A stretch of DNA of 45,126 nucleotides, taken from positions 1 through 45,126 of the forward strand of contig JADGOB010000016.1 in assembly GCA_017883185.1 (NCBI GenBank), written 5' to 3'. This document shows positions 1 to 45,126 of the stretch, in pieces. The DNA comes from Acidobacteriota bacterium. Lineage in GTDB: Bacteria; Acidobacteriota; Vicinamibacteria; Vicinamibacterales; Fen-181. The notes under the pieces were generated by a model that made no database searches, was not told where the DNA came from, and worked only from the letters and a program-made list of their open reading frames with translations. The translations under genes and the position numbers were made by a program. Numbering within the stretch: the first letter of the stretch is position 1; each line of letters opens with the position of its first letter.

Positions 1-2
1 AC

Positions 3-380
3 ACGGCCGCGATGCTGCGGACGATCGAGCTGATCCTCGGCCTGCCCCCGATGAGCAACCTCGACGCGGGCGCGACGCCGATGTACGCCGCCTTCCAGCC
101 CACGCCGGTGCTGGCGCCGTTCAAGAACCGCCCCGCACGGATCGATCTCCAGGAGAAGAACGCTGTGAATGCGTGGGGCGCCGCGGCGTCGGCCGCGATG
201 TACCTCGCCGAGGCCGACCTCGCACCCGAGCAGGCCTTGAACGAGATCATCTGGAAGTCCGTCAAGGGCCCGAACAGCGCGATGCCGCCGCCCGTGCGCG
301 CCGCCTTCGTCAGGGCGCTCGCGGTGACGGCGGACCACGACGATGATGACGATGAGCCGCCTCCCGCACGGCGACGCTAG
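3..380 (+). CDS. C-terminal end of a phosphoesterase / YncE-like alkaline phosphatase-family protein (partial)
   Basis: The reading frame is open from the window edge (codons start at base 3), so the N-terminal part and true start lie outside. What remains is about 125 residues. The segment TIELILGLPPMSNLDAGATP followed by MYAAF is typical of the C-terminal end of bacterial phosphoesterase-family proteins, often fused to a YncE-like beta-propeller, where it closes the phosphatase fold. The last residues are a run of aspartates, then prolines and arginines (HDDDDDEPPPARRR), an unstructured acidic-to-basic tail. Family members are usually secreted. The catalytic metal-binding region is not in the window, so activity cannot be judged. 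The next gene is convergent, with a perfect palindrome between them. Confidence 0.6.
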   Translation, partial: TAAMLRTIELILGLPPMSNLDAGATPMYAAFQPTPVLAPFKNRPARIDLQEKNAVNAWGAAASAAMYLAEADLAPEQALNEIIWKSVKGPNSAMPPPVRAAFVRALAVTADHDDDDDEPPPARRR

Positions 381-397
381 GCGGAAGTCGACCTTTC

Positions 398-418
398 AAT
401 TGGGGCCTGGCCCCAATT
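398..418. repeat. REP-like palindrome between convergent genes (possible bidirectional terminator)
   Basis: Two 10-base arms (AATTGGGGCC and GGCCCCAATT) match perfectly around a single T. The element sits in the 39-base gap between two convergent genes. An A/T run flanks the GC core on both sides, so it could stop transcription in either direction. GGGGCC/GGCCCC palindromes with AATT ends resemble dispersed REP-like elements of Acidobacteria and related bacteria. Confidence 0.6.
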
Positions 419-419
419 C

Positions 420-1301
420 CTACTTCGCCGTGTAACCGGCCGGCACTTCGAACAGCGACTTCGGCTGCTCGCCCCGGGTGATGTTGGCCAGGCGGTAGGT
501 TGTCTCGCCGGTGCGGGGGTCGCTGTGCTTGGTCAGCACCAGCACCTGCAGATCGGACGAGAACCACTCTTCCGACACGATCTTGATCGGCTGCTCGTTG
601 CCAATGGCGCCGACCGGCATCAGCGTTGTCGTGCGCGTGCCGTTCGCCGTGACTCCTTCAAACGTCTGCTGTCCAAGGTCCTCCTTCGTTGTCTCGCCTT
701 TCGCGACGGCGGCGCCGCTGGTCACAAAGAACACCCCGCCACCCGCGCCGGCCGGCTCGGCAGCCTTGACCTTGATCTCAATTTCGGCGTGGGCCTTGTC
801 CTCCGAGGCGATGAACACCGCGGTGGAGCCGGCGCTCTGCACCGACGTCAATGTTCCCCCCTCGTGGGGAACGGTCGTGGAGTATTTCACGACGGACGAG
901 CGGCTGACCTTGTTGGTCCGCGGATCGACGACAAGGCTCACGCCGGTCGTGGGGTCGTTGATCGCGACCAGGACGACGTGGCCATCGGCATCCAGCGTCT
1001 CGCGGCGGGTGCGGCCGGTGTTGTCACGATACACGCGGGTCACCGTGCGATGAACGATGCGGTTACCGTCGGGCAGTACCTGGATCGACTCGTTCGTCGT
1101 CTCGCCGGCGTACGGCGCGTTCGGCGTCGTGCGAGACTCGATCGCCACCTGGCCCTCTTCGAGCCGAATCTTGTCGAGCAGTACCTGGGGCGCCTGATCG
1201 GCCGACACCTTCCGCTCGAACGTGTAGGTTGAAACCTGTTGTGCGTGAGCGCTCGCCGCGATCGCGGTGACGGCAAGCAGGGCGAAAATCATCCTCTTCA
1301 T
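420..1301 (-). CDS. Secreted protein of unknown function, third gene of the ECF sigma operon
   Basis: The protein has 293 residues and begins with a clear Sec signal peptide (MKRMIFALLAVTAIAASAHA, cleavage after AHA). The mature part is rich in beta-strand-like segments, has no cysteine pairs and no transmembrane helix, and ends in VPAGYTAK. I recognise no catalytic motif; proteins of this kind with a 'LFEVPAGY' ending are common in Acidobacteria and often sit behind sigma/anti-sigma pairs. The start codon overlaps the stop of the anti-sigma gene as ATGA, with AAGGAG just upstream, so translation is coupled. By position it may be an envelope-stress effector or sensor, but that is inference. 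Confidence 0.75.
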   Translation of the reverse strand: MKRMIFALLAVTAIAASAHAQQVSTYTFERKVSADQAPQVLLDKIRLEEGQVAIESRTTPNAPYAGETTNESIQVLPDGNRIVHRTVTRVYRDNTGRTRRETLDADGHVVLVAINDPTTGVSLVVDPRTNKVSRSSVVKYSTTVPHEGGTLTSVQSAGSTAVFIASEDKAHAEIEIKVKAAEPAGAGGGVFFVTSGAAVAKGETTKEDLGQQTFEGVTANGTRTTTLMPVGAIGNEQPIKIVSEEWFSSDLQVLVLTKHSDPRTGETTYRLANITRGEQPKSLFEVPAGYTAK

Positions 1302-2125
1302 CGGATTCTCCTTGGTCGTGTCTCCATGCTGACCAGCCTGATTGCCCGGGGCTGGCCGTCCTGGCCGACGAGCACGTCCGCCTTGACCGGCGTCCGCGCC
1401 ACGTCCGGCACGATCTCCAGCCCATAGGCCGGCAGGCTTGCCACCGGAAGCTCTACCCTGACAATCATCCCGCTCTCGAATTCCGGCAGGCGGTCGGCCG
1501 CCGGCAGCGCCATGAACCCATCGAATTCTTCGACAGCCGGCGAGCGGTTTCCGCGGGATGTCGTTCGCCGGGACGTCGTCCGCGACGTCAAAACACGGCC
1601 GGTTTCGGCTCGCGCCGTTGATGACAACGCCCGCACGCCTGCGTCCCCAGGCGGCGTGTCCACCCGTTGCGCCGCACTACCGGCCAGCCGCCGGCCGTCG
1701 GCTGGGGGCATCGCGCCGTGCACGCCGCCCGGGGACGCCTGGCTTCCAACGCTGCCGCTCGCGCGGTCCCAGCGCACGGCGCTCCAGGTTGCGCCGACGA
1801 ACAGCACCAGTCCGGCTGCGGCGGCAAGCGCCCACATCCAATTCGTGGGGCGAACCGACGAGAACACGCCCTGGCCGCCCTGGGCAGCGCGACGGGACTC
1901 GAACATCTCAATCAGGCGGCGCTCGGCGACCGGGTCGGCCTCGACGACCTCGACCTCACGTGCCAGCGCCCGAAGGGCGGCGCTCAGTTGGCGTTCCCGC
2001 TCGAACCTGGCCGCGCAGACCGCGCAAGTGTCCAGGTGCTTCCGGAGCTCAGACCCCTGCTGGCCGATTGTCGCGTCGATCCTTGCCAGATCGACGAGGT
2101 CCGCTTCGTACTCGTGACACTTCAT
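1298..2125 (-). CDS. Zinc-finger (zf-HC2) anti-sigma factor with one membrane segment
   Basis: The 275-residue protein opens with a ZAS/zf-HC2 zinc-binding module: Cys3, His30, Cys34 and Cys37 (HLDTCAVC), the usual H-x3-C-x2-C arrangement of anti-sigma factors that hold ECF sigma factors at the membrane. One hydrophobic helix follows at about residues 98-118, then a long, probably periplasmic, Arg/Ser-rich region with no recognisable domain. I use the ATG at 2125, not the one three codons upstream, because it overlaps the sigma gene stop (ATGA) and has GGAGG eight bases before it. It most likely binds the adjacent sigma factor and releases it on an envelope signal. Confidence 0.8.
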   Translation of the reverse strand: MKCHEYEADLVDLARIDATIGQQGSELRKHLDTCAVCAARFERERQLSAALRALAREVEVVEADPVAERRLIEMFESRRAAQGGQGVFSSVRPTNWMWALAAAAGLVLFVGATWSAVRWDRASGSVGSQASPGGVHGAMPPADGRRLAGSAAQRVDTPPGDAGVRALSSTARAETGRVLTSRTTSRRTTSRGNRSPAVEEFDGFMALPAADRLPEFESGMIVRVELPVASLPAYGLEIVPDVARTPVKADVLVGQDGQPRAIRLVSMETRPRRIR

Positions 2126-2808
2126 GACGCCCAACCTCCGGGTTCGAGAGCCGCGTTCCTGACTCTCCGTATCCCGGCCACCCGGGTCAGATCAGGTCCC
2201 GGCTCGTCAGTTCCCGACTCGACGGCCTTTGCGCGCGCCGCCGCGCTTGCTGCCATCTTCGCCGCCAGCAGGGCACGCCCGCGGTGAAGACGGGATCTGA
2301 CAGTGCCGACGGCGCACGACAACGCGGCCGCGGCATCCGAATATGACAACTCCTGGAGATCGCAGAAGACGACCGCCTCCCGGTAGCGGAGGGGCAGCGA
2401 GAGCACGGCTCGCCGCAAGGCCTCCACCCGTTCCACCCGGAGGAGATCCGCGAGCGCGTCGGGTTGGGCGACTGCCGATTCCGGCGGTTCCTCGTCGTGC
2501 GCCAGCGGCTCCAGCCGGCGGTCGCGCGCAAACCGCTGCCGCAGCAGATTCCTCGCGATCCCGCGGAGCCAGGCGGCGACGGTCGAGCGACCGGGCTCGA
2601 ACCGGCCGCCATCGTGCATGACCGCGACGAACACATCCTGCACGATATCCTCCGCCACGCTTGGGTCGGCCGTCATATGCAGCGTGAACCGGAACACATC
2701 CGGCCGCCGTCGTCGATACAGGGCGGCAAACGCCTCCCCGTCGCCAGCCACGGTGCGCCGCAGCAATTCGTCATCCGGGACCCGGTCGATCGTCAGGATT
2801 GCGCTCAC
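2122..2808 (-). CDS. ECF-family RNA polymerase sigma factor (sigma-70 family)
   Basis: The 228-residue protein has region 2 at about residues 22-90, including AEDIVQDVFVAV, and region 4 at about 130-190, with LPLRYREAVVF and the helix-turn-helix ending VGTVRSRLHRGRALL. There is no region 3, as expected for extracytoplasmic-function sigma factors. The start is GTG at 2808 with AGGAAG upstream. About 40 residues extend past region 4, longer than the minimum for the family. The overlap with the anti-sigma gene shows that the two are made together. A GGAACTTT box about 50 bases upstream suggests autoregulation. Confidence 0.9.
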   Translation of the reverse strand: MSAILTIDRVPDDELLRRTVAGDGEAFAALYRRRRPDVFRFTLHMTADPSVAEDIVQDVFVAVMHDGGRFEPGRSTVAAWLRGIARNLLRQRFARDRRLEPLAHDEEPPESAVAQPDALADLLRVERVEALRRAVLSLPLRYREAVVFCDLQELSYSDAAAALSCAVGTVRSRLHRGRALLAAKMAASAAARAKAVESGTDEPGPDLTRVAGIRRVRNAALEPGGWAS

Positions 2809-2837
2809 GTCTTCCTGGTTCGACGCACTCTGGTGGT

Positions 2838-2864
2838 ATTCAGTTTGGGAGGGGGGAAAGTTCC
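2838..2864 (-). promoter_or_regulatory. Candidate ECF-type promoter for the sigma / anti-sigma operon
   Basis: On the minus strand GGAACTTT (2864-2857) fits the GGAAC-type -35 box used by many ECF sigma factors. CTGAAT lies 16 bases further on, where the -10 box would be; this half is weak. It is the only such box upstream of the sigma gene and would give autoregulation. Confidence 0.35.
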
Positions 2865-2949
2865 ACTATGTCGCGGGCAGCGGCCGGGCGACCTGGCTCA
2901 GCATCAGAGATCTGCTACACTCCCCGCCGCACCGGGAGGACCACAACTC

Positions 2950-3096
2950 GTGCCCCAGGCTGTCATCGAAAACCCCATCCTGGTTCCCTACACGCTCAAC
3001 GGCGAGGAGCAGAACTGCTATCCGGACTTCCTCGCGCGGTTCCGGCGGCCCGACGGCTCGATCCTCAACCTGATCGTCGAGGTCACCGACCCGTGA
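2950..3096 (+). pseudogene. Collapsed remnant of a type III restriction endonuclease (N-terminus joined to C-terminus)
   Basis: The 48-residue open frame starts with GTG and reads VPQAVIENPIL, then VPYTLNGEEQNCYPDFLARF and LNLIVEVTDP. From memory of BPTD_3080-type type III restriction subunits, the first 11 residues match the extreme N-terminus (xxAVIENPILN), and the rest matches a segment near the C-terminus (PYTLDGEExNYxPDF ... LNLIxEV). The helicase and nuclease body of roughly 900 residues between them is gone. A clean in-frame internal deletion explains this best. A matching methyltransferase stub lies at 4327-4545. It is very unlikely to work as an enzyme. Confidence 0.6.
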
Positions 3097-3159
3097 GACG
3101 CGGAAGGGGTGATCCGGGCGGGATCGGCGGCGCTGGCATAAGGCTGACCACGTACGGGA

Positions 3160-3504
3160 TTACCGCGATGCCGACGACAGGGCCCGTTCGAGTTGCGCAG
3201 CGAGGGGTGGGAGATCGTCCGTCACCGTGCTCCAGACGATGTCGAGATCGATGTCGAAGTAGCCGTGAATGAGGCGGTGGCGCATTGCCACGATGTCCTG
3301 CCAGGGGATGTCGGCCCATTCCAGCCTGGTGCCCGCCGAGACGCGGCTGGCGGCCTCGCCGATGATCTCGACGTCCTTGACGAGCGCGAGCACCAGCAGC
3401 CTGTCGTGATCCAGGTCACACCGGGAACGCGACGCGGCGAATCCCTGCGCTTCGCGCACGGCATCCAGCATGTGGCGAAGCCTGATGGCGTCATCCTTGT
3501 GCAT
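3160..3504 (-). CDS. hepT: HepT-like toxin of an MntA-HepT toxin-antitoxin pair (DUF86)
   Basis: The 114-residue all-helical protein carries the HEPN-type motif R-x4-H-x-Y as Arg75, His80 and Tyr82 (RHRLIHGY), the catalytic signature of HepT ribonucleases. The segments VKDVEIIGEAASRV and WQDIVAMRH are typical of the DUF86 family, and the length is normal. Its start lies 14 bases inside the end of the nucleotidyltransferase gene, the usual order for MntA-HepT, where MntA adds AMP to the tyrosine near the active site and silences the toxin. All key residues are present, so the toxin looks intact. It stands between relics of a type III restriction-modification system, a common place for such pairs. 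Confidence 0.85.
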   Translation of the reverse strand: MHKDDAIRLRHMLDAVREAQGFAASRSRCDLDHDRLLVLALVKDVEIIGEAASRVSAGTRLEWADIPWQDIVAMRHRLIHGYFDIDLDIVWSTVTDDLPPLAAQLERALSSASR

Positions 3505-3799
3505 ACTGCACGACCGCGTGAGCGAGCACGTCGTCCCTGAAGTACCGGCTCAGGTCTCGCGGTGTGCGCATGTCGACGTGACGGCCACCGAGCATCGCCG
3601 ACAGTTCGCGTTCCATCGCGGCCAGCCGCAGCAGGCCGGGCACATGCTGGGCTTCGAACTCGACCAGGATGTCGACATCGCTCGTCGGACCGAAATCGTC
3701 GCGCAATATCGAGCCGAAGAACGCCAGGCTCCGGATGTGATGCTTCAGGCAGAAATCCCGAATCTGCGCGTCCGATACCGAGAGGCGACCAGCAAGCAT
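3491..3799 (-). CDS. mntA: MntA-like minimal nucleotidyltransferase antitoxin
   Basis: With the start at 3799 the protein has 102 residues. It shows the G-S-x10-D-x-D signature of minimal nucleotidyltransferases: Gly29-Ser30, then Asp41 and Asp43 (FFGSILRDDFGPTSDVDILV), with a probable third acidic residue at Asp76 (HVDM). Family members modify the HepT partner with AMP. An in-frame ATG 14 codons upstream would add a peptide with no family match. The ATG at 3799 is preferred because a TATAAT box stands just before it. All catalytic residues are present and the 3' end overlaps the hepT start. Confidence 0.85.
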   Translation of the reverse strand: MLAGRLSVSDAQIRDFCLKHHIRSLAFFGSILRDDFGPTSDVDILVEFEAQHVPGLLRLAAMERELSAMLGGRHVDMRTPRDLSRYFRDDVLAHAVVQYAQG

Positions 3800-3808
3800 G
3801 GCAGACCG

Positions 3809-3814
3809 ATTATA
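3809..3814 (-). promoter_or_regulatory. -10 box (TATAAT) directly before the mntA start
   Basis: A perfect TATAAT on the minus strand ends nine bases before the chosen mntA ATG. Transcription would begin within a few bases of the start codon, giving a nearly leaderless mRNA. No clear -35 box at 17 bases and no Shine-Dalgarno are visible. Confidence 0.5.
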
Positions 3815-3927
3815 GCCCGGCACTGGCAGCCCGTGGCGCAAGTCCAGCTACATTTGACGGGCGCGGACGAGTGTCTGCACGTAAGATTGTCCTGCACAGT
3901 AGTCCTGCAAGCCGGGGAACTGGAACT

Positions 3928-4161
3928 ATGACGGCCAACATCACCTTGAAGCTGGACGCCGACCTGATCCGCGAGCCCCGCGCGCACGCGGCTGCGGAGG
4001 GACGCTCAGTCAGCGCGCTCGTCGCCGACCGACTCGAATCGCTGGTTCGGGAGCGCAAGGGGTTCGCACGCGCCCAGCGACGGGCGCTCGCTCGCCTCGG
4101 TGACGGCGTCGACCTGCGCTGGAGGCCGCCCCAGTCGCGAAACGAACTGCATGAGCGTTGA
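3928..4161 (+). CDS. VapB-like ribbon-helix-helix antitoxin, orphaned
   Basis: The 77-residue protein begins MTANITLKLDADLI, a beta-strand then helix pattern typical of ribbon-helix-helix antitoxins of the CopG/VapB kind, and continues with AHAAAEGRSVSALVADRLESLV, a second family hallmark. The C-terminal part is basic and Arg-rich and would normally wrap the toxin. ATG at 3928 gives a family-like N-terminus. The frame is open further upstream but has no family match there. No complete toxin follows; only a VapC tail overlaps the end. The antitoxin therefore lacks its partner and may be kept as a regulator or as protection against related toxins, or may simply be decaying. Confidence 0.7.
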   Translation: MTANITLKLDADLIREPRAHAAAEGRSVSALVADRLESLVRERKGFARAQRRALARLGDGVDLRWRPPQSRNELHER

Positions 4162-4237
4162 AGACCTGTCGGACGGTCAGATCTACGGTTCCGTTCGCGT
4201 CGTCAACCTGTTGGCCATCCGGCCACCGTCGAGATGA
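4151..4237 (+). pseudogene. VapC (PIN-domain toxin) remnant, C-terminal tail only
   Basis: The 28-residue frame starts with ATG inside the end of the antitoxin gene, as a vapC gene would, and reads SVEDLSDGQIYGSVRVVNLL. That is the last strand of PIN-domain toxins (LSEDLQDGQxYGxVRVVNPF). The 100 or so residues holding the four acidic catalytic residues are missing, so an internal deletion has joined the start codon region to the tail. It cannot be an active ribonuclease. Confidence 0.55.
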
Positions 4238-4242
4238 TCGTG

Positions 4243-4325
4243 GAGCCCGAGCCGCGAGCCGCCGCAAGCCGTAAGTCGCAAGCCGCCCTTCGGCAGGCTC
4301 AGGGCAGGCAAGTCGCAAGCCGGAT
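4243..4325 (+). repeat. Low-complexity GCAAGCC/GTCGCAAGCC repeat with embedded TTCGGCAGGCTCAGGGCAGGC element
   Basis: The stretch is built of variants of CGCAAGCC and AAGTCGCAAGCC, interrupted at about 4290-4310 by CTTCGGCAGGCTCAGGGCAGG, a dispersed element seen in many environmental genomes. The last 15 bases before the T at 4325 (GTCGCAAGCCGGATT) recur exactly in the repeat before ruvA. It lies between the VapC remnant and the methyltransferase stub. Confidence 0.6.
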
Positions 4326-4326
4326 T

Positions 4327-4545
4327 ATGGCCAAGACACCACCCAAGCCGAAACCGCCCATCCCCGTCGAGTCGTTCAAGCACAAGGACGCGCGCGTCAA
4401 CATCCCCACCGAGGAGCTGCGCGACTTCGTCGCCGAGGCCGAGGCGCGGCCGGGCGCCGCGCTGTACCCGCGCGACCCGTCGCTCGACCCGCAACTGGTG
4501 TGGAAGGGCAAGGACCAGCAGGACCTGGAACGGAGGCCCGCGTAA
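4327..4545 (+). pseudogene. N-terminal stub of a type III DNA methyltransferase
   Basis: The 72-residue frame contains KHKDARVNIPTEELRDFV and YPRDPSLDPQLVWKGKDQQD. These match the conserved opening of the site-specific methyltransferases that pair with BPTD_3080-type restriction enzymes (NIPTEELRxFV ... LYPRDPSLDPQLVWxGKDEQD). It stops just where the IPIYIQEKI segment should follow, so the catalytic D/NPPY and AdoMet-binding parts are gone. Its stop codon overlaps the corA start (TAATG) and its last codons hold the corA ribosome-binding site. That may be why this piece survived. Confidence 0.6.
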
Positions 4546-5777
4546 TGACCATAGATCCCCAGCGACCCGAACACGCGGCAGGTCCGGCCGAGATGCCGTC
4601 GGCGGTCAGGACGCCGGAGGCCACCGGCGAACCGGCCGCCGGCACGCCGCGGCGCCACTCGAAGCGAAGCAGCCTGCGGCCGCGCTTCAGCATCCCGCGG
4701 CTGCGAAAGCGATCGAAGCCCGGCGCCGTGGCGGGCATCGAACTCTCCGACCTCGCGCGCATGCCGAGCGCCCAGGAACCGGCGACGATCACCTGCATCG
4801 ACTACGGACCCGAGCAGGCCCGCGTCGTGGAGGTGAAGGATGTTCCGACCTTCCTGGCCGCCCACCGGCCGGACTGGGCCACCGTGCGGTGGATCAACGT
4901 GGACGGACTCGGGGACATGCTGGCGGTCCGGGGACTGGCGGAGAAGTACCACCTGCACCCGCTGGCCGTCGAGGACGTGCTGCACGTCACACACCGGCCG
5001 AAGGTCGAGGCCTACGACGACGTCGGCGAAATCCAGGCGCGGCTGTTCATCATCGCGCGCATGCTGGAACTGAGCGAGGGCCACCTTCGCAGCGAGCAGA
5101 TCAGCATCTTCCTCGGCCACCACACCGTCCTGACGTTCCAGGAGAGCCGGGGCGACGTCTGGGACGGTATCCGGCAGCGGATTCAGACGGCCGGTTCCCG
5201 CCTGCGCCTCCACGACGCCAGCTTCCTGGTTCACTCGATGCTCGACGCGATCGTCGATCACTGCTTCCCGATCCTCGAGTTCTACGGCGATCGCCTCGAG
5301 GACGTGGAGGCCGAGGTGCTGCAGCGGCCGGCGCCGGCCGTCATCCAGGAAATCCACACGCTCAAGCGCGAGATGCTGCTGCTGCGGCGAGCGGTGTGGC
5401 CGATGCGCGAGGTGATCAGCGCGCTGCAGCGGGAGCAGCACGCCTGCATGAGCGAAGCGACGCGCACCTACATGCGCGATATCTACGACCACACGGTGCA
5501 GATCATCGACATCGTGGAGACGTACCGCGAGATCGCGACGGGGCTGACCGAAACCTACATGAGCGCGATGAGCCAGCGCCTCAACGAGGTGATGAAGGTG
5601 CTGACGATCATCGGCACGATCTTCATCCCGCTGACGTTCCTGGCGGGCGTCTACGGGATGAACTTCAAGCACTTCCCTGAACTTGAATCGGTGTGGGGCT
5701 ACCCGATCTTCTGGGCGATCTGCGTCGTCACGGCCGTGGCGATGCTCGCGTGGTTCCGTCGGCGACAGTGGCTGTAG
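4545..5777 (+). CDS. corA: CorA-family magnesium/cobalt transporter
   Basis: The protein has 410 residues. Two membrane helices lie at its end (about 350-370 and 384-403), with the family's Gly-Met-Asn pore signature at 371-373 in YGMNFKHFPE. The large N-terminal cytosolic part matches the CorA funnel: a beta/alpha sensor domain and a long stalk helix before the first membrane helix. The first 70 residues are proline- and arginine-rich and probably disordered, an extension beyond the usual family length. The start at 4545 follows CGGAGG by about ten bases; a start 15 codons further upstream would run through the methyltransferase stub. It should import Mg2+ as a pentamer. It appears to be a single gene. 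Confidence 0.92.
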   Translation: MTIDPQRPEHAAGPAEMPSAVRTPEATGEPAAGTPRRHSKRSSLRPRFSIPRLRKRSKPGAVAGIELSDLARMPSAQEPATITCIDYGPEQARVVEVKDVPTFLAAHRPDWATVRWINVDGLGDMLAVRGLAEKYHLHPLAVEDVLHVTHRPKVEAYDDVGEIQARLFIIARMLELSEGHLRSEQISIFLGHHTVLTFQESRGDVWDGIRQRIQTAGSRLRLHDASFLVHSMLDAIVDHCFPILEFYGDRLEDVEAEVLQRPAPAVIQEIHTLKREMLLLRRAVWPMREVISALQREQHACMSEATRTYMRDIYDHTVQIIDIVETYREIATGLTETYMSAMSQRLNEVMKVLTIIGTIFIPLTFLAGVYGMNFKHFPELESVWGYPIFWAICVVTAVAMLAWFRRRQWL

Positions 5778-5893
5778 GACGGGCTGAAGGCTCAGGGGTT
5801 CGAGGCATCGTCATCACCGGCCCCCCGAATCGCGTATCCTCTTCTGGACACCCGTCCTCGGCGTTACGAGGCGGAGCTTCGCTGGGAGGTTCC

Positions 5894-6661
5894 ATGACGC
5901 GCGCGAAACTCATGCTCACGCTGGCGGTCGCTATCGGTCTGGCGACGGCCCAGGGTGCCCGGTCAACGGCACCGGCCGCCTCGACCCCGTGGGAGCCGGT
6001 GGCCACCTTCTCGGTCCTTGGCTACGACCCCGACAGTCGGGAGGTCGGCGGCGCGGTCCAGTCCCGCGTCTTCTCGGTCGGCAACGGCGTGCTCTGGGGA
6101 GAAGCCGACGCCGGCATGGTGGCCACCCAGGCCATCGTCGACGTGAGCTACGGGCCGCAGGCGCTGGCCCTCCTGAGGAAAGGCCTGGCCCCGAAGGACA
6201 TCGTGAAGGAGGTCTGGGAGAAGGACCCCGACCCGCGGCCCCAGGACTGGAGCAAGCAGGGCCGACAGTTCGCGGTGATGAATGCCAGGGGCGAATACGC
6301 GGCCTTCACCGGGCCGAAGGCCTCGACCTGGGCGGGGCACAAGGGCGGCAAGTACTGCACTGCGCAGGGCAACATCCTCGCGGGAGAGGCGGTCGTCAAC
6401 GGGATGGTCGAGGCGTTCGAGAAGACCACCGGCCACCTGTCACTGCGCCTGCTAGCCGCGCTCGAAGCCGGGCAGGCGGCCGGTGGGGACACGCGCGGCA
6501 TGCAGTCGGCTGCGGTACTCATCGTCAAGAAGGACGGCGGTGTGTGGCTGCACAACGACGTGGTTCTGCGCCTGCAGGTCGACGACAATCCCGAACCCAT
6601 CAAGGAACTGCGCCGCCTGATCGAGATGGCCAACAGCCGCCGTCGCCCGGCGGCGAAGTAG
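5894..6661 (+). CDS. Secreted DUF1028 family protein (Ntn-hydrolase-like)
   Basis: The ATG at 5894, with GGGAGG seven bases upstream, gives 255 residues: a signal peptide (about 1-25, ending near AQGARST), then the DUF1028 domain. The family pattern is clear: ATFSVLGYDPDSREVGGAVQS near the N-terminus, WGEADAGMVATQAIVDVSYG, and QGNILAGEAVVNGM. These proteins have an Ntn-hydrolase fold related to glycosylasparaginase and proteasome subunits, but their substrate is unknown. The conserved DDNPEPIKELRRL tail is the usual C-terminus. It stands alone between corA and a decayed receptor gene on the other strand. Confidence 0.88.
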   Translation: MTRAKLMLTLAVAIGLATAQGARSTAPAASTPWEPVATFSVLGYDPDSREVGGAVQSRVFSVGNGVLWGEADAGMVATQAIVDVSYGPQALALLRKGLAPKDIVKEVWEKDPDPRPQDWSKQGRQFAVMNARGEYAAFTGPKASTWAGHKGGKYCTAQGNILAGEAVVNGMVEAFEKTTGHLSLRLLAALEAGQAAGGDTRGMQSAAVLIVKKDGGVWLHNDVVLRLQVDDNPEPIKELRRLIEMANSRRRPAAK

Positions 6662-6685
6662 ACCGGCGCCGCGTCGCTTAGACCC

Positions 6686-6739
6686 GGGGTCGGCAGGAAC
6701 GTCGGTTCCCCACGTCCGACAGACGTTGCTCCCGACCCC
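6686..6739. repeat. Long imperfect hairpin between convergent genes
   Basis: An outer 8-bp stem pairs GGGGTCGG (6686-6693) with CCGACCCC (6732-6739). Inside it AACGT pairs with ACGTT, and CGG with CCG. The element lies between the DUF1028 gene and the convergent receptor fragment. It may act as a two-way terminator or be a REP-like element; there is no T-run. Confidence 0.45.
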
Positions 6740-6759
6740 GCACTCTTCGCCTGCGCGCC

Positions 6760-7335
6760 TCAGAAGCGGAAGGCAAACCCGAGCCGGACGATCCGTGGCC
6801 CCAGGATCTGCGTCGGCGACAGGTACTGCTGGATGTTGATGATCTCGCCGTTCGGGTCGCCGCTCTTCCTGACGTTGAGCCGGCCGGTCAGTGAGCGGAA
6901 CTCCCACGCGGTATCCGCGTTGGTCAGGTTCGAGATGTCGAGGTCCACTTCGACCGTGCGTTTCCCACCGACCTTGAGCGTCTTCGCTACCCGGAGATCC
7001 ATGGTTTGCAATGAGGGGAGCCGGTCGGTGCCCTGTGGATCGATGTTGAAGGTCGTGCTGCCGCCGCCGAAGGAGAGTGGTGCGCTGATCTGACGGTTGA
7101 TCGGCGGCCCGTTCTGGAACCGGTAGTTTGCGCCCACGTAGATGTCGTACCCCAGGATGTAGCTGCCCGTTAGCTTGAACTGGTGGGGTCGGTCGTTGTA
7201 GATGGGCCCCTCGGTGTTGAGGAACGCGTTGGGGCTGGTGCCGACGGAGAGGTTGGTGAATTTCGCCCGTGCGTAGGTGTAGCCTGCGAGGACCTGCCAC
7301 CGGTTCGAGAGGCGCTTGGCGGCCGTGATCGACTT
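6760..7335 (-). pseudogene. C-terminal barrel fragment of a TonB-dependent receptor
   Basis: About 190 residues read as the end of an outer-membrane beta-barrel of the Acidobacteria TonB-dependent receptor type: AAKRLSNRWQVLAGYTYARAKF, GANYRFQNGPPINRQ, VEVDLDISNLTNADTAWEF, ending in RLGFAFRF with the terminal phenylalanine needed for barrel insertion. No plug domain, signal peptide or start precedes it. Just upstream on this strand the sequence changes into the complement of a hydrolase fragment. It is a broken gene that kept only its 3' quarter. Confidence 0.7.
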
Positions 7336-7475
7336 CCCGATGCGTGTCGATCTGCCGGACATCACGGTGATGAACGACGGGCGGAGGGTGACGACGTCCG
7401 CCCAGTGGACGAAGCGCCGCGCGAAAATGCAGCGCATCCTGGCCTACTACGGCGTGGGCCTGACCCAGCGCGACC
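7336..7475 (+). pseudogene. N-terminal fragment of an alpha/beta hydrolase (acetylxylan / glucuronoyl esterase-like)
   Basis: In the plus-strand frame running through 7316-7540, the piece FPMRVDLPDITVMNDGRRVT then TSAQWTKRRAKMQRILAYYG resembles the start of secreted esterases of the acetylxylan/glucuronoyl type (LPDPLxxxDGxxVTTxxQWxxxRRxxL). The nucleophile elbow and everything after it are missing, and the frame turns into unrelated Arg-rich residues after about 7475. The 5' end meets the receptor fragment near 7335. The assignment rests on a short motif. Confidence 0.4.
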
Positions 7476-7634
7476 GCTCACGGCGTCCGCCGCGGCGATC
7501 CGAGCCGGCAGGATGCCTGATTTCTACCAGTATCAGGTGACCCCGCACTGACACGCGAGCCAGGGGGCGATTGGGCAAGCGCGCGCACCATCCGGAGATC
7601 CAAGAGCCGGCAGATCGACTCGACAGTATTCAGA

Positions 7635-8720
7635 TCAACCCGCCACCTGCACGCTGTTGCGGCCATCGACTTCCTCGTCCGACGGCGGCGGAGCGGCCTC
7701 GGGATCGACCGCCTCGTTCGCCAGCAGGCGATCGGTCAACCACGCGTGCGCCGCCTGGTCCTGGCGGGCCAGCAGGCGTTCGAGCGGCGTCACCGCGAAG
7801 ACCAGGTCCTCGCGTTCCTGCATGCCGGGCCACGACCCGTCCGGCCGGCGAGGAGCGTAGCGGCACCAGAACCCGAAGTGCCACCGCGTGAAGTCGGCGA
7901 CCTGGGCGCGCGCCCGGTCGTGGTCCCCCCAGTGCTCGAGCGCGAGCGCCACGTAGCGCTGGTAGATCGCCAGACGATCGTCCGCCGTCAGCTCCCGGTA
8001 GCCTTCCGTCATCTCCCTGAACAACCACGGCTTGATCAGCCCGCCGCGGGCCACCATCACGGCGGCGCAGCCGGACCGCTGCCGCGCGGCCTCGACGTCG
8101 TGCGGAAACAGCAGGTCACCGTTGCCGATCACCGGCACCGGCACCGCCCGCACCACTTCGCCCACGGCATCCCAGTCGGCCGCGAACCGGTACCGCGCGT
8201 CCCGCGTCCGGCCGTGCACGAAGACCGCCGCCGCGCCGCCGTCCACGGCGGCCTTCGCGACGTCGAGATAGTTCAGGTGATCGCTGTTCCATCCCAGCCG
8301 GATCTTCACGGTCACTGGGACCCCGCCCAGCGCGCGAACCATCTCCTCGACGATGCGCTGCACGCGCTTCGGCTGGCGGGCGAGGGCGGCGCCAAGTCCC
8401 TTGCTAGTGAAGTAGTCAATCGGGCACCCGAGGTTGACATCGACGAAGTCCGCGCCCCGTGAGGCGACGAGCGCCGCCGCCCAGGCCATCTCGTCCGGGT
8501 TGTTGCCGGCCAACTGCACGCCGAAGCACGGCTCTTCGGGCGCCCGACGAATCAGCGCGAACTCCGAGCGGTGCTTCTGCTTCAGCCGCCGCGCGACGGT
8601 CATCTCGCCAACGGTTACGCGCGCACCCAGCTCCACGCAGAGCCGCCGGTAGGGAAGATTCGAGCCCTTGGTCATCGGGCCCAGGACGACGGAGCCGGGA
8701 AGAAGGTCGAGGAAGGGCAT
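7635..8720 (-). CDS. dus: tRNA-dihydrouridine synthase, DUS3-like
   Basis: The 361-residue flavoenzyme reduces uridines in tRNA. The FMN-binding TIM barrel runs from LGPMTKGSNLPYRRLC to ARGGLIKPWLF (about 14-240). The catalytic cysteine is in VNLGCPIDYF, and VTVKIRLGW, VFVHGRTRDARY and VIGNGDLLF are Dus hallmarks. The wording around the cysteine (GCPID) and ARGxLIKPWLF is closer to eukaryotic DUS3 than to DusA/B/C. The C-terminal 110 residues (FTRWHFGFWCRY ... PLERLLARQD) form the helical tRNA-binding domain. ATG at 8720 is preceded by GTG at 8723; either could start it. No Shine-Dalgarno is seen; a purine/pyrimidine microsatellite precedes it. Confidence 0.85.
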   Translation of the reverse strand: MPFLDLLPGSVVLGPMTKGSNLPYRRLCVELGARVTVGEMTVARRLKQKHRSEFALIRRAPEEPCFGVQLAGNNPDEMAWAAALVASRGADFVDVNLGCPIDYFTSKGLGAALARQPKRVQRIVEEMVRALGGVPVTVKIRLGWNSDHLNYLDVAKAAVDGGAAAVFVHGRTRDARYRFAADWDAVGEVVRAVPVPVIGNGDLLFPHDVEAARQRSGCAAVMVARGGLIKPWLFREMTEGYRELTADDRLAIYQRYVALALEHWGDHDRARAQVADFTRWHFGFWCRYAPRRPDGSWPGMQEREDLVFAVTPLERLLARQDQAAHAWLTDRLLANEAVDPEAAPPPSDEEVDGRNSVQVAG

Positions 8721-8723
8721 CAC

Positions 8724-8761
8724 GGGAACAGAAGACAGAAGATAGAAGATAGAGAACAGAA
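8724..8761. repeat. AGAAGA-type purine microsatellite before dus
   Basis: The plus strand reads as repeated AGAAGATAG/AGAACAGA units over about 38 bases. It forms the leader region of the dus gene on the other strand, which becomes a C/T-rich tract. No promoter box is recognisable inside it. Confidence 0.5.
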
Positions 8762-8765
8762 TCTG

Positions 8766-8833
8766 AGCCGTCAGCCGTCAGCTGCAAGGCGCAAGTCACA
8801 GGCTGCCAGCCGTCAGCCGCCAGCCGCGAGCCG
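8766..8833 (+). repeat. Low-complexity CAGCCGTCAGCC/GCAAGTC repeat
   Basis: Tandem variants of CAGCCGTCAGCC, GCTGCAAGGCGCAAGTC and CAGCCGCGAGCC fill the space between dus and the permease gene. They belong to the same loose family as the repeats near 4243, 18803 and 24817. Confidence 0.5.
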
Positions 8834-8837
8834 AATG

Positions 8838-9944
8838 TTACGGCGCGGCGGCCGGCCCGGCCGCGCCCTCCGCGGCTTTCTGCTCGTTCAGCGCGTCTTC
8901 CGCGAACTTGAAGAGCGCGAGCACCAGGGCGATCACGACGGGGCCCAGGAAGATGCCAATCGCGCCGAAGGCGCTGATGCCGCCGATCAGGCCAATGAAC
9001 ACCGGCAGCGTCGTGATCCTTGCGCGGCTCGAGATGAACAGCGGCCGGACAACATTGTCGGCCGAAGAGACGACGGCGGCGCCCCAGATCACGAAGAACA
9101 GCGCCGCGCCCCAGTGCCCGGTCAACAGCAGCCAGACGGCAGCCGGTATCCAGACGACGGCGGTGCCGATGAACGGAATCATCGCGGCGCCCATCGAGAG
9201 CACGGCGAAGACGATCGGCGACGGCAGGCCGGCCAGGGCGAAGCCGATGCCAACGAGCGTGCCCTGCACCAGGGCGGTGACCAGCGAGCCGAGGACGGTC
9301 GCGCGGATGACGCTGGCGAGGTGTGCGAGCAAGTGCGCCTTCCTTCGGTCATCGAGCGGCACCACGACCATCGCGCGCGTCACCATCCGCTCGCCGTCAC
9401 GCAGGAAGAAGAAAAGCAGGAAGAGCGCCAGGATGATGGCGACGATCAACCCGAAGACCGAGGCGAACAGCGACCCGCCCAACGAGATGATCGACTGGAT
9501 GATCTGCTGGCCGGCCGACAGCAGCGAGTCGCGGATCTGTTCCGAGGAGATGGGCAGCGACGACTCGACCCATTGGACGAGCCGATCGACCTGGGGCAAC
9601 TGCAGCACGTCGCTTGGGCGCTGGATCTGATGCTGCGCGGCACTCGTCTGCAGCTGGCCGATCAACTCCGACGCCTGCCGGCCGAACATCACGCCGAGGA
9701 AGATTGCCGGCACCACGAACATCAGGATGGAGGCGAGGGTGAGCAGCAGCGCGGCCAGGCTCGCGCGTCCGCGGAAGGCCGCCCGCAGCCGCTCGTTCAG
9801 CGGGAACACCATGAAGGCGAGGAGCGTCGCCCAGAGCAGCGGGCCGAGGAACGGCTGCATGATCCGCAGGACCGCGATGCCCAGCACGACGGCGGTCACC
9901 GACGCGAATACACGGGGGTAGAAGGACGACCGTGTCGGTGGCAT
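8838..9944 (-). CDS. AI-2E family transporter (PerM/YdiK-type membrane protein)
   Basis: The 368-residue inner-membrane protein has about eight hydrophobic helices. Its pattern is that of the AI-2E/UPF0118 family: an N-terminal helix pair (FLGPLLWATLLAFMVFPLNERL), a middle soluble segment (about 95-145), and the conserved block near the end GLIGGISAFGAIGIFLGPVV. Some relatives export autoinducer-2 or act as Na+/H+ antiporters; the substrate here is unknown. ATG at 9944 is chosen over an upstream in-frame start because an extended -10 box lies seven bases before it, which suggests a leaderless mRNA. No lsr transport genes are nearby, although an lsrF homologue lies 25 kb away. Confidence 0.85.
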   Translation of the reverse strand: MPPTRSSFYPRVFASVTAVVLGIAVLRIMQPFLGPLLWATLLAFMVFPLNERLRAAFRGRASLAALLLTLASILMFVVPAIFLGVMFGRQASELIGQLQTSAAQHQIQRPSDVLQLPQVDRLVQWVESSLPISSEQIRDSLLSAGQQIIQSIISLGGSLFASVFGLIVAIILALFLLFFFLRDGERMVTRAMVVVPLDDRRKAHLLAHLASVIRATVLGSLVTALVQGTLVGIGFALAGLPSPIVFAVLSMGAAMIPFIGTAVVWIPAAVWLLLTGHWGAALFFVIWGAAVVSSADNVVRPLFISSRARITTLPVFIGLIGGISAFGAIGIFLGPVVIALVLALFKFAEDALNEQKAAEGAAGPAAAP

Positions 9945-9951
9945 AGTGAGC

Positions 9952-9960
9952 ACTGTAGCA
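9952..9960 (-). promoter_or_regulatory. Extended -10 box (TGCTACAGT) for the AI-2E family gene
   Basis: On the minus strand TGCTACAGT (9960-9952) fits TGnTAnnnT. Seven bases separate it from the ATG at 9944, so transcription would start at or next to the start codon. No Shine-Dalgarno is present. Confidence 0.45.
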
Positions 9961-10028
9961 CAGCGCATGAGCCACCGCTGCCGCCCGGGCCGGTCTGGCC
10001 CCTCTGCCCATGTGCGACCATGTGCTAC

Positions 10029-10271
10029 ATGAAGGCCAGCACACCACGAACACAGGCCGCTGGACCCGCGGGTCGTGTCGGGGTTCGCGAGTTGCGACAG
10101 AACTTGAGCGTATATCTCGACCGCGTGATGGCTGGGGAAACGCTGGAGGTCAGCGCTCGGGGGCGGGCGGTCGCCGTGCTGGCGCCGCTGCCGCAGCCGT
10201 CCTCCCTCGTCGAGCGGCTCGCAGCGTCGGGTCGGGCCCGGATGTCAACTGCCAGCTACTGTCTGCCCTGA
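10029..10271 (+). CDS. Phd/YefM-type antitoxin, orphaned and probably altered at its C-terminus
   Basis: The 80-residue frame contains VGVRELRQNLSVYLDRVMAG and ETLEVSARGRAVAVLAPLPQ, the DNA-binding half of Phd/YefM or VapB-type antitoxins (VxxRELRxNLSxYLxxVxxGExxxVTxRGxPVAxLxP). The C-terminal residues that should clamp a toxin are short and end STASYCLP, and the gene runs 27 bases into the convergent DUF362 gene. No toxin follows. A second in-frame ATG three codons upstream (10020) could also start it. It is probably a leftover of a VapBC- or Phd/Doc-type pair. Confidence 0.65.
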   Translation: MKASTPRTQAAGPAGRVGVRELRQNLSVYLDRVMAGETLEVSARGRAVAVLAPLPQPSSLVERLAASGRARMSTASYCLP

Positions 10272-11354
10272 GCCTTCGTACTCCTGGAACAGCTTCCCCC
10301 ACGGGGTGTCGCGCCGCCACTGCTCGAACGTCCGGCGGTCCTTCACCGGCCAGCGGTAGTAGTCGTGGTAGGTCTCGGACGCGAAGACGAACAGGTGCAC
10401 GATCGGCGTGTGGAACAGCAGTTTCTGAAACACCTTCAGCGGCGAGAACCAGAACAGATCGCCGCCGAGGCTGGCCAGGTTGTCGCCCACGTGGAAGCCC
10501 CACGATTCGTTCGAGACGTCGTCGCCGACGATCTCGATCTCGCGCGGGTCGCCGACGCCCAGACCGTCCTCGTGCGCCACGCGGATGTACTCGAGGCTCA
10601 TCGGATCGAAGCCCATCATCTTCGCGGCCACCGCGTCGATCGCGACCTGGTCGGCCGAGGCCAGCATCAGGTTCTTGATCACCGGGTACATCGTCCGCGG
10701 CCCTGGGCCATTGCCGGCCGTCGTGCCGTCCATCACGGCGAACACGCCCGGGTGGATCTCCTTCTGAATCGCGAGCAGGTCCACCAGCGTGCGGTGTATC
10801 CACGAGTGCGTGTAGTGCCGGTGCGTGTGCAGCAGGCCGCCGAACGCGTTCTTCATCGCGCCGGTGGTCGTCGTGTAGATGTGGCACTTCACCGTTGGCA
10901 GGTGGACGATGTTCTTGCCGGGAAAGTAGTCGGGGATGTAAATCCCCTCGGGGAAGATCTTGTGCAGGACGTGCATCCGCGCCTTCGGCTCGTAGCGGAT
11001 CCACGTCATGTCCTGTTCGCGGAAGTTGTAGAGAATCGGCACGCCGTAGCGCGACAGGATCGGGACGTACCGGTTGAGGTCCTCGCCCTTGAACGCGTCG
11101 GTGACGACGGTCTTGTTCTGGACGCAGCTCAGGTCGCGGTAGCCGGCGCCGCGCAGCGCGCGGATCGTGCCCTCGAGCTGCCACGGCGTCGTGTTGGCGC
11201 CGGGGAACGGGAAGTGCCAGGAGATGTTGTCCTTGAGGATCGTGGGCGCCTGCGGCGACAGCGTTTCGCGCATCCCCGCCAGCTCACACAACCGCTCGAT
11301 CGACTCGAGGACGGTCGAGGGATCCACCCGCAAGACGGCAACACGACTCTTCAT
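10245..11354 (-). CDS. DUF362 domain-containing protein
   Basis: The 369-residue protein shows the DUF362 pattern: VAVLRVDPSTVLESIERLCE at the start, PTILKDNISWHFPFPGANTT, VHLPTVKCHIYTTTTGAMKN, DGTTAGNGPGPRT and ASADQVAIDAVAAKMMGFDP. DUF362 proteins are often joined to ferredoxin domains, but no cysteine-rich cluster is present here and no signal peptide is seen. Function is unknown; some relatives are thought to take part in redox or iron-sulfur chemistry. The start is fixed by an extended -10 box six bases before the ATG. Its 3' end overlaps the antitoxin gene tail to tail. Confidence 0.85.
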   Translation of the reverse strand: MKSRVAVLRVDPSTVLESIERLCELAGMRETLSPQAPTILKDNISWHFPFPGANTTPWQLEGTIRALRGAGYRDLSCVQNKTVVTDAFKGEDLNRYVPILSRYGVPILYNFREQDMTWIRYEPKARMHVLHKIFPEGIYIPDYFPGKNIVHLPTVKCHIYTTTTGAMKNAFGGLLHTHRHYTHSWIHRTLVDLLAIQKEIHPGVFAVMDGTTAGNGPGPRTMYPVIKNLMLASADQVAIDAVAAKMMGFDPMSLEYIRVAHEDGLGVGDPREIEIVGDDVSNESWGFHVGDNLASLGGDLFWFSPLKVFQKLLFHTPIVHLFVFASETYHDYYRWPVKDRRTFEQWRRDTPWGKLFQEYEGSGQTVAGS

Positions 11355-11360
11355 ACGCGC

Positions 11361-11369
11361 ATTGTACCA
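11361..11369 (-). promoter_or_regulatory. Extended -10 box (TGGTACAAT) for the DUF362 gene
   Basis: TGGTACAAT on the minus strand is a near-perfect extended -10. Six bases later comes the ATG, so the mRNA should be leaderless. The same nonamer occurs before yebC. Confidence 0.6.
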
Positions 11370-11372
11370 AAA

Positions 11373-11404
11373 GGGGCCAGGGATCAGGGGCCAGGGATCA
11401 GGGG
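11373..11404 (+). repeat. 14-bp tandem repeat GGGGCCAGGGATCA (two copies plus a partial)
   Basis: Units at 11373-11386 and 11387-11400 are identical, followed by GGGG. The repeat covers the -35 region of the DUF362 promoter and ends at the stop of the aminotransferase gene (11398). Confidence 0.7.
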
Positions 11405-12654
11405 TACACCGTCTCCTTGCGGGCTTCGAACTGGCGCATGACTACGCGGCTGAGGCGCGCGATCCCCTCCTCGATCTGCTCGTCGCGGGCGTTGCTGAAG
11501 TTCAGCCGCATCGTGTTGTGGCCGCCGCCGCCCGGGAAGAACGGCGAGCCGGGGACGAAGGCCACCTTCTCCTTCACCGCGTCCTTCAGCAGATCTGCCG
11601 TGTCCATCCACTCCGGCACCGACGCCCACAGGAAGAGGCCGCCCAGCGGGCGCGTCCAGCGCACACCGAGCGACGGATCCGGGAACGCCTTCTCGAGCGC
11701 CGCGAGCATGACGTTCCGACGGTGGCCGTAGACCTCCCGGATCCGGTGCACGTGGCGATCGATGAACCCGCCGCGCCCCACCTCGAACGTCACCATTTGG
11801 TCGAAGGTGCTGCTCTGCAGGTCGGTGCCCTGCTTGGCCTGCACCAGCCGGTTGATCACTTCCTTCGGCGCCACCATCCAGGCCATCCGCAGCCCGGGCG
11901 CGAGCGTCTTGCTGAAGGTGCTGAGATAGATGACGTTGCCGGTGTACTTCCCATTGTGCTCGCACTGCAGGTGCTCGGCGTCGATGACGACCAGCGGTTT
12001 GATGTGCTCGCCCTCGTACCGCAGCTGCCCGTAGGGATCGTCTTCGATGATCGGGATTCCGTACTGGTCGGACGCGCGGATGAGCGCCGTCCGGCGGTCG
12101 AACGGCATCGTGACCCCCGACGGGTTCTGGAAGTTGGGGAGCGCGTAGATGAACTTCGGCCCGCAGCGCAGCGCGTCCTCCAGCCGGTCCGTCACCATCC
12201 CGTCATCGTCGGTCGGCACGGTCACGAACTCCGCGCCGTACATGTTGAACGCCTGGAGCGCCCCGAGGTAGGTCGGGTTCTCCATCAGCAGCTTGTCGCC
12301 GGGGTTGACGAGGATCTTCCCGATCAGATCGAGCGCCTGCTGCGACCCGCTGGTGATGAGGACGTTGTCGATGTCCACGACGATGCCGTAGCGCGCCATG
12401 TGGCGGACGATCATCTCGCGCAGCGGCGGGAAGCCCTCCGTCGTGCTGTACTGCAGCGCGATCCGTCCCTTCGTTTCCAGGACGGTCTCGGTCGCCTCCT
12501 TCATTTCCTCGACCGGGAACAGGTCGGGGCCGGGCAGTCCGCCGGCAAACGAAATGATGTCGGGCAGGGCCGTGAGCTTCAACAGCTCGCGGATGACGGA
12601 ACTGGTCATGCGCTGCGTGCGCTGCGCGTATCGATGATTCCAGAGCGTGCTCAT
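11398..12654 (-). CDS. PLP-dependent class I/II aminotransferase (2-aminoadipate / kynurenine aminotransferase-like)
   Basis: The 418-residue protein has the fold-type I pattern of the LysN/MocR-like aminotransferases: ISFAGGLPGPDLFP near the N-terminus, YSTTEGFPPLR, SGSQQALDLIG, NFQNPSGVTM, EDDPYGQLRY and the PLP-binding Lys249 in STFSKTLAPGLR. Such enzymes act on 2-aminoadipate, kynurenine or aromatic amino acids. There is no HTH domain, so it is not a regulator. The ATG at 12654 follows GTAGGAG, part of which is the stop codon of the kynureninase-like gene, so the two form a tight operon and suggest kynurenine or related amino-acid breakdown. Confidence 0.88.
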   Translation of the reverse strand: MSTLWNHRYAQRTQRMTSSVIRELLKLTALPDIISFAGGLPGPDLFPVEEMKEATETVLETKGRIALQYSTTEGFPPLREMIVRHMARYGIVVDIDNVLITSGSQQALDLIGKILVNPGDKLLMENPTYLGALQAFNMYGAEFVTVPTDDDGMVTDRLEDALRCGPKFIYALPNFQNPSGVTMPFDRRTALIRASDQYGIPIIEDDPYGQLRYEGEHIKPLVVIDAEHLQCEHNGKYTGNVIYLSTFSKTLAPGLRMAWMVAPKEVINRLVQAKQGTDLQSSTFDQMVTFEVGRGGFIDRHVHRIREVYGHRRNVMLAALEKAFPDPSLGVRWTRPLGGLFLWASVPEWMDTADLLKDAVKEKVAFVPGSPFFPGGGGHNTMRLNFSNARDEQIEEGIARLSRVVMRQFEARKETVYP

Positions 12655-12664
12655 TGATGCACTC

Positions 12665-13861
12665 CTACGTGACTCGCGATGACGTGACCTCGCCGAACTC
12701 TCTCGCTTCCACGACGTCCGCGAGCGCCTGCACCACCCGGTCGAGCTCGTCGAACGTGTTGTAGAAATGGGGTGATACCCGGATGCCCACCCGCGGTCGG
12801 TAGTCCACGACGACCTCGCGGGCCTGGAGCTCGCGCGAGGCGGGCAGCGCATCCGGGATGTCGATCGCCACGGTACCCGCCACCCGTTCAGGGTCGCGCG
12901 CGGTCGGCGTCTGCCACCCTCGTCGGTCCACCAGGTCGAGCAGCCTGGCCGTCATGCGCCGCGACTTCTCGCGAATGGGGCCGACCCCCACCTGCCCGAT
13001 GATGTCGAGGCCGGGAATGGCGGCATAATACGTCGGGATGGGCGGCGTGCCGTTCATCATGCGCATCCCGTCTTCCCGCAGCATGTCGTCGTCGATATCG
13101 AAGGCAAACGGGCGGGACAGCGCGAGCCAGCCGGTGAAGCGCGGTCGCACCGTGCGGAGCAGTTCCGGCCGGGTGTAGAGGAACCCGTTGCCGGGTCCGC
13201 CGCACAGCCACTTCAGGCAGCCGCCAGTTGCGAAATCGATGTCGAGCTCGCTCACGCCGAACGGCACGATTCCCGCCGACTGGTAGACGTCGAGCATCGT
13301 CAGCGCGCCGACCCTGCGGGCGCGCTCGATCACCGGCCGGGGATCGACGATGAACGACGTGCGGAACAGGACATGGGAAAAGGCGACGATCAGCGTGTCC
13401 TCGTCGATCGCGTCCACGAGGTGTTCTTCGGTGACGTTGAGCGCGTCTCCGGCCGACACCACGTGCACCTCGACGCCAAGCGCCTCCTGCGCCCGATAGA
13501 GGCGGATCATCGAGGGAAAGTCGGCGGCCGAACAGACGATCTTCCGCCGGCGTCCCTCCGGCTTCAGGCACGAGAGCGCCACCATCTGCGCCGTGGTGAC
13601 GTTGTCGTGCATGCTGACCGAGCCGGCGGACGCCCCGATGATCGCCGCCACGCGGTTGCCCACCTCGCCAGCCATCTCCCACCAGCGCTCTTCCCACGCC
13701 CGCACGCCCCGGGTCGCCCACGTCTCCGCGTACTCCGCCAGCGACAGCGCCACCCCGCGAGGCATCGCGCCCAGCGAGTTGCTGATCATGTAGGTGGAGC
13801 GGTGGAGGATGGGGAACTCGTCGCGCCAGCTCTCGAGCGAATCGGACGAGGCTTCGAGCAT
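12665..13861 (-). CDS. Kynureninase-like PLP enzyme (aminotransferase class V fold)
   Basis: The 398-residue protein fits the kynureninase branch: STYMISNSLGAMPRG (a quick N-terminal hallmark), SVSMHDNVTTAQMVAL, LDVYQSAGIVPFGV with the PLP-binding Asp, and CLKWLCGGPGNGFLY where Lys217 should hold PLP. GIRVSPHFYNTFDELDRVV is the expected C-terminal block. Kynureninases cleave kynurenine to anthranilate and alanine; close relatives in the class V fold are desulfurases, so substrate is not certain. The start at 13861 stands six bases after an extended -10 box. The next gene, an aminotransferase, begins ten bases after this one stops. Confidence 0.8.
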   Translation of the reverse strand: MLEASSDSLESWRDEFPILHRSTYMISNSLGAMPRGVALSLAEYAETWATRGVRAWEERWWEMAGEVGNRVAAIIGASAGSVSMHDNVTTAQMVALSCLKPEGRRRKIVCSAADFPSMIRLYRAQEALGVEVHVVSAGDALNVTEEHLVDAIDEDTLIVAFSHVLFRTSFIVDPRPVIERARRVGALTMLDVYQSAGIVPFGVSELDIDFATGGCLKWLCGGPGNGFLYTRPELLRTVRPRFTGWLALSRPFAFDIDDDMLREDGMRMMNGTPPIPTYYAAIPGLDIIGQVGVGPIREKSRRMTARLLDLVDRRGWQTPTARDPERVAGTVAIDIPDALPASRELQAREVVVDYRPRVGIRVSPHFYNTFDELDRVVQALADVVEAREFGEVTSSRVT

Positions 13862-13867
13862 GAGCAG

Positions 13868-13876
13868 ATAGTATCA
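13868..13876 (-). promoter_or_regulatory. Extended -10 box (TGATACTAT) for the kynureninase-like operon
   Basis: TGATACTAT on the minus strand lies six bases before the ATG at 13861. No Shine-Dalgarno is present, consistent with a leaderless mRNA. Confidence 0.5.
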
Positions 13877-13985
13877 TCGGGGCCTAAGACAGATTCCAGG
13901 GGGTCACAGAAACTTGCTTCAACCGTGACGATCTCAACCCTGGAAGATGTCTGGGAATCTGGGGAATCTGAACCGAGGATCGAGC

Positions 13986-14768
13986 ATGGCGACGACCGAC
14001 GGCTGGTGCGGGTGGGATGAATACGCGCGGTTCTATGACTGGGAGAACGCGCGGACGATGGGGCGGCAGGATGTGAGGTTCTGGCAGGATTTCGCGCGCC
14101 GAGAAGGGGGGGCGCTGCTGGAACTGGGCTGCGGAACGGGGCGGGTGATCGTGCCGGTCGCGCGGACGGGCGTCCCCGTGGTGGGAATCGACCGGTCCGA
14201 GCCGATGCTGGCCTACGCCCGACGGCGCGCCCGACGGTTGCCGGTCGCCTCGCGCCCCGAGCTGGTCCGCGGGGACATCCGCTTCCTGCCGTTCGAAAGC
14301 CGAGCCTTCTCGGCGGTCATGGCGCCGTATGGGATTCTGCAGTCGCTGACGAAGGAGCGGGACCTCGTGGCCACCTTGTCAGAGGTGGCGCGCGTGCTCC
14401 GGCCCGGCGGTACGTTCGGGCTGGATCTCGTCCCGGACCTTCCGGCGTGGGACGAGTACGCCAACAAGACCCGGCTCGAGGGCCGTCTTCGCTCGTCCGT
14501 CGCGCACGTCACCCTGATCGAGTCGGTGCGACAGGATCGGCGACGCAAGCTCACGATCTTCGACCAGGAATACGTGGAGAAGCGGGGAGCACGTACCGAG
14601 CGGCATCGCTTCTCGCTCACGTTCCGCACGCTGCCGCTGCCACAGATGGTGGCTCGGGTGGAGAAGGCTGGATTCAGGGTGACGGCCGTGCTTGGCGACT
14701 ACCGGGGCCGCGCGTGGGACACGCGCGCCGAGGTGTGGCTGCTGCTGGCGACACGAGTGAAGGGCTGA
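13986..14768 (+). CDS. SAM-dependent methyltransferase (class I)
   Basis: The 260-residue protein has the Rossmann-type AdoMet fold: motif I LLELGCGTGR (44-53), the acidic residue after strand 2 in VVGIDRSEPML, and RGDIRFLPFESRAFSAVMAP as motif IV region, with ARVLRPGGTFGLDLVPD as the post-motif helix and strand. The N-terminus (WDEYARFYDWEN) is typical of small-molecule methyltransferases of the type-11/25 families. The substrate cannot be told. ATG at 13986 is preferred because GAGG lies just upstream; an earlier in-frame ATG would add 13 residues of low complexity. It is divergent from the kynureninase operon. Confidence 0.85.
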   Translation: MATTDGWCGWDEYARFYDWENARTMGRQDVRFWQDFARREGGALLELGCGTGRVIVPVARTGVPVVGIDRSEPMLAYARRRARRLPVASRPELVRGDIRFLPFESRAFSAVMAPYGILQSLTKERDLVATLSEVARVLRPGGTFGLDLVPDLPAWDEYANKTRLEGRLRSSVAHVTLIESVRQDRRRKLTIFDQEYVEKRGARTERHRFSLTFRTLPLPQMVARVEKAGFRVTAVLGDYRGRAWDTRAEVWLLLATRVKG

Positions 14769-14815
14769 AGGCCTGCGGCGGATCGTGGCGGCTGGCGCAC
14801 GGCAGGGAAAAGCTC

Positions 14816-14821
14816 CATAAT
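14816..14821 (+). promoter_or_regulatory. Possible -10 box (CATAAT) for the receptor gene
   Basis: CATAAT stands 36 bases before the receptor start in an otherwise GC-rich gap. No convincing -35 box is visible. Confidence 0.25.
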
Positions 14822-14857
14822 CTGAGCGTCGTTCGGCATTGCGGAGACACAGTCCTC

Positions 14858-17299
14858 ATGAGACGCGCAGTCTTGTGCCTTGCGGTCGTCCTGCTCGCGC
14901 TGCCCGTCCTGGCACAGTCCACCCGAGGTCGAGTCCAGGGCAGGGTCGCCGACACCTCAGGCCTGCCTCTTCCCGGCGTCACCATGATGCTGACGCGCGA
15001 GGCGGGTGCGGCGCTGGTCACCCACACCGATGAAGTCGGCCACTTCGCGTTCGATGTGCCGCACGGGCGATACACCTTGACGGCCGAGTTGTCGGGCTTC
15101 GAGACCGCCGTCCGCCCGAATCTCACCGCGGGGCCCGAACCCCAGACCGTGGATATCGTGCTCGCGCTCGGCGCCTTCAAGATGGAAACGCAGGTCATCG
15201 CACAGGCGCCCAGGATCTTCACGGCAGCCGAGCCGAACGCGCCGGCCACGGTGGACAAGGAGATCATCAAGATGGCGCCGGTGCAGGGAATGCGGTACGA
15301 CTCCGCGCTCCCGCTTCTCCCCGGCGCCGTACGCGGCCCGGATGGGCTGATCAGCATTTCCGGCGCACGTTCGTGGCAGGGGACGGTGCTCGTAGACCAC
15401 GGACGCGAGACGGACCCTCTGACCGGCGAACCGAGCTTCACCCTGTCGATCTCGTCCATTGACACCGTCCAGGTCTACACGCCCTCGCCTCCAGCCGAGG
15501 TTGGCCCTGGCACCGGCGGCGTCACGCTCGTGAACACCAAGGCGGCCGCAGACTCGATCAACTTCAACCTCTTCGGCGTGTTGCCCCGCCCGCGATTCGG
15601 TGAAGGTGTGACCGCGGGGTTCGAGTCGTGGAATCCCGTGGTGGCGCTGAGCGGCCCGGTCGTCAGGGAGCGCGTCTGGCTGGCGCAGTCGTTCGAGTAC
15701 CGGTGGGAGCGCTTTCAGTTCGAGACGGTCGGGGGCAAGCAGGATAGCTCCGTCCGAGGGTGGGTGTCGTTCACGCGGCTCGATATCAAGCCGAGAGGGT
15801 CGCATCACATCAGCGTGCGGGTCGGCGTCTATCCGGAAGAGACCCGCCACTTCGGCCTCGACGCGTTCTCACCCTCTGCGAGCGTGCCGGACGTGAGCCG
15901 CGGCGGGGGCTCCATCAGCGTGGTTGACCGCGTGGCGCTCGGCAACGCTTCGACGCTCGAGACGCGGCTTCACCTCAAACGTCACACCTTGCGCATGGAG
16001 CCGGATGGATCGCGTCCTTACGTCATCGGGCACAAACAGGTGCAGGGCAGCTACTTCAAGCGGGTGGACCGCGAGGCGTACCGCGTGGAAGCCAGCTCCA
16101 CCTGGTCGCGCGCGTTCAAGGGCTGGCACGGCGATCACCTGCTCAAGGCTGGCGCCAGGACGGCCTACGCCACCCTCGACGGCCGGATGAGCTACCGCCC
16201 CGCTGACTACCTGCGCAGCGACGGCACGCTCGCCAGGCGAATCGAGTTCGTCGGCGCCGAGGAGACAGCCGCATCGAGCGGGGAGGTCGGGGCGTTCGTC
16301 CAGGACACCTGGACGATCGGCTCGGGCCTCAAGGCGGAGGTTGGTGTACGATGGGACGCCAACACCATCGTGTCCGGCCTCGCCTTCTTGCCGCGCGCGT
16401 CGCTCACCTACGACCTGCGTCCCAACTCCACGAAGATCAGCGGCGGAGCGGGCGTCTACGTGGACAAGCCGGTGCTGCAACCAGCGATCTTCATGCAGCG
16501 CCAGGCGCGTCGCGAGCTGGTGTTCGATAGGACCGGGGCTCCGGCCGGACCCTGGCGCCTCTTCACCCACGAGGTGGCCGGACCGCTCGTCAACCCGCGG
16601 GCGACAATCCTGCACCTGCAGATGGATCAGCAGCTTCCGGCCGGGTGGATGGTTCGTGCCTCGTACCAGGAGCGGTTTGGCCGGCGCGAGTTCGTTGTCC
16701 GGCCGCTGCTGCGCTCGTCGACCGAAGGCCTCCTGCAGCTGGCTGCCAACGGCGAGTCACACGCGCGCAGCGTCGAACTGACGGCCGGGTTCAGGTCGGC
16801 TCACGGGGCCCACCAGGTGTACGTTTCGTACGTCCGGTCGATGACCAGCGGCAACCAGAACGATCTCAACACCGTCGTCGGCAACTTCGAAACACCGCTC
16901 ATCCTGCCCGACGAGCGCGGGCCGCTGGCGGCCGACGTCCCGCACCGGTTCCTGTCGTGGGCCATGATCTCGTTGCCGTGGAGCCTGACCGCGTCACTCT
17001 TTGTCGAGGTGCGATCCGGCTTTCCGTTCACCGCCATCGACGAGGAGTGGAATGCCGTCGGCGCCCGCAACGGTTCGCGCTTCCCGCTGTTCGTGTCGCT
17101 CGACTTCGCCGTGGAGAAGGCGCTGACGCTGCCGTTCGGGCTTCCCGCCCGTCTCGGCCTCAAGTTCTTCAATATTGCCGGGCGAAACAACGGGCGAAGC
17201 ATCCAGCGCGACGTCGCGCGACCCGACTTCGGCCGGACCTACGACCCGATTCGACGCCAGATACGGGGGACGCTCGAGATCGCGTGGAACAAAGGGTAG
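14858..17299 (+). CDS. TonB-dependent receptor with N-terminal carboxypeptidase-regulatory-like domain
   Basis: The 813-residue protein begins with a signal peptide (about 1-20, ending LPVLAQ). A CarboxypepD_reg-like Ig domain follows at about 24-105 (GRVQGRVADTSGLPLPGVTM, SGFET), then a plug-like segment (about 130-230), and an outer-membrane beta-barrel to the end. This architecture is typical of the expanded oligosaccharide/peptide receptors of Acidobacteria. The last strand ends RGTLEIAWNKG, lacking the usual terminal aromatic residue, which is slightly odd. The ligand is unknown, and no neighbouring ABC or enzyme genes hint at it. I place the start at the ATG before the signal peptide. 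Confidence 0.85.
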   Translation: MRRAVLCLAVVLLALPVLAQSTRGRVQGRVADTSGLPLPGVTMMLTREAGAALVTHTDEVGHFAFDVPHGRYTLTAELSGFETAVRPNLTAGPEPQTVDIVLALGAFKMETQVIAQAPRIFTAAEPNAPATVDKEIIKMAPVQGMRYDSALPLLPGAVRGPDGLISISGARSWQGTVLVDHGRETDPLTGEPSFTLSISSIDTVQVYTPSPPAEVGPGTGGVTLVNTKAAADSINFNLFGVLPRPRFGEGVTAGFESWNPVVALSGPVVRERVWLAQSFEYRWERFQFETVGGKQDSSVRGWVSFTRLDIKPRGSHHISVRVGVYPEETRHFGLDAFSPSASVPDVSRGGGSISVVDRVALGNASTLETRLHLKRHTLRMEPDGSRPYVIGHKQVQGSYFKRVDREAYRVEASSTWSRAFKGWHGDHLLKAGARTAYATLDGRMSYRPADYLRSDGTLARRIEFVGAEETAASSGEVGAFVQDTWTIGSGLKAEVGVRWDANTIVSGLAFLPRASLTYDLRPNSTKISGGAGVYVDKPVLQPAIFMQRQARRELVFDRTGAPAGPWRLFTHEVAGPLVNPRATILHLQMDQQLPAGWMVRASYQERFGRREFVVRPLLRSSTEGLLQLAANGESHARSVELTAGFRSAHGAHQVYVSYVRSMTSGNQNDLNTVVGNFETPLILPDERGPLAADVPHRFLSWAMISLPWSLTASLFVEVRSGFPFTAIDEEWNAVGARNGSRFPLFVSLDFAVEKALTLPFGLPARLGLKFFNIAGRNNGRSIQRDVARPDFGRTYDPIRRQIRGTLEIAWNKG

Positions 17300-17351
17300 G
17301 GAAACGGCGGCACTTGGGAATCTCAAAATCCGCGGCGGAGCGCGGCGTAAC

Positions 17352-17381
17352 TTGTTGCGCGCCAAGCTCCTATGGTACAAT
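17352..17381 (+). promoter_or_regulatory. Promoter of the yebC-ruvCAB cluster
   Basis: The extended -10 box TGGTACAAT (17373-17381) is preceded, 18 bases upstream of its TACAAT core, by TTGTTG (17352-17357). The yebC start is 39 bases further and has GGAG before it, so this mRNA has a normal leader. Confidence 0.55.
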
Positions 17382-17420
17382 CCGGCCTCTATTTTCCTTT
17401 GATTTTTCTGGAGTTCCAGC

Positions 17421-18170
17421 ATGTCCGGCCATTCAAAGTGGGCCACGATCAAGCACAAGAAGGGCGCGGCTGACGCCAAGCGCGGGCGCGTCTTCACCCG
17501 GGTTATCAAAGAGTTGACCGTGGCGGCCCGTGCGGGCGGGGGCGACCCCGACACCAACCCGCGGCTGCGGACCCTCATCGCCGAATCGAAGGCCGTGAAC
17601 ATGCCCGCCGAGAACATCAAGCGGGCGATCAGGCGCGGCACGGGCGAAGAGCCTGGGGTCAACTACGAAGAGGTCGTGTACGAGGCCTACGGCCCCGGCG
17701 GCACCGCCATCATCCTGGAAGGCCTGACCGACAACAAGAACCGCACGGTCGGCGAACTGCGTCACCTGCTGGACAAGTACAACGGCAAGATGGCCGACCG
17801 CAACACGGCCCTCCGGAAGTTCAGCAAGCGCGGCCAGATCCTCATCGAGAAGACCAAGGTGGCCGAGGACGCGTTGATGGCGGCGGTGCTCGAGGCGGGC
17901 GCCGACGACATGCTGGACGACGACGACAGCTGGGAAATCCTCACCGCTCCTGATGCGTTCGACGCCGTGCGCGAAGCGGTCCGCAAGCTCGAGGTCGAGC
18001 CGATGAGCGCCTCGGTGGCGATGGTGCCCTTCGAGTTCGTCAAGCTCACGGGCAGAGAAGCCCAGTCGATGCTGAAGCTGATGGACGTTCTCGAGGACCA
18101 CGACGACGTCCAGCACGCGTGGTCGAACTTCGACATCGACGAAAAGGAGATCGAGGCCTCGCTCTTGTGA
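17421..18170 (+). CDS. yebC: YebC/PmpR-family (TACO1-like) regulatory protein
   Basis: The 249-residue protein starts with the family signature MSGHSKWATIKHKKGAADAK and continues with PRLRTLIAESKAVNMPAENI and YGPGGTAIILEGLTDNKNRT. Length and domain order are normal. YebC proteins were first described as transcription regulators; recent work shows that members help ribosomes pass proline stretches. ATG at 17421 follows GGAG. Its stop overlaps the ruvC start (GTGA), the common yebC-ruvC arrangement. Confidence 0.95.
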   Translation: MSGHSKWATIKHKKGAADAKRGRVFTRVIKELTVAARAGGGDPDTNPRLRTLIAESKAVNMPAENIKRAIRRGTGEEPGVNYEEVVYEAYGPGGTAIILEGLTDNKNRTVGELRHLLDKYNGKMADRNTALRKFSKRGQILIEKTKVAEDALMAAVLEAGADDMLDDDDSWEILTAPDAFDAVREAVRKLEVEPMSASVAMVPFEFVKLTGREAQSMLKLMDVLEDHDDVQHAWSNFDIDEKEIEASLL

Positions 18171-18724
18171 AGGTGTTCGGGATCGACCCCGGCTCCGAAC
18201 GTACCGGCTACGGATGCGTGGAGACGGATGGCAGCCGCCATCGGCTCGTCGCCTGCGGCGCTATCGTCACGTCTCCTCGCCTCGGCTTTCCTGCACAACT
18301 GCTCCGGATCCACCAGCAACTCTCCGCGCTCCTGGCCGAACATCGTCCGGAGTGCGTGGCGGTGGAGAGCGTCTTCTACGCGGCGAACGTCCGTAGCGCG
18401 CTCAAGCTCGGGCACGCGCGCGGCGTGGCACTGCTCGCGGCCATCGAGGCCGGCTACACCTGCGCGGAGTACTCCCCGGCGGAGGTCAAGTGCGCCGTTG
18501 TCGGCTACGGCCGCGCCGAGAAACACCAGGTGCAGGAAATGGTGAAGCTGCTCCTCGGCCTCGCCGAGGTGCCCACGCCCCACGACGCCGCCGACGCGCT
18601 GGCCGTCGCCATCTGCCACCTGCACAGCCAGAGGCCGGACGTCGTGACGGAGCACGTGCGGGCGACGCGCTCGAAGCCGAAGTCCTGGCGGGACTACATC
18701 CCCCCGGGGGACAACGAGCGTTGA
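18167..18724 (+). CDS. ruvC: Holliday junction resolvase RuvC
   Basis: The 185-residue endonuclease cuts Holliday junctions after RuvAB branch migration. The four catalytic carboxylates are present: Asp7 (FGIDPG), Glu67 (VAVESVF), Asp140 and Asp143 (PHDAADALA). The length is normal, with a short basic tail. The GTG start overlaps the yebC stop by four bases, so translation is coupled. ruvA and ruvB follow after a repeat-containing gap. Confidence 0.95.
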   Translation: MKVFGIDPGSERTGYGCVETDGSRHRLVACGAIVTSPRLGFPAQLLRIHQQLSALLAEHRPECVAVESVFYAANVRSALKLGHARGVALLAAIEAGYTCAEYSPAEVKCAVVGYGRAEKHQVQEMVKLLLGLAEVPTPHDAADALAVAICHLHSQRPDVVTEHVRATRSKPKSWRDYIPPGDNER

Positions 18725-18802
18725 GGTGACACGTGACGGACTTGTTTACGCCATACCGGGTGACGTGAACGTGTGCAGATCGTGCGGTGTGTCCGTCAAC
18801 AC

Positions 18803-18839
18803 GGCCGCGAGTCGCAAGCCGCAGGTCGCAAGCCGGATT
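18803..18839 (+). repeat. Low-complexity CGCAAGCC repeat before ruvA
   Basis: Units of GAGTCGCAAGCCGCAGGTC and CGCAAGCC fill the gap between ruvC and ruvA. GTCGCAAGCCGGATT at its end is identical to the end of the repeat at 4243-4325. Confidence 0.55.
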
Positions 18840-18862
18840 GTTGTGCGGAGGTTGCGCAAGTT

Positions 18863-19468
18863 GTGATTGCGAGACTGAACGGCCGGCTGGTCGAGAAGCA
18901 GCCGACGCGCCTGGTCGTGGACGTGCACGGCGTGGGGTACGAGGTGCAGGTGCCGCTCTCCACCTTCTACCTCCTGCCCGCGCCGGGCGCTGACGTGTCG
19001 CTGCGCATCCACACGCACGTGCGCGAAGACGCGCTGTCGCTCTTTGGATTTGCGACGGCCCTGGAACAGCTGGTGTTCGAGCGGCTGATCACCATCAGCG
19101 GGATTGGCCCGAAGCTGGCGCTGGTCGTGCTTTCCGGCATCGATCCCGCAGACCTTGTTCGCGCGGTGCAGGCCGGGGACGTCGGCCGCCTGACGATGAT
19201 TCCAGGCGTCGGCAAGAAGACCGCCGAGCGAATCGGCCTCGAGCTGAAGGACCGGCTGCCGCAGCCGTTGATCGCGGAACTCACGGCGGCCCCGGGCGGG
19301 CCGACGGGCGAGATCACGCTGCGCGCGGACCTGCTCTCCGCCCTCCTGAATCTGGGATATCATCGGCCGCTTGCCGAGAAGGCTGTGGACGCGGCGCTGA
19401 AGGCGCCCGGCGACCCGACCTTCGAGCGGGCGTTGAAACAGGCGCTTCGCGAGACAGGAAGAATCTAG
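18863..19468 (+). CDS. ruvA: Holliday junction DNA helicase subunit RuvA
   Basis: With the GTG start at 18863 the protein has 201 residues, the family norm, and opens with the expected [20 protein letters not shown]. The OB-fold domain I is followed by the helix-hairpin-helix domain ([15 protein letters not shown] and [20 protein letters not shown]) and a C-terminal three-helix domain III ([20 protein letters not shown]) that binds RuvB. GGAGG lies 12 bases before the GTG, slightly far. The frame is open upstream through a repeat, but those codons have no family match. RuvA tetramers hold the junction for RuvB. Confidence 0.93.
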
Positions 19469-19496
19469 ATCGCACAGGTCGCGAGATGCACGCGTC

Positions 19497-20516
19497 ATGG
19501 ATGAACCGCGGGTGATTACGCCGGCGCGCGTGGACGAGGACGCGCAGTTCGAGGTGGGGCTGCGGCCGCGCACGCTCGATGAGTACATCGGGCAGGAGCG
19601 CGTCCGCGACAACCTCGTGGTGTCGATCACTGCGGCCCGCCAGCGCGGCGAAGCGTTGGACCACGTGCTGCTCTACGGCCCTCCCGGCCTCGGCAAGACG
19701 ACCCTGGCCTACGTGATCGGGAACGAGCTGGGTGTGCCGGTGCGATCGACGTCGGGGCCCGTGCTCGAGAAGCCGGGCGACCTTGCCGCGATGCTGAGCA
19801 ACCTCAAGGAACGCGAGGTGCTCTTCATCGACGAGATCCACCGCATGTCGCCGATTATCGAGGAAATCCTCTATCCCGCCATGGAGGACTACCAGATCGA
19901 CATCATGATCGGCCAGGGACCGAGCGCCCGTTCCGTGAAGCTGCCGGTTCCGCCGTTCACATTGATCGGATCGACCACGCGCGCCGGGCTCCTCACCTCG
20001 CCGCTCCGGAGCCGCTTCGGCATCGTCCACCGGCTCGACTTCTACACCGACGTCGATCTCCAGGAGATCGTGCGGCGGTCGGCCCGCATCCTGGGCGTGG
20101 CGATCGACGACCGCGCGGCGGAAGAAATCGCCCGACGATCGCGGGGCACACCGCGCGTGGTCAACCGGCTGCTGCGCCGCGTGCGCGACTACGCGCAGGT
20201 GCGGGCGGAGGGCGAAATTACGCTGCCGGTCGCCGAAGCGGGATTGACGCTGCTCGAGGTGGACAAGCACGGGTTCGACGAGATCGACCGCCGCGTGCTG
20301 CGGACGATCATCGAGAAGTTCGGCGGAGGCCCGGTGGGGCTCAGCACGATTTCCGCGGCCATCTCCGAAGAGAAGGACGCGATCGAGGACATCTACGAGC
20401 CGTTCCTGATCCAGATCGGGTTCCTGGCTCGCACGCCGCGCGGACGCGTGGCGACAGCGCGGGCCTACGAGTATTTCGGGCTCCACGCGCCCGACCGGGA
20501 CCAGCGTCTCTGGTAG
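19497..20516 (+). CDS. ruvB: Holliday junction DNA helicase subunit RuvB
   Basis: The 339-residue AAA+ motor carries Walker A GPPGLGKT (61-68), Walker B with DEIH (112-115), sensor 1 in IGSTTRAG, and the winged-helix C-terminal domain, including [20 protein letters not shown] and a conserved ending [27 protein letters not shown] is the family opening. Everything needed for function is visible. ruvB is followed by fabH instead of the frequent queA; queA appears 4.4 kb later. Confidence 0.97.
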
Positions 20517-20560
20517 ATGACGTCGGTTCTGATTTCGGGCCCGAGCGGCACACGCGTCGT

Positions 20561-20590
20561 GCCGAGAGCCGAAAGCCAGGGGCCGAGAAC
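20561..20590 (+). repeat. Short degenerate GAGCCGAAAGCC repeat between ruvB and fabH
   Basis: GAGAGCCGAAAGCCAGGGGCCGAGA belongs to the loose GAGCC/AAGCC repeat family seen at other gene borders. It precedes the fabH ribosome-binding site GGAGGA. Confidence 0.35.
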
Positions 20591-20612
20591 CATTTTGCAA
20601 GGAGGACGACGA

Positions 20613-21659
20613 GTGGCGAGCGACGGTCAGACGTTCATCCCCGACCATCGGCCAGCCGGCCTTGGCTGCGGCAGACCCACTGAAATCAGCAGCCTGGCGA
20701 CCTACGTGCCGCCCCGCCTGCTGACGAACCAGGACCTCGAGAAACTGGTCGAGACCACCAGCGAGTGGATCCTGCAGCGCACCGGCATTCATACTCGCCA
20801 CATCGTCGATCCCGGCGTCGCGACCTCTGACCTCGGCAAGGAGGCGGCACTCGAGGCGATAGCACTCGCCGGCCTCACGCCCGCGGACATCGACCTGGTC
20901 ATCGTCGGCACCACCACCCCCGACATGTTCTTCCCGAGCACGGCGGCGCTGATCCAGCACAAGATCGGGGCCAGTCACGCCTGGGGGTTCGACCTCGGCG
21001 GCGCCTGCTCGGGCTTCATCTTCTCGCTGGCGACGGCCAGTCAGCTCGTGTCCACTGGCCGCCACAACCACGCGCTCGTCGTTGGCGCCGACGTGATGAC
21101 GAGCATCATCGACTACAAGGATCGCGCCACGTGCGTGCTGTTCGGCGACGGCGCGGGAGCCGTGGTCGTGAGTGCGGCGAAGGATCCGACGCTGGCGATT
21201 CTCGACTTCGCCCACGAGATCGACGGCAGTGGCGGGCAGTCCCTGCAGATGCCGGCTGGCGGCAGCCTACGTCCGGCAAGCCACGAGACCGTCGAACAGC
21301 GGCTGCACTACGTGAAGCAGGACGGGCAGGCGGTCTTCAAGTTCGCCGTGCGGAAGACCGAAGAGATCAGCCGCGTCATCATGCAGCGGAACGGCCTGAC
21401 TGCGGATGACATCGCGTTGTTCGTGTCGCACCAGGCCAACCGGCGCATCATCACGGCGGCTGCCGACCGTCTCGGCTTCTGCGAGTCGAAGGTCGTCATC
21501 AACCTCGAGAAGTTCGGCAACACGACCGCCGCGACGATCCCGCTCGCCCTGAACGACTGCGTCCAGGACGGCCGCCTGAAGAAGGGCGACTTGGTGCTGC
21601 TGGCCTCCGTGGGCGCAGGCTTCACGGTGGGCAGCGTGCTCGTGCGCTGGGCGTATTAG
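20613..21659 (+). CDS. fabH: Beta-ketoacyl-ACP synthase III
   Basis: The 348-residue enzyme condenses acetyl-CoA with malonyl-ACP to begin fatty-acid synthesis. The catalytic triad is present: Cys132 in GGACSGF, His273 in SHQANRRI and Asn303 in GNTTAATIP. ETTSEWILQRTGI and VLFGDGAGAVVV are family hallmarks. GTG at 20613 with GGAGGA eight bases upstream is the likely start; an ATG directly after ruvB would add 32 unrelated residues encoded by a repeat. The first 25 residues are an extension before the usual N-terminal strand. No other fatty-acid genes are adjacent. Confidence 0.92.
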   Translation: MASDGQTFIPDHRPAGLGCGRPTEISSLATYVPPRLLTNQDLEKLVETTSEWILQRTGIHTRHIVDPGVATSDLGKEAALEAIALAGLTPADIDLVIVGTTTPDMFFPSTAALIQHKIGASHAWGFDLGGACSGFIFSLATASQLVSTGRHNHALVVGADVMTSIIDYKDRATCVLFGDGAGAVVVSAAKDPTLAILDFAHEIDGSGGQSLQMPAGGSLRPASHETVEQRLHYVKQDGQAVFKFAVRKTEEISRVIMQRNGLTADDIALFVSHQANRRIITAAADRLGFCESKVVINLEKFGNTTAATIPLALNDCVQDGRLKKGDLVLLASVGAGFTVGSVLVRWAY

Positions 21660-22090
21660 CGAAGCTCCGCCTCAAACCGCCGAGGGTTTCCCCGCGGCAC
21701 GACCGGCCGGTCGCCCCGTCCCGGGGTCTATTCCTTAAATCCTCGATTCGGTCGGACACAGCCTTCATCACCATCAGCCGCCTCGCGGGCCTTGGGTCTC
21801 TCGTTTCTCGCCATCACCGTGACCGGTCGGCGGACAGTGGAGAAGAGTGTCTCGTGGATGCACACGGGGTGTCCAGCAACTGGACACGGGGCGAATGGCC
21901 AGAATTGTTAGCAGATTGCAGAATTTGCCACATCGATAGCACCGTCGATGTTCAGTAATTGCACACCTCTGCCTCAAGCCTGGAATCCCTCCCGCGGGGT
22001 CGGAGTCTCTAAGATATTGATATATCGATACTTACGGTGTTGTTTCCCAACCGCCGACGAGGTGGCCGCCCAATTGCTGTGTTGGGCAGC
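21660..22090 (+). promoter_or_regulatory. Non-coding 430-base region before the subtilase gene, with two dyads
   Basis: No gene is seen. Near the left end CCCCG (21714-21718) and CGGGG (21722-21726) form a short hairpin followed by TCTATTCCTT, a weak terminator for fabH. A perfect dyad GTGTCCAG-CAA-CTGGACAC lies at 21869-21887, and a second, ACATCGA and TCGATGT eight bases apart, at 21930-21951. An AT-rich patch (22011-22034) stands about 60 bases before the subtilase start. The dyads look like operator sites; no regulator gene is adjacent, and I find no convincing sigma-54 or sigma-70 box spaced correctly. Confidence 0.4.
21869..21887. promoter_or_regulatory. Perfect dyad GTGTCCAG-N3-CTGGACAC (candidate operator)
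   Basis: Two 8-base arms are exactly complementary around CAA. The 19-bp site is flanked by CGGGG on both sides. Such a symmetrical site suits a dimeric transcription factor. It is about 200 bases before the subtilase gene, within the range of an enhancer-binding protein. Confidence 0.45.
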
Positions 22091-24010
22091 ATGAACCTCC
22101 GTTGCCATCTTGTCTTCGTGGCGGCAGTCATGGCCGCAGGCCTTGCGGGCACCGAGCCCCAGGCGTTCGCCCAGCGCTGGCCCGCCAAACTTGACATGGT
22201 GCTCGCGAAGGCGGCGGGCAGCACTGACACCGGCCTCCAGCAAATCATCATTCGGGTGAGGCCAGGTGCCCGGTCGCGCGTGAAGGATCAGCTCGAGGCC
22301 AGCGGCTACCGCGTGACGGGCGAGCATCCCACTATCGACTCGCTCGTGGTTGAAGTGCCGTCGGCCGCCATCGCGCACCTGGCTGGCAATCCCGAGATCG
22401 CGTCGCTCTCTTCGGACGCCATCGTGACACCGGCCGGCGCCTTCTGGCCGAGGGACTTCGCGCAGTGGCACGACGGGCAGGGCAACTTCCTTCGAACGAC
22501 CCTGGGGCTCGGGCCCGGGGCGCCCACCGGCGCGGGCGTCGGCGTGGCGATCATCGACTCCGGCATTCAGCCAACCCTCGACTTCGCCGGTCGTATCACC
22601 GGATTCTTCGATCTCACCGGCGGCACCCTCCGACGTGCGGTGCCCTCCGACGATTACGGCCATGGCACGCACGTGGCCGGGCTGATCGGGGGGAACGGCG
22701 TCCAGTCGGCGTTCCAGTACCAGGGCATCGCGCCGGCCGTCCGGTTCACCGTGTTCAAGGTGCTCGATGAGACCGGGCAGGGCCGGACGAGCGACGTCGT
22801 TCGGGCCATCGAGTACGTGATCCAGAACCGGCAGCGGCTGCAGATCGACATCATCAACCTGTCGATCGGTCACCCGGTCTTCGAGCCGGCCGCGACCGAC
22901 CCCCTCGTGCAGGCCATCGAGCAGGCCACGCGGGCCGGCCTGGTCGTGGTTGCCGCCGCGGGCAACTGCGGCATCAACCCGCTGACGGGCGAGACGGGTT
23001 ACGCCGGCGTGACGTCCCCCGGGAACGCGCCGTCCGCGATCACCGTCGGGGCGCTGCTCACGCGGGGCACGACCGTCAGGTCGGACGACCAGGTGGCGAC
23101 GTTCAGTTCGCGGGGGCCGACGTGGTACGACGCGTACGCCAAGCCGGACATCGTGGCGCCCGGCGACCGTCTGGTCTCCGTCGGCGTGCCGGGCAGCGCG
23201 CTGTACGAGCAGTTTCCCTCCCTGCACGTCGCAGGGGCCTTTGGGGGCAAGTACATCAGACTGAGCGGCACGAGCATGGCCACGGCGGTGGCCACCGGCG
23301 TGATCGCCCTGGCCATCGACGCGAACCGCGACCGGACGCTTGGCTCCCAGGCGCCGCTCTCGGCCAACGCCCTCAAGGCGATCCTGCAGTTCTCCGCGTT
23401 TCCGCTGCACGACGCCAACGGCGCCGAGTACGACCGCCTGACCGAGGGCGGCGGCGGCCTGAACGCGGCGGGAGCGATCGTTCTGGCAGCGTCGGTGGAC
23501 ACGTCAGCCCGGACCGGCGAGCCGTGGATTGCGCCGGAACCGCAGCCGGTGACGACGATCGCCGGCGAAGCGCTGCCGTGGGCGCAGAACATCGTGTGGG
23601 GGGTGTGGCAGGTGCCAGGCTCCGTCTTCTACACCAACGCGCCGTGCTGGGGCAGCAACATCGTGTGGGGCGTGTCCGACAGCCAGAACATTGTGTGGGG
23701 CGTCTCCGACAGCCTCGTGTCCGGCACGAACATCGTTTGGGGCGTCAACATTGTCTGGGGCGTCAACATCGTCTGGGGTGTGAACATCGTCTGGGGCGTG
23801 AACATCGTGTGGGGCGTGAACCTGCTGGGTGTCAGCGACCCGGCGAACCCCAACCAGGTGGTGTGGGGACAGGTGGGCGGACCGACCAGCACCGCTTGGG
23901 GACACCTCGAAGGGAGCAACATCGTCTGGGGCGTGGCCCGGAACATTGTCTGGGGCGTCAACGACAGCAGTGTGCGCGCGGCCAGCGCAGGAGTGGGCGG
24001 AGACCGATGA
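22091..24010 (+). CDS. Secreted S8 (subtilisin-like) serine peptidase with C-terminal NIVWG repeats
   Basis: From the ATG at 22091 the protein has 639 residues. A signal peptide (1-27, ending QAFAQ) is followed by an inhibitor-I9-like propeptide (about 48-115) and the S8 catalytic domain. The triad is Asp156 (AIIDSGI), His191 (YGHGTHVAG) and Ser395 (SGTSMATAV), with oxyanion Asn292 (AAAGN). After about residue 497 comes an unusual tail: NIVWGV occurs ten times, five of them in direct tandem (547-576), with degenerate NLLGV, VVWGQV and TAWGHL copies. The tail lacks a sorting motif. It may form a stacked beta structure at the surface. The last codon overlaps the start of a GNAT gene (ATGA). No Shine-Dalgarno is clear. 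Confidence 0.85.
   Translation: MNLRCHLVFVAAVMAAGLAGTEPQAFAQRWPAKLDMVLAKAAGSTDTGLQQIIIRVRPGARSRVKDQLEASGYRVTGEHPTIDSLVVEVPSAAIAHLAGNPEIASLSSDAIVTPAGAFWPRDFAQWHDGQGNFLRTTLGLGPGAPTGAGVGVAIIDSGIQPTLDFAGRITGFFDLTGGTLRRAVPSDDYGHGTHVAGLIGGNGVQSAFQYQGIAPAVRFTVFKVLDETGQGRTSDVVRAIEYVIQNRQRLQIDIINLSIGHPVFEPAATDPLVQAIEQATRAGLVVVAAAGNCGINPLTGETGYAGVTSPGNAPSAITVGALLTRGTTVRSDDQVATFSSRGPTWYDAYAKPDIVAPGDRLVSVGVPGSALYEQFPSLHVAGAFGGKYIRLSGTSMATAVATGVIALAIDANRDRTLGSQAPLSANALKAILQFSAFPLHDANGAEYDRLTEGGGGLNAAGAIVLAASVDTSARTGEPWIAPEPQPVTTIAGEALPWAQNIVWGVWQVPGSVFYTNAPCWGSNIVWGVSDSQNIVWGVSDSLVSGTNIVWGVNIVWGVNIVWGVNIVWGVNIVWGVNLLGVSDPANPNQVVWGQVGGPTSTAWGHLEGSNIVWGVARNIVWGVNDSSVRAASAGVGGDR
23729..23818 (+). repeat. Five in-frame 18-bp tandem repeats encoding NIVWGV
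   Basis: Five direct copies of an 18-base unit encode NIVWGV. Third codon positions differ between copies (for example GTT, GTC, GTG), while the peptide is identical. This points to selection on the protein and not to recent slippage alone. Confidence 0.85.
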
Positions 24011-24672
24011 TGGACAAGATGCCGTTCCAGCTGAGGACTGAATTGGAGACGACCGTCTCGCCGGTGGCTGACCCTCGCGCCGACACGGCGCCGGGTTGGC
24101 GCGAGGGCCTTCCGACGCTGTCGGACGAGGTCGTCACGCTGCGCGACCTCCGTATCTCGGATGCCCCGTCGCTGTTCGCCATGCTGTCCACGGAGGAAGT
24201 CCGGAGGTACATGTCGCCGCCCCCAATCGACGTTGCCGGGTTCGAACGGTTCATCGCGTGGGCGCAGTCGGAGCGGGCGGCAGGCCGGTACCTGTGCTAC
24301 GCCGTCGTGCCGAACGGCTACGACGTAGCCATCGGCATCTTCCAGGTGCGTCAGATCGACCCGTCGTTCTCGATCGGCGAGTGGGGCGTGGCCCTCGGGT
24401 CGCAGTTCTGGGGTGTCGGGATCTTCGAGGCGGGCGCCAGGCTCCTGATGGACTTCCTCTTCGAGGACCTTGGCCTTCATCGGCTGGAAGCCCGGGCGGC
24501 GGTCCAGAACGGGCGGGCCAACGGCGCGGCGCGCAAGATCGGAGCGGTGCCCGAGGGCGTCGCGCGCCAGGGCATGAAGTGCCGAGGACAGTATCACGAC
24601 CAGCTGATGTGGTCGATTCTCGCTGAAGACTGGAGACAGTCGAAGATCGTATACCGGCCGGTCGTGCATTAG
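24007..24672 (+). CDS. GNAT family N-acetyltransferase (RimJ/RimL-like)
   Basis: The 221-residue protein has an N-terminal extension of about 38 residues and then a GNAT domain: VVTLRDLRISDAPSLFAMLS, IGEWGVALGSQFWGVGIFEA, and HRLEARAAVQNGRANGAARK, where the last block is the Asn-rich motif of RimJ/RimL-type enzymes that follows acetyl-CoA binding. The acetyl-CoA loop (Q/RxxGxG) is degenerate as QFWGVG. The start overlaps the peptidase stop in ATGATG, so the two proteins are probably made together. The substrate is unknown; relatives modify protein N-termini, antibiotics or small amines. Confidence 0.82.
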   Translation: MMDKMPFQLRTELETTVSPVADPRADTAPGWREGLPTLSDEVVTLRDLRISDAPSLFAMLSTEEVRRYMSPPPIDVAGFERFIAWAQSERAAGRYLCYAVVPNGYDVAIGIFQVRQIDPSFSIGEWGVALGSQFWGVGIFEAGARLLMDFLFEDLGLHRLEARAAVQNGRANGAARKIGAVPEGVARQGMKCRGQYHDQLMWSILAEDWRQSKIVYRPVVH

Positions 24673-24816
24673 CCTGAACATCACAGCCCAGCTGGCGACT
24701 TTCGACTTGTGATCTGCGGTTTCGCTGGAGACCGCCTCCCATCGGGGCCAGGTCGTTGCGCGAGGCCGAGGGGGCAGGACCATCCCGGTCATGTCGAAGG
24801 GGTCTACGGCGTGTTG

Positions 24817-24857
24817 GCCGCCAGCCGCCAGCTGCCAGCCGCGAGCCGCAAGCCGGG
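24817..24857 (+). repeat. Low-complexity CAGCCGCCAGC/GCGAGCCGCAAGCC repeat
   Basis: Imperfect tandem units similar to those at 8766-8833 and 4243-4325. It lies in the 250-base gap between the acetyltransferase gene and queA; nothing else recognisable is in that gap apart from the queA promoter. Confidence 0.5.
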
Positions 24858-24910
24858 ACCGGAATCCGTGAGCCGAACTCGAATCGAGCGTGCGCGAGTC
24901 CTGGCGAGGG

Positions 24911-24916
24911 TACACT
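24911..24916 (+). promoter_or_regulatory. -10 box (TACACT) directly before queA
   Basis: TACACT is separated by six bases from the GTG at 24923. The start codon would be the first or second codon position of the mRNA, a leaderless arrangement. No Shine-Dalgarno precedes the GTG. Confidence 0.4.
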
Positions 24917-24922
24917 GTCCGG

Positions 24923-25972
24923 GTGGACGTGGCCCTGTTCGACTTTCACCTCCCTCCCGATCAGATCGCGCAGCAGCCTGCGGCCGAGCGCGAATCATCG
25001 CGGCTGCTCGTGCTCGATCGCGCGTCAGGCGCGGTTGTCGGGCACAGCTGCGTGCGCGCGCTGCCCGAGTTTCTCCGACAGGGCGACCTCCTCGTTCTCA
25101 ACAACACCCGGGTCTTTCCCGCGCGGCTGCTCGGACGCCGCGATCCCTCGCGCGGCGCCGTGGAGTGCCTGCTCGTCGGGCGTCTGGACGGGGACCGTTG
25201 GGAAGCGCTGATGCACCCGGGCCAGAAACTACATCCGGGTGCGCGCGTGCGTTTCGAGGGCTCTGGCGTCACGCTTCGCGCGGAGGTGCTCGAGCAGCAT
25301 TTTCACGGCCGCCGAACGATCAGGCTGTGGAGCGACGACCGCGCGGACGTGGACGCTCTCGTGGATGCGATCGGCCACGTGCCGCTCCCTCCGTACATCC
25401 ATCGCGCAGACATCCCTGGCGACCGCGAGCGATACCAGACAGTGTACGCCCGCGCGCGCGGTTCGATTGCGGCTCCCACGGCGGGCCTGCACCTGACCAT
25501 TGCGCTCCTCGATCGCCTGGCCGGGCAAGGCGTCGATCGGGCGGAAATCACGCTGCACGTGGGTTACGGTACCTTCAAGCCCGTGCGGGTGGACCGGGTC
25601 GAGGAGCACCAGGTGGATCCCGAGTCGTTCGAGGTGTCCACGCAGGCTGCGTCGGCGATCAATGCCGCGCTCGACGAGGGCCGCCGCGTGGTCGCGGTGG
25701 GAACGACGACGACAAGGGCCTTGGAGACCGCGGCGGCAGCCGGGCAGGGACGGGTCGTGCCGGGTTCGGCCATCAGCGAACTGTTCATCCACCCCGGGCA
25801 TCGGTTCCAGGTGCCGGGCGGCCTGCTCACGAATTTTCACCTGCCGAAGTCGTCGTTGCTGATGCTCGTGTGCGCCTTTGCCGGACGCGAGGCTGTGCTT
25901 GCCGCGTATGGCGAAGCCGTCGCTCGCGGCTATCGCTTCTACAGCTACGGCGACGCGATGCTGATTCTGTAG
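24923..25972 (+). CDS. queA: S-adenosylmethionine:tRNA ribosyltransferase-isomerase
   Basis: The 349-residue enzyme transfers and rearranges the ribosyl group of AdoMet onto 7-aminomethyl-7-deazaguanine at tRNA position 34, making epoxyqueuosine. The family pattern is complete: DFHLPPDQIAQQP at the N-terminus, GDLLVLNNTRVFPARL, VPLPPYI, RYQTVYARARGSIAAPTAGL, TLHVGYGTFKPV, and the tail TNFHLPKSSLLMLVCAFAGR. GTG at 24923 gives the normal N-terminus. No tgt gene follows in this window, although queA-tgt pairing is common. Confidence 0.95.
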   Translation: MDVALFDFHLPPDQIAQQPAAERESSRLLVLDRASGAVVGHSCVRALPEFLRQGDLLVLNNTRVFPARLLGRRDPSRGAVECLLVGRLDGDRWEALMHPGQKLHPGARVRFEGSGVTLRAEVLEQHFHGRRTIRLWSDDRADVDALVDAIGHVPLPPYIHRADIPGDRERYQTVYARARGSIAAPTAGLHLTIALLDRLAGQGVDRAEITLHVGYGTFKPVRVDRVEEHQVDPESFEVSTQAASAINAALDEGRRVVAVGTTTTRALETAAAAGQGRVVPGSAISELFIHPGHRFQVPGGLLTNFHLPKSSLLMLVCAFAGREAVLAAYGEAVARGYRFYSYGDAMLIL

Positions 25973-26041
25973 CAGGATCTCGGTGTCGGGCTTCAGGAGT
26001 CAGGTAGGATGCAGAGGATCTAGGAGTCCGGGACCAAGTAG

Positions 26042-26061
26042 GGGCACAGCATGCTGTGCCC
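26042..26061. repeat. 20-bp perfect palindrome (GGGCACAGCA / TGCTGTGCCC)
   Basis: Ten-base arms are exactly complementary with no loop. The element lies in the gap between queA and the deoxyhypusine-synthase-like gene, 14 bases before its start. Similar GGGGCACxGC palindromes are dispersed in many environmental genomes. It could also act as a hairpin near the ribosome-binding site. Confidence 0.65.
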
Positions 26062-26074
26062 TGAGGAGCGTGGC

Positions 26075-27028
26075 ATGCCTTTTCCCTACGAGGAATTCGA
26101 TCTGTCTGGGATCCGCACCTACCCGCTCAAGAGCCGGCAGAGCAAGGCCCGGGCGGACGACTTCGCGAAGCCGTACCAGCCAGGCTCGGGGATGACGGGC
26201 TTCCTCGACTCGCTGCCCTCGATCCTTGCTGCGAGCGACTTTCGCGCGGTCGTCAGCGCGATGGTCGCGGCCCGCGAGTCGGGCGGCGGGATCGTCTGGG
26301 GATTCGGCGCCCACGTGATCAAGACCGGCCTGTCGCCGGTGTTGATCGACCTGATGGAGCGCGGCTTCGTCTCCGCGCTCGCGACCAACGGCGCGGGGAT
26401 CATCCACGATTTCGAGATCGCGTTGTCGGGTGCCACATCCGAGGACGTCGAGGCGACCCTTGGGGCCGGGTGGTTCGGCATGGCCGACGAGACGGGCCGC
26501 CTGCTGAACGGCGCGATCAACGAGGGCGTGACGTCCGGTCTCGGCATCGGCCAGGCGGTGGGCCAGTACCTGTGCGCGAAGCACCCGCAGTACGAGCGAG
26601 CGTCGGTAGCTGCCGCCGCGTTCCGCCTCGGCATCCCCCTGACGGTGCATATCGCGCTCGGCACCGACATCATCCACATGCACCCCGCGGCGTCGGGCAC
26701 CGCCCTCGGGGAAGGGAGCCTGCGCGACTTCCGGTACTTCACGTCGAGCGTTGCGCGCCTCGACCACGGCGTCTATCTCAACTGCGGGTCGGCGGTCATC
26801 CTGCCCGAAGTCTTCCTGAAAGCCGTGTCGCTCGCGAGGAACACCGGGCGCACCCTCGCCGGCCTCACCACGGTCACACTCGACTTCGCGAAACTCTACC
26901 GCCCGCAGGTCAACGTCGTCAGCCGCCCGACCGCGGGCATCGGGCACGGGTACTACCTGGTCGGTCACCACGAATTGTTGATCCCGCTGCTCGCTGCCGC
27001 ATTGGTTGAGAGCAGCGAGAAGCCGTGA
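26075..27028 (+). CDS. Deoxyhypusine synthase-like protein of unknown function
   Basis: The 317-residue protein resembles the deoxyhypusine synthase fold: GGGIVWGFGAHVIKTGLSPV, LIDLMERGFVSALATNGAGI with IHDFEIALSG, and a C-terminal GHGYYLVGHHELLIPLLAAA, close to the NAD-binding parts of DHS. Bacteria lack eIF5A, the usual substrate. The active-site lysine segment (WGK) of true DHS is not visible at the matching place, so it may act on other amines, like homospermidine synthases, or not at all on spermidine. ATG at 26075 has GAGGAG upstream. Its 3' end contains the promoter of the following tRNA gene. Confidence 0.75.
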   Translation: MPFPYEEFDLSGIRTYPLKSRQSKARADDFAKPYQPGSGMTGFLDSLPSILAASDFRAVVSAMVAARESGGGIVWGFGAHVIKTGLSPVLIDLMERGFVSALATNGAGIIHDFEIALSGATSEDVEATLGAGWFGMADETGRLLNGAINEGVTSGLGIGQAVGQYLCAKHPQYERASVAAAAFRLGIPLTVHIALGTDIIHMHPAASGTALGEGSLRDFRYFTSSVARLDHGVYLNCGSAVILPEVFLKAVSLARNTGRTLAGLTTVTLDFAKLYRPQVNVVSRPTAGIGHGYYLVGHHELLIPLLAAALVESSEKP

Positions 27029-27034
27029 TAAAAT
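27006..27034 (+). promoter_or_regulatory. Promoter of the CAU tRNA gene
   Basis: TTGAGA (27006-27011), a 17-base spacer and TAAAAT (27029-27034) form a good sigma-70 type promoter. The start would be near 27041, four bases before the tRNA. The -35 box lies inside the end of the upstream coding sequence. Confidence 0.6.
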
Positions 27035-27044
27035 CATTGTTTAC

Positions 27045-27121
27045 GCCGGTGTAGCTCAGCTGGTCAGAGCACGCGGCTCATATCCGCGGAGTCCGGGGTT
27101 CAAGTCCCTGCACCGGCACCA
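27045..27121 (+). tRNA. tRNA with CAU anticodon (tRNA-Ile2 or elongator tRNA-Met)
   Basis: The 77-base cloverleaf is complete: acceptor stem GCCGGTG/CACCGGC, D arm GCTC...GAGC, anticodon stem CGCGG/CCGCG around CTCATAT (anticodon CAT at 27079-27081), T arm CGGGG-TTCAAGT-CCCTG (one mismatch), discriminator A and an encoded CCA end. It is not the initiator type, because the first base pair is matched G-C and the anticodon stem lacks three consecutive G-C pairs. Elongator Met and lysidine-modified Ile2 share this anticodon; direct adjacency to tilS favours Ile2 but does not prove it. Confidence 0.9.
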
Positions 27122-27154
27122 GATTCACCTCTCGGCTGAGTGTGCTCGCTCTCG

Positions 27155-28581
27155 ATGTCTGTCCTCACCGAGCGAGTCTGCCGGACGATTGACCGATACG
27201 GGCTATTTGCGCCTGGCGCGCGCCTGCTCGTTGCCGCGTCGGGCGGTGCCGATTCTACTGCGCTCGTCTGCCTGCTGCGCGAGGTGGCGCCCCGACTGGG
27301 AATCGAACTGGCCGGCCTCGCGCACTTCAACCATCGGCTTCGCGGCGACGCCTCGGATACCGACGAGCAGTTCTGCCGGACGATGGCCGGGCGCTTTGCG
27401 CTGGGGTTCGAAGTCGGTCGGGCCGACGTGCGCCACGAAGCCAGGCGGCTGCGGACGTCGGTGGAGGACGCGGGGCGTCGACTCCGATACGAGTTCTTTG
27501 CGGAGGCGATGGCGCGGCTGCAGGCGACGCACGTGGCGGTCGGCCACACGCGCGACGACCAGGCTGAAACGCTGCTCCTGAACCTGCTTCGCGGTGCCGG
27601 GGCCGCGGGCCTTGCCGGCATGCCCTCACGCCGGGGGGCGATCGTTCGACCGCTGCTCGACTGTTCGCACCAGGATCTGGTCGAGTGGCTGGCGGCGGCC
27701 GGCATCCCGTTCCGAGAGGATGAGTCGAACCGTGATCGCCGCTACCTGCGAAATCGCGTGCGGCACGACGTGATCCCCGCACTGGTCAGCGCCGTCCCCT
27801 CCGCTGTCCAGGCGCTGGCTCGCGCCGCAGACATCACACGGGCGGAAGACGAATACCTGGGCCGGGTGGCGGCGGAGGCCTTCCGAGCGTGTTCCCGCGT
27901 CACAGAACGGGAGTTGTGCCTCGACGCTCAGGCTCTGGTTGGCATGCCACTTGCCGTTGCCCGCCGAGTCGCTCTGCTGGCGTTGAGGGAACGCTCTTCC
28001 GGGCGCTATGTCGGATTCCAGCAGGTGGAACGGCTGCTGGCACTGGCGGCGGGCCGTGTGAAAGGGCCGCTGAAACTACCGGGCCAGCTGGCAGAACAGG
28101 CCGGAACCGGGCAAGTGGTTTTCACGTCGACTGAGAGCAGGGGCGTCAGGGTCACGAATAGATCCAGCCCATCCGGAAACTATTTTCGCGCGCCGTTGTC
28201 TATTCCAGGAGAGGTCCTTCTCGGGGATGGCCGATCGCTTTCGTGTGAGCTTCGCCCTGGGGGGCTCGAGACGGCCATTTCCGGGACCGCAGTGCTCGAC
28301 CGGGGGACCGCGGTGCTCGACCGGGACCAGGTGTCGGCCTTGGCCGTGAGGTACCGCCGACCAGGTGACCGGTTTCGGCCGCTGGGCCTCGGTGGCCACA
28401 AGACGCTTCAGGACTTATTCGTCGATCGCAAGGTCCCGCGCGGCGAGCGCGACCACACGCCGCTCGTCGTCGATCGGGACGATCGGATTGTGTGGGTGGC
28501 CGGGCACGTCATTTCCGAGGATTTCCGCGTGAGCGAGCGTACGCGCGCCGTGGTAATCTTGAAGCTGAGGGGAGAAAGAGA

Positions 28582-28585
<4 letters not shown>
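27155..28585 (+). CDS. tilS: tRNA(Ile)-lysidine synthase
   Basis: The 476-residue enzyme changes C34 of tRNA-Ile2(CAU) to lysidine, so that it reads AUA and is charged with isoleucine. The ATP-binding PP-loop is SGGADS (29-34). [38 protein letters not shown] and [20 protein letters not shown] are the core hallmarks. The C-terminal part ([32 protein letters not shown]) is the tRNA-binding TilS C domain. A GTG five codons upstream is an alternative start. Residues near 380 contain a duplicated GTAVLDR (a 21-bp tandem repeat at 28283-28324). Confidence 0.95.
28283..28324 (+). repeat. 21-bp in-frame tandem duplication inside tilS
   Basis: Two 21-base units (GGGACCGCAGTGCTCGACCG then G; second copy with one change) encode GTAVLDR twice. 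The frame is kept, and the spot lies in a linker before the C-terminal domain, so function is probably unaffected. Confidence 0.8.
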
Positions 28586-30507
<1,922 letters not shown>

Positions 30508-30519
30508 CCGCGGGCGGGG

Positions 30520-31431
30520 GTGGCCCGGTTGCCCCCATCACGTGGCTCATGTCTGACGACGTTGCACGCACGCCGACTCTACACCGTGCCCCTCACGGGC
30601 GGGCGCCGCCTGGAACTGGGCGCGCGCACGCTCGTCATGGCCGTCATCAACATCACCCCCGATTCGTTCGCCGAAGGATCCCCGTCGATCGATCCGGCGC
30701 GCGCGCTCGACCTGGCGCAGGCCGCCGAGGAGCAGGGCGCGGACATCCTCGACTTGGGCGCCGAGTCGACGCGTCCCGGCGCGGCCGCCGTCGATGCCGA
30801 CGAGGAGACAGGGCGCCTGCTGCCGGCCTTGCGGGCGATTGTCGCGCGGACCGCCCTTCCGGTGTCCGTCGATACCACCAAGTCGGCCGTCGCGCGCGCC
30901 GCACTGGACGAAGGCGCGGCAATAGTGAACGATATCTCCGGCCTGAGGTATGATCCGGGCCTTGGCGAGGTGGTCGCGGCCGCGGGCGCGGGCCTGGTGC
31001 TGATGCACATGCGCGGAACCTCCCGGGAGATGTACCGCCAGGCGTCATACGCGGATGTGGGCGCCGAGGTGCGTGGAGAGCTGGCCGAGAGCCTGGCTGC
31101 AGCCGAGCGCGCGGGTGTCGCACGAGAGGCGACGATCCTGGATCCCGGTCTTGGCTTCGCCAAGCGCGCCGAGCACAGCTTCGAGATCCTCGCCCGCCTC
31201 TCGGAGCTGGCCGCGCTCGATCGTCCGATCCTGGTCGGAAGTTCGCGGAAGTCCTTCCTGACGCGCGCGCTCGGCAATGTGCCCCCGGACGCTCGCGACT
31301 GGGGGACAGCGGCCACGGTCGCCGTCGCCGTCCTCGAGGGCGCGCACATCGTTCGGGTCCACGCGGTCGGGGCGATGGTCCAGGTGGTAAGAGCTGTTGA
31401 CGAAGTCTTGAGGTGGAAGAATCGGCTGTGA
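30520..31431 (+). CDS. folP: Dihydropteroate synthase
   Basis: The 303-residue enzyme joins p-aminobenzoate to the pterin diphosphate in folate synthesis. VMAVINITPDSFAEG, DLGAESTRPGA, SVDTTKSAVARAAL, NDISGLRYDP, GLVLMHMRGT, DPGLGFAKRAEHS and VGSSRKSFL cover the whole TIM-barrel active site. The start is uncertain: GTG at 30520 gives a 25-residue extension with no family match, and no better in-frame ATG exists before the core. Its stop overlaps the cdaA start. Confidence 0.95.
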   Translation: MARLPPSRGSCLTTLHARRLYTVPLTGGRRLELGARTLVMAVINITPDSFAEGSPSIDPARALDLAQAAEEQGADILDLGAESTRPGAAAVDADEETGRLLPALRAIVARTALPVSVDTTKSAVARAALDEGAAIVNDISGLRYDPGLGEVVAAAGAGLVLMHMRGTSREMYRQASYADVGAEVRGELAESLAAAERAGVAREATILDPGLGFAKRAEHSFEILARLSELAALDRPILVGSSRKSFLTRALGNVPPDARDWGTAATVAVAVLEGAHIVRVHAVGAMVQVVRAVDEVLRWKNRL

Positions 31432-32240
31432 CGATCGTCGAGTCCATCCTCTCCGTGCTCCGCCACTTCGGGTGGTGGGACATTCTCGATGTCCTCATCG
31501 TGGCGGTCGCGATCTACGAGATCCTCAAGTTGATCCGTGGCACGCGCGCCGTGCAGATGGGCCTCGGCGCGGGCCTCCTCGTCCTCCTGTTCTACCTGTC
31601 CCGGTGGGGCCATCTCGAAACGGTGAACTGGCTCATCCGGAACATGGTCGGCTATCTGGTGTTCGCGCTGATCGTCCTGTTCCAGGCCGACATCCGCCGA
31701 GCGCTGGCGCATTTCGGGCGCACGCCGTTCGGCAGCTACTTCGGGCGAACGCAGCGGGCCGAAGAGACGATCGAGGAGGTTGTCGTCGCGGCCGGGATGC
31801 TGTCCACCCAGCGGGTGGGGTGCATCATCGCCATCGAGCGGAGCATCGGCCTGCGGAACTACATCGAGGGGGGCATCCCGCTCGACGCGACCATTACGTA
31901 CGACCTGCTCGTGACGATCTTCCGCCCCGGCACGCCGTTGCACGACGGCGCGGTGATCATCCAGGGCGAGCGCGTCGCGGCCGCGGCGTGCTTCCTGCCG
32001 CTCACGGTGAACCCGCGGGTGAGCAAGGACTTTGGCACCCGGCATCGCGCGGCCATCGGCCTCACCGAGGAGACCGACGCGGTGACGGTGATCGTCTCGG
32101 AGGAAACGGGCCGCATCTCGCTCGCGCTCGATGGCGGCATCGAGAGCGGCCTGACGACTGACGCGCTGCGCGCGCGCCTGCACGAGTTGCTCACGGGCCG
32201 CCACGAGGCGCGCGAGCAGCCGCGTCCGAGCTACGAGTGA
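31428..32240 (+). CDS. cdaA: Membrane diadenylate cyclase CdaA (DacA)
   Basis: The enzyme makes cyclic di-AMP from two ATP. The chosen GTG start overlaps the folP stop (GTGA) and gives 270 residues; another GTG five codons upstream is possible. Three N-terminal membrane helices span about 18-90. The DisA_N domain follows with the two catalytic motifs DGA (173-175, in LHDGAVII) and RHR (205-207, in GTRHRAAIG). The gene stands in the widely conserved cdaA-cdaR-glmM order, in which CdaR and GlmM bind and tune the cyclase. c-di-AMP in Acidobacteria presumably controls potassium and turgor, as elsewhere. Confidence 0.95.
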   Translation: MTIVESILSVLRHFGWWDILDVLIVAVAIYEILKLIRGTRAVQMGLGAGLLVLLFYLSRWGHLETVNWLIRNMVGYLVFALIVLFQADIRRALAHFGRTPFGSYFGRTQRAEETIEEVVVAAGMLSTQRVGCIIAIERSIGLRNYIEGGIPLDATITYDLLVTIFRPGTPLHDGAVIIQGERVAAAACFLPLTVNPRVSKDFGTRHRAAIGLTEETDAVTVIVSEETGRISLALDGGIESGLTTDALRARLHELLTGRHEAREQPRPSYE

Positions 32241-33151
32241 TGGCTTACCACCCGTTCCGCCACCTCGGCTTGAAGTTCCTGTCGACCGCCGTTGCCCTCG
32301 GCCTCTGGTTCACCGTGGCCGGTGAACAGACCGTCGAGCGGAGCCTGCGCGTCCCACTGGAGCTGAGCAACCGCCCCGAGCGGCTGGAGTTGGTCGAGAA
32401 TCCTCCGACCGCGATCGATGTGCGGGTTCGCGGGACGGCCGGGCTCTTGAGCCAGTTGTCGCAGGGCGATGTGGTCACCATCGTGGACCTGTCCCTGGCC
32501 CGGTCGGGTCGGCGGTTCTTCCACCTGACGCGCACGCAGGTCCGGGCCCCGTTCGGCGTCGAGGTGGTGGAGGTGACCCCGGGGACCATCTCCCTCCGGT
32601 TCGAACCCTCTGGATCGCGGCGGGTGCCCGTGGTGCCGGTGGTTGAAGGTGAGCCGGCCCCCGGCTACAAGGTCGGCACAGTGAGCATCGAGCCGACCAG
32701 CGTGGAAGTGGCCGGGCCCGAGAGCGCGCTGCAGCGCCTCGAGGAGGCGACGACCGAGCCGGTGTCGGTGTCTGGCGCACGCCAAACGGTCCGGGAGACG
32801 GTCACGGTCGGTGTGACGGATGCGAGCCTGCGGCTCACCGCGTCGCCAAGCGCGAAGGTCACGGTCGAGGTGCAGCCGACGCCGATCGAGCGGCGCGTGT
32901 CGCAGGTTCCCGTTCATCTCCGCAACGCCGGGCGCGGGCTGTCCGCCCAGGCCGTCCCTGCCGCTGTGGCGGTCGCCATCCGGGGCCCCAAGGACGTGGT
33001 GGACGCCATGCGGCCCGACGCGATTGCCGCGTTCGTGGATCTTGCCGGCCTGGGACCGGGCCGGTACAATCTTTCGGTTCGGGTCGAGCTGCCACAGGAC
33101 TTCGTGGTGGTGCGGATCGAGCCAGCCACCGTGCGCGTGAGGATCCAGTAG
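32240..33151 (+). CDS. cdaR: CdaR (YbbR-domain) regulator of CdaA
   Basis: The 303-residue protein has one N-terminal membrane anchor (about 7-28) and an extracytoplasmic part made of repeated YbbR domains, each with a VEVTPGTISLRFEPS-like or VSIEPTSVEVAGPESAL-like strand pair. Three or four such repeats fit the length. YbbR proteins bind the CdaA membrane part and change its activity. The ATG at 32240 overlaps the cdaA stop by one base; GTG at 32237 is an equally possible start. glmM follows after 56 bases. Confidence 0.88.
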   Translation: MAYHPFRHLGLKFLSTAVALGLWFTVAGEQTVERSLRVPLELSNRPERLELVENPPTAIDVRVRGTAGLLSQLSQGDVVTIVDLSLARSGRRFFHLTRTQVRAPFGVEVVEVTPGTISLRFEPSGSRRVPVVPVVEGEPAPGYKVGTVSIEPTSVEVAGPESALQRLEEATTEPVSVSGARQTVRETVTVGVTDASLRLTASPSAKVTVEVQPTPIERRVSQVPVHLRNAGRGLSAQAVPAAVAVAIRGPKDVVDAMRPDAIAAFVDLAGLGPGRYNLSVRVELPQDFVVVRIEPATVRVRIQ

Positions 33152-33207
33152 CGACGCTTCCCGCATGCGGCTCCGCGGTTGATATCAGGTTCCTGGTTCA
33201 CACACCG

Positions 33208-34548
33208 ATGACAGAACGACTCTTCGGAACAGACGGCGTGCGCGGCCGCGCCGGGTCGCCGCCCCTCGACGTCTGCACCGTCCGCCGGCTTGGCGCCGCC
33301 CTCGTCCGCGCGCTGCCCCGCGCGTCGGTGGAGCACAGCCTGCTGATCGGGCGTGACACGCGTGAATCGGGCGAGTGGATTGGCCGCGAGCTCGCGCACG
33401 GCGCCAGGACGGCGGGAGGCCTCGTGACCAGCGCGGGCGTGATCTCCACCCCGGCCGTCGCCTACCTCACGCGCGAGAGCGAGTTCGACGCGGGGGTGGT
33501 GATCTCCGCGTCCCACAACCCGTTCGAGGACAACGGCATCAAGGTGTTCTCGGGCGCTGGCGAGAAGTTCACCGAGCGGCTCGAGGCCGAAATCGAGCAG
33601 GTCGTGGCCGATGCGTCGTGGACCGTGCCCGACGGCGAGGCGGCGTCGCTCGAGGACGGCGACTTCTCGCCGCGGTATCTCGCGCACGCCCGCGCCGCGC
33701 TGCCCGGAGCGCAGGCGCTTGGCGGGTCGCGGCTGGCCGTGGATTGCGCCAACGGGGCGACCACCGTGCTCGCGCCCCGGCTGTTCGCCGAACTCGGATT
33801 CGACGTCGTCCCCCTCGGCTGCGCGCCCGATGGCCGGAACATCAATCTCGCGTGCGGCTCCACCCATCCCGAACCGCTTGCCCGCGCCGTCGTCGAGCGC
33901 GGGTGCCGGTTGGGTGTCGCGTTCGACGGCGACGGCGACCGCGCGATCTTCGTGGATCACCTGGGACGTATCGTGGACGGCGACGCGATCATGCTGCTGG
34001 CCGCGCGTTACCTGCAATCGATCGGTCACCTGAGAAACCACGCGATCGTCGCGACGGTGATGAGCAATATCGGCCTCGAGATCGGGTTGCGCGAGGGCGG
34101 CATCGGCCTGGTGCGCTGCCCGGTCGGAGACAAGTACGTGATGGAGGAGATGATCAGGCGCGACCTCTCGCTCGGCGGCGAGCAGTCAGGCCACATCATC
34201 TTCTCGGAGTTCCTCTTCACCGGCGACGGCCTGGTCACCGCCCTGAATGTCCTGCAGGTGATGGCCGCTACGGGGCGCGAACTGGCGGACCTGGCCTCCG
34301 AGCTCACCACCTACCCGCAGGTCCTGCTCAACGTGCGAGTGCGCGTGAAGAAGGACCTGCGAGAGGTGCCGCAGATCGCGGCGGTCGTCAGCGGCGTCGA
34401 ACGCCGGCTGGGCGACACGGGCCGCCTGCTCGTCCGCTATTCCGGGACCGAGCCGCTGCTGCGGATCATGCTGGAGGGGCAGGACCAGGATCAGATTCGC
34501 GCGTGGGCGGAGGAGATTGCATCCGAGGTGCGGACGCACCTCGCGTGA
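33208..34548 (+). CDS. glmM: Phosphoglucosamine mutase
   Basis: The 446-residue enzyme interconverts glucosamine-6- and glucosamine-1-phosphate for UDP-GlcNAc, the precursor of peptidoglycan and lipopolysaccharide. All four active-site loops are seen: FGTDGVRG at the start, the phosphoserine loop SASHNP with Ser102, the metal-binding DGDGDR, and the C-terminal phosphate-binding RYSGTEPLLR. The length is normal. In other bacteria GlmM binds and inhibits CdaA, and its position after cdaA-cdaR fits this. Confidence 0.97.
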   Translation: MTERLFGTDGVRGRAGSPPLDVCTVRRLGAALVRALPRASVEHSLLIGRDTRESGEWIGRELAHGARTAGGLVTSAGVISTPAVAYLTRESEFDAGVVISASHNPFEDNGIKVFSGAGEKFTERLEAEIEQVVADASWTVPDGEAASLEDGDFSPRYLAHARAALPGAQALGGSRLAVDCANGATTVLAPRLFAELGFDVVPLGCAPDGRNINLACGSTHPEPLARAVVERGCRLGVAFDGDGDRAIFVDHLGRIVDGDAIMLLAARYLQSIGHLRNHAIVATVMSNIGLEIGLREGGIGLVRCPVGDKYVMEEMIRRDLSLGGEQSGHIIFSEFLFTGDGLVTALNVLQVMAATGRELADLASELTTYPQVLLNVRVRVKKDLREVPQIAAVVSGVERRLGDTGRLLVRYSGTEPLLRIMLEGQDQDQIRAWAEEIASEVRTHLA

Positions 34549-34599
34549 GACGGTGGTTCGTGAGTGGCGGTCGCTGACCGTCGAAGGAGAAGCGTTTCA

Positions 34600-35499
34600 A
34601 TGGCAGACCTCGACAACCTGAAAGACACCAAGGACTATCATTTCGACATCCCGGCCCGCAACGAGGCCTTTTTCCTCAAGGGTGCCGGCGCGCTCGACTG
34701 GGGTATGCAGAACCGGCTTGCCCGTATCTTCAACCCGCGCTCCGGTCGCACGGTGATGTTGGCCATCGACCACGGGTACTTCCTCGGGCCGACGTCCGGT
34801 CTCGAACGGATCGACGTGAACATCGTGCCGCTGCTGCCCTACTGCGATGCCCTGATGCTGACTCGCGGCATCCTGCGGACGACGGTTCCGCCGGCGTTCA
34901 AGCACGGGGTGGTGATGCGCGCCACCGGCGGGCCGAGCATCCGCAAGGAGCTGTCCAACGAGCTGCTCGCGGTGGGCATGGAAGACGCCCTCCGCATGAA
35001 CGTGTCGGCCATGGCGGTGCAGGTCTACATCGGCGGCGAGTACGAGACGCAGACCGTGAACAACATGACCCGCATGGTGGACATGGGCAACCGTTACGGC
35101 ATGCCGACGCTCGGCGTGACGGCGGTTGGCAAGGACATGGTGCGCGACGCGCAGTATTTCCGCCTCGCGACCCGGATCTGCGCGGAGCTTGGCGCGCAGT
35201 TCGTCAAGACCTACCACGTGGCCGAAGGCTTCGAGACGGTCACCGCGTCCTGCCCGGTGCCAATCGTCATGGCGGGAGGGAAGAAGCTGCCGGCGATCGA
35301 CGCGCTCACGATGGCCTACCGCGCGGTGAGCGAGGGCGCGGCCGGCGTGGACATGGGCCGGAACATCTTCCAGTCGGAAGCGCCGGTGGCGATGATCCAG
35401 GCGGTCCAGAAGGTGGTCCACGAGCTGATGAAGCCCGAGCACGCCTTCGAGCTGTACCGGACGCTCAAGGAAGAGCAGAAGGCCACCGTTGTCGCATAA
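34600..35499 (+). CDS. lsrF: LsrF-like 3-hydroxy-5-phosphonooxypentane-2,4-dione thiolase
   Basis: The 299-residue protein follows E. coli LsrF closely: [58 protein letters not shown]-like segment, [14 protein letters not shown] and [11 protein letters not shown]. The Schiff-base lysine is Lys203 in FVKTYHV, the same number as in E. coli. LsrF cleaves the phosphorylated, isomerised autoinducer AI-2 with CoA, but no lsr transporter, lsrK kinase or lsrG is here. The two following genes also act on sugar phosphates, so another substrate is possible. ATG at 34600 has AAGGAGA upstream. Confidence 0.88.
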
Positions 35500-35503
35500 C
35501 GCG

Positions 35504-36214
35504 ATGCTCTCGAACCTCGATCGCCTGCGCTCCCTGCGTCCCGCCGTCAGCGTCGGCCTGCTGGCGGCGGACCTGCTCTCGCTCGGGACCGAGCTGGTGA
35601 TGCTCGAGCGGGCGGGCATCGGCGTGGCGCACGTGGACGTCATGGACGGGTGCTTCACGCCCGTCATGACCGTGGGCCCGCCGTTCGTCAAGGCGCTGAA
35701 GACGCCGCTCCTCAAGGACGTCCACCTGATGATCCGCGAGCCGCTCGCGACGCTGGCCGACTACGTGGCCGCGGGCGCGGACATCATCACCGTCCACCAG
35801 GAGTCGTGCACCCACATTCACCGCGTGCTCCAGGCGCTCGGCGGCATGACGCACGCGGTCGAACCGGCTCGCGGCCTCGTGCGCGGCGTCGCGCTGAACC
35901 CCGGCACGCCGCTCGACGTGCTCGATCCGCTGCTGCCGGAGATGGACATGCTCCTCCTGCTCGCGGTGAACCCGGGCTGGGGCGGCCAGACGTTCATCCC
36001 GGGCACGTTCGACCGCATGGCCAGGGCGAAGGCGATGATCGCAGCGTCCGGCCGCGAGATCGTCCTCGGCGTGGACGGCGGCGTGACGAAGGACAACATC
36101 GCCGCGATCGCGGCGGCCGGCGCGGAACTGATCGTCACGGGAAGCGCCGTGTTCGACGGCAAGGCGGCGGCGGCCAACGCGGCCTACATGCTCGAGGCCG
36201 TCGGAAGAGTGTAA
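35504..36214 (+). CDS. Ribulose-phosphate / allulose-6-phosphate 3-epimerase family protein
   Basis: The 236-residue TIM-barrel protein has the Rpe/AlsE pattern: LAADLLSLGTELVMLERAGI, HVDVMDGCFTPVMTVGPP, DVHLMI, LLLAVNPGWGGQTFIPGTFD and LGVDGGVTKDN. The metal-binding His-Asp-His-Asp set (HVD, VHL, VDGG) is present. The usual PSILSAD serine near the N-terminus is replaced by alanine (GLLAAD), so specificity may differ from housekeeping Rpe. ATG at 35504 lies four bases after the lsrF stop; a TTG at 35489 overlapping lsrF is another possible start. It is flanked by an LsrF and an aldolase gene. Confidence 0.82.
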   Translation: MLSNLDRLRSLRPAVSVGLLAADLLSLGTELVMLERAGIGVAHVDVMDGCFTPVMTVGPPFVKALKTPLLKDVHLMIREPLATLADYVAAGADIITVHQESCTHIHRVLQALGGMTHAVEPARGLVRGVALNPGTPLDVLDPLLPEMDMLLLLAVNPGWGGQTFIPGTFDRMARAKAMIAASGREIVLGVDGGVTKDNIAAIAAAGAELIVTGSAVFDGKAAAANAAYMLEAVGRV

Positions 36215-36223
36215 GGGGACAAC

Positions 36224-38353
36224 ATGCGTTCTCGATGGGTCCAGGCAGAAGCCGACAGGTTCGTTGAACAGCACGCGGGTGCGTGGGGCGAGGATGTCGC
36301 CTTGCGGACGTACTCTGCGCGCCTGCTCGGCGCAGATCGGGCGCTGGTCCTCCACGGCGGCGGCAACACCTCGGTCAAGGGCACCCACACCACGATCGTC
36401 GGCGAGCAGCTTCCGGCGCTGTACATGAAGGCCTCCGGCGCCGACATGGCCACCATCGATCCCGCGGCGCACCTGCCCCTGGATCTGGCCGCGCTCCGCA
36501 CGTTGCGCGTGCTGGATGATCTCGACGACGTGACGATGGCGCGGGAGCTGCGGGCGCGGGTGTTCCCGATCGCAACGGGCTCTGGTGCGGCGCCGTCCCG
36601 GACCCCCTCGATCGAGACCCTCGCCCACGCCTTCCTGCCCGGCCGGTTCATCGACCACACCCACGCCGACGCGGTCCTCGCGCTGACGAACCAGCCGGAT
36701 GGTGACCGCCTGGTTCGGGAGGCGCTCGGCGACGATGTCATCGTCATCTCGTACATCGCCCCAGGGTTCGCGCTGGCCAGGGCCGCCATCGACGCATTCG
36801 AACGGACCCCCGGGGCACGCGCCTTCGTCTGGTCGCGCCACGGTATCGTGACCTGGGGCGAGACGGCGAGAGCGTCCTACGAGGCGATGATCGACCTGGT
36901 GTCGAAGGCCGAACGCTGCGTGGAATCGCGATACGCGAGCGTGCGCCGCGTCGCGGCGCCAACCCAGACGGCGACGGCCTCCGAACGCGTCGGTCTCGTG
37001 GCGCCGCTCCTTCGCGGCCTGCTGGCCGCGAAGACAGGTGATGCCGACCGGCCGTATCGCCGGGTCGTCATTCAGCCGCTGGTCACGCCCGAGGCCGTAG
37101 GCTTCGTGGACGCCGACCTTGCGCGCGACATCGCGCTGACGCCGCCGCTCACCTCGGACCACCTCATCCGCACCAAGGCGTGGCCGGCATGGGTCGAGGC
37201 GCCGGACTACGAGAACCCGATCCGTCTCAAGGAGCAGCTGGCCGCCGCGGTCCACGAGTTCGCGAAGCAGTACGAGGCGTACGTCGCGCGTCACGCCAGC
37301 CTCATGCCCGCCGGGATGGAGCCCTTCGACCCGCTGCCGCGGGTCGTGTTGCTGCCTGGTCTCGGGGCGCTCTGCGCGGGCCACGACCTCGAGGCCTCGA
37401 CCATCGCGCGCGACATCACGGCGCAGACGCTCGACGTCAAGGCGCGCGTGGCGGCGTTCGGCACGTATGACGGCCTGGCCGAGGCCGACCTGTTCAAGAT
37501 GGAGTACCGGCCGTTCCAGCACGCGAAGCTCGAAGGCCGTGGCGCAGGCGAGCTGGCCGGCGAGATCGCGCTCGTCACCGGCGCGGCCGGGGCGATTGGA
37601 TCGGGCGTGTGCCGGGAGTTGCTGGAACACGGCTGCCTGGTGGCCGCCACGGATCTCCCGGGCGCCGCGCTCGACGGCCTGGTCTCGGAGCTGGCCGCGG
37701 AGTTCGGCCCGCGCGTCGTCGGGGTCCCGCTGGACGTGACCGACAGCCACTCGGTGACCTCCGCGTTCCGCGCGATCGCCGCGACATGGGGCGGTGTGGA
37801 TCTGGTGATCGTCAACGCCGGCATCGCCCATGTCGCCTCGCTGGAGCAGATGGAACTCGAGGCGTTCAGGCGGCTCGAGCGCGTGAACATCGAGGGAACG
37901 CTCCTGGTGCTGGCCGAGTCGGCGCGTCACTTCAGGATCCAGGGGACCGGCGGCGATATCGTGCTCGTTTCCACCAAGAACGTCTTCGCGCCGGGGGCGA
38001 AGTTCGGGGCGTACAGCGCCACGAAGGCCGCGGCGCACCAGTTGGCGCGCATCGCCAGCCTGGAGATGGCGGACCTCGACGTCCGGGTCAACATGGTGTC
38101 GCCAGACGCCGTCTTCTCGGCCGGCGGGCGAAAGTCCGGTCTGTGGGCCGAAGTCGGCCCCGATCGCATGCGCGCCCGCGGGTTGGACGAGGCCGGGCTC
38201 GAGGCGTACTACCGCAGCCGCAACCTGCTGAAGGCCGGGGTCACCGCGAAGCACGTGGCCAATGCCGTCATGTTCTTCGCGACACGTCAGACCCCCACCA
38301 CCGGATCCACGATCCCGGTGGACGGCGGCCTGCCCGACGCGACGCCGAGGTAG
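36224..38353 (+). CDS. Bifunctional class II aldolase / short-chain dehydrogenase (RhaD-RhaB-like fusion)
   Basis: The 709-residue fusion joins two enzymes. The N-terminal class II aldolase (about 20-280) has the phosphate site GGGNTS (45-50) and likely zinc ligands His145, His147 (HTHAD) and His206 (RHGIV), with Glu131 as a candidate acid. The C-terminal SDR (about 445-709) has the NAD(P) loop TGAAGAIGSG (452-461), NAGIAH, Ser583 and the catalytic Tyr597-x3-Lys601 (YSATK), ending in VDGGLPDATPR. This layout matches bifunctional rhamnulose-1-phosphate aldolase/lactaldehyde dehydrogenases: aldol cleavage yields lactaldehyde that the SDR oxidises or reduces. The exact sugar is unknown. ATG at 36224 lies ten bases after the epimerase gene. 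Confidence 0.85.
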   Translation: MRSRWVQAEADRFVEQHAGAWGEDVALRTYSARLLGADRALVLHGGGNTSVKGTHTTIVGEQLPALYMKASGADMATIDPAAHLPLDLAALRTLRVLDDLDDVTMARELRARVFPIATGSGAAPSRTPSIETLAHAFLPGRFIDHTHADAVLALTNQPDGDRLVREALGDDVIVISYIAPGFALARAAIDAFERTPGARAFVWSRHGIVTWGETARASYEAMIDLVSKAERCVESRYASVRRVAAPTQTATASERVGLVAPLLRGLLAAKTGDADRPYRRVVIQPLVTPEAVGFVDADLARDIALTPPLTSDHLIRTKAWPAWVEAPDYENPIRLKEQLAAAVHEFAKQYEAYVARHASLMPAGMEPFDPLPRVVLLPGLGALCAGHDLEASTIARDITAQTLDVKARVAAFGTYDGLAEADLFKMEYRPFQHAKLEGRGAGELAGEIALVTGAAGAIGSGVCRELLEHGCLVAATDLPGAALDGLVSELAAEFGPRVVGVPLDVTDSHSVTSAFRAIAATWGGVDLVIVNAGIAHVASLEQMELEAFRRLERVNIEGTLLVLAESARHFRIQGTGGDIVLVSTKNVFAPGAKFGAYSATKAAAHQLARIASLEMADLDVRVNMVSPDAVFSAGGRKSGLWAEVGPDRMRARGLDEAGLEAYYRSRNLLKAGVTAKHVANAVMFFATRQTPTTGSTIPVDGGLPDATPR

Positions 38354-38362
38354 GGAGAGAGT

Positions 38363-39076
38363 ATGCGACTAGCCGTCAACATCGATCACATTGCGACGAT
38401 CCGCGAGGCACGCAAGGCTCGTGAGCCGGAGCCGGTGGCGGCGGCCATCCTGGCCGAGCTGGCCGGCGCGCAGGGGATCACGGTCCACCTGCGGGGTGAC
38501 CGCCGGCACATCAAGGAACGCGACGTCGAACTGCTGCGGCAGGTCGTCTCGACGAAGCTGAACATCGAGATGGCGGCGACGGCGGAGATGACGGTCATCG
38601 CGGCTCGCGTCCGGCCGGACCAGGTCACGCTCGTCCCGGAGCAACCGCACGAGCTGACCACGCAGGGCGGTCTCGATGTCATCGCGAACCGTGCGGCCGT
38701 GTCCGAGGCGGCTGCCGCATTCCGCGCGGCCGGCATCCGCGTCAGCATCTTCATCGACGCCGATCCCGCCCAGGTGACGGCGTCGCGGGACGTGGGCGCC
38801 GACGCGATCGAAATCAACACCGGGGGGTACTCAGATGCCTCCGCGGCAGACCGCCCGGCGCGCCTCGAAGAGGTCCAGAGGACCGCGACCGTGGCCGCGG
38901 CGCAGGGCCTCGAGGTGCTGGCCGGCCACGGGCTCACCTACGTCAACATCCATCAGGTTGCCGCGATCCGCGAGATCGTGGAGCTCAACATCGGCCACAG
39001 CATCGTCGCGCGCGCGGTCCTCGTCGGCCTCGAGCGCGCGGTGCGCGAGATGGTCGCGCTGCTGGAGCAGATGTGA
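38363..39076 (+). CDS. pdxJ: Pyridoxine 5'-phosphate synthase
   Basis: The 237-residue TIM-barrel enzyme condenses 3-amino-2-oxopropyl phosphate and deoxyxylulose 5-phosphate to pyridoxine 5'-phosphate. The family pattern is present from LAVNIDHIATIREARKA and ITVHLRGDRRHIKERDV to TLVPE, VSIFIDADPAQV, EINTGGYSD, LAGHGLTYVNI and NIGHSIVARAV. The length is normal. It begins ten bases after the aldolase/SDR gene and overlaps the next gene. pdxJ is often beside acpS; here it stands in a sugar-phosphate cluster. Confidence 0.95.
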   Translation: MRLAVNIDHIATIREARKAREPEPVAAAILAELAGAQGITVHLRGDRRHIKERDVELLRQVVSTKLNIEMAATAEMTVIAARVRPDQVTLVPEQPHELTTQGGLDVIANRAAVSEAAAAFRAAGIRVSIFIDADPAQVTASRDVGADAIEINTGGYSDASAADRPARLEEVQRTATVAAAQGLEVLAGHGLTYVNIHQVAAIREIVELNIGHSIVARAVLVGLERAVREMVALLEQM

Positions 39077-39786
39077 CGCGCCGAATGCTGGTGGTGGCCA
39101 CGCTGCTCGTGCTCTCGGCCGGCTGCCTGCTGGCCGCGACGCCGGAGGACGTGTCGTTCCGGACCGACGATGGCGTGACGATCGCGGGGACGCTATACCT
39201 GCCGGCGAGGTCCGGGCCTGGCGTCATCCTGCTGCACGCGCTCAGCCGGACCCGGGAGGACTGGCACGCGGTGGCGACCCGGCTTGCCGATGCCGGATTC
39301 GTGGCCCTCGCGATCGACCTCCGAGGCCACGGCGCATCGGGTCCGCTGCCGGAGGGGACCAACCTCCAGGAACTGACGAAGATGACGGCCGACGTGAAGG
39401 CGGCGCGCGCATTCCTGGCGTCGCGCCGCGAGGTGGCGCCCAACCGCATCGGGTTCGCGGGCGCCTCGATCGGTGCCAACCTGGCAATCCTGTTTGCCGC
39501 AAACGATCCGACCGTCCGTTCGCTGGCCCTGTTGTCGCCCGGCATCGACTACCGGGGCCTGCGGCCCGAAGCCGCATTCAAGAAGTACGCCGACCGGCCG
39601 GCCCTGCTCATCGTCAGCCAGGAAGATAACTACTCGACGAACTCGGCGCGACAGCTCGCCCGTTCGGGGCCTGGAGTCCGGGACCTTCGCATCCTGAACG
39701 GCGCGGGGCATGGCACCGCCATGATCACCCGTCAACCAGACCTTGCAGCGTCGCTGGTGGACTGGTTCCGTCGCACGCTGTTATGA
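39073..39786 (+). CDS. Alpha/beta-hydrolase lipoprotein (dienelactone hydrolase-like)
   Basis: The 237-residue protein has a lipoprotein signal peptide with lipobox LSAGC (Cys18) and an alpha/beta-hydrolase fold: LLHALSRTREDW as the oxyanion region, nucleophile Ser132 in the elbow GFAGASIGA, likely His213 in AGHG and Asp185 as the acid candidate. It would be anchored in the envelope. The GTG start overlaps the pdxJ stop (GTGA). The substrate is unknown; the fold fits small esterases or peptidases of the DLH/BAAT type. Confidence 0.8.
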   Translation: MTRRMLVVATLLVLSAGCLLAATPEDVSFRTDDGVTIAGTLYLPARSGPGVILLHALSRTREDWHAVATRLADAGFVALAIDLRGHGASGPLPEGTNLQELTKMTADVKAARAFLASRREVAPNRIGFAGASIGANLAILFAANDPTVRSLALLSPGIDYRGLRPEAAFKKYADRPALLIVSQEDNYSTNSARQLARSGPGVRDLRILNGAGHGTAMITRQPDLAASLVDWFRRTLL

Positions 39787-39813
39787 TCAGGTGATTCCCC
39801 ACTTGGACTGGCC

Positions 39814-40464
39814 ATGAAACCAGAATCGATTGTACTCGCCGTCGCTGGCGCTTTCTTCGGACTGATCGTCGGCTGGGTGCTCGGCAGCCAGCAGATCCGC
39901 CCGCCGCACGTGGCGGCCGCGCCTGCTGCTATCAGCCAGCCGGCGCAGGGAGCCCCGGGGCAGGGCTCAATGCCTCCGGCGCAGGCGCCTCGTCCTCTGG
40001 ACGAAGCGCAAGTCCAGACGCTGCGCGCCGCCGCGGAGAAGAATCCGTTGGATCCGAAGGTCCGTATCGACCTGGGGAATCTGTATTTCGACGCCGAACG
40101 GTACAGCGACGCGGTGAACTGGTACCAGGAGGCGTTGAAGCTCAACTCGAAAGACCCGGATGTCAGCACCGACCTCGGCGTGAGCTTCTACTACCTGAAC
40201 CAGCCCGACCGCGCCCTCCAGCAGTTCGAGCAGTCGCTGCGCCTTGATCCTGGACACGCCAAGACCCTGCTCAACCAGGGCATCGTGCGCGCGTTCGGAA
40301 AGCAGGATCTGCCGGGCGCGGCTGCGGCCTGGGAGAAGCTGATCCAGGTGGCCCCCACGTCCGCGGAAGCCCAGACAGCGAAGCGTGCGATCGAGGGCCT
40401 GAAGTCGGCTCATCCCGAAGTCGGCGGGAAGACGCCCGGCACGGGGGCCGCGTCCAAAGGGTAG
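39814..40464 (+). CDS. Membrane-anchored TPR protein
   Basis: The 216-residue protein has one N-terminal membrane helix (about 5-24), an Ala/Pro/Gln-rich linker (about 30-62) and three tetratricopeptide repeats (PKVRIDLGNLYFDAERYSDA, PDVSTDLGVSFYYLNQPDRA, AKTLLNQGIVRAFGKQDLPG). Such proteins support protein complexes at the membrane. The C-terminus is Gly/Thr-rich. No partner is obvious; the next gene follows after 17 bases. Confidence 0.8.
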   Translation: MKPESIVLAVAGAFFGLIVGWVLGSQQIRPPHVAAAPAAISQPAQGAPGQGSMPPAQAPRPLDEAQVQTLRAAAEKNPLDPKVRIDLGNLYFDAERYSDAVNWYQEALKLNSKDPDVSTDLGVSFYYLNQPDRALQQFEQSLRLDPGHAKTLLNQGIVRAFGKQDLPGAAAAWEKLIQVAPTSAEAQTAKRAIEGLKSAHPEVGGKTPGTGAASKG

Positions 40465-40481
40465 CGTCGCCGAGAGCTGAC

Positions 40482-40754
40482 ATGGGAATCCTGCTCCGCT
40501 TCGTCCTGCTGCTCCTGCTCGTGATGCTCGTGCTCAGGGCGCTGTGGCGCGTGGTGGCCGGCGTCATCGACGGCGCCACCTTGCCCCAGGGCGGGCGAGG
40601 CGGGTCGCCTGAGCGCGGCGTCCAGATGGTCCGCGATCCCGTCTGCGGGACGTTCCTTCCTCCGTCCAACGCCGTCAGCCTCACCGAGCGCGGCGGCGAG
40701 GTTCGCTATTTCTGCTCAGAGAAATGCCGCGAGGCTTACAAGGCGCGCGCGTGA
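40482..40754 (+). CDS. Small membrane protein with a TRASH/YHS-like metal-binding end
   Basis: The 90-residue protein has one hydrophobic helix (about 4-22), a short linker and a C-terminal Cys-rich motif DPVCGTF ... YFCSEKCREAY, with Cys55, Cys78 and Cys82. This resembles TRASH/YHS zinc- or copper-binding folds, as found in metal-handling enzymes and sensors. It lies between the TPR gene and nth. The role is unknown. Confidence 0.75.
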   Translation: MGILLRFVLLLLLVMLVLRALWRVVAGVIDGATLPQGGRGGSPERGVQMVRDPVCGTFLPPSNAVSLTERGGEVRYFCSEKCREAYKARA

Positions 40755-40830
40755 AGCCGCCAGTTCTCCTGACCCGTCGCATCCCCTCGCCCGTGCTCGG
40801 ATAGCCCCGCTCTCGCTGGAGACCTTGCCC

Positions 40831-41493
40831 ATGCCCCCCCGGTTGCTCCAGGTTCCCCAGGTGATGCGCGCGCTGGCCCGCGCCATCAGGGACCACGAAC
40901 TCCCCGCCATCGAGAAGATCGCCGAGTCGCGCCATCGCCACGCGTTCCACATCCTCATCGGCACGCTGCTCTCGGCCAGGACGCAGGACGCCACGACCCA
41001 CGTCGCGTCCGAGCGCTTGTTCCGCGTGGCGGCCACGCCGGCGAAGATGGCCCTGCTCACCACGCGGCAGGTCGAGAAGCTCGTCTACCCGGTGAGCTTC
41101 TACCGGAACAAGGCGCGACACGTGCAGGCGACCTGCCGGTTGCTGATCGAGCGTTTTGGCGGGAGTGTGCCGGGAACCATGGAGGACCTGCTGACGTTGC
41201 CGGGCGTCGGCAGGAAGACCGCGAACCTGGTGCTGATCCTCGCCTTCGCGAGCCGGGACAACATCTGCGTGGACACGCACGTCCACCGGATCTCGAACCG
41301 CCTTGGCTGGGTGACGACCAGGACGCCCGAGCAGACCGAGCAGGCGCTCTACCGCGTGGCCGACCGCCGGTGGTGGGCCGACATCAACCTGTACCTCGTC
41401 ACCTGGGGACAGAACGTCTGTCGCCCCATCCGCCCCCGCTGCGCGGGCTGCGTCATCAGTCGGTGGTGTCCACGGATTGGAGTCGGGAACTGA
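40831..41493 (+). CDS. nth: Endonuclease III (DNA glycosylase/AP lyase)
   Basis: The 220-residue base-excision enzyme removes oxidised pyrimidines. The helix-hairpin-helix with catalytic lysine is LPGVGRKTA (Lys129), the catalytic aspartate is Asp148 (VDTHVHRI), and the [4Fe-4S] cluster ligands are Cys197, Cys204, Cys207 and Cys213 (C-x6-C-x2-C-x5-C). ATG at 40831 has GGAG nine bases upstream; a TTG two codons earlier is less likely. Its stop codon lies in the first unit of a 20-bp tandem repeat. Confidence 0.95.
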   Translation: MPPRLLQVPQVMRALARAIRDHELPAIEKIAESRHRHAFHILIGTLLSARTQDATTHVASERLFRVAATPAKMALLTTRQVEKLVYPVSFYRNKARHVQATCRLLIERFGGSVPGTMEDLLTLPGVGRKTANLVLILAFASRDNICVDTHVHRISNRLGWVTTRTPEQTEQALYRVADRRWWADINLYLVTWGQNVCRPIRPRCAGCVISRWCPRIGVGN

Positions 41494-41589
41494 CGATGAA
41501 GGGTCGGTGCTGACGAGGAAGGGTCGGTGCTGACGATGAAGGGTCGGTGCTGACGAGGAAGAGTCGGTGCTGACGATGATGGGTCGGGA
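41490..41589 (+). repeat. Five 20-bp tandem repeats (CTGACGATGAAGGGTCGGTG type)
   Basis: Five contiguous 20-base units alternate between GACGATGAA and GACGAGGAA, then GGGTCGGTG; unit 1 begins one base before the nth stop codon. There are no spacers, so it is not a CRISPR array. A related sequence recurs inverted at the right edge of the window (45098-45121). Confidence 0.85.
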
Positions 41590-41623
41590 GGGGACAGTTC
41601 GTGGCGCGGCGACCTCTCGGCAG

Positions 41624-41643
41624 GGGCGCAGCAGGCTGCGCCC
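41624..41643. repeat. REP-like palindrome GGGCGCAGC-AG-GCTGCGCCC
   Basis: Two 9-base arms pair perfectly with a two-base loop. The element lies between the nth repeat array and the end of the leftward dedA gene, where it could end transcription from either side. No T-run follows. Confidence 0.55.
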
Positions 41644-41646
41644 GTG

Positions 41647-42228
41647 TCACGGCGAGTGCGTATCGCGCCCTGGCTTGTCTTCGAGCGCGGTCGAGGCCTT
41701 CCCGAGCCACCGGAAGAACAGCACGATCAGGACGCCTGGCACCAGGACCGCCCACCAGCCCCCGAGGCCTATCCACGCCAGCGCTCTCGGTCCGCCCCAC
41801 GCTACCATCGACATGATCGTCGAGGCCCACACGAGCGCGCTGACCATGTTCAGGCTGCTGAATTTCAGAGGCGGCACGCCGCCGTAGGCGCAGGCGGCGG
41901 GAATCGCCACTCGCAGGCCCGGCAGGAATCGGCAGGCCAGCACCATGATGGTCGAGTGGCGCTCAACCCGTGCGACCACCGCGCGCTGGTGGCGCGCGAT
42001 GCCCGGGAACCGTTCGAGCCATCGGTGCAATCGCCCGCGCAACGCGTAGTAGCAGAACTGGTCGCCCGTCGATCCGCCGAGCGCCCCGGCAATCAGGACG
42101 CCGAGCGGATGCAGTTCGCCCCGGCCCACCAGTACGCTGGCCGTAACGAAGACCACCTCGCCCTCGAGCGCCGCGGCGATGAACACGACGATGTATGCAA
42201 GGCCACCGGGCCAGTCGGCGGGATTCAC
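41647..42228 (-). CDS. DedA-family (SNARE-associated) membrane protein
   Basis: The 193-residue inner-membrane protein has the DedA pattern: an N-terminal hydrophobic stretch with conserved Glu (AAALEGEVVFV), ALGGSTGDQFCYYALRG, RVERHSTIMVLACRFLPGLR with the essential arginine, and IPAACAYGGVPPLKFSSLN. DedA proteins move undecaprenyl phosphate or phospholipids across the membrane. It overlaps the end of the aminotransferase gene by four bases, so it is the last gene of the leftward operon, possibly serving lipid-linked glycan assembly. Confidence 0.85.
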   Translation of the reverse strand: MNPADWPGGLAYIVVFIAAALEGEVVFVTASVLVGRGELHPLGVLIAGALGGSTGDQFCYYALRGRLHRWLERFPGIARHQRAVVARVERHSTIMVLACRFLPGLRVAIPAACAYGGVPPLKFSSLNMVSALVWASTIMSMVAWGGPRALAWIGLGGWWAVLVPGVLIVLFFRWLGKASTALEDKPGRDTHSP

Positions 42229-43505
42229 AGGCGGGCCGCCTGGGATGGCGCGGGCGGGGCCGCCTGGAGACGGCTCGTCAGCGCCTCACGGACGACCTTC
42301 ATGACCCGACGCAATTGGCGATCGGTGAGCGAAGCGTAGACGGGCACCTGGATCGCCTGCGCGGCCCTGTCGGCACCAGGCGCGGAACCTCGTTCGGCGG
42401 CGAAGAGGTCCAGTTGCGTGCACACGTCCACATGGAGCGTCTCGATATCGACGCCGCGACGGATGCAGTCGCGCACCAGCGCATCCCGGGCCGGACCGTA
42501 CAGGCAGTACTGGTAGTAGACGTGCGTTCGTTCGGGAGGCTCGGTCGGTACCTGCACGCCAGGCACGTCGGCCAGCGCGGCCGTCATCGCGTGGGCGTGC
42601 GATCGCGTGGCCGCGGTCCAGCTGTCGAGCAGGTCGAGCCCGGCGAGCCCCAGCGTTGCCTGGGCATTGCTGCACCGTTCCAGGTAGTCCTCAGGCAGCG
42701 GGCTCAACGGCCGGATCTTCTCCCAAAGGTAGACGTCGGGCTGCGCCCCGGTATAACTGGATACCCAGAGAATCGGGAACCCCGTGAAGGTGAACACCCG
42801 GGGCCGGGTGAAGATCCGCTGCAGCCGCCCGACGAGCAGCTTGTTCGCGATCCTCTTCTCGTCCGGCCACGGGAGCGCTTCCACCTGCTGCCGCACGCGC
42901 TCCGCGACCGCCGCCTCCCGGACCACCGCCATCCCGCCGCCATAGCAATTCAGTGGTTTCAGCGTCTGGAAGCTGAAGAGCGCGCCGTCGCCGAACGTGC
43001 CAACCGGGCGGCCACGGTAGGTCGCGCCAAGGGCGTGCGCGCAATCCTCGACGACCGCCAGGTTGTGCCGCCCGGCAATGTCGAGGATGGCGTCCATGTC
43101 GCACGGAAGGCCGTAGAGATGCGTCGGCACCACCACCCGCGTCTTCTCGGTGATCGCCCGCTCGAGTGAGGCCGGGTCCATGCAGAACGTCGTGGGATCG
43201 ACGTCGGCGAACCGCACCGTCAGGCCGGCCACCCGGGCGAGCTCAGGCACCACCCAGAACGTCAGCGCCGGGAGGATGATCTCCGACCCCGCCGGGAACT
43301 GCAGCGCCTTCAGGATGAAGTAGAACGCCATGCGGCCATACGACGCGGTGATCGCATGGTGTGCGCCCAGCCGGGCCGCGAACGCCTGTTCGAATGCCGC
43401 GATTTGCGGCCCCTGGATGAACTCGCCGCGCTCCCGGCACGCTGCGACGATCTGCTGTGTCGTTGGGTGCACCCGCGCGCCGTAACGGGAGATGGCGGTC
43501 AGCAT
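42225..43505 (-). CDS. DegT/DnrJ/EryC1 aminotransferase
   Basis: The 426-residue PLP enzyme carries the family hallmarks: QGPQIAAFEQAFAARLGAHH, VVVPTHLYGLPCDMDAI, VVEDCAHALGATYRGRPVGT and the PLP lysine Lys183 in FSFQTLKPLNCYGGG. Family members aminate sugars bound to nucleotides, used in O-antigen or in glycosylated natural products. The C-terminal part (about 240-426) is longer than in typical sugar aminotransferases. Its start overlaps the end of the radical SAM gene by seven bases. Confidence 0.87.
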   Translation of the reverse strand: MLTAISRYGARVHPTTQQIVAACRERGEFIQGPQIAAFEQAFAARLGAHHAITASYGRMAFYFILKALQFPAGSEIILPALTFWVVPELARVAGLTVRFADVDPTTFCMDPASLERAITEKTRVVVPTHLYGLPCDMDAILDIAGRHNLAVVEDCAHALGATYRGRPVGTFGDGALFSFQTLKPLNCYGGGMAVVREAAVAERVRQQVEALPWPDEKRIANKLLVGRLQRIFTRPRVFTFTGFPILWVSSYTGAQPDVYLWEKIRPLSPLPEDYLERCSNAQATLGLAGLDLLDSWTAATRSHAHAMTAALADVPGVQVPTEPPERTHVYYQYCLYGPARDALVRDCIRRGVDIETLHVDVCTQLDLFAAERGSAPGADRAAQAIQVPVYASLTDRQLRRVMKVVREALTSRLQAAPPAPSQAARL

Positions 43506-44887
43506 GTGACAGGTCCCATGATCTCGGTTTCGCGCCTGGTGATCCGCGCCGAGACGCGTCGGTCCATTCGATCCACCCAGCCACGCACGACGGTGTTGTG
43601 CAGCCTGAACATGTTCGCCAGGTACGACGGGCGCATATAGAAATGGGTGTAGGCGGCGCCGAGCAGGAACATCAGTTCCTTGGACGTCAGGTTCGGGTGC
43701 TCGAACGTCGGCGTGAAGCCGTCGAACTTCTCCCAGTCCTTCTCGAAGACGAGCGGCTCCATCTGCTTCCACAGGGGTGTCCCGGGGTACGGCGTCAGGA
43801 GCTTGAACTGCGCGAAGGTCGGGCTGAGGTCGGTCGCGAAGTCGATCGTGGCCGCGATCGACTGCCAGTCGTCGGTGGGGAAGCCGAGCACGAAGAACGC
43901 CGACGTCACGATCCTCAGCTCGCGGCAGTGCTCGATGACCTGCCGCTGGTGTTTGGGCGGGATTGGACGCCGCCCCACCCTCTTCAGTACCTCCGGCGAG
44001 ACCGACTCGACACCGAAGCTCATGGTCCGCAACCCGGCCGCCTGCATCAGCCGGAGCAGCTCGCCATCGACGCGATCCAGGCGCGTTTCGCACTCGAAGC
44101 TCACGCTCAGACCGCGCGCCCGGATCTGGTCACAGAGCTCGACGATGCGCTCGCGATTCTCGGAGAAGAGGGAGTCACGGAAGATGATGTACGGCCGGCG
44201 CGCCCGCTGGCACATCTGCTCGATCTCATCCACCACGTTGCGGACCGACCGCGCGCGGTAGCCGGCGAGGATGCGATGCGGGCAATACGTGCAGAACTCC
44301 GGGCACCCCCGGCTGGCCAGCAGCGGGAATCCGCCGCCGACCGGCCTCGTCGAGAGTTGGATGCCCAGCGGCCGCGCCTTCGTGATCAGGTCCCAGCGGG
44401 GGAACGGCAGCGAGTCGAGGTCCATGATCGCCTCGCTCTTGCAGATGCCGTCGAGTCGCTCGCCCCTGGCGAGCCGGCCGATTGCCGCCTCGGGTTCGCC
44501 GTCCAGGATGAAATCCGCGTGATCGGCAAACAGGTGCGGCATCTTGGAGGCTGCCAGGCCCGCGAAGCCGACGCGAACGCCTCGCGTCCTCATGGCGTCG
44601 GCCCATTCGGTCTCGTGGCGATAGTCAACCAGCGACGACAGGACGATGGCCAGGTCGCCGTCCACCAGTCCGCCGGCGGTGAACACGACGTCGTGTCCCG
44701 ACTGCGCAAAAATCGCGGCGATATAGGCCAGATGCACGCTGGGCGTGTCGTGGTATTGCCGCTTGAAGAGATGCACCCAGGCGGTCGTCTTCGAAAACGG
44801 CTTGAAGCGCGACCCGTATCCGCCAGCGACTGTATCTTTCGAAACGAATCCTTTGCGACCCTTCAAGTCCGCCAGAACGATTCGCAT
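43499..44887 (-). CDS. Radical SAM protein with B12-binding-like N-terminal domain
   Basis: The 462-residue protein starts with a Rossmann-like region (1-150, including HLAYIAAIFAQSGHDVVF) of the B12-binding type, although the DxHxxG cobalamin motif is not evident. The radical SAM core follows with the [4Fe-4S] ligands Cys195, Cys199 and Cys202 (GCPEFCTYC), SFGVESVSPEVLKRVGRR and FVLGFPTDDW. C-terminal residues (FDGFTPTFEHPNLTSKEL) fit hopanoid/lipid- or sugar-modifying members. The ATG follows GAGGG by four bases. With the aminotransferase and DedA genes it suggests making or modifying a lipid-linked compound. Confidence 0.85.
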   Translation of the reverse strand: MRIVLADLKGRKGFVSKDTVAGGYGSRFKPFSKTTAWVHLFKRQYHDTPSVHLAYIAAIFAQSGHDVVFTAGGLVDGDLAIVLSSLVDYRHETEWADAMRTRGVRVGFAGLAASKMPHLFADHADFILDGEPEAAIGRLARGERLDGICKSEAIMDLDSLPFPRWDLITKARPLGIQLSTRPVGGGFPLLASRGCPEFCTYCPHRILAGYRARSVRNVVDEIEQMCQRARRPYIIFRDSLFSENRERIVELCDQIRARGLSVSFECETRLDRVDGELLRLMQAAGLRTMSFGVESVSPEVLKRVGRRPIPPKHQRQVIEHCRELRIVTSAFFVLGFPTDDWQSIAATIDFATDLSPTFAQFKLLTPYPGTPLWKQMEPLVFEKDWEKFDGFTPTFEHPNLTSKELMFLLGAAYTHFYMRPSYLANMFRLHNTVVRGWVDRMDRRVSARITRRETEIMGPVTC

Positions 44888-44958
44888 TGAACCCTCAGTC
44901 GGCGTGTCAGGGGGCGTAGCACAGCCAGGCGCAGGCAGCGATCAACAACAAGGGCATG

Positions 44959-44991
44959 CCCGCGAGGCGGGACCCGGCTGCAAAGCCGGGT
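44959..44991. repeat. Two adjacent hairpins in the leader of the radical SAM operon
   Basis: CCCGC-GAG-GCGGG (44959-44971) and ACCCGGCT-GCAA-AGCCGGGT (44972-44991) stand back to back in the transcribed leader, about 85-105 bases before the start codon. They may stabilise the mRNA 5' end or be a REP-type insertion. Confidence 0.5.
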
Positions 44992-45003
44992 CGTGATCTT
45001 TAA

Positions 45004-45032
45004 ATAATAGCCCACGCTCAGGGGGGGAGCAA
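45004..45032 (-). promoter_or_regulatory. Sigma-70 type promoter of the radical SAM operon
   Basis: On the minus strand TTGCTC (45032-45027), an exact 17-base spacer and TATTAT (45009-45004) make one of the best promoter matches in the window. The start would be near 44997, giving a leader of about 110 bases with two hairpins at its head. Confidence 0.6.
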
Positions 45033-45097
45033 TTGGAACGGCCAGACAATAGGGCGGTCAGCCTAATCTAGACGCGAAACCGCGAGTCGGGAGCGTG

Positions 45098-45121
45098 AAC
45101 TCTTCATCGTCAGTTCCGACC
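45098..45121 (-). repeat. Inverted copy of the nth-linked 20-bp repeat unit
   Basis: On the minus strand the sequence reads GGTCGGAACTGACGATGAAG followed by AGTTC. It matches GGTCGG(TG)CTGACGATGAAG of the array after nth and even better its left edge (GTCGGGAACTGACGATGAAG). The window ends here, so further units may lie outside. Confidence 0.6.
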
Positions 45122-45126
45122 CCCCC

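Follow-up and report, generated by a model that had tools for sequence, protein, structure and literature searches.

The window, by which we mean the whole stretch of 45,126 nucleotides that was analysed, carries at 22091..24010 on the plus strand a gene for a 639-residue S8 peptidase (subtilase) with a C-terminal tail of Trp hexads, as delimited from the open reading frame, Pfam and invariant alignment columns. The frame runs from an ATG at 22091 to a TGA at 24008-24010, and an alternative in-frame GTG start lies at 22037. A Sec-type signal peptide (MNLRCHLVFVAAVMAAGLAGTEPQAFA, 22091..22171, plus strand) was recognised by inspection of the sequence, without a predictor. It is followed by an N-terminal propeptide (22172..22480, plus strand), placed from the AlphaFold model and PDB fold matches, of which residues 49-114 form an alpha/beta structure with high confidence in the AlphaFold2 model. 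The Peptidase S8 catalytic domain (residues 147-440; 22529..23410, plus strand), defined by its Pfam match (154.6 bits), invariant columns and Foldseek, is well modelled by AlphaFold2, and Foldseek groups the model with pro-subtilisins, which are its best PDB matches. The catalytic triad and the oxyanion residue are intact, as the original prediction held: D156 (codon at 22556), H191 (22661), N292 (22964) and S395 (23273), all on the plus strand, are invariant across 35 aligned family members. The triad Asp/His/Ser with the oxyanion Asn, the Pfam score and the subtilisin fold matches together place the protein in the S8 family; its proteolytic activity is predicted from the intact D/H/N/S residues, and the product would be a secreted, propeptide-activated subtilase. 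The top Foldseek match, Tk-SP of Thermococcus kodakaraensis (PDB 3afg), shares with the window protein the propeptide and S8 domain, the triad and the fold, but lacks the Trp-hexad tail; to our knowledge, secreted pro-subtilisins such as Tk-SP have not been linked to a signalling operon.

The exact hexapeptide NIVWGV occurs ten times in the tail, at residues 500, 523, 533, 547, 553, 559, 565, 571, 610 and 618. Copies 1, 2 and 3 are encoded at 23588..23605, 23657..23674 and 23687..23704, copies 4-8 in perfect tandem at 23729..23818 (residues 547-576) and copies 9 and 10 at 23918..23935 and 23942..23959, all on the plus strand. Two degenerate copies, QVVWGQ and TAWGH, can be read in the translation of 23855..23905 (plus strand) and both are retained in the orthologue L060. 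Outside the tandem block the NIVWGV copies are parted by Ser/Asp/Gly linkers of 2 to 33 residues. The arrangement is that of the original prediction, five copies in perfect tandem and others spaced by linkers; its description of the last 140 residues as largely NIVWGV is right in that the hexads are confined to this stretch, but slightly generous, exact hexads making up 60 of the 140 residues. Chance could be excluded as the source of the hexads because the pattern IVWGxxIVWG gave 14 forward against 0 control matches in the window's genome, all of them within two S8 genes. A second S8 is encoded in the same genome (L001:1102-3060) and bears about 20 hexads of RIVWGN type. Measured against expectation, its codons are the most diverse in the set; its downstream gene is lost to the contig end.

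The identical hexapeptides of the window tail are encoded by differing synonymous codons, with 7 distinct 18-mers among the 10 copies. Codon differences per pair of copies amounted to 2.02, against 1.90 expected for codons drawn independently from the S8 gene's own usage, so that synonymous change has reached saturation in an invariant hexapeptide. We compared the gene with two orthologues, L060 (S8 domain 95% identical) and L067 (72%). Against L060, a comparison based on few changes, the hexads had a dN of 0 and a dS of 0.23 (dN/dS 0), with dN/dS 0.37 in the catalytic domain and 0.35 in the linkers; against L067, the firmer comparison, the corresponding ratios were 0.05, 0.25 and 0.27. The hexads are thus the most constrained portion of the S8 gene against both orthologues and are under strong purifying selection, so that the earlier proposal of selection for the peptide is borne out by the codon saturation and the dN/dS values together. 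It is barely credible that the repeats are a functionless neutral tandem expansion. Expansion does occur, as the identical or near-identical DNA copies of the hexad in L068 and L086 attest, but neutral slippage was rejected for the window on the saturated synonymous change at an invariant peptide and on the hexad dN/dS of 0 to 0.05, and the tails are kept across a deep clade. Across 68 relatives, the observed codon difference divided by that expected had a median of 0.68 with a few values near zero; copies therefore also expand, and a long period of purifying selection then follows.

When about 85,000 species were scanned for IVWGxxIVWG, 112 stretches were returned, 93 of which are loci with an open frame of at least 150 residues bearing the motif, nearly all of them S8 C-termini. 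Acidobacteriota is the name given to 87 of the 93, the other six being MAGs named Cyanobacteria or Acidimicrobiia; since at least five of these six share their contigs with genomes assigned to the same order as the window (including G038 and G046), the records look mislabelled (L048, L071, L104 and L124, named Cyanobacteria, and L046, named Acidimicrobiia). In a survey unselected for tails, for which 60 genomes of the class were searched with the catalytic domain alone and 80 regions were read, every intact close relative carried a Trp-hexad tail. In the tree, whose root is uncertain, long branches meeting near the join of the two groups, the tailed S8 form a clade of 74 rows that is separate from 9 tail-less S8 and includes the window S8 within a supported 21-row set. 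All intact members of the clade are tailed; L170, L183, L195 and L202 appear to have a truncation or frameshift in the tail, or are masked. Trp-hexad tails mark a large, apparently undescribed S8 clade of soil and groundwater Acidobacteria.

Across the family the hexad has the general form x-Phi-Phi-W-[GSDNP]-x and the average composition N/T/G/A/S - I/V/L - V/I - W - G/S - D/N/T/E. It is near-uniform within a protein and different between proteins (TLVWGD, RIIWGD, TIIWGD, GIAWSD, AYLWSD, AFMWND, AFLWDN, GELWPD, TLVWDN, SIFWGQ, NIVWST and more). The residue before IVWG, left free by the search pattern, was the same in 96% of the pairs drawn within a protein, against 51% when shuffled; for proteins in which the commonest such residue is other than N, the values were 89% and 14%. 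Two tails consist of two uniform blocks each, TLVWGD followed by SIIWGN or SIIWGE (L198:2616-3041 and L205:4083-4472). Some relatives bear 16-22 copies in perfect tandem, numbers that are approximate because contigs break at perfect repeats and assembly may merge their copies, most genomes being draft MAGs in which gene calls are open frames and not curated genes. Trp hexads also occur on S8 C-termini in further acidobacterial families (e.g. TATWGD x22, DGILWA), counted only from places read individually. A five-Trp-codon pattern applied across the phylum gave a tally of 101/198, which was rejected as a measure of prevalence on account of frequent control matches.

Directly downstream of the window S8 gene lies, at 24007..24672 on the plus strand, a gene for a 221-residue GNAT acetyltransferase with the AcCoA-type motif QFWGVG. 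The product belongs to Pfam Acetyltransf_3 (83.2 bits against a curated cut-off of 25.4); it passes no NCBIfam cut-off, and no signal peptide was seen on inspection. Its ATG at 24007 runs into the S8 stop codon in an ATGA start/stop overlap (24007..24010, plus strand; from ORF ends and alignments), in agreement with the overlap first described, and by alignment a total of 12 S8-GNAT loci share this position of the GNAT start. The pair is flanked by fabH upstream (20517..21659, plus strand) and queA downstream (24890..25972, plus strand), the queA family being also found near S8 in 13 other loci; an ArgZ-like Rossmann protein (26051-27028) adjoins queA. That the fabH-S8-GNAT-queA order is a synteny artefact peculiar to the window was rejected, GNAT following tailed S8 in other contexts too. 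At L247 and L248 (G041:C47, G058:C149), a fabH-like gene is followed by GNAT and the S8 gene is missing, which amounts to the window locus minus the protease. At L046:734-1411, a phage-integrase-like N-terminal stretch is in frame with a NIVWGD tail and followed by GNAT; this frame may be a chimera or a genuine recombination at the repeats.

In 34 of the 67 loci of a first set found by the IVWG motif, the S8 gene is followed, often with an overlap, by a homologue of the window GNAT; the GNAT neighbour is thus conserved, as is the tail. With both conserved and the hexads under strong purifying selection, neither of the outcomes that the original prediction named as refuting it is borne out. At other loci the gene encodes a membrane sensor domain of the MASE9 type, either by itself or fused to HD-GYP, GAF, GGDEF or a histidine kinase; in distant members this domain was assigned with a profile made in this analysis from eight sequences, of which several have a weak or no Pfam MASE9 match. 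At loci with neither GNAT nor MASE9, the next gene often encodes an HD-GYP-GAF-GGDEF, RR-GGDEF-EAL or propeller-GGDEF protein or a sigma-54 activator. In the tree set, 68 tailed clade S8 from the survey unselected for tails have a known next gene, which is GNAT in 24, MASE9 in 21, another c-di-GMP gene in 10, sigma-54 in 3 and something else in 10. GNAT, MASE9, c-di-GMP or sigma-54 genes therefore follow 58/68 tailed S8 against 0/9 tail-less S8 (Fisher p 6e-7, a type of value that ignores shared ancestry and so overstates significance, several GNAT loci sharing the fabH/queA site by descent); what comes after the nine tail-less S8 is a TPR protein, a peptidase or no recognised gene. The window S8 has all the marks of the clade, namely its S8 domain within it, the Trp-hexad tail and a regulator or GNAT gene next.

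Same-strand pairs within 3 kb were far in excess of expectation for GNAT-S8 (25 vs 0.11), MASE9-S8 (19 vs 0.10) and GNAT-MASE9 (5 vs 0.08), and the three-way clustering of S8, GNAT and MASE9 was 60-fold or more over chance. GNAT-MASE9 pairs also occur without S8 (L239, L242, L244-L246, L249 and L250). At L239:3356-4618, two GNAT domains of the window subfamily stand in one frame right after a MASE9 protein, with tailed S8 absent nearby. The window's genome has few GGDEF genes (6). On the tree, partners of one type group together yet switch repeatedly, with 16 changes against 43 when shuffled. The two-gene system originally proposed is therefore right in outline, but GNAT is one of several exchangeable partners: a system of S8 and GNAT only is too narrow, MASE9, GGDEF-EAL, propeller-GGDEF and sigma-54 proteins holding the equivalent position.

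The proposal that the GNAT modifies a secreted repeat donor found no support in these comparisons. Acetylation of the tail, or of peptides released from it, would be in keeping with the conserved overlap of the S8 and GNAT genes, but we judge it very improbable, as the window tail has no lysine (about 1% across tails overall), the GNAT has no recognisable signal peptide, other tailed S8 have partners of other types and GNATs lie beside MASE9 where S8 is lacking. These links to MASE9 suggest that the GNAT would have a regulatory rather than a tail-modifying role.

The same neighbourhoods bear on another reading, in which an ordinary secreted protease would use the tail as a module for binding its substrate or the envelope, and the regulator would reflect only shared expression control, with no role specific to the tail. 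Secreted hydrolases commonly carry repeat C-terminal binding modules, and the repeated exchange of partners on the tree fits this reading; we nevertheless think it somewhat unlikely, given that none of the tail-less S8 of the class has such neighbours and that the clustering of S8, GNAT and MASE9 is specific and extends to GNAT-MASE9 pairs on their own. The tail could also be a multi-copy precursor of a peptide signal, from which the protease itself or another would free near-identical Trp hexapeptides for a coupled membrane sensor, much as in kexin-type pheromone processing. The yeast alpha-factor precursor is likewise made of near-identical short peptides parted by linkers and is processed by a subtilase; the window protein differs in that its repeats are fused to the protease itself. 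Hexads that are uniform within and divergent between proteins, variable acidic linkers far less constrained than the hexads, and frequent MASE9 sensor neighbours all speak for this reading. On the other side, the RR-GGDEF-EAL and sigma-54 partners come without an evident outer sensor, and the perfect-tandem copies, of which some tails have 16-22, have neither spacer nor obvious cleavage site, so that we regard a peptide signal as quite doubtful. No RiPP maturase recurs among the neighbours of tailed S8.

As to the fold, the window tail has no match in Pfam or NCBIfam, and its only relative to pass the Pfam Hexapep family (PF00132) is L295, whose W-less VLVGDG tail scores 30.8 against a cut-off of 27; this S8 (L295:788-3457) is followed by a MASE9 protein. 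The tail resembles the left-handed beta-helix of PF00132 in its six-residue periodicity and Phi-G-[DN]-x turn, but the residue rule of that family (small at i-2, aliphatic at i) is broken by Trp at i and bulky Ile/Val/Leu/Phe at i-2, and the tail is therefore not filed as PF00132. Searches of PDB sequences with the regular tail of L192, made of 16 TLVWGD copies, gave weak matches to a putative acyltransferase (E 0.17) and a hexapeptide transferase family protein (E 0.26), and the tail profile a weak match to 3vnp (0.3); a sterol reductase match of the window tail (E 0.045) was weak and regarded as chance. AlphaFold2 with the family alignment leaves the window tail unfolded (pLDDT <40), and on a regular tail it places a 4-residue strand every 6 residues at low confidence (pLDDT about 55, pTM 0.40). 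Foldseek found no significant match to the regular-tail model, the proteins listed being mostly of hexapeptide type and other beta-helices. With this weak left-handed-beta-helix signal, a beta stack or self-assembling surface tail is plausible, and a hexapeptide-type beta-solenoid is likely but unproven, being weakly supported by the models.

We tentatively favour an explanation in which the tail is an adhesive or assembling beta-solenoid on a secreted protease, co-transcribed with a neighbouring regulatory partner that controls it, even though our confidence in it stays below an even chance. At least the tandem stretches would fold as a hexapeptide-repeat solenoid, with x-Phi-Phi-W as the strand and G-x as the turn, and the linkers would be loops inserted at the turns. 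The repetitive, Trp-lined surface would then attach the protease to the cell envelope or matrix, or let it self-assemble; Vpr (PDB 8jmw), another subtilase, is described as a fibril form in its entry title and offers a precedent for assembly, with no relation to the Trp hexads claimed. The S8 gene would be co-transcribed with an intracellular partner that determines when the surface protein is produced or what its production leads to; in the window this partner would be GNAT, and in relatives a c-di-GMP enzyme, a MASE9 sensor or a sigma-54 activator. The LapD/LapG/LapA system likewise ties c-di-GMP signalling to an extracytoplasmic protease and to an adhesin with repeats, but its protease, LapG, is of the cysteine type and its giant adhesin, LapA, is a protein of its own; we claim no homology to tailed S8. 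It counts against the favoured explanation that, as far as we know, GNAT is not a usual component of c-di-GMP pathways. A bolder view, which we hold to be unlikely, is that tailed subtilases would be the outer component of an unrecognised, phylum-wide signalling system of Acidobacteriota, in which an exchangeable output module (MASE9/HD-GYP/GGDEF, GGDEF-EAL, sigma-54 activator or GNAT) would sense the tail or hexapeptides cut from it, and hexad uniformity would reflect one partner per protein.

Literature searches returned no paper on NIVWG or MASE9, or on the combinations tried; the combination of S8 peptidase, Acidobacteria and secreted gave only unrelated archaeal work, and papers on VWGD named no subtilase in their titles. 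A conserved repeat domain undescribed for the window protein in Pfam and NCBIfam marks a large subtilase clade of a soil phylum that is among the commonest and least studied. With synonymous change saturated, the strict uniformity of its hexads within a protein cleanly illustrates selection that keeps the repeats identical. Its neighbouring genes make it possible to test whether a secreted protease is tied to control by c-di-GMP or by acetylation. Altogether, the tail and the pattern of next genes point to an unrecognised surface or signalling module.
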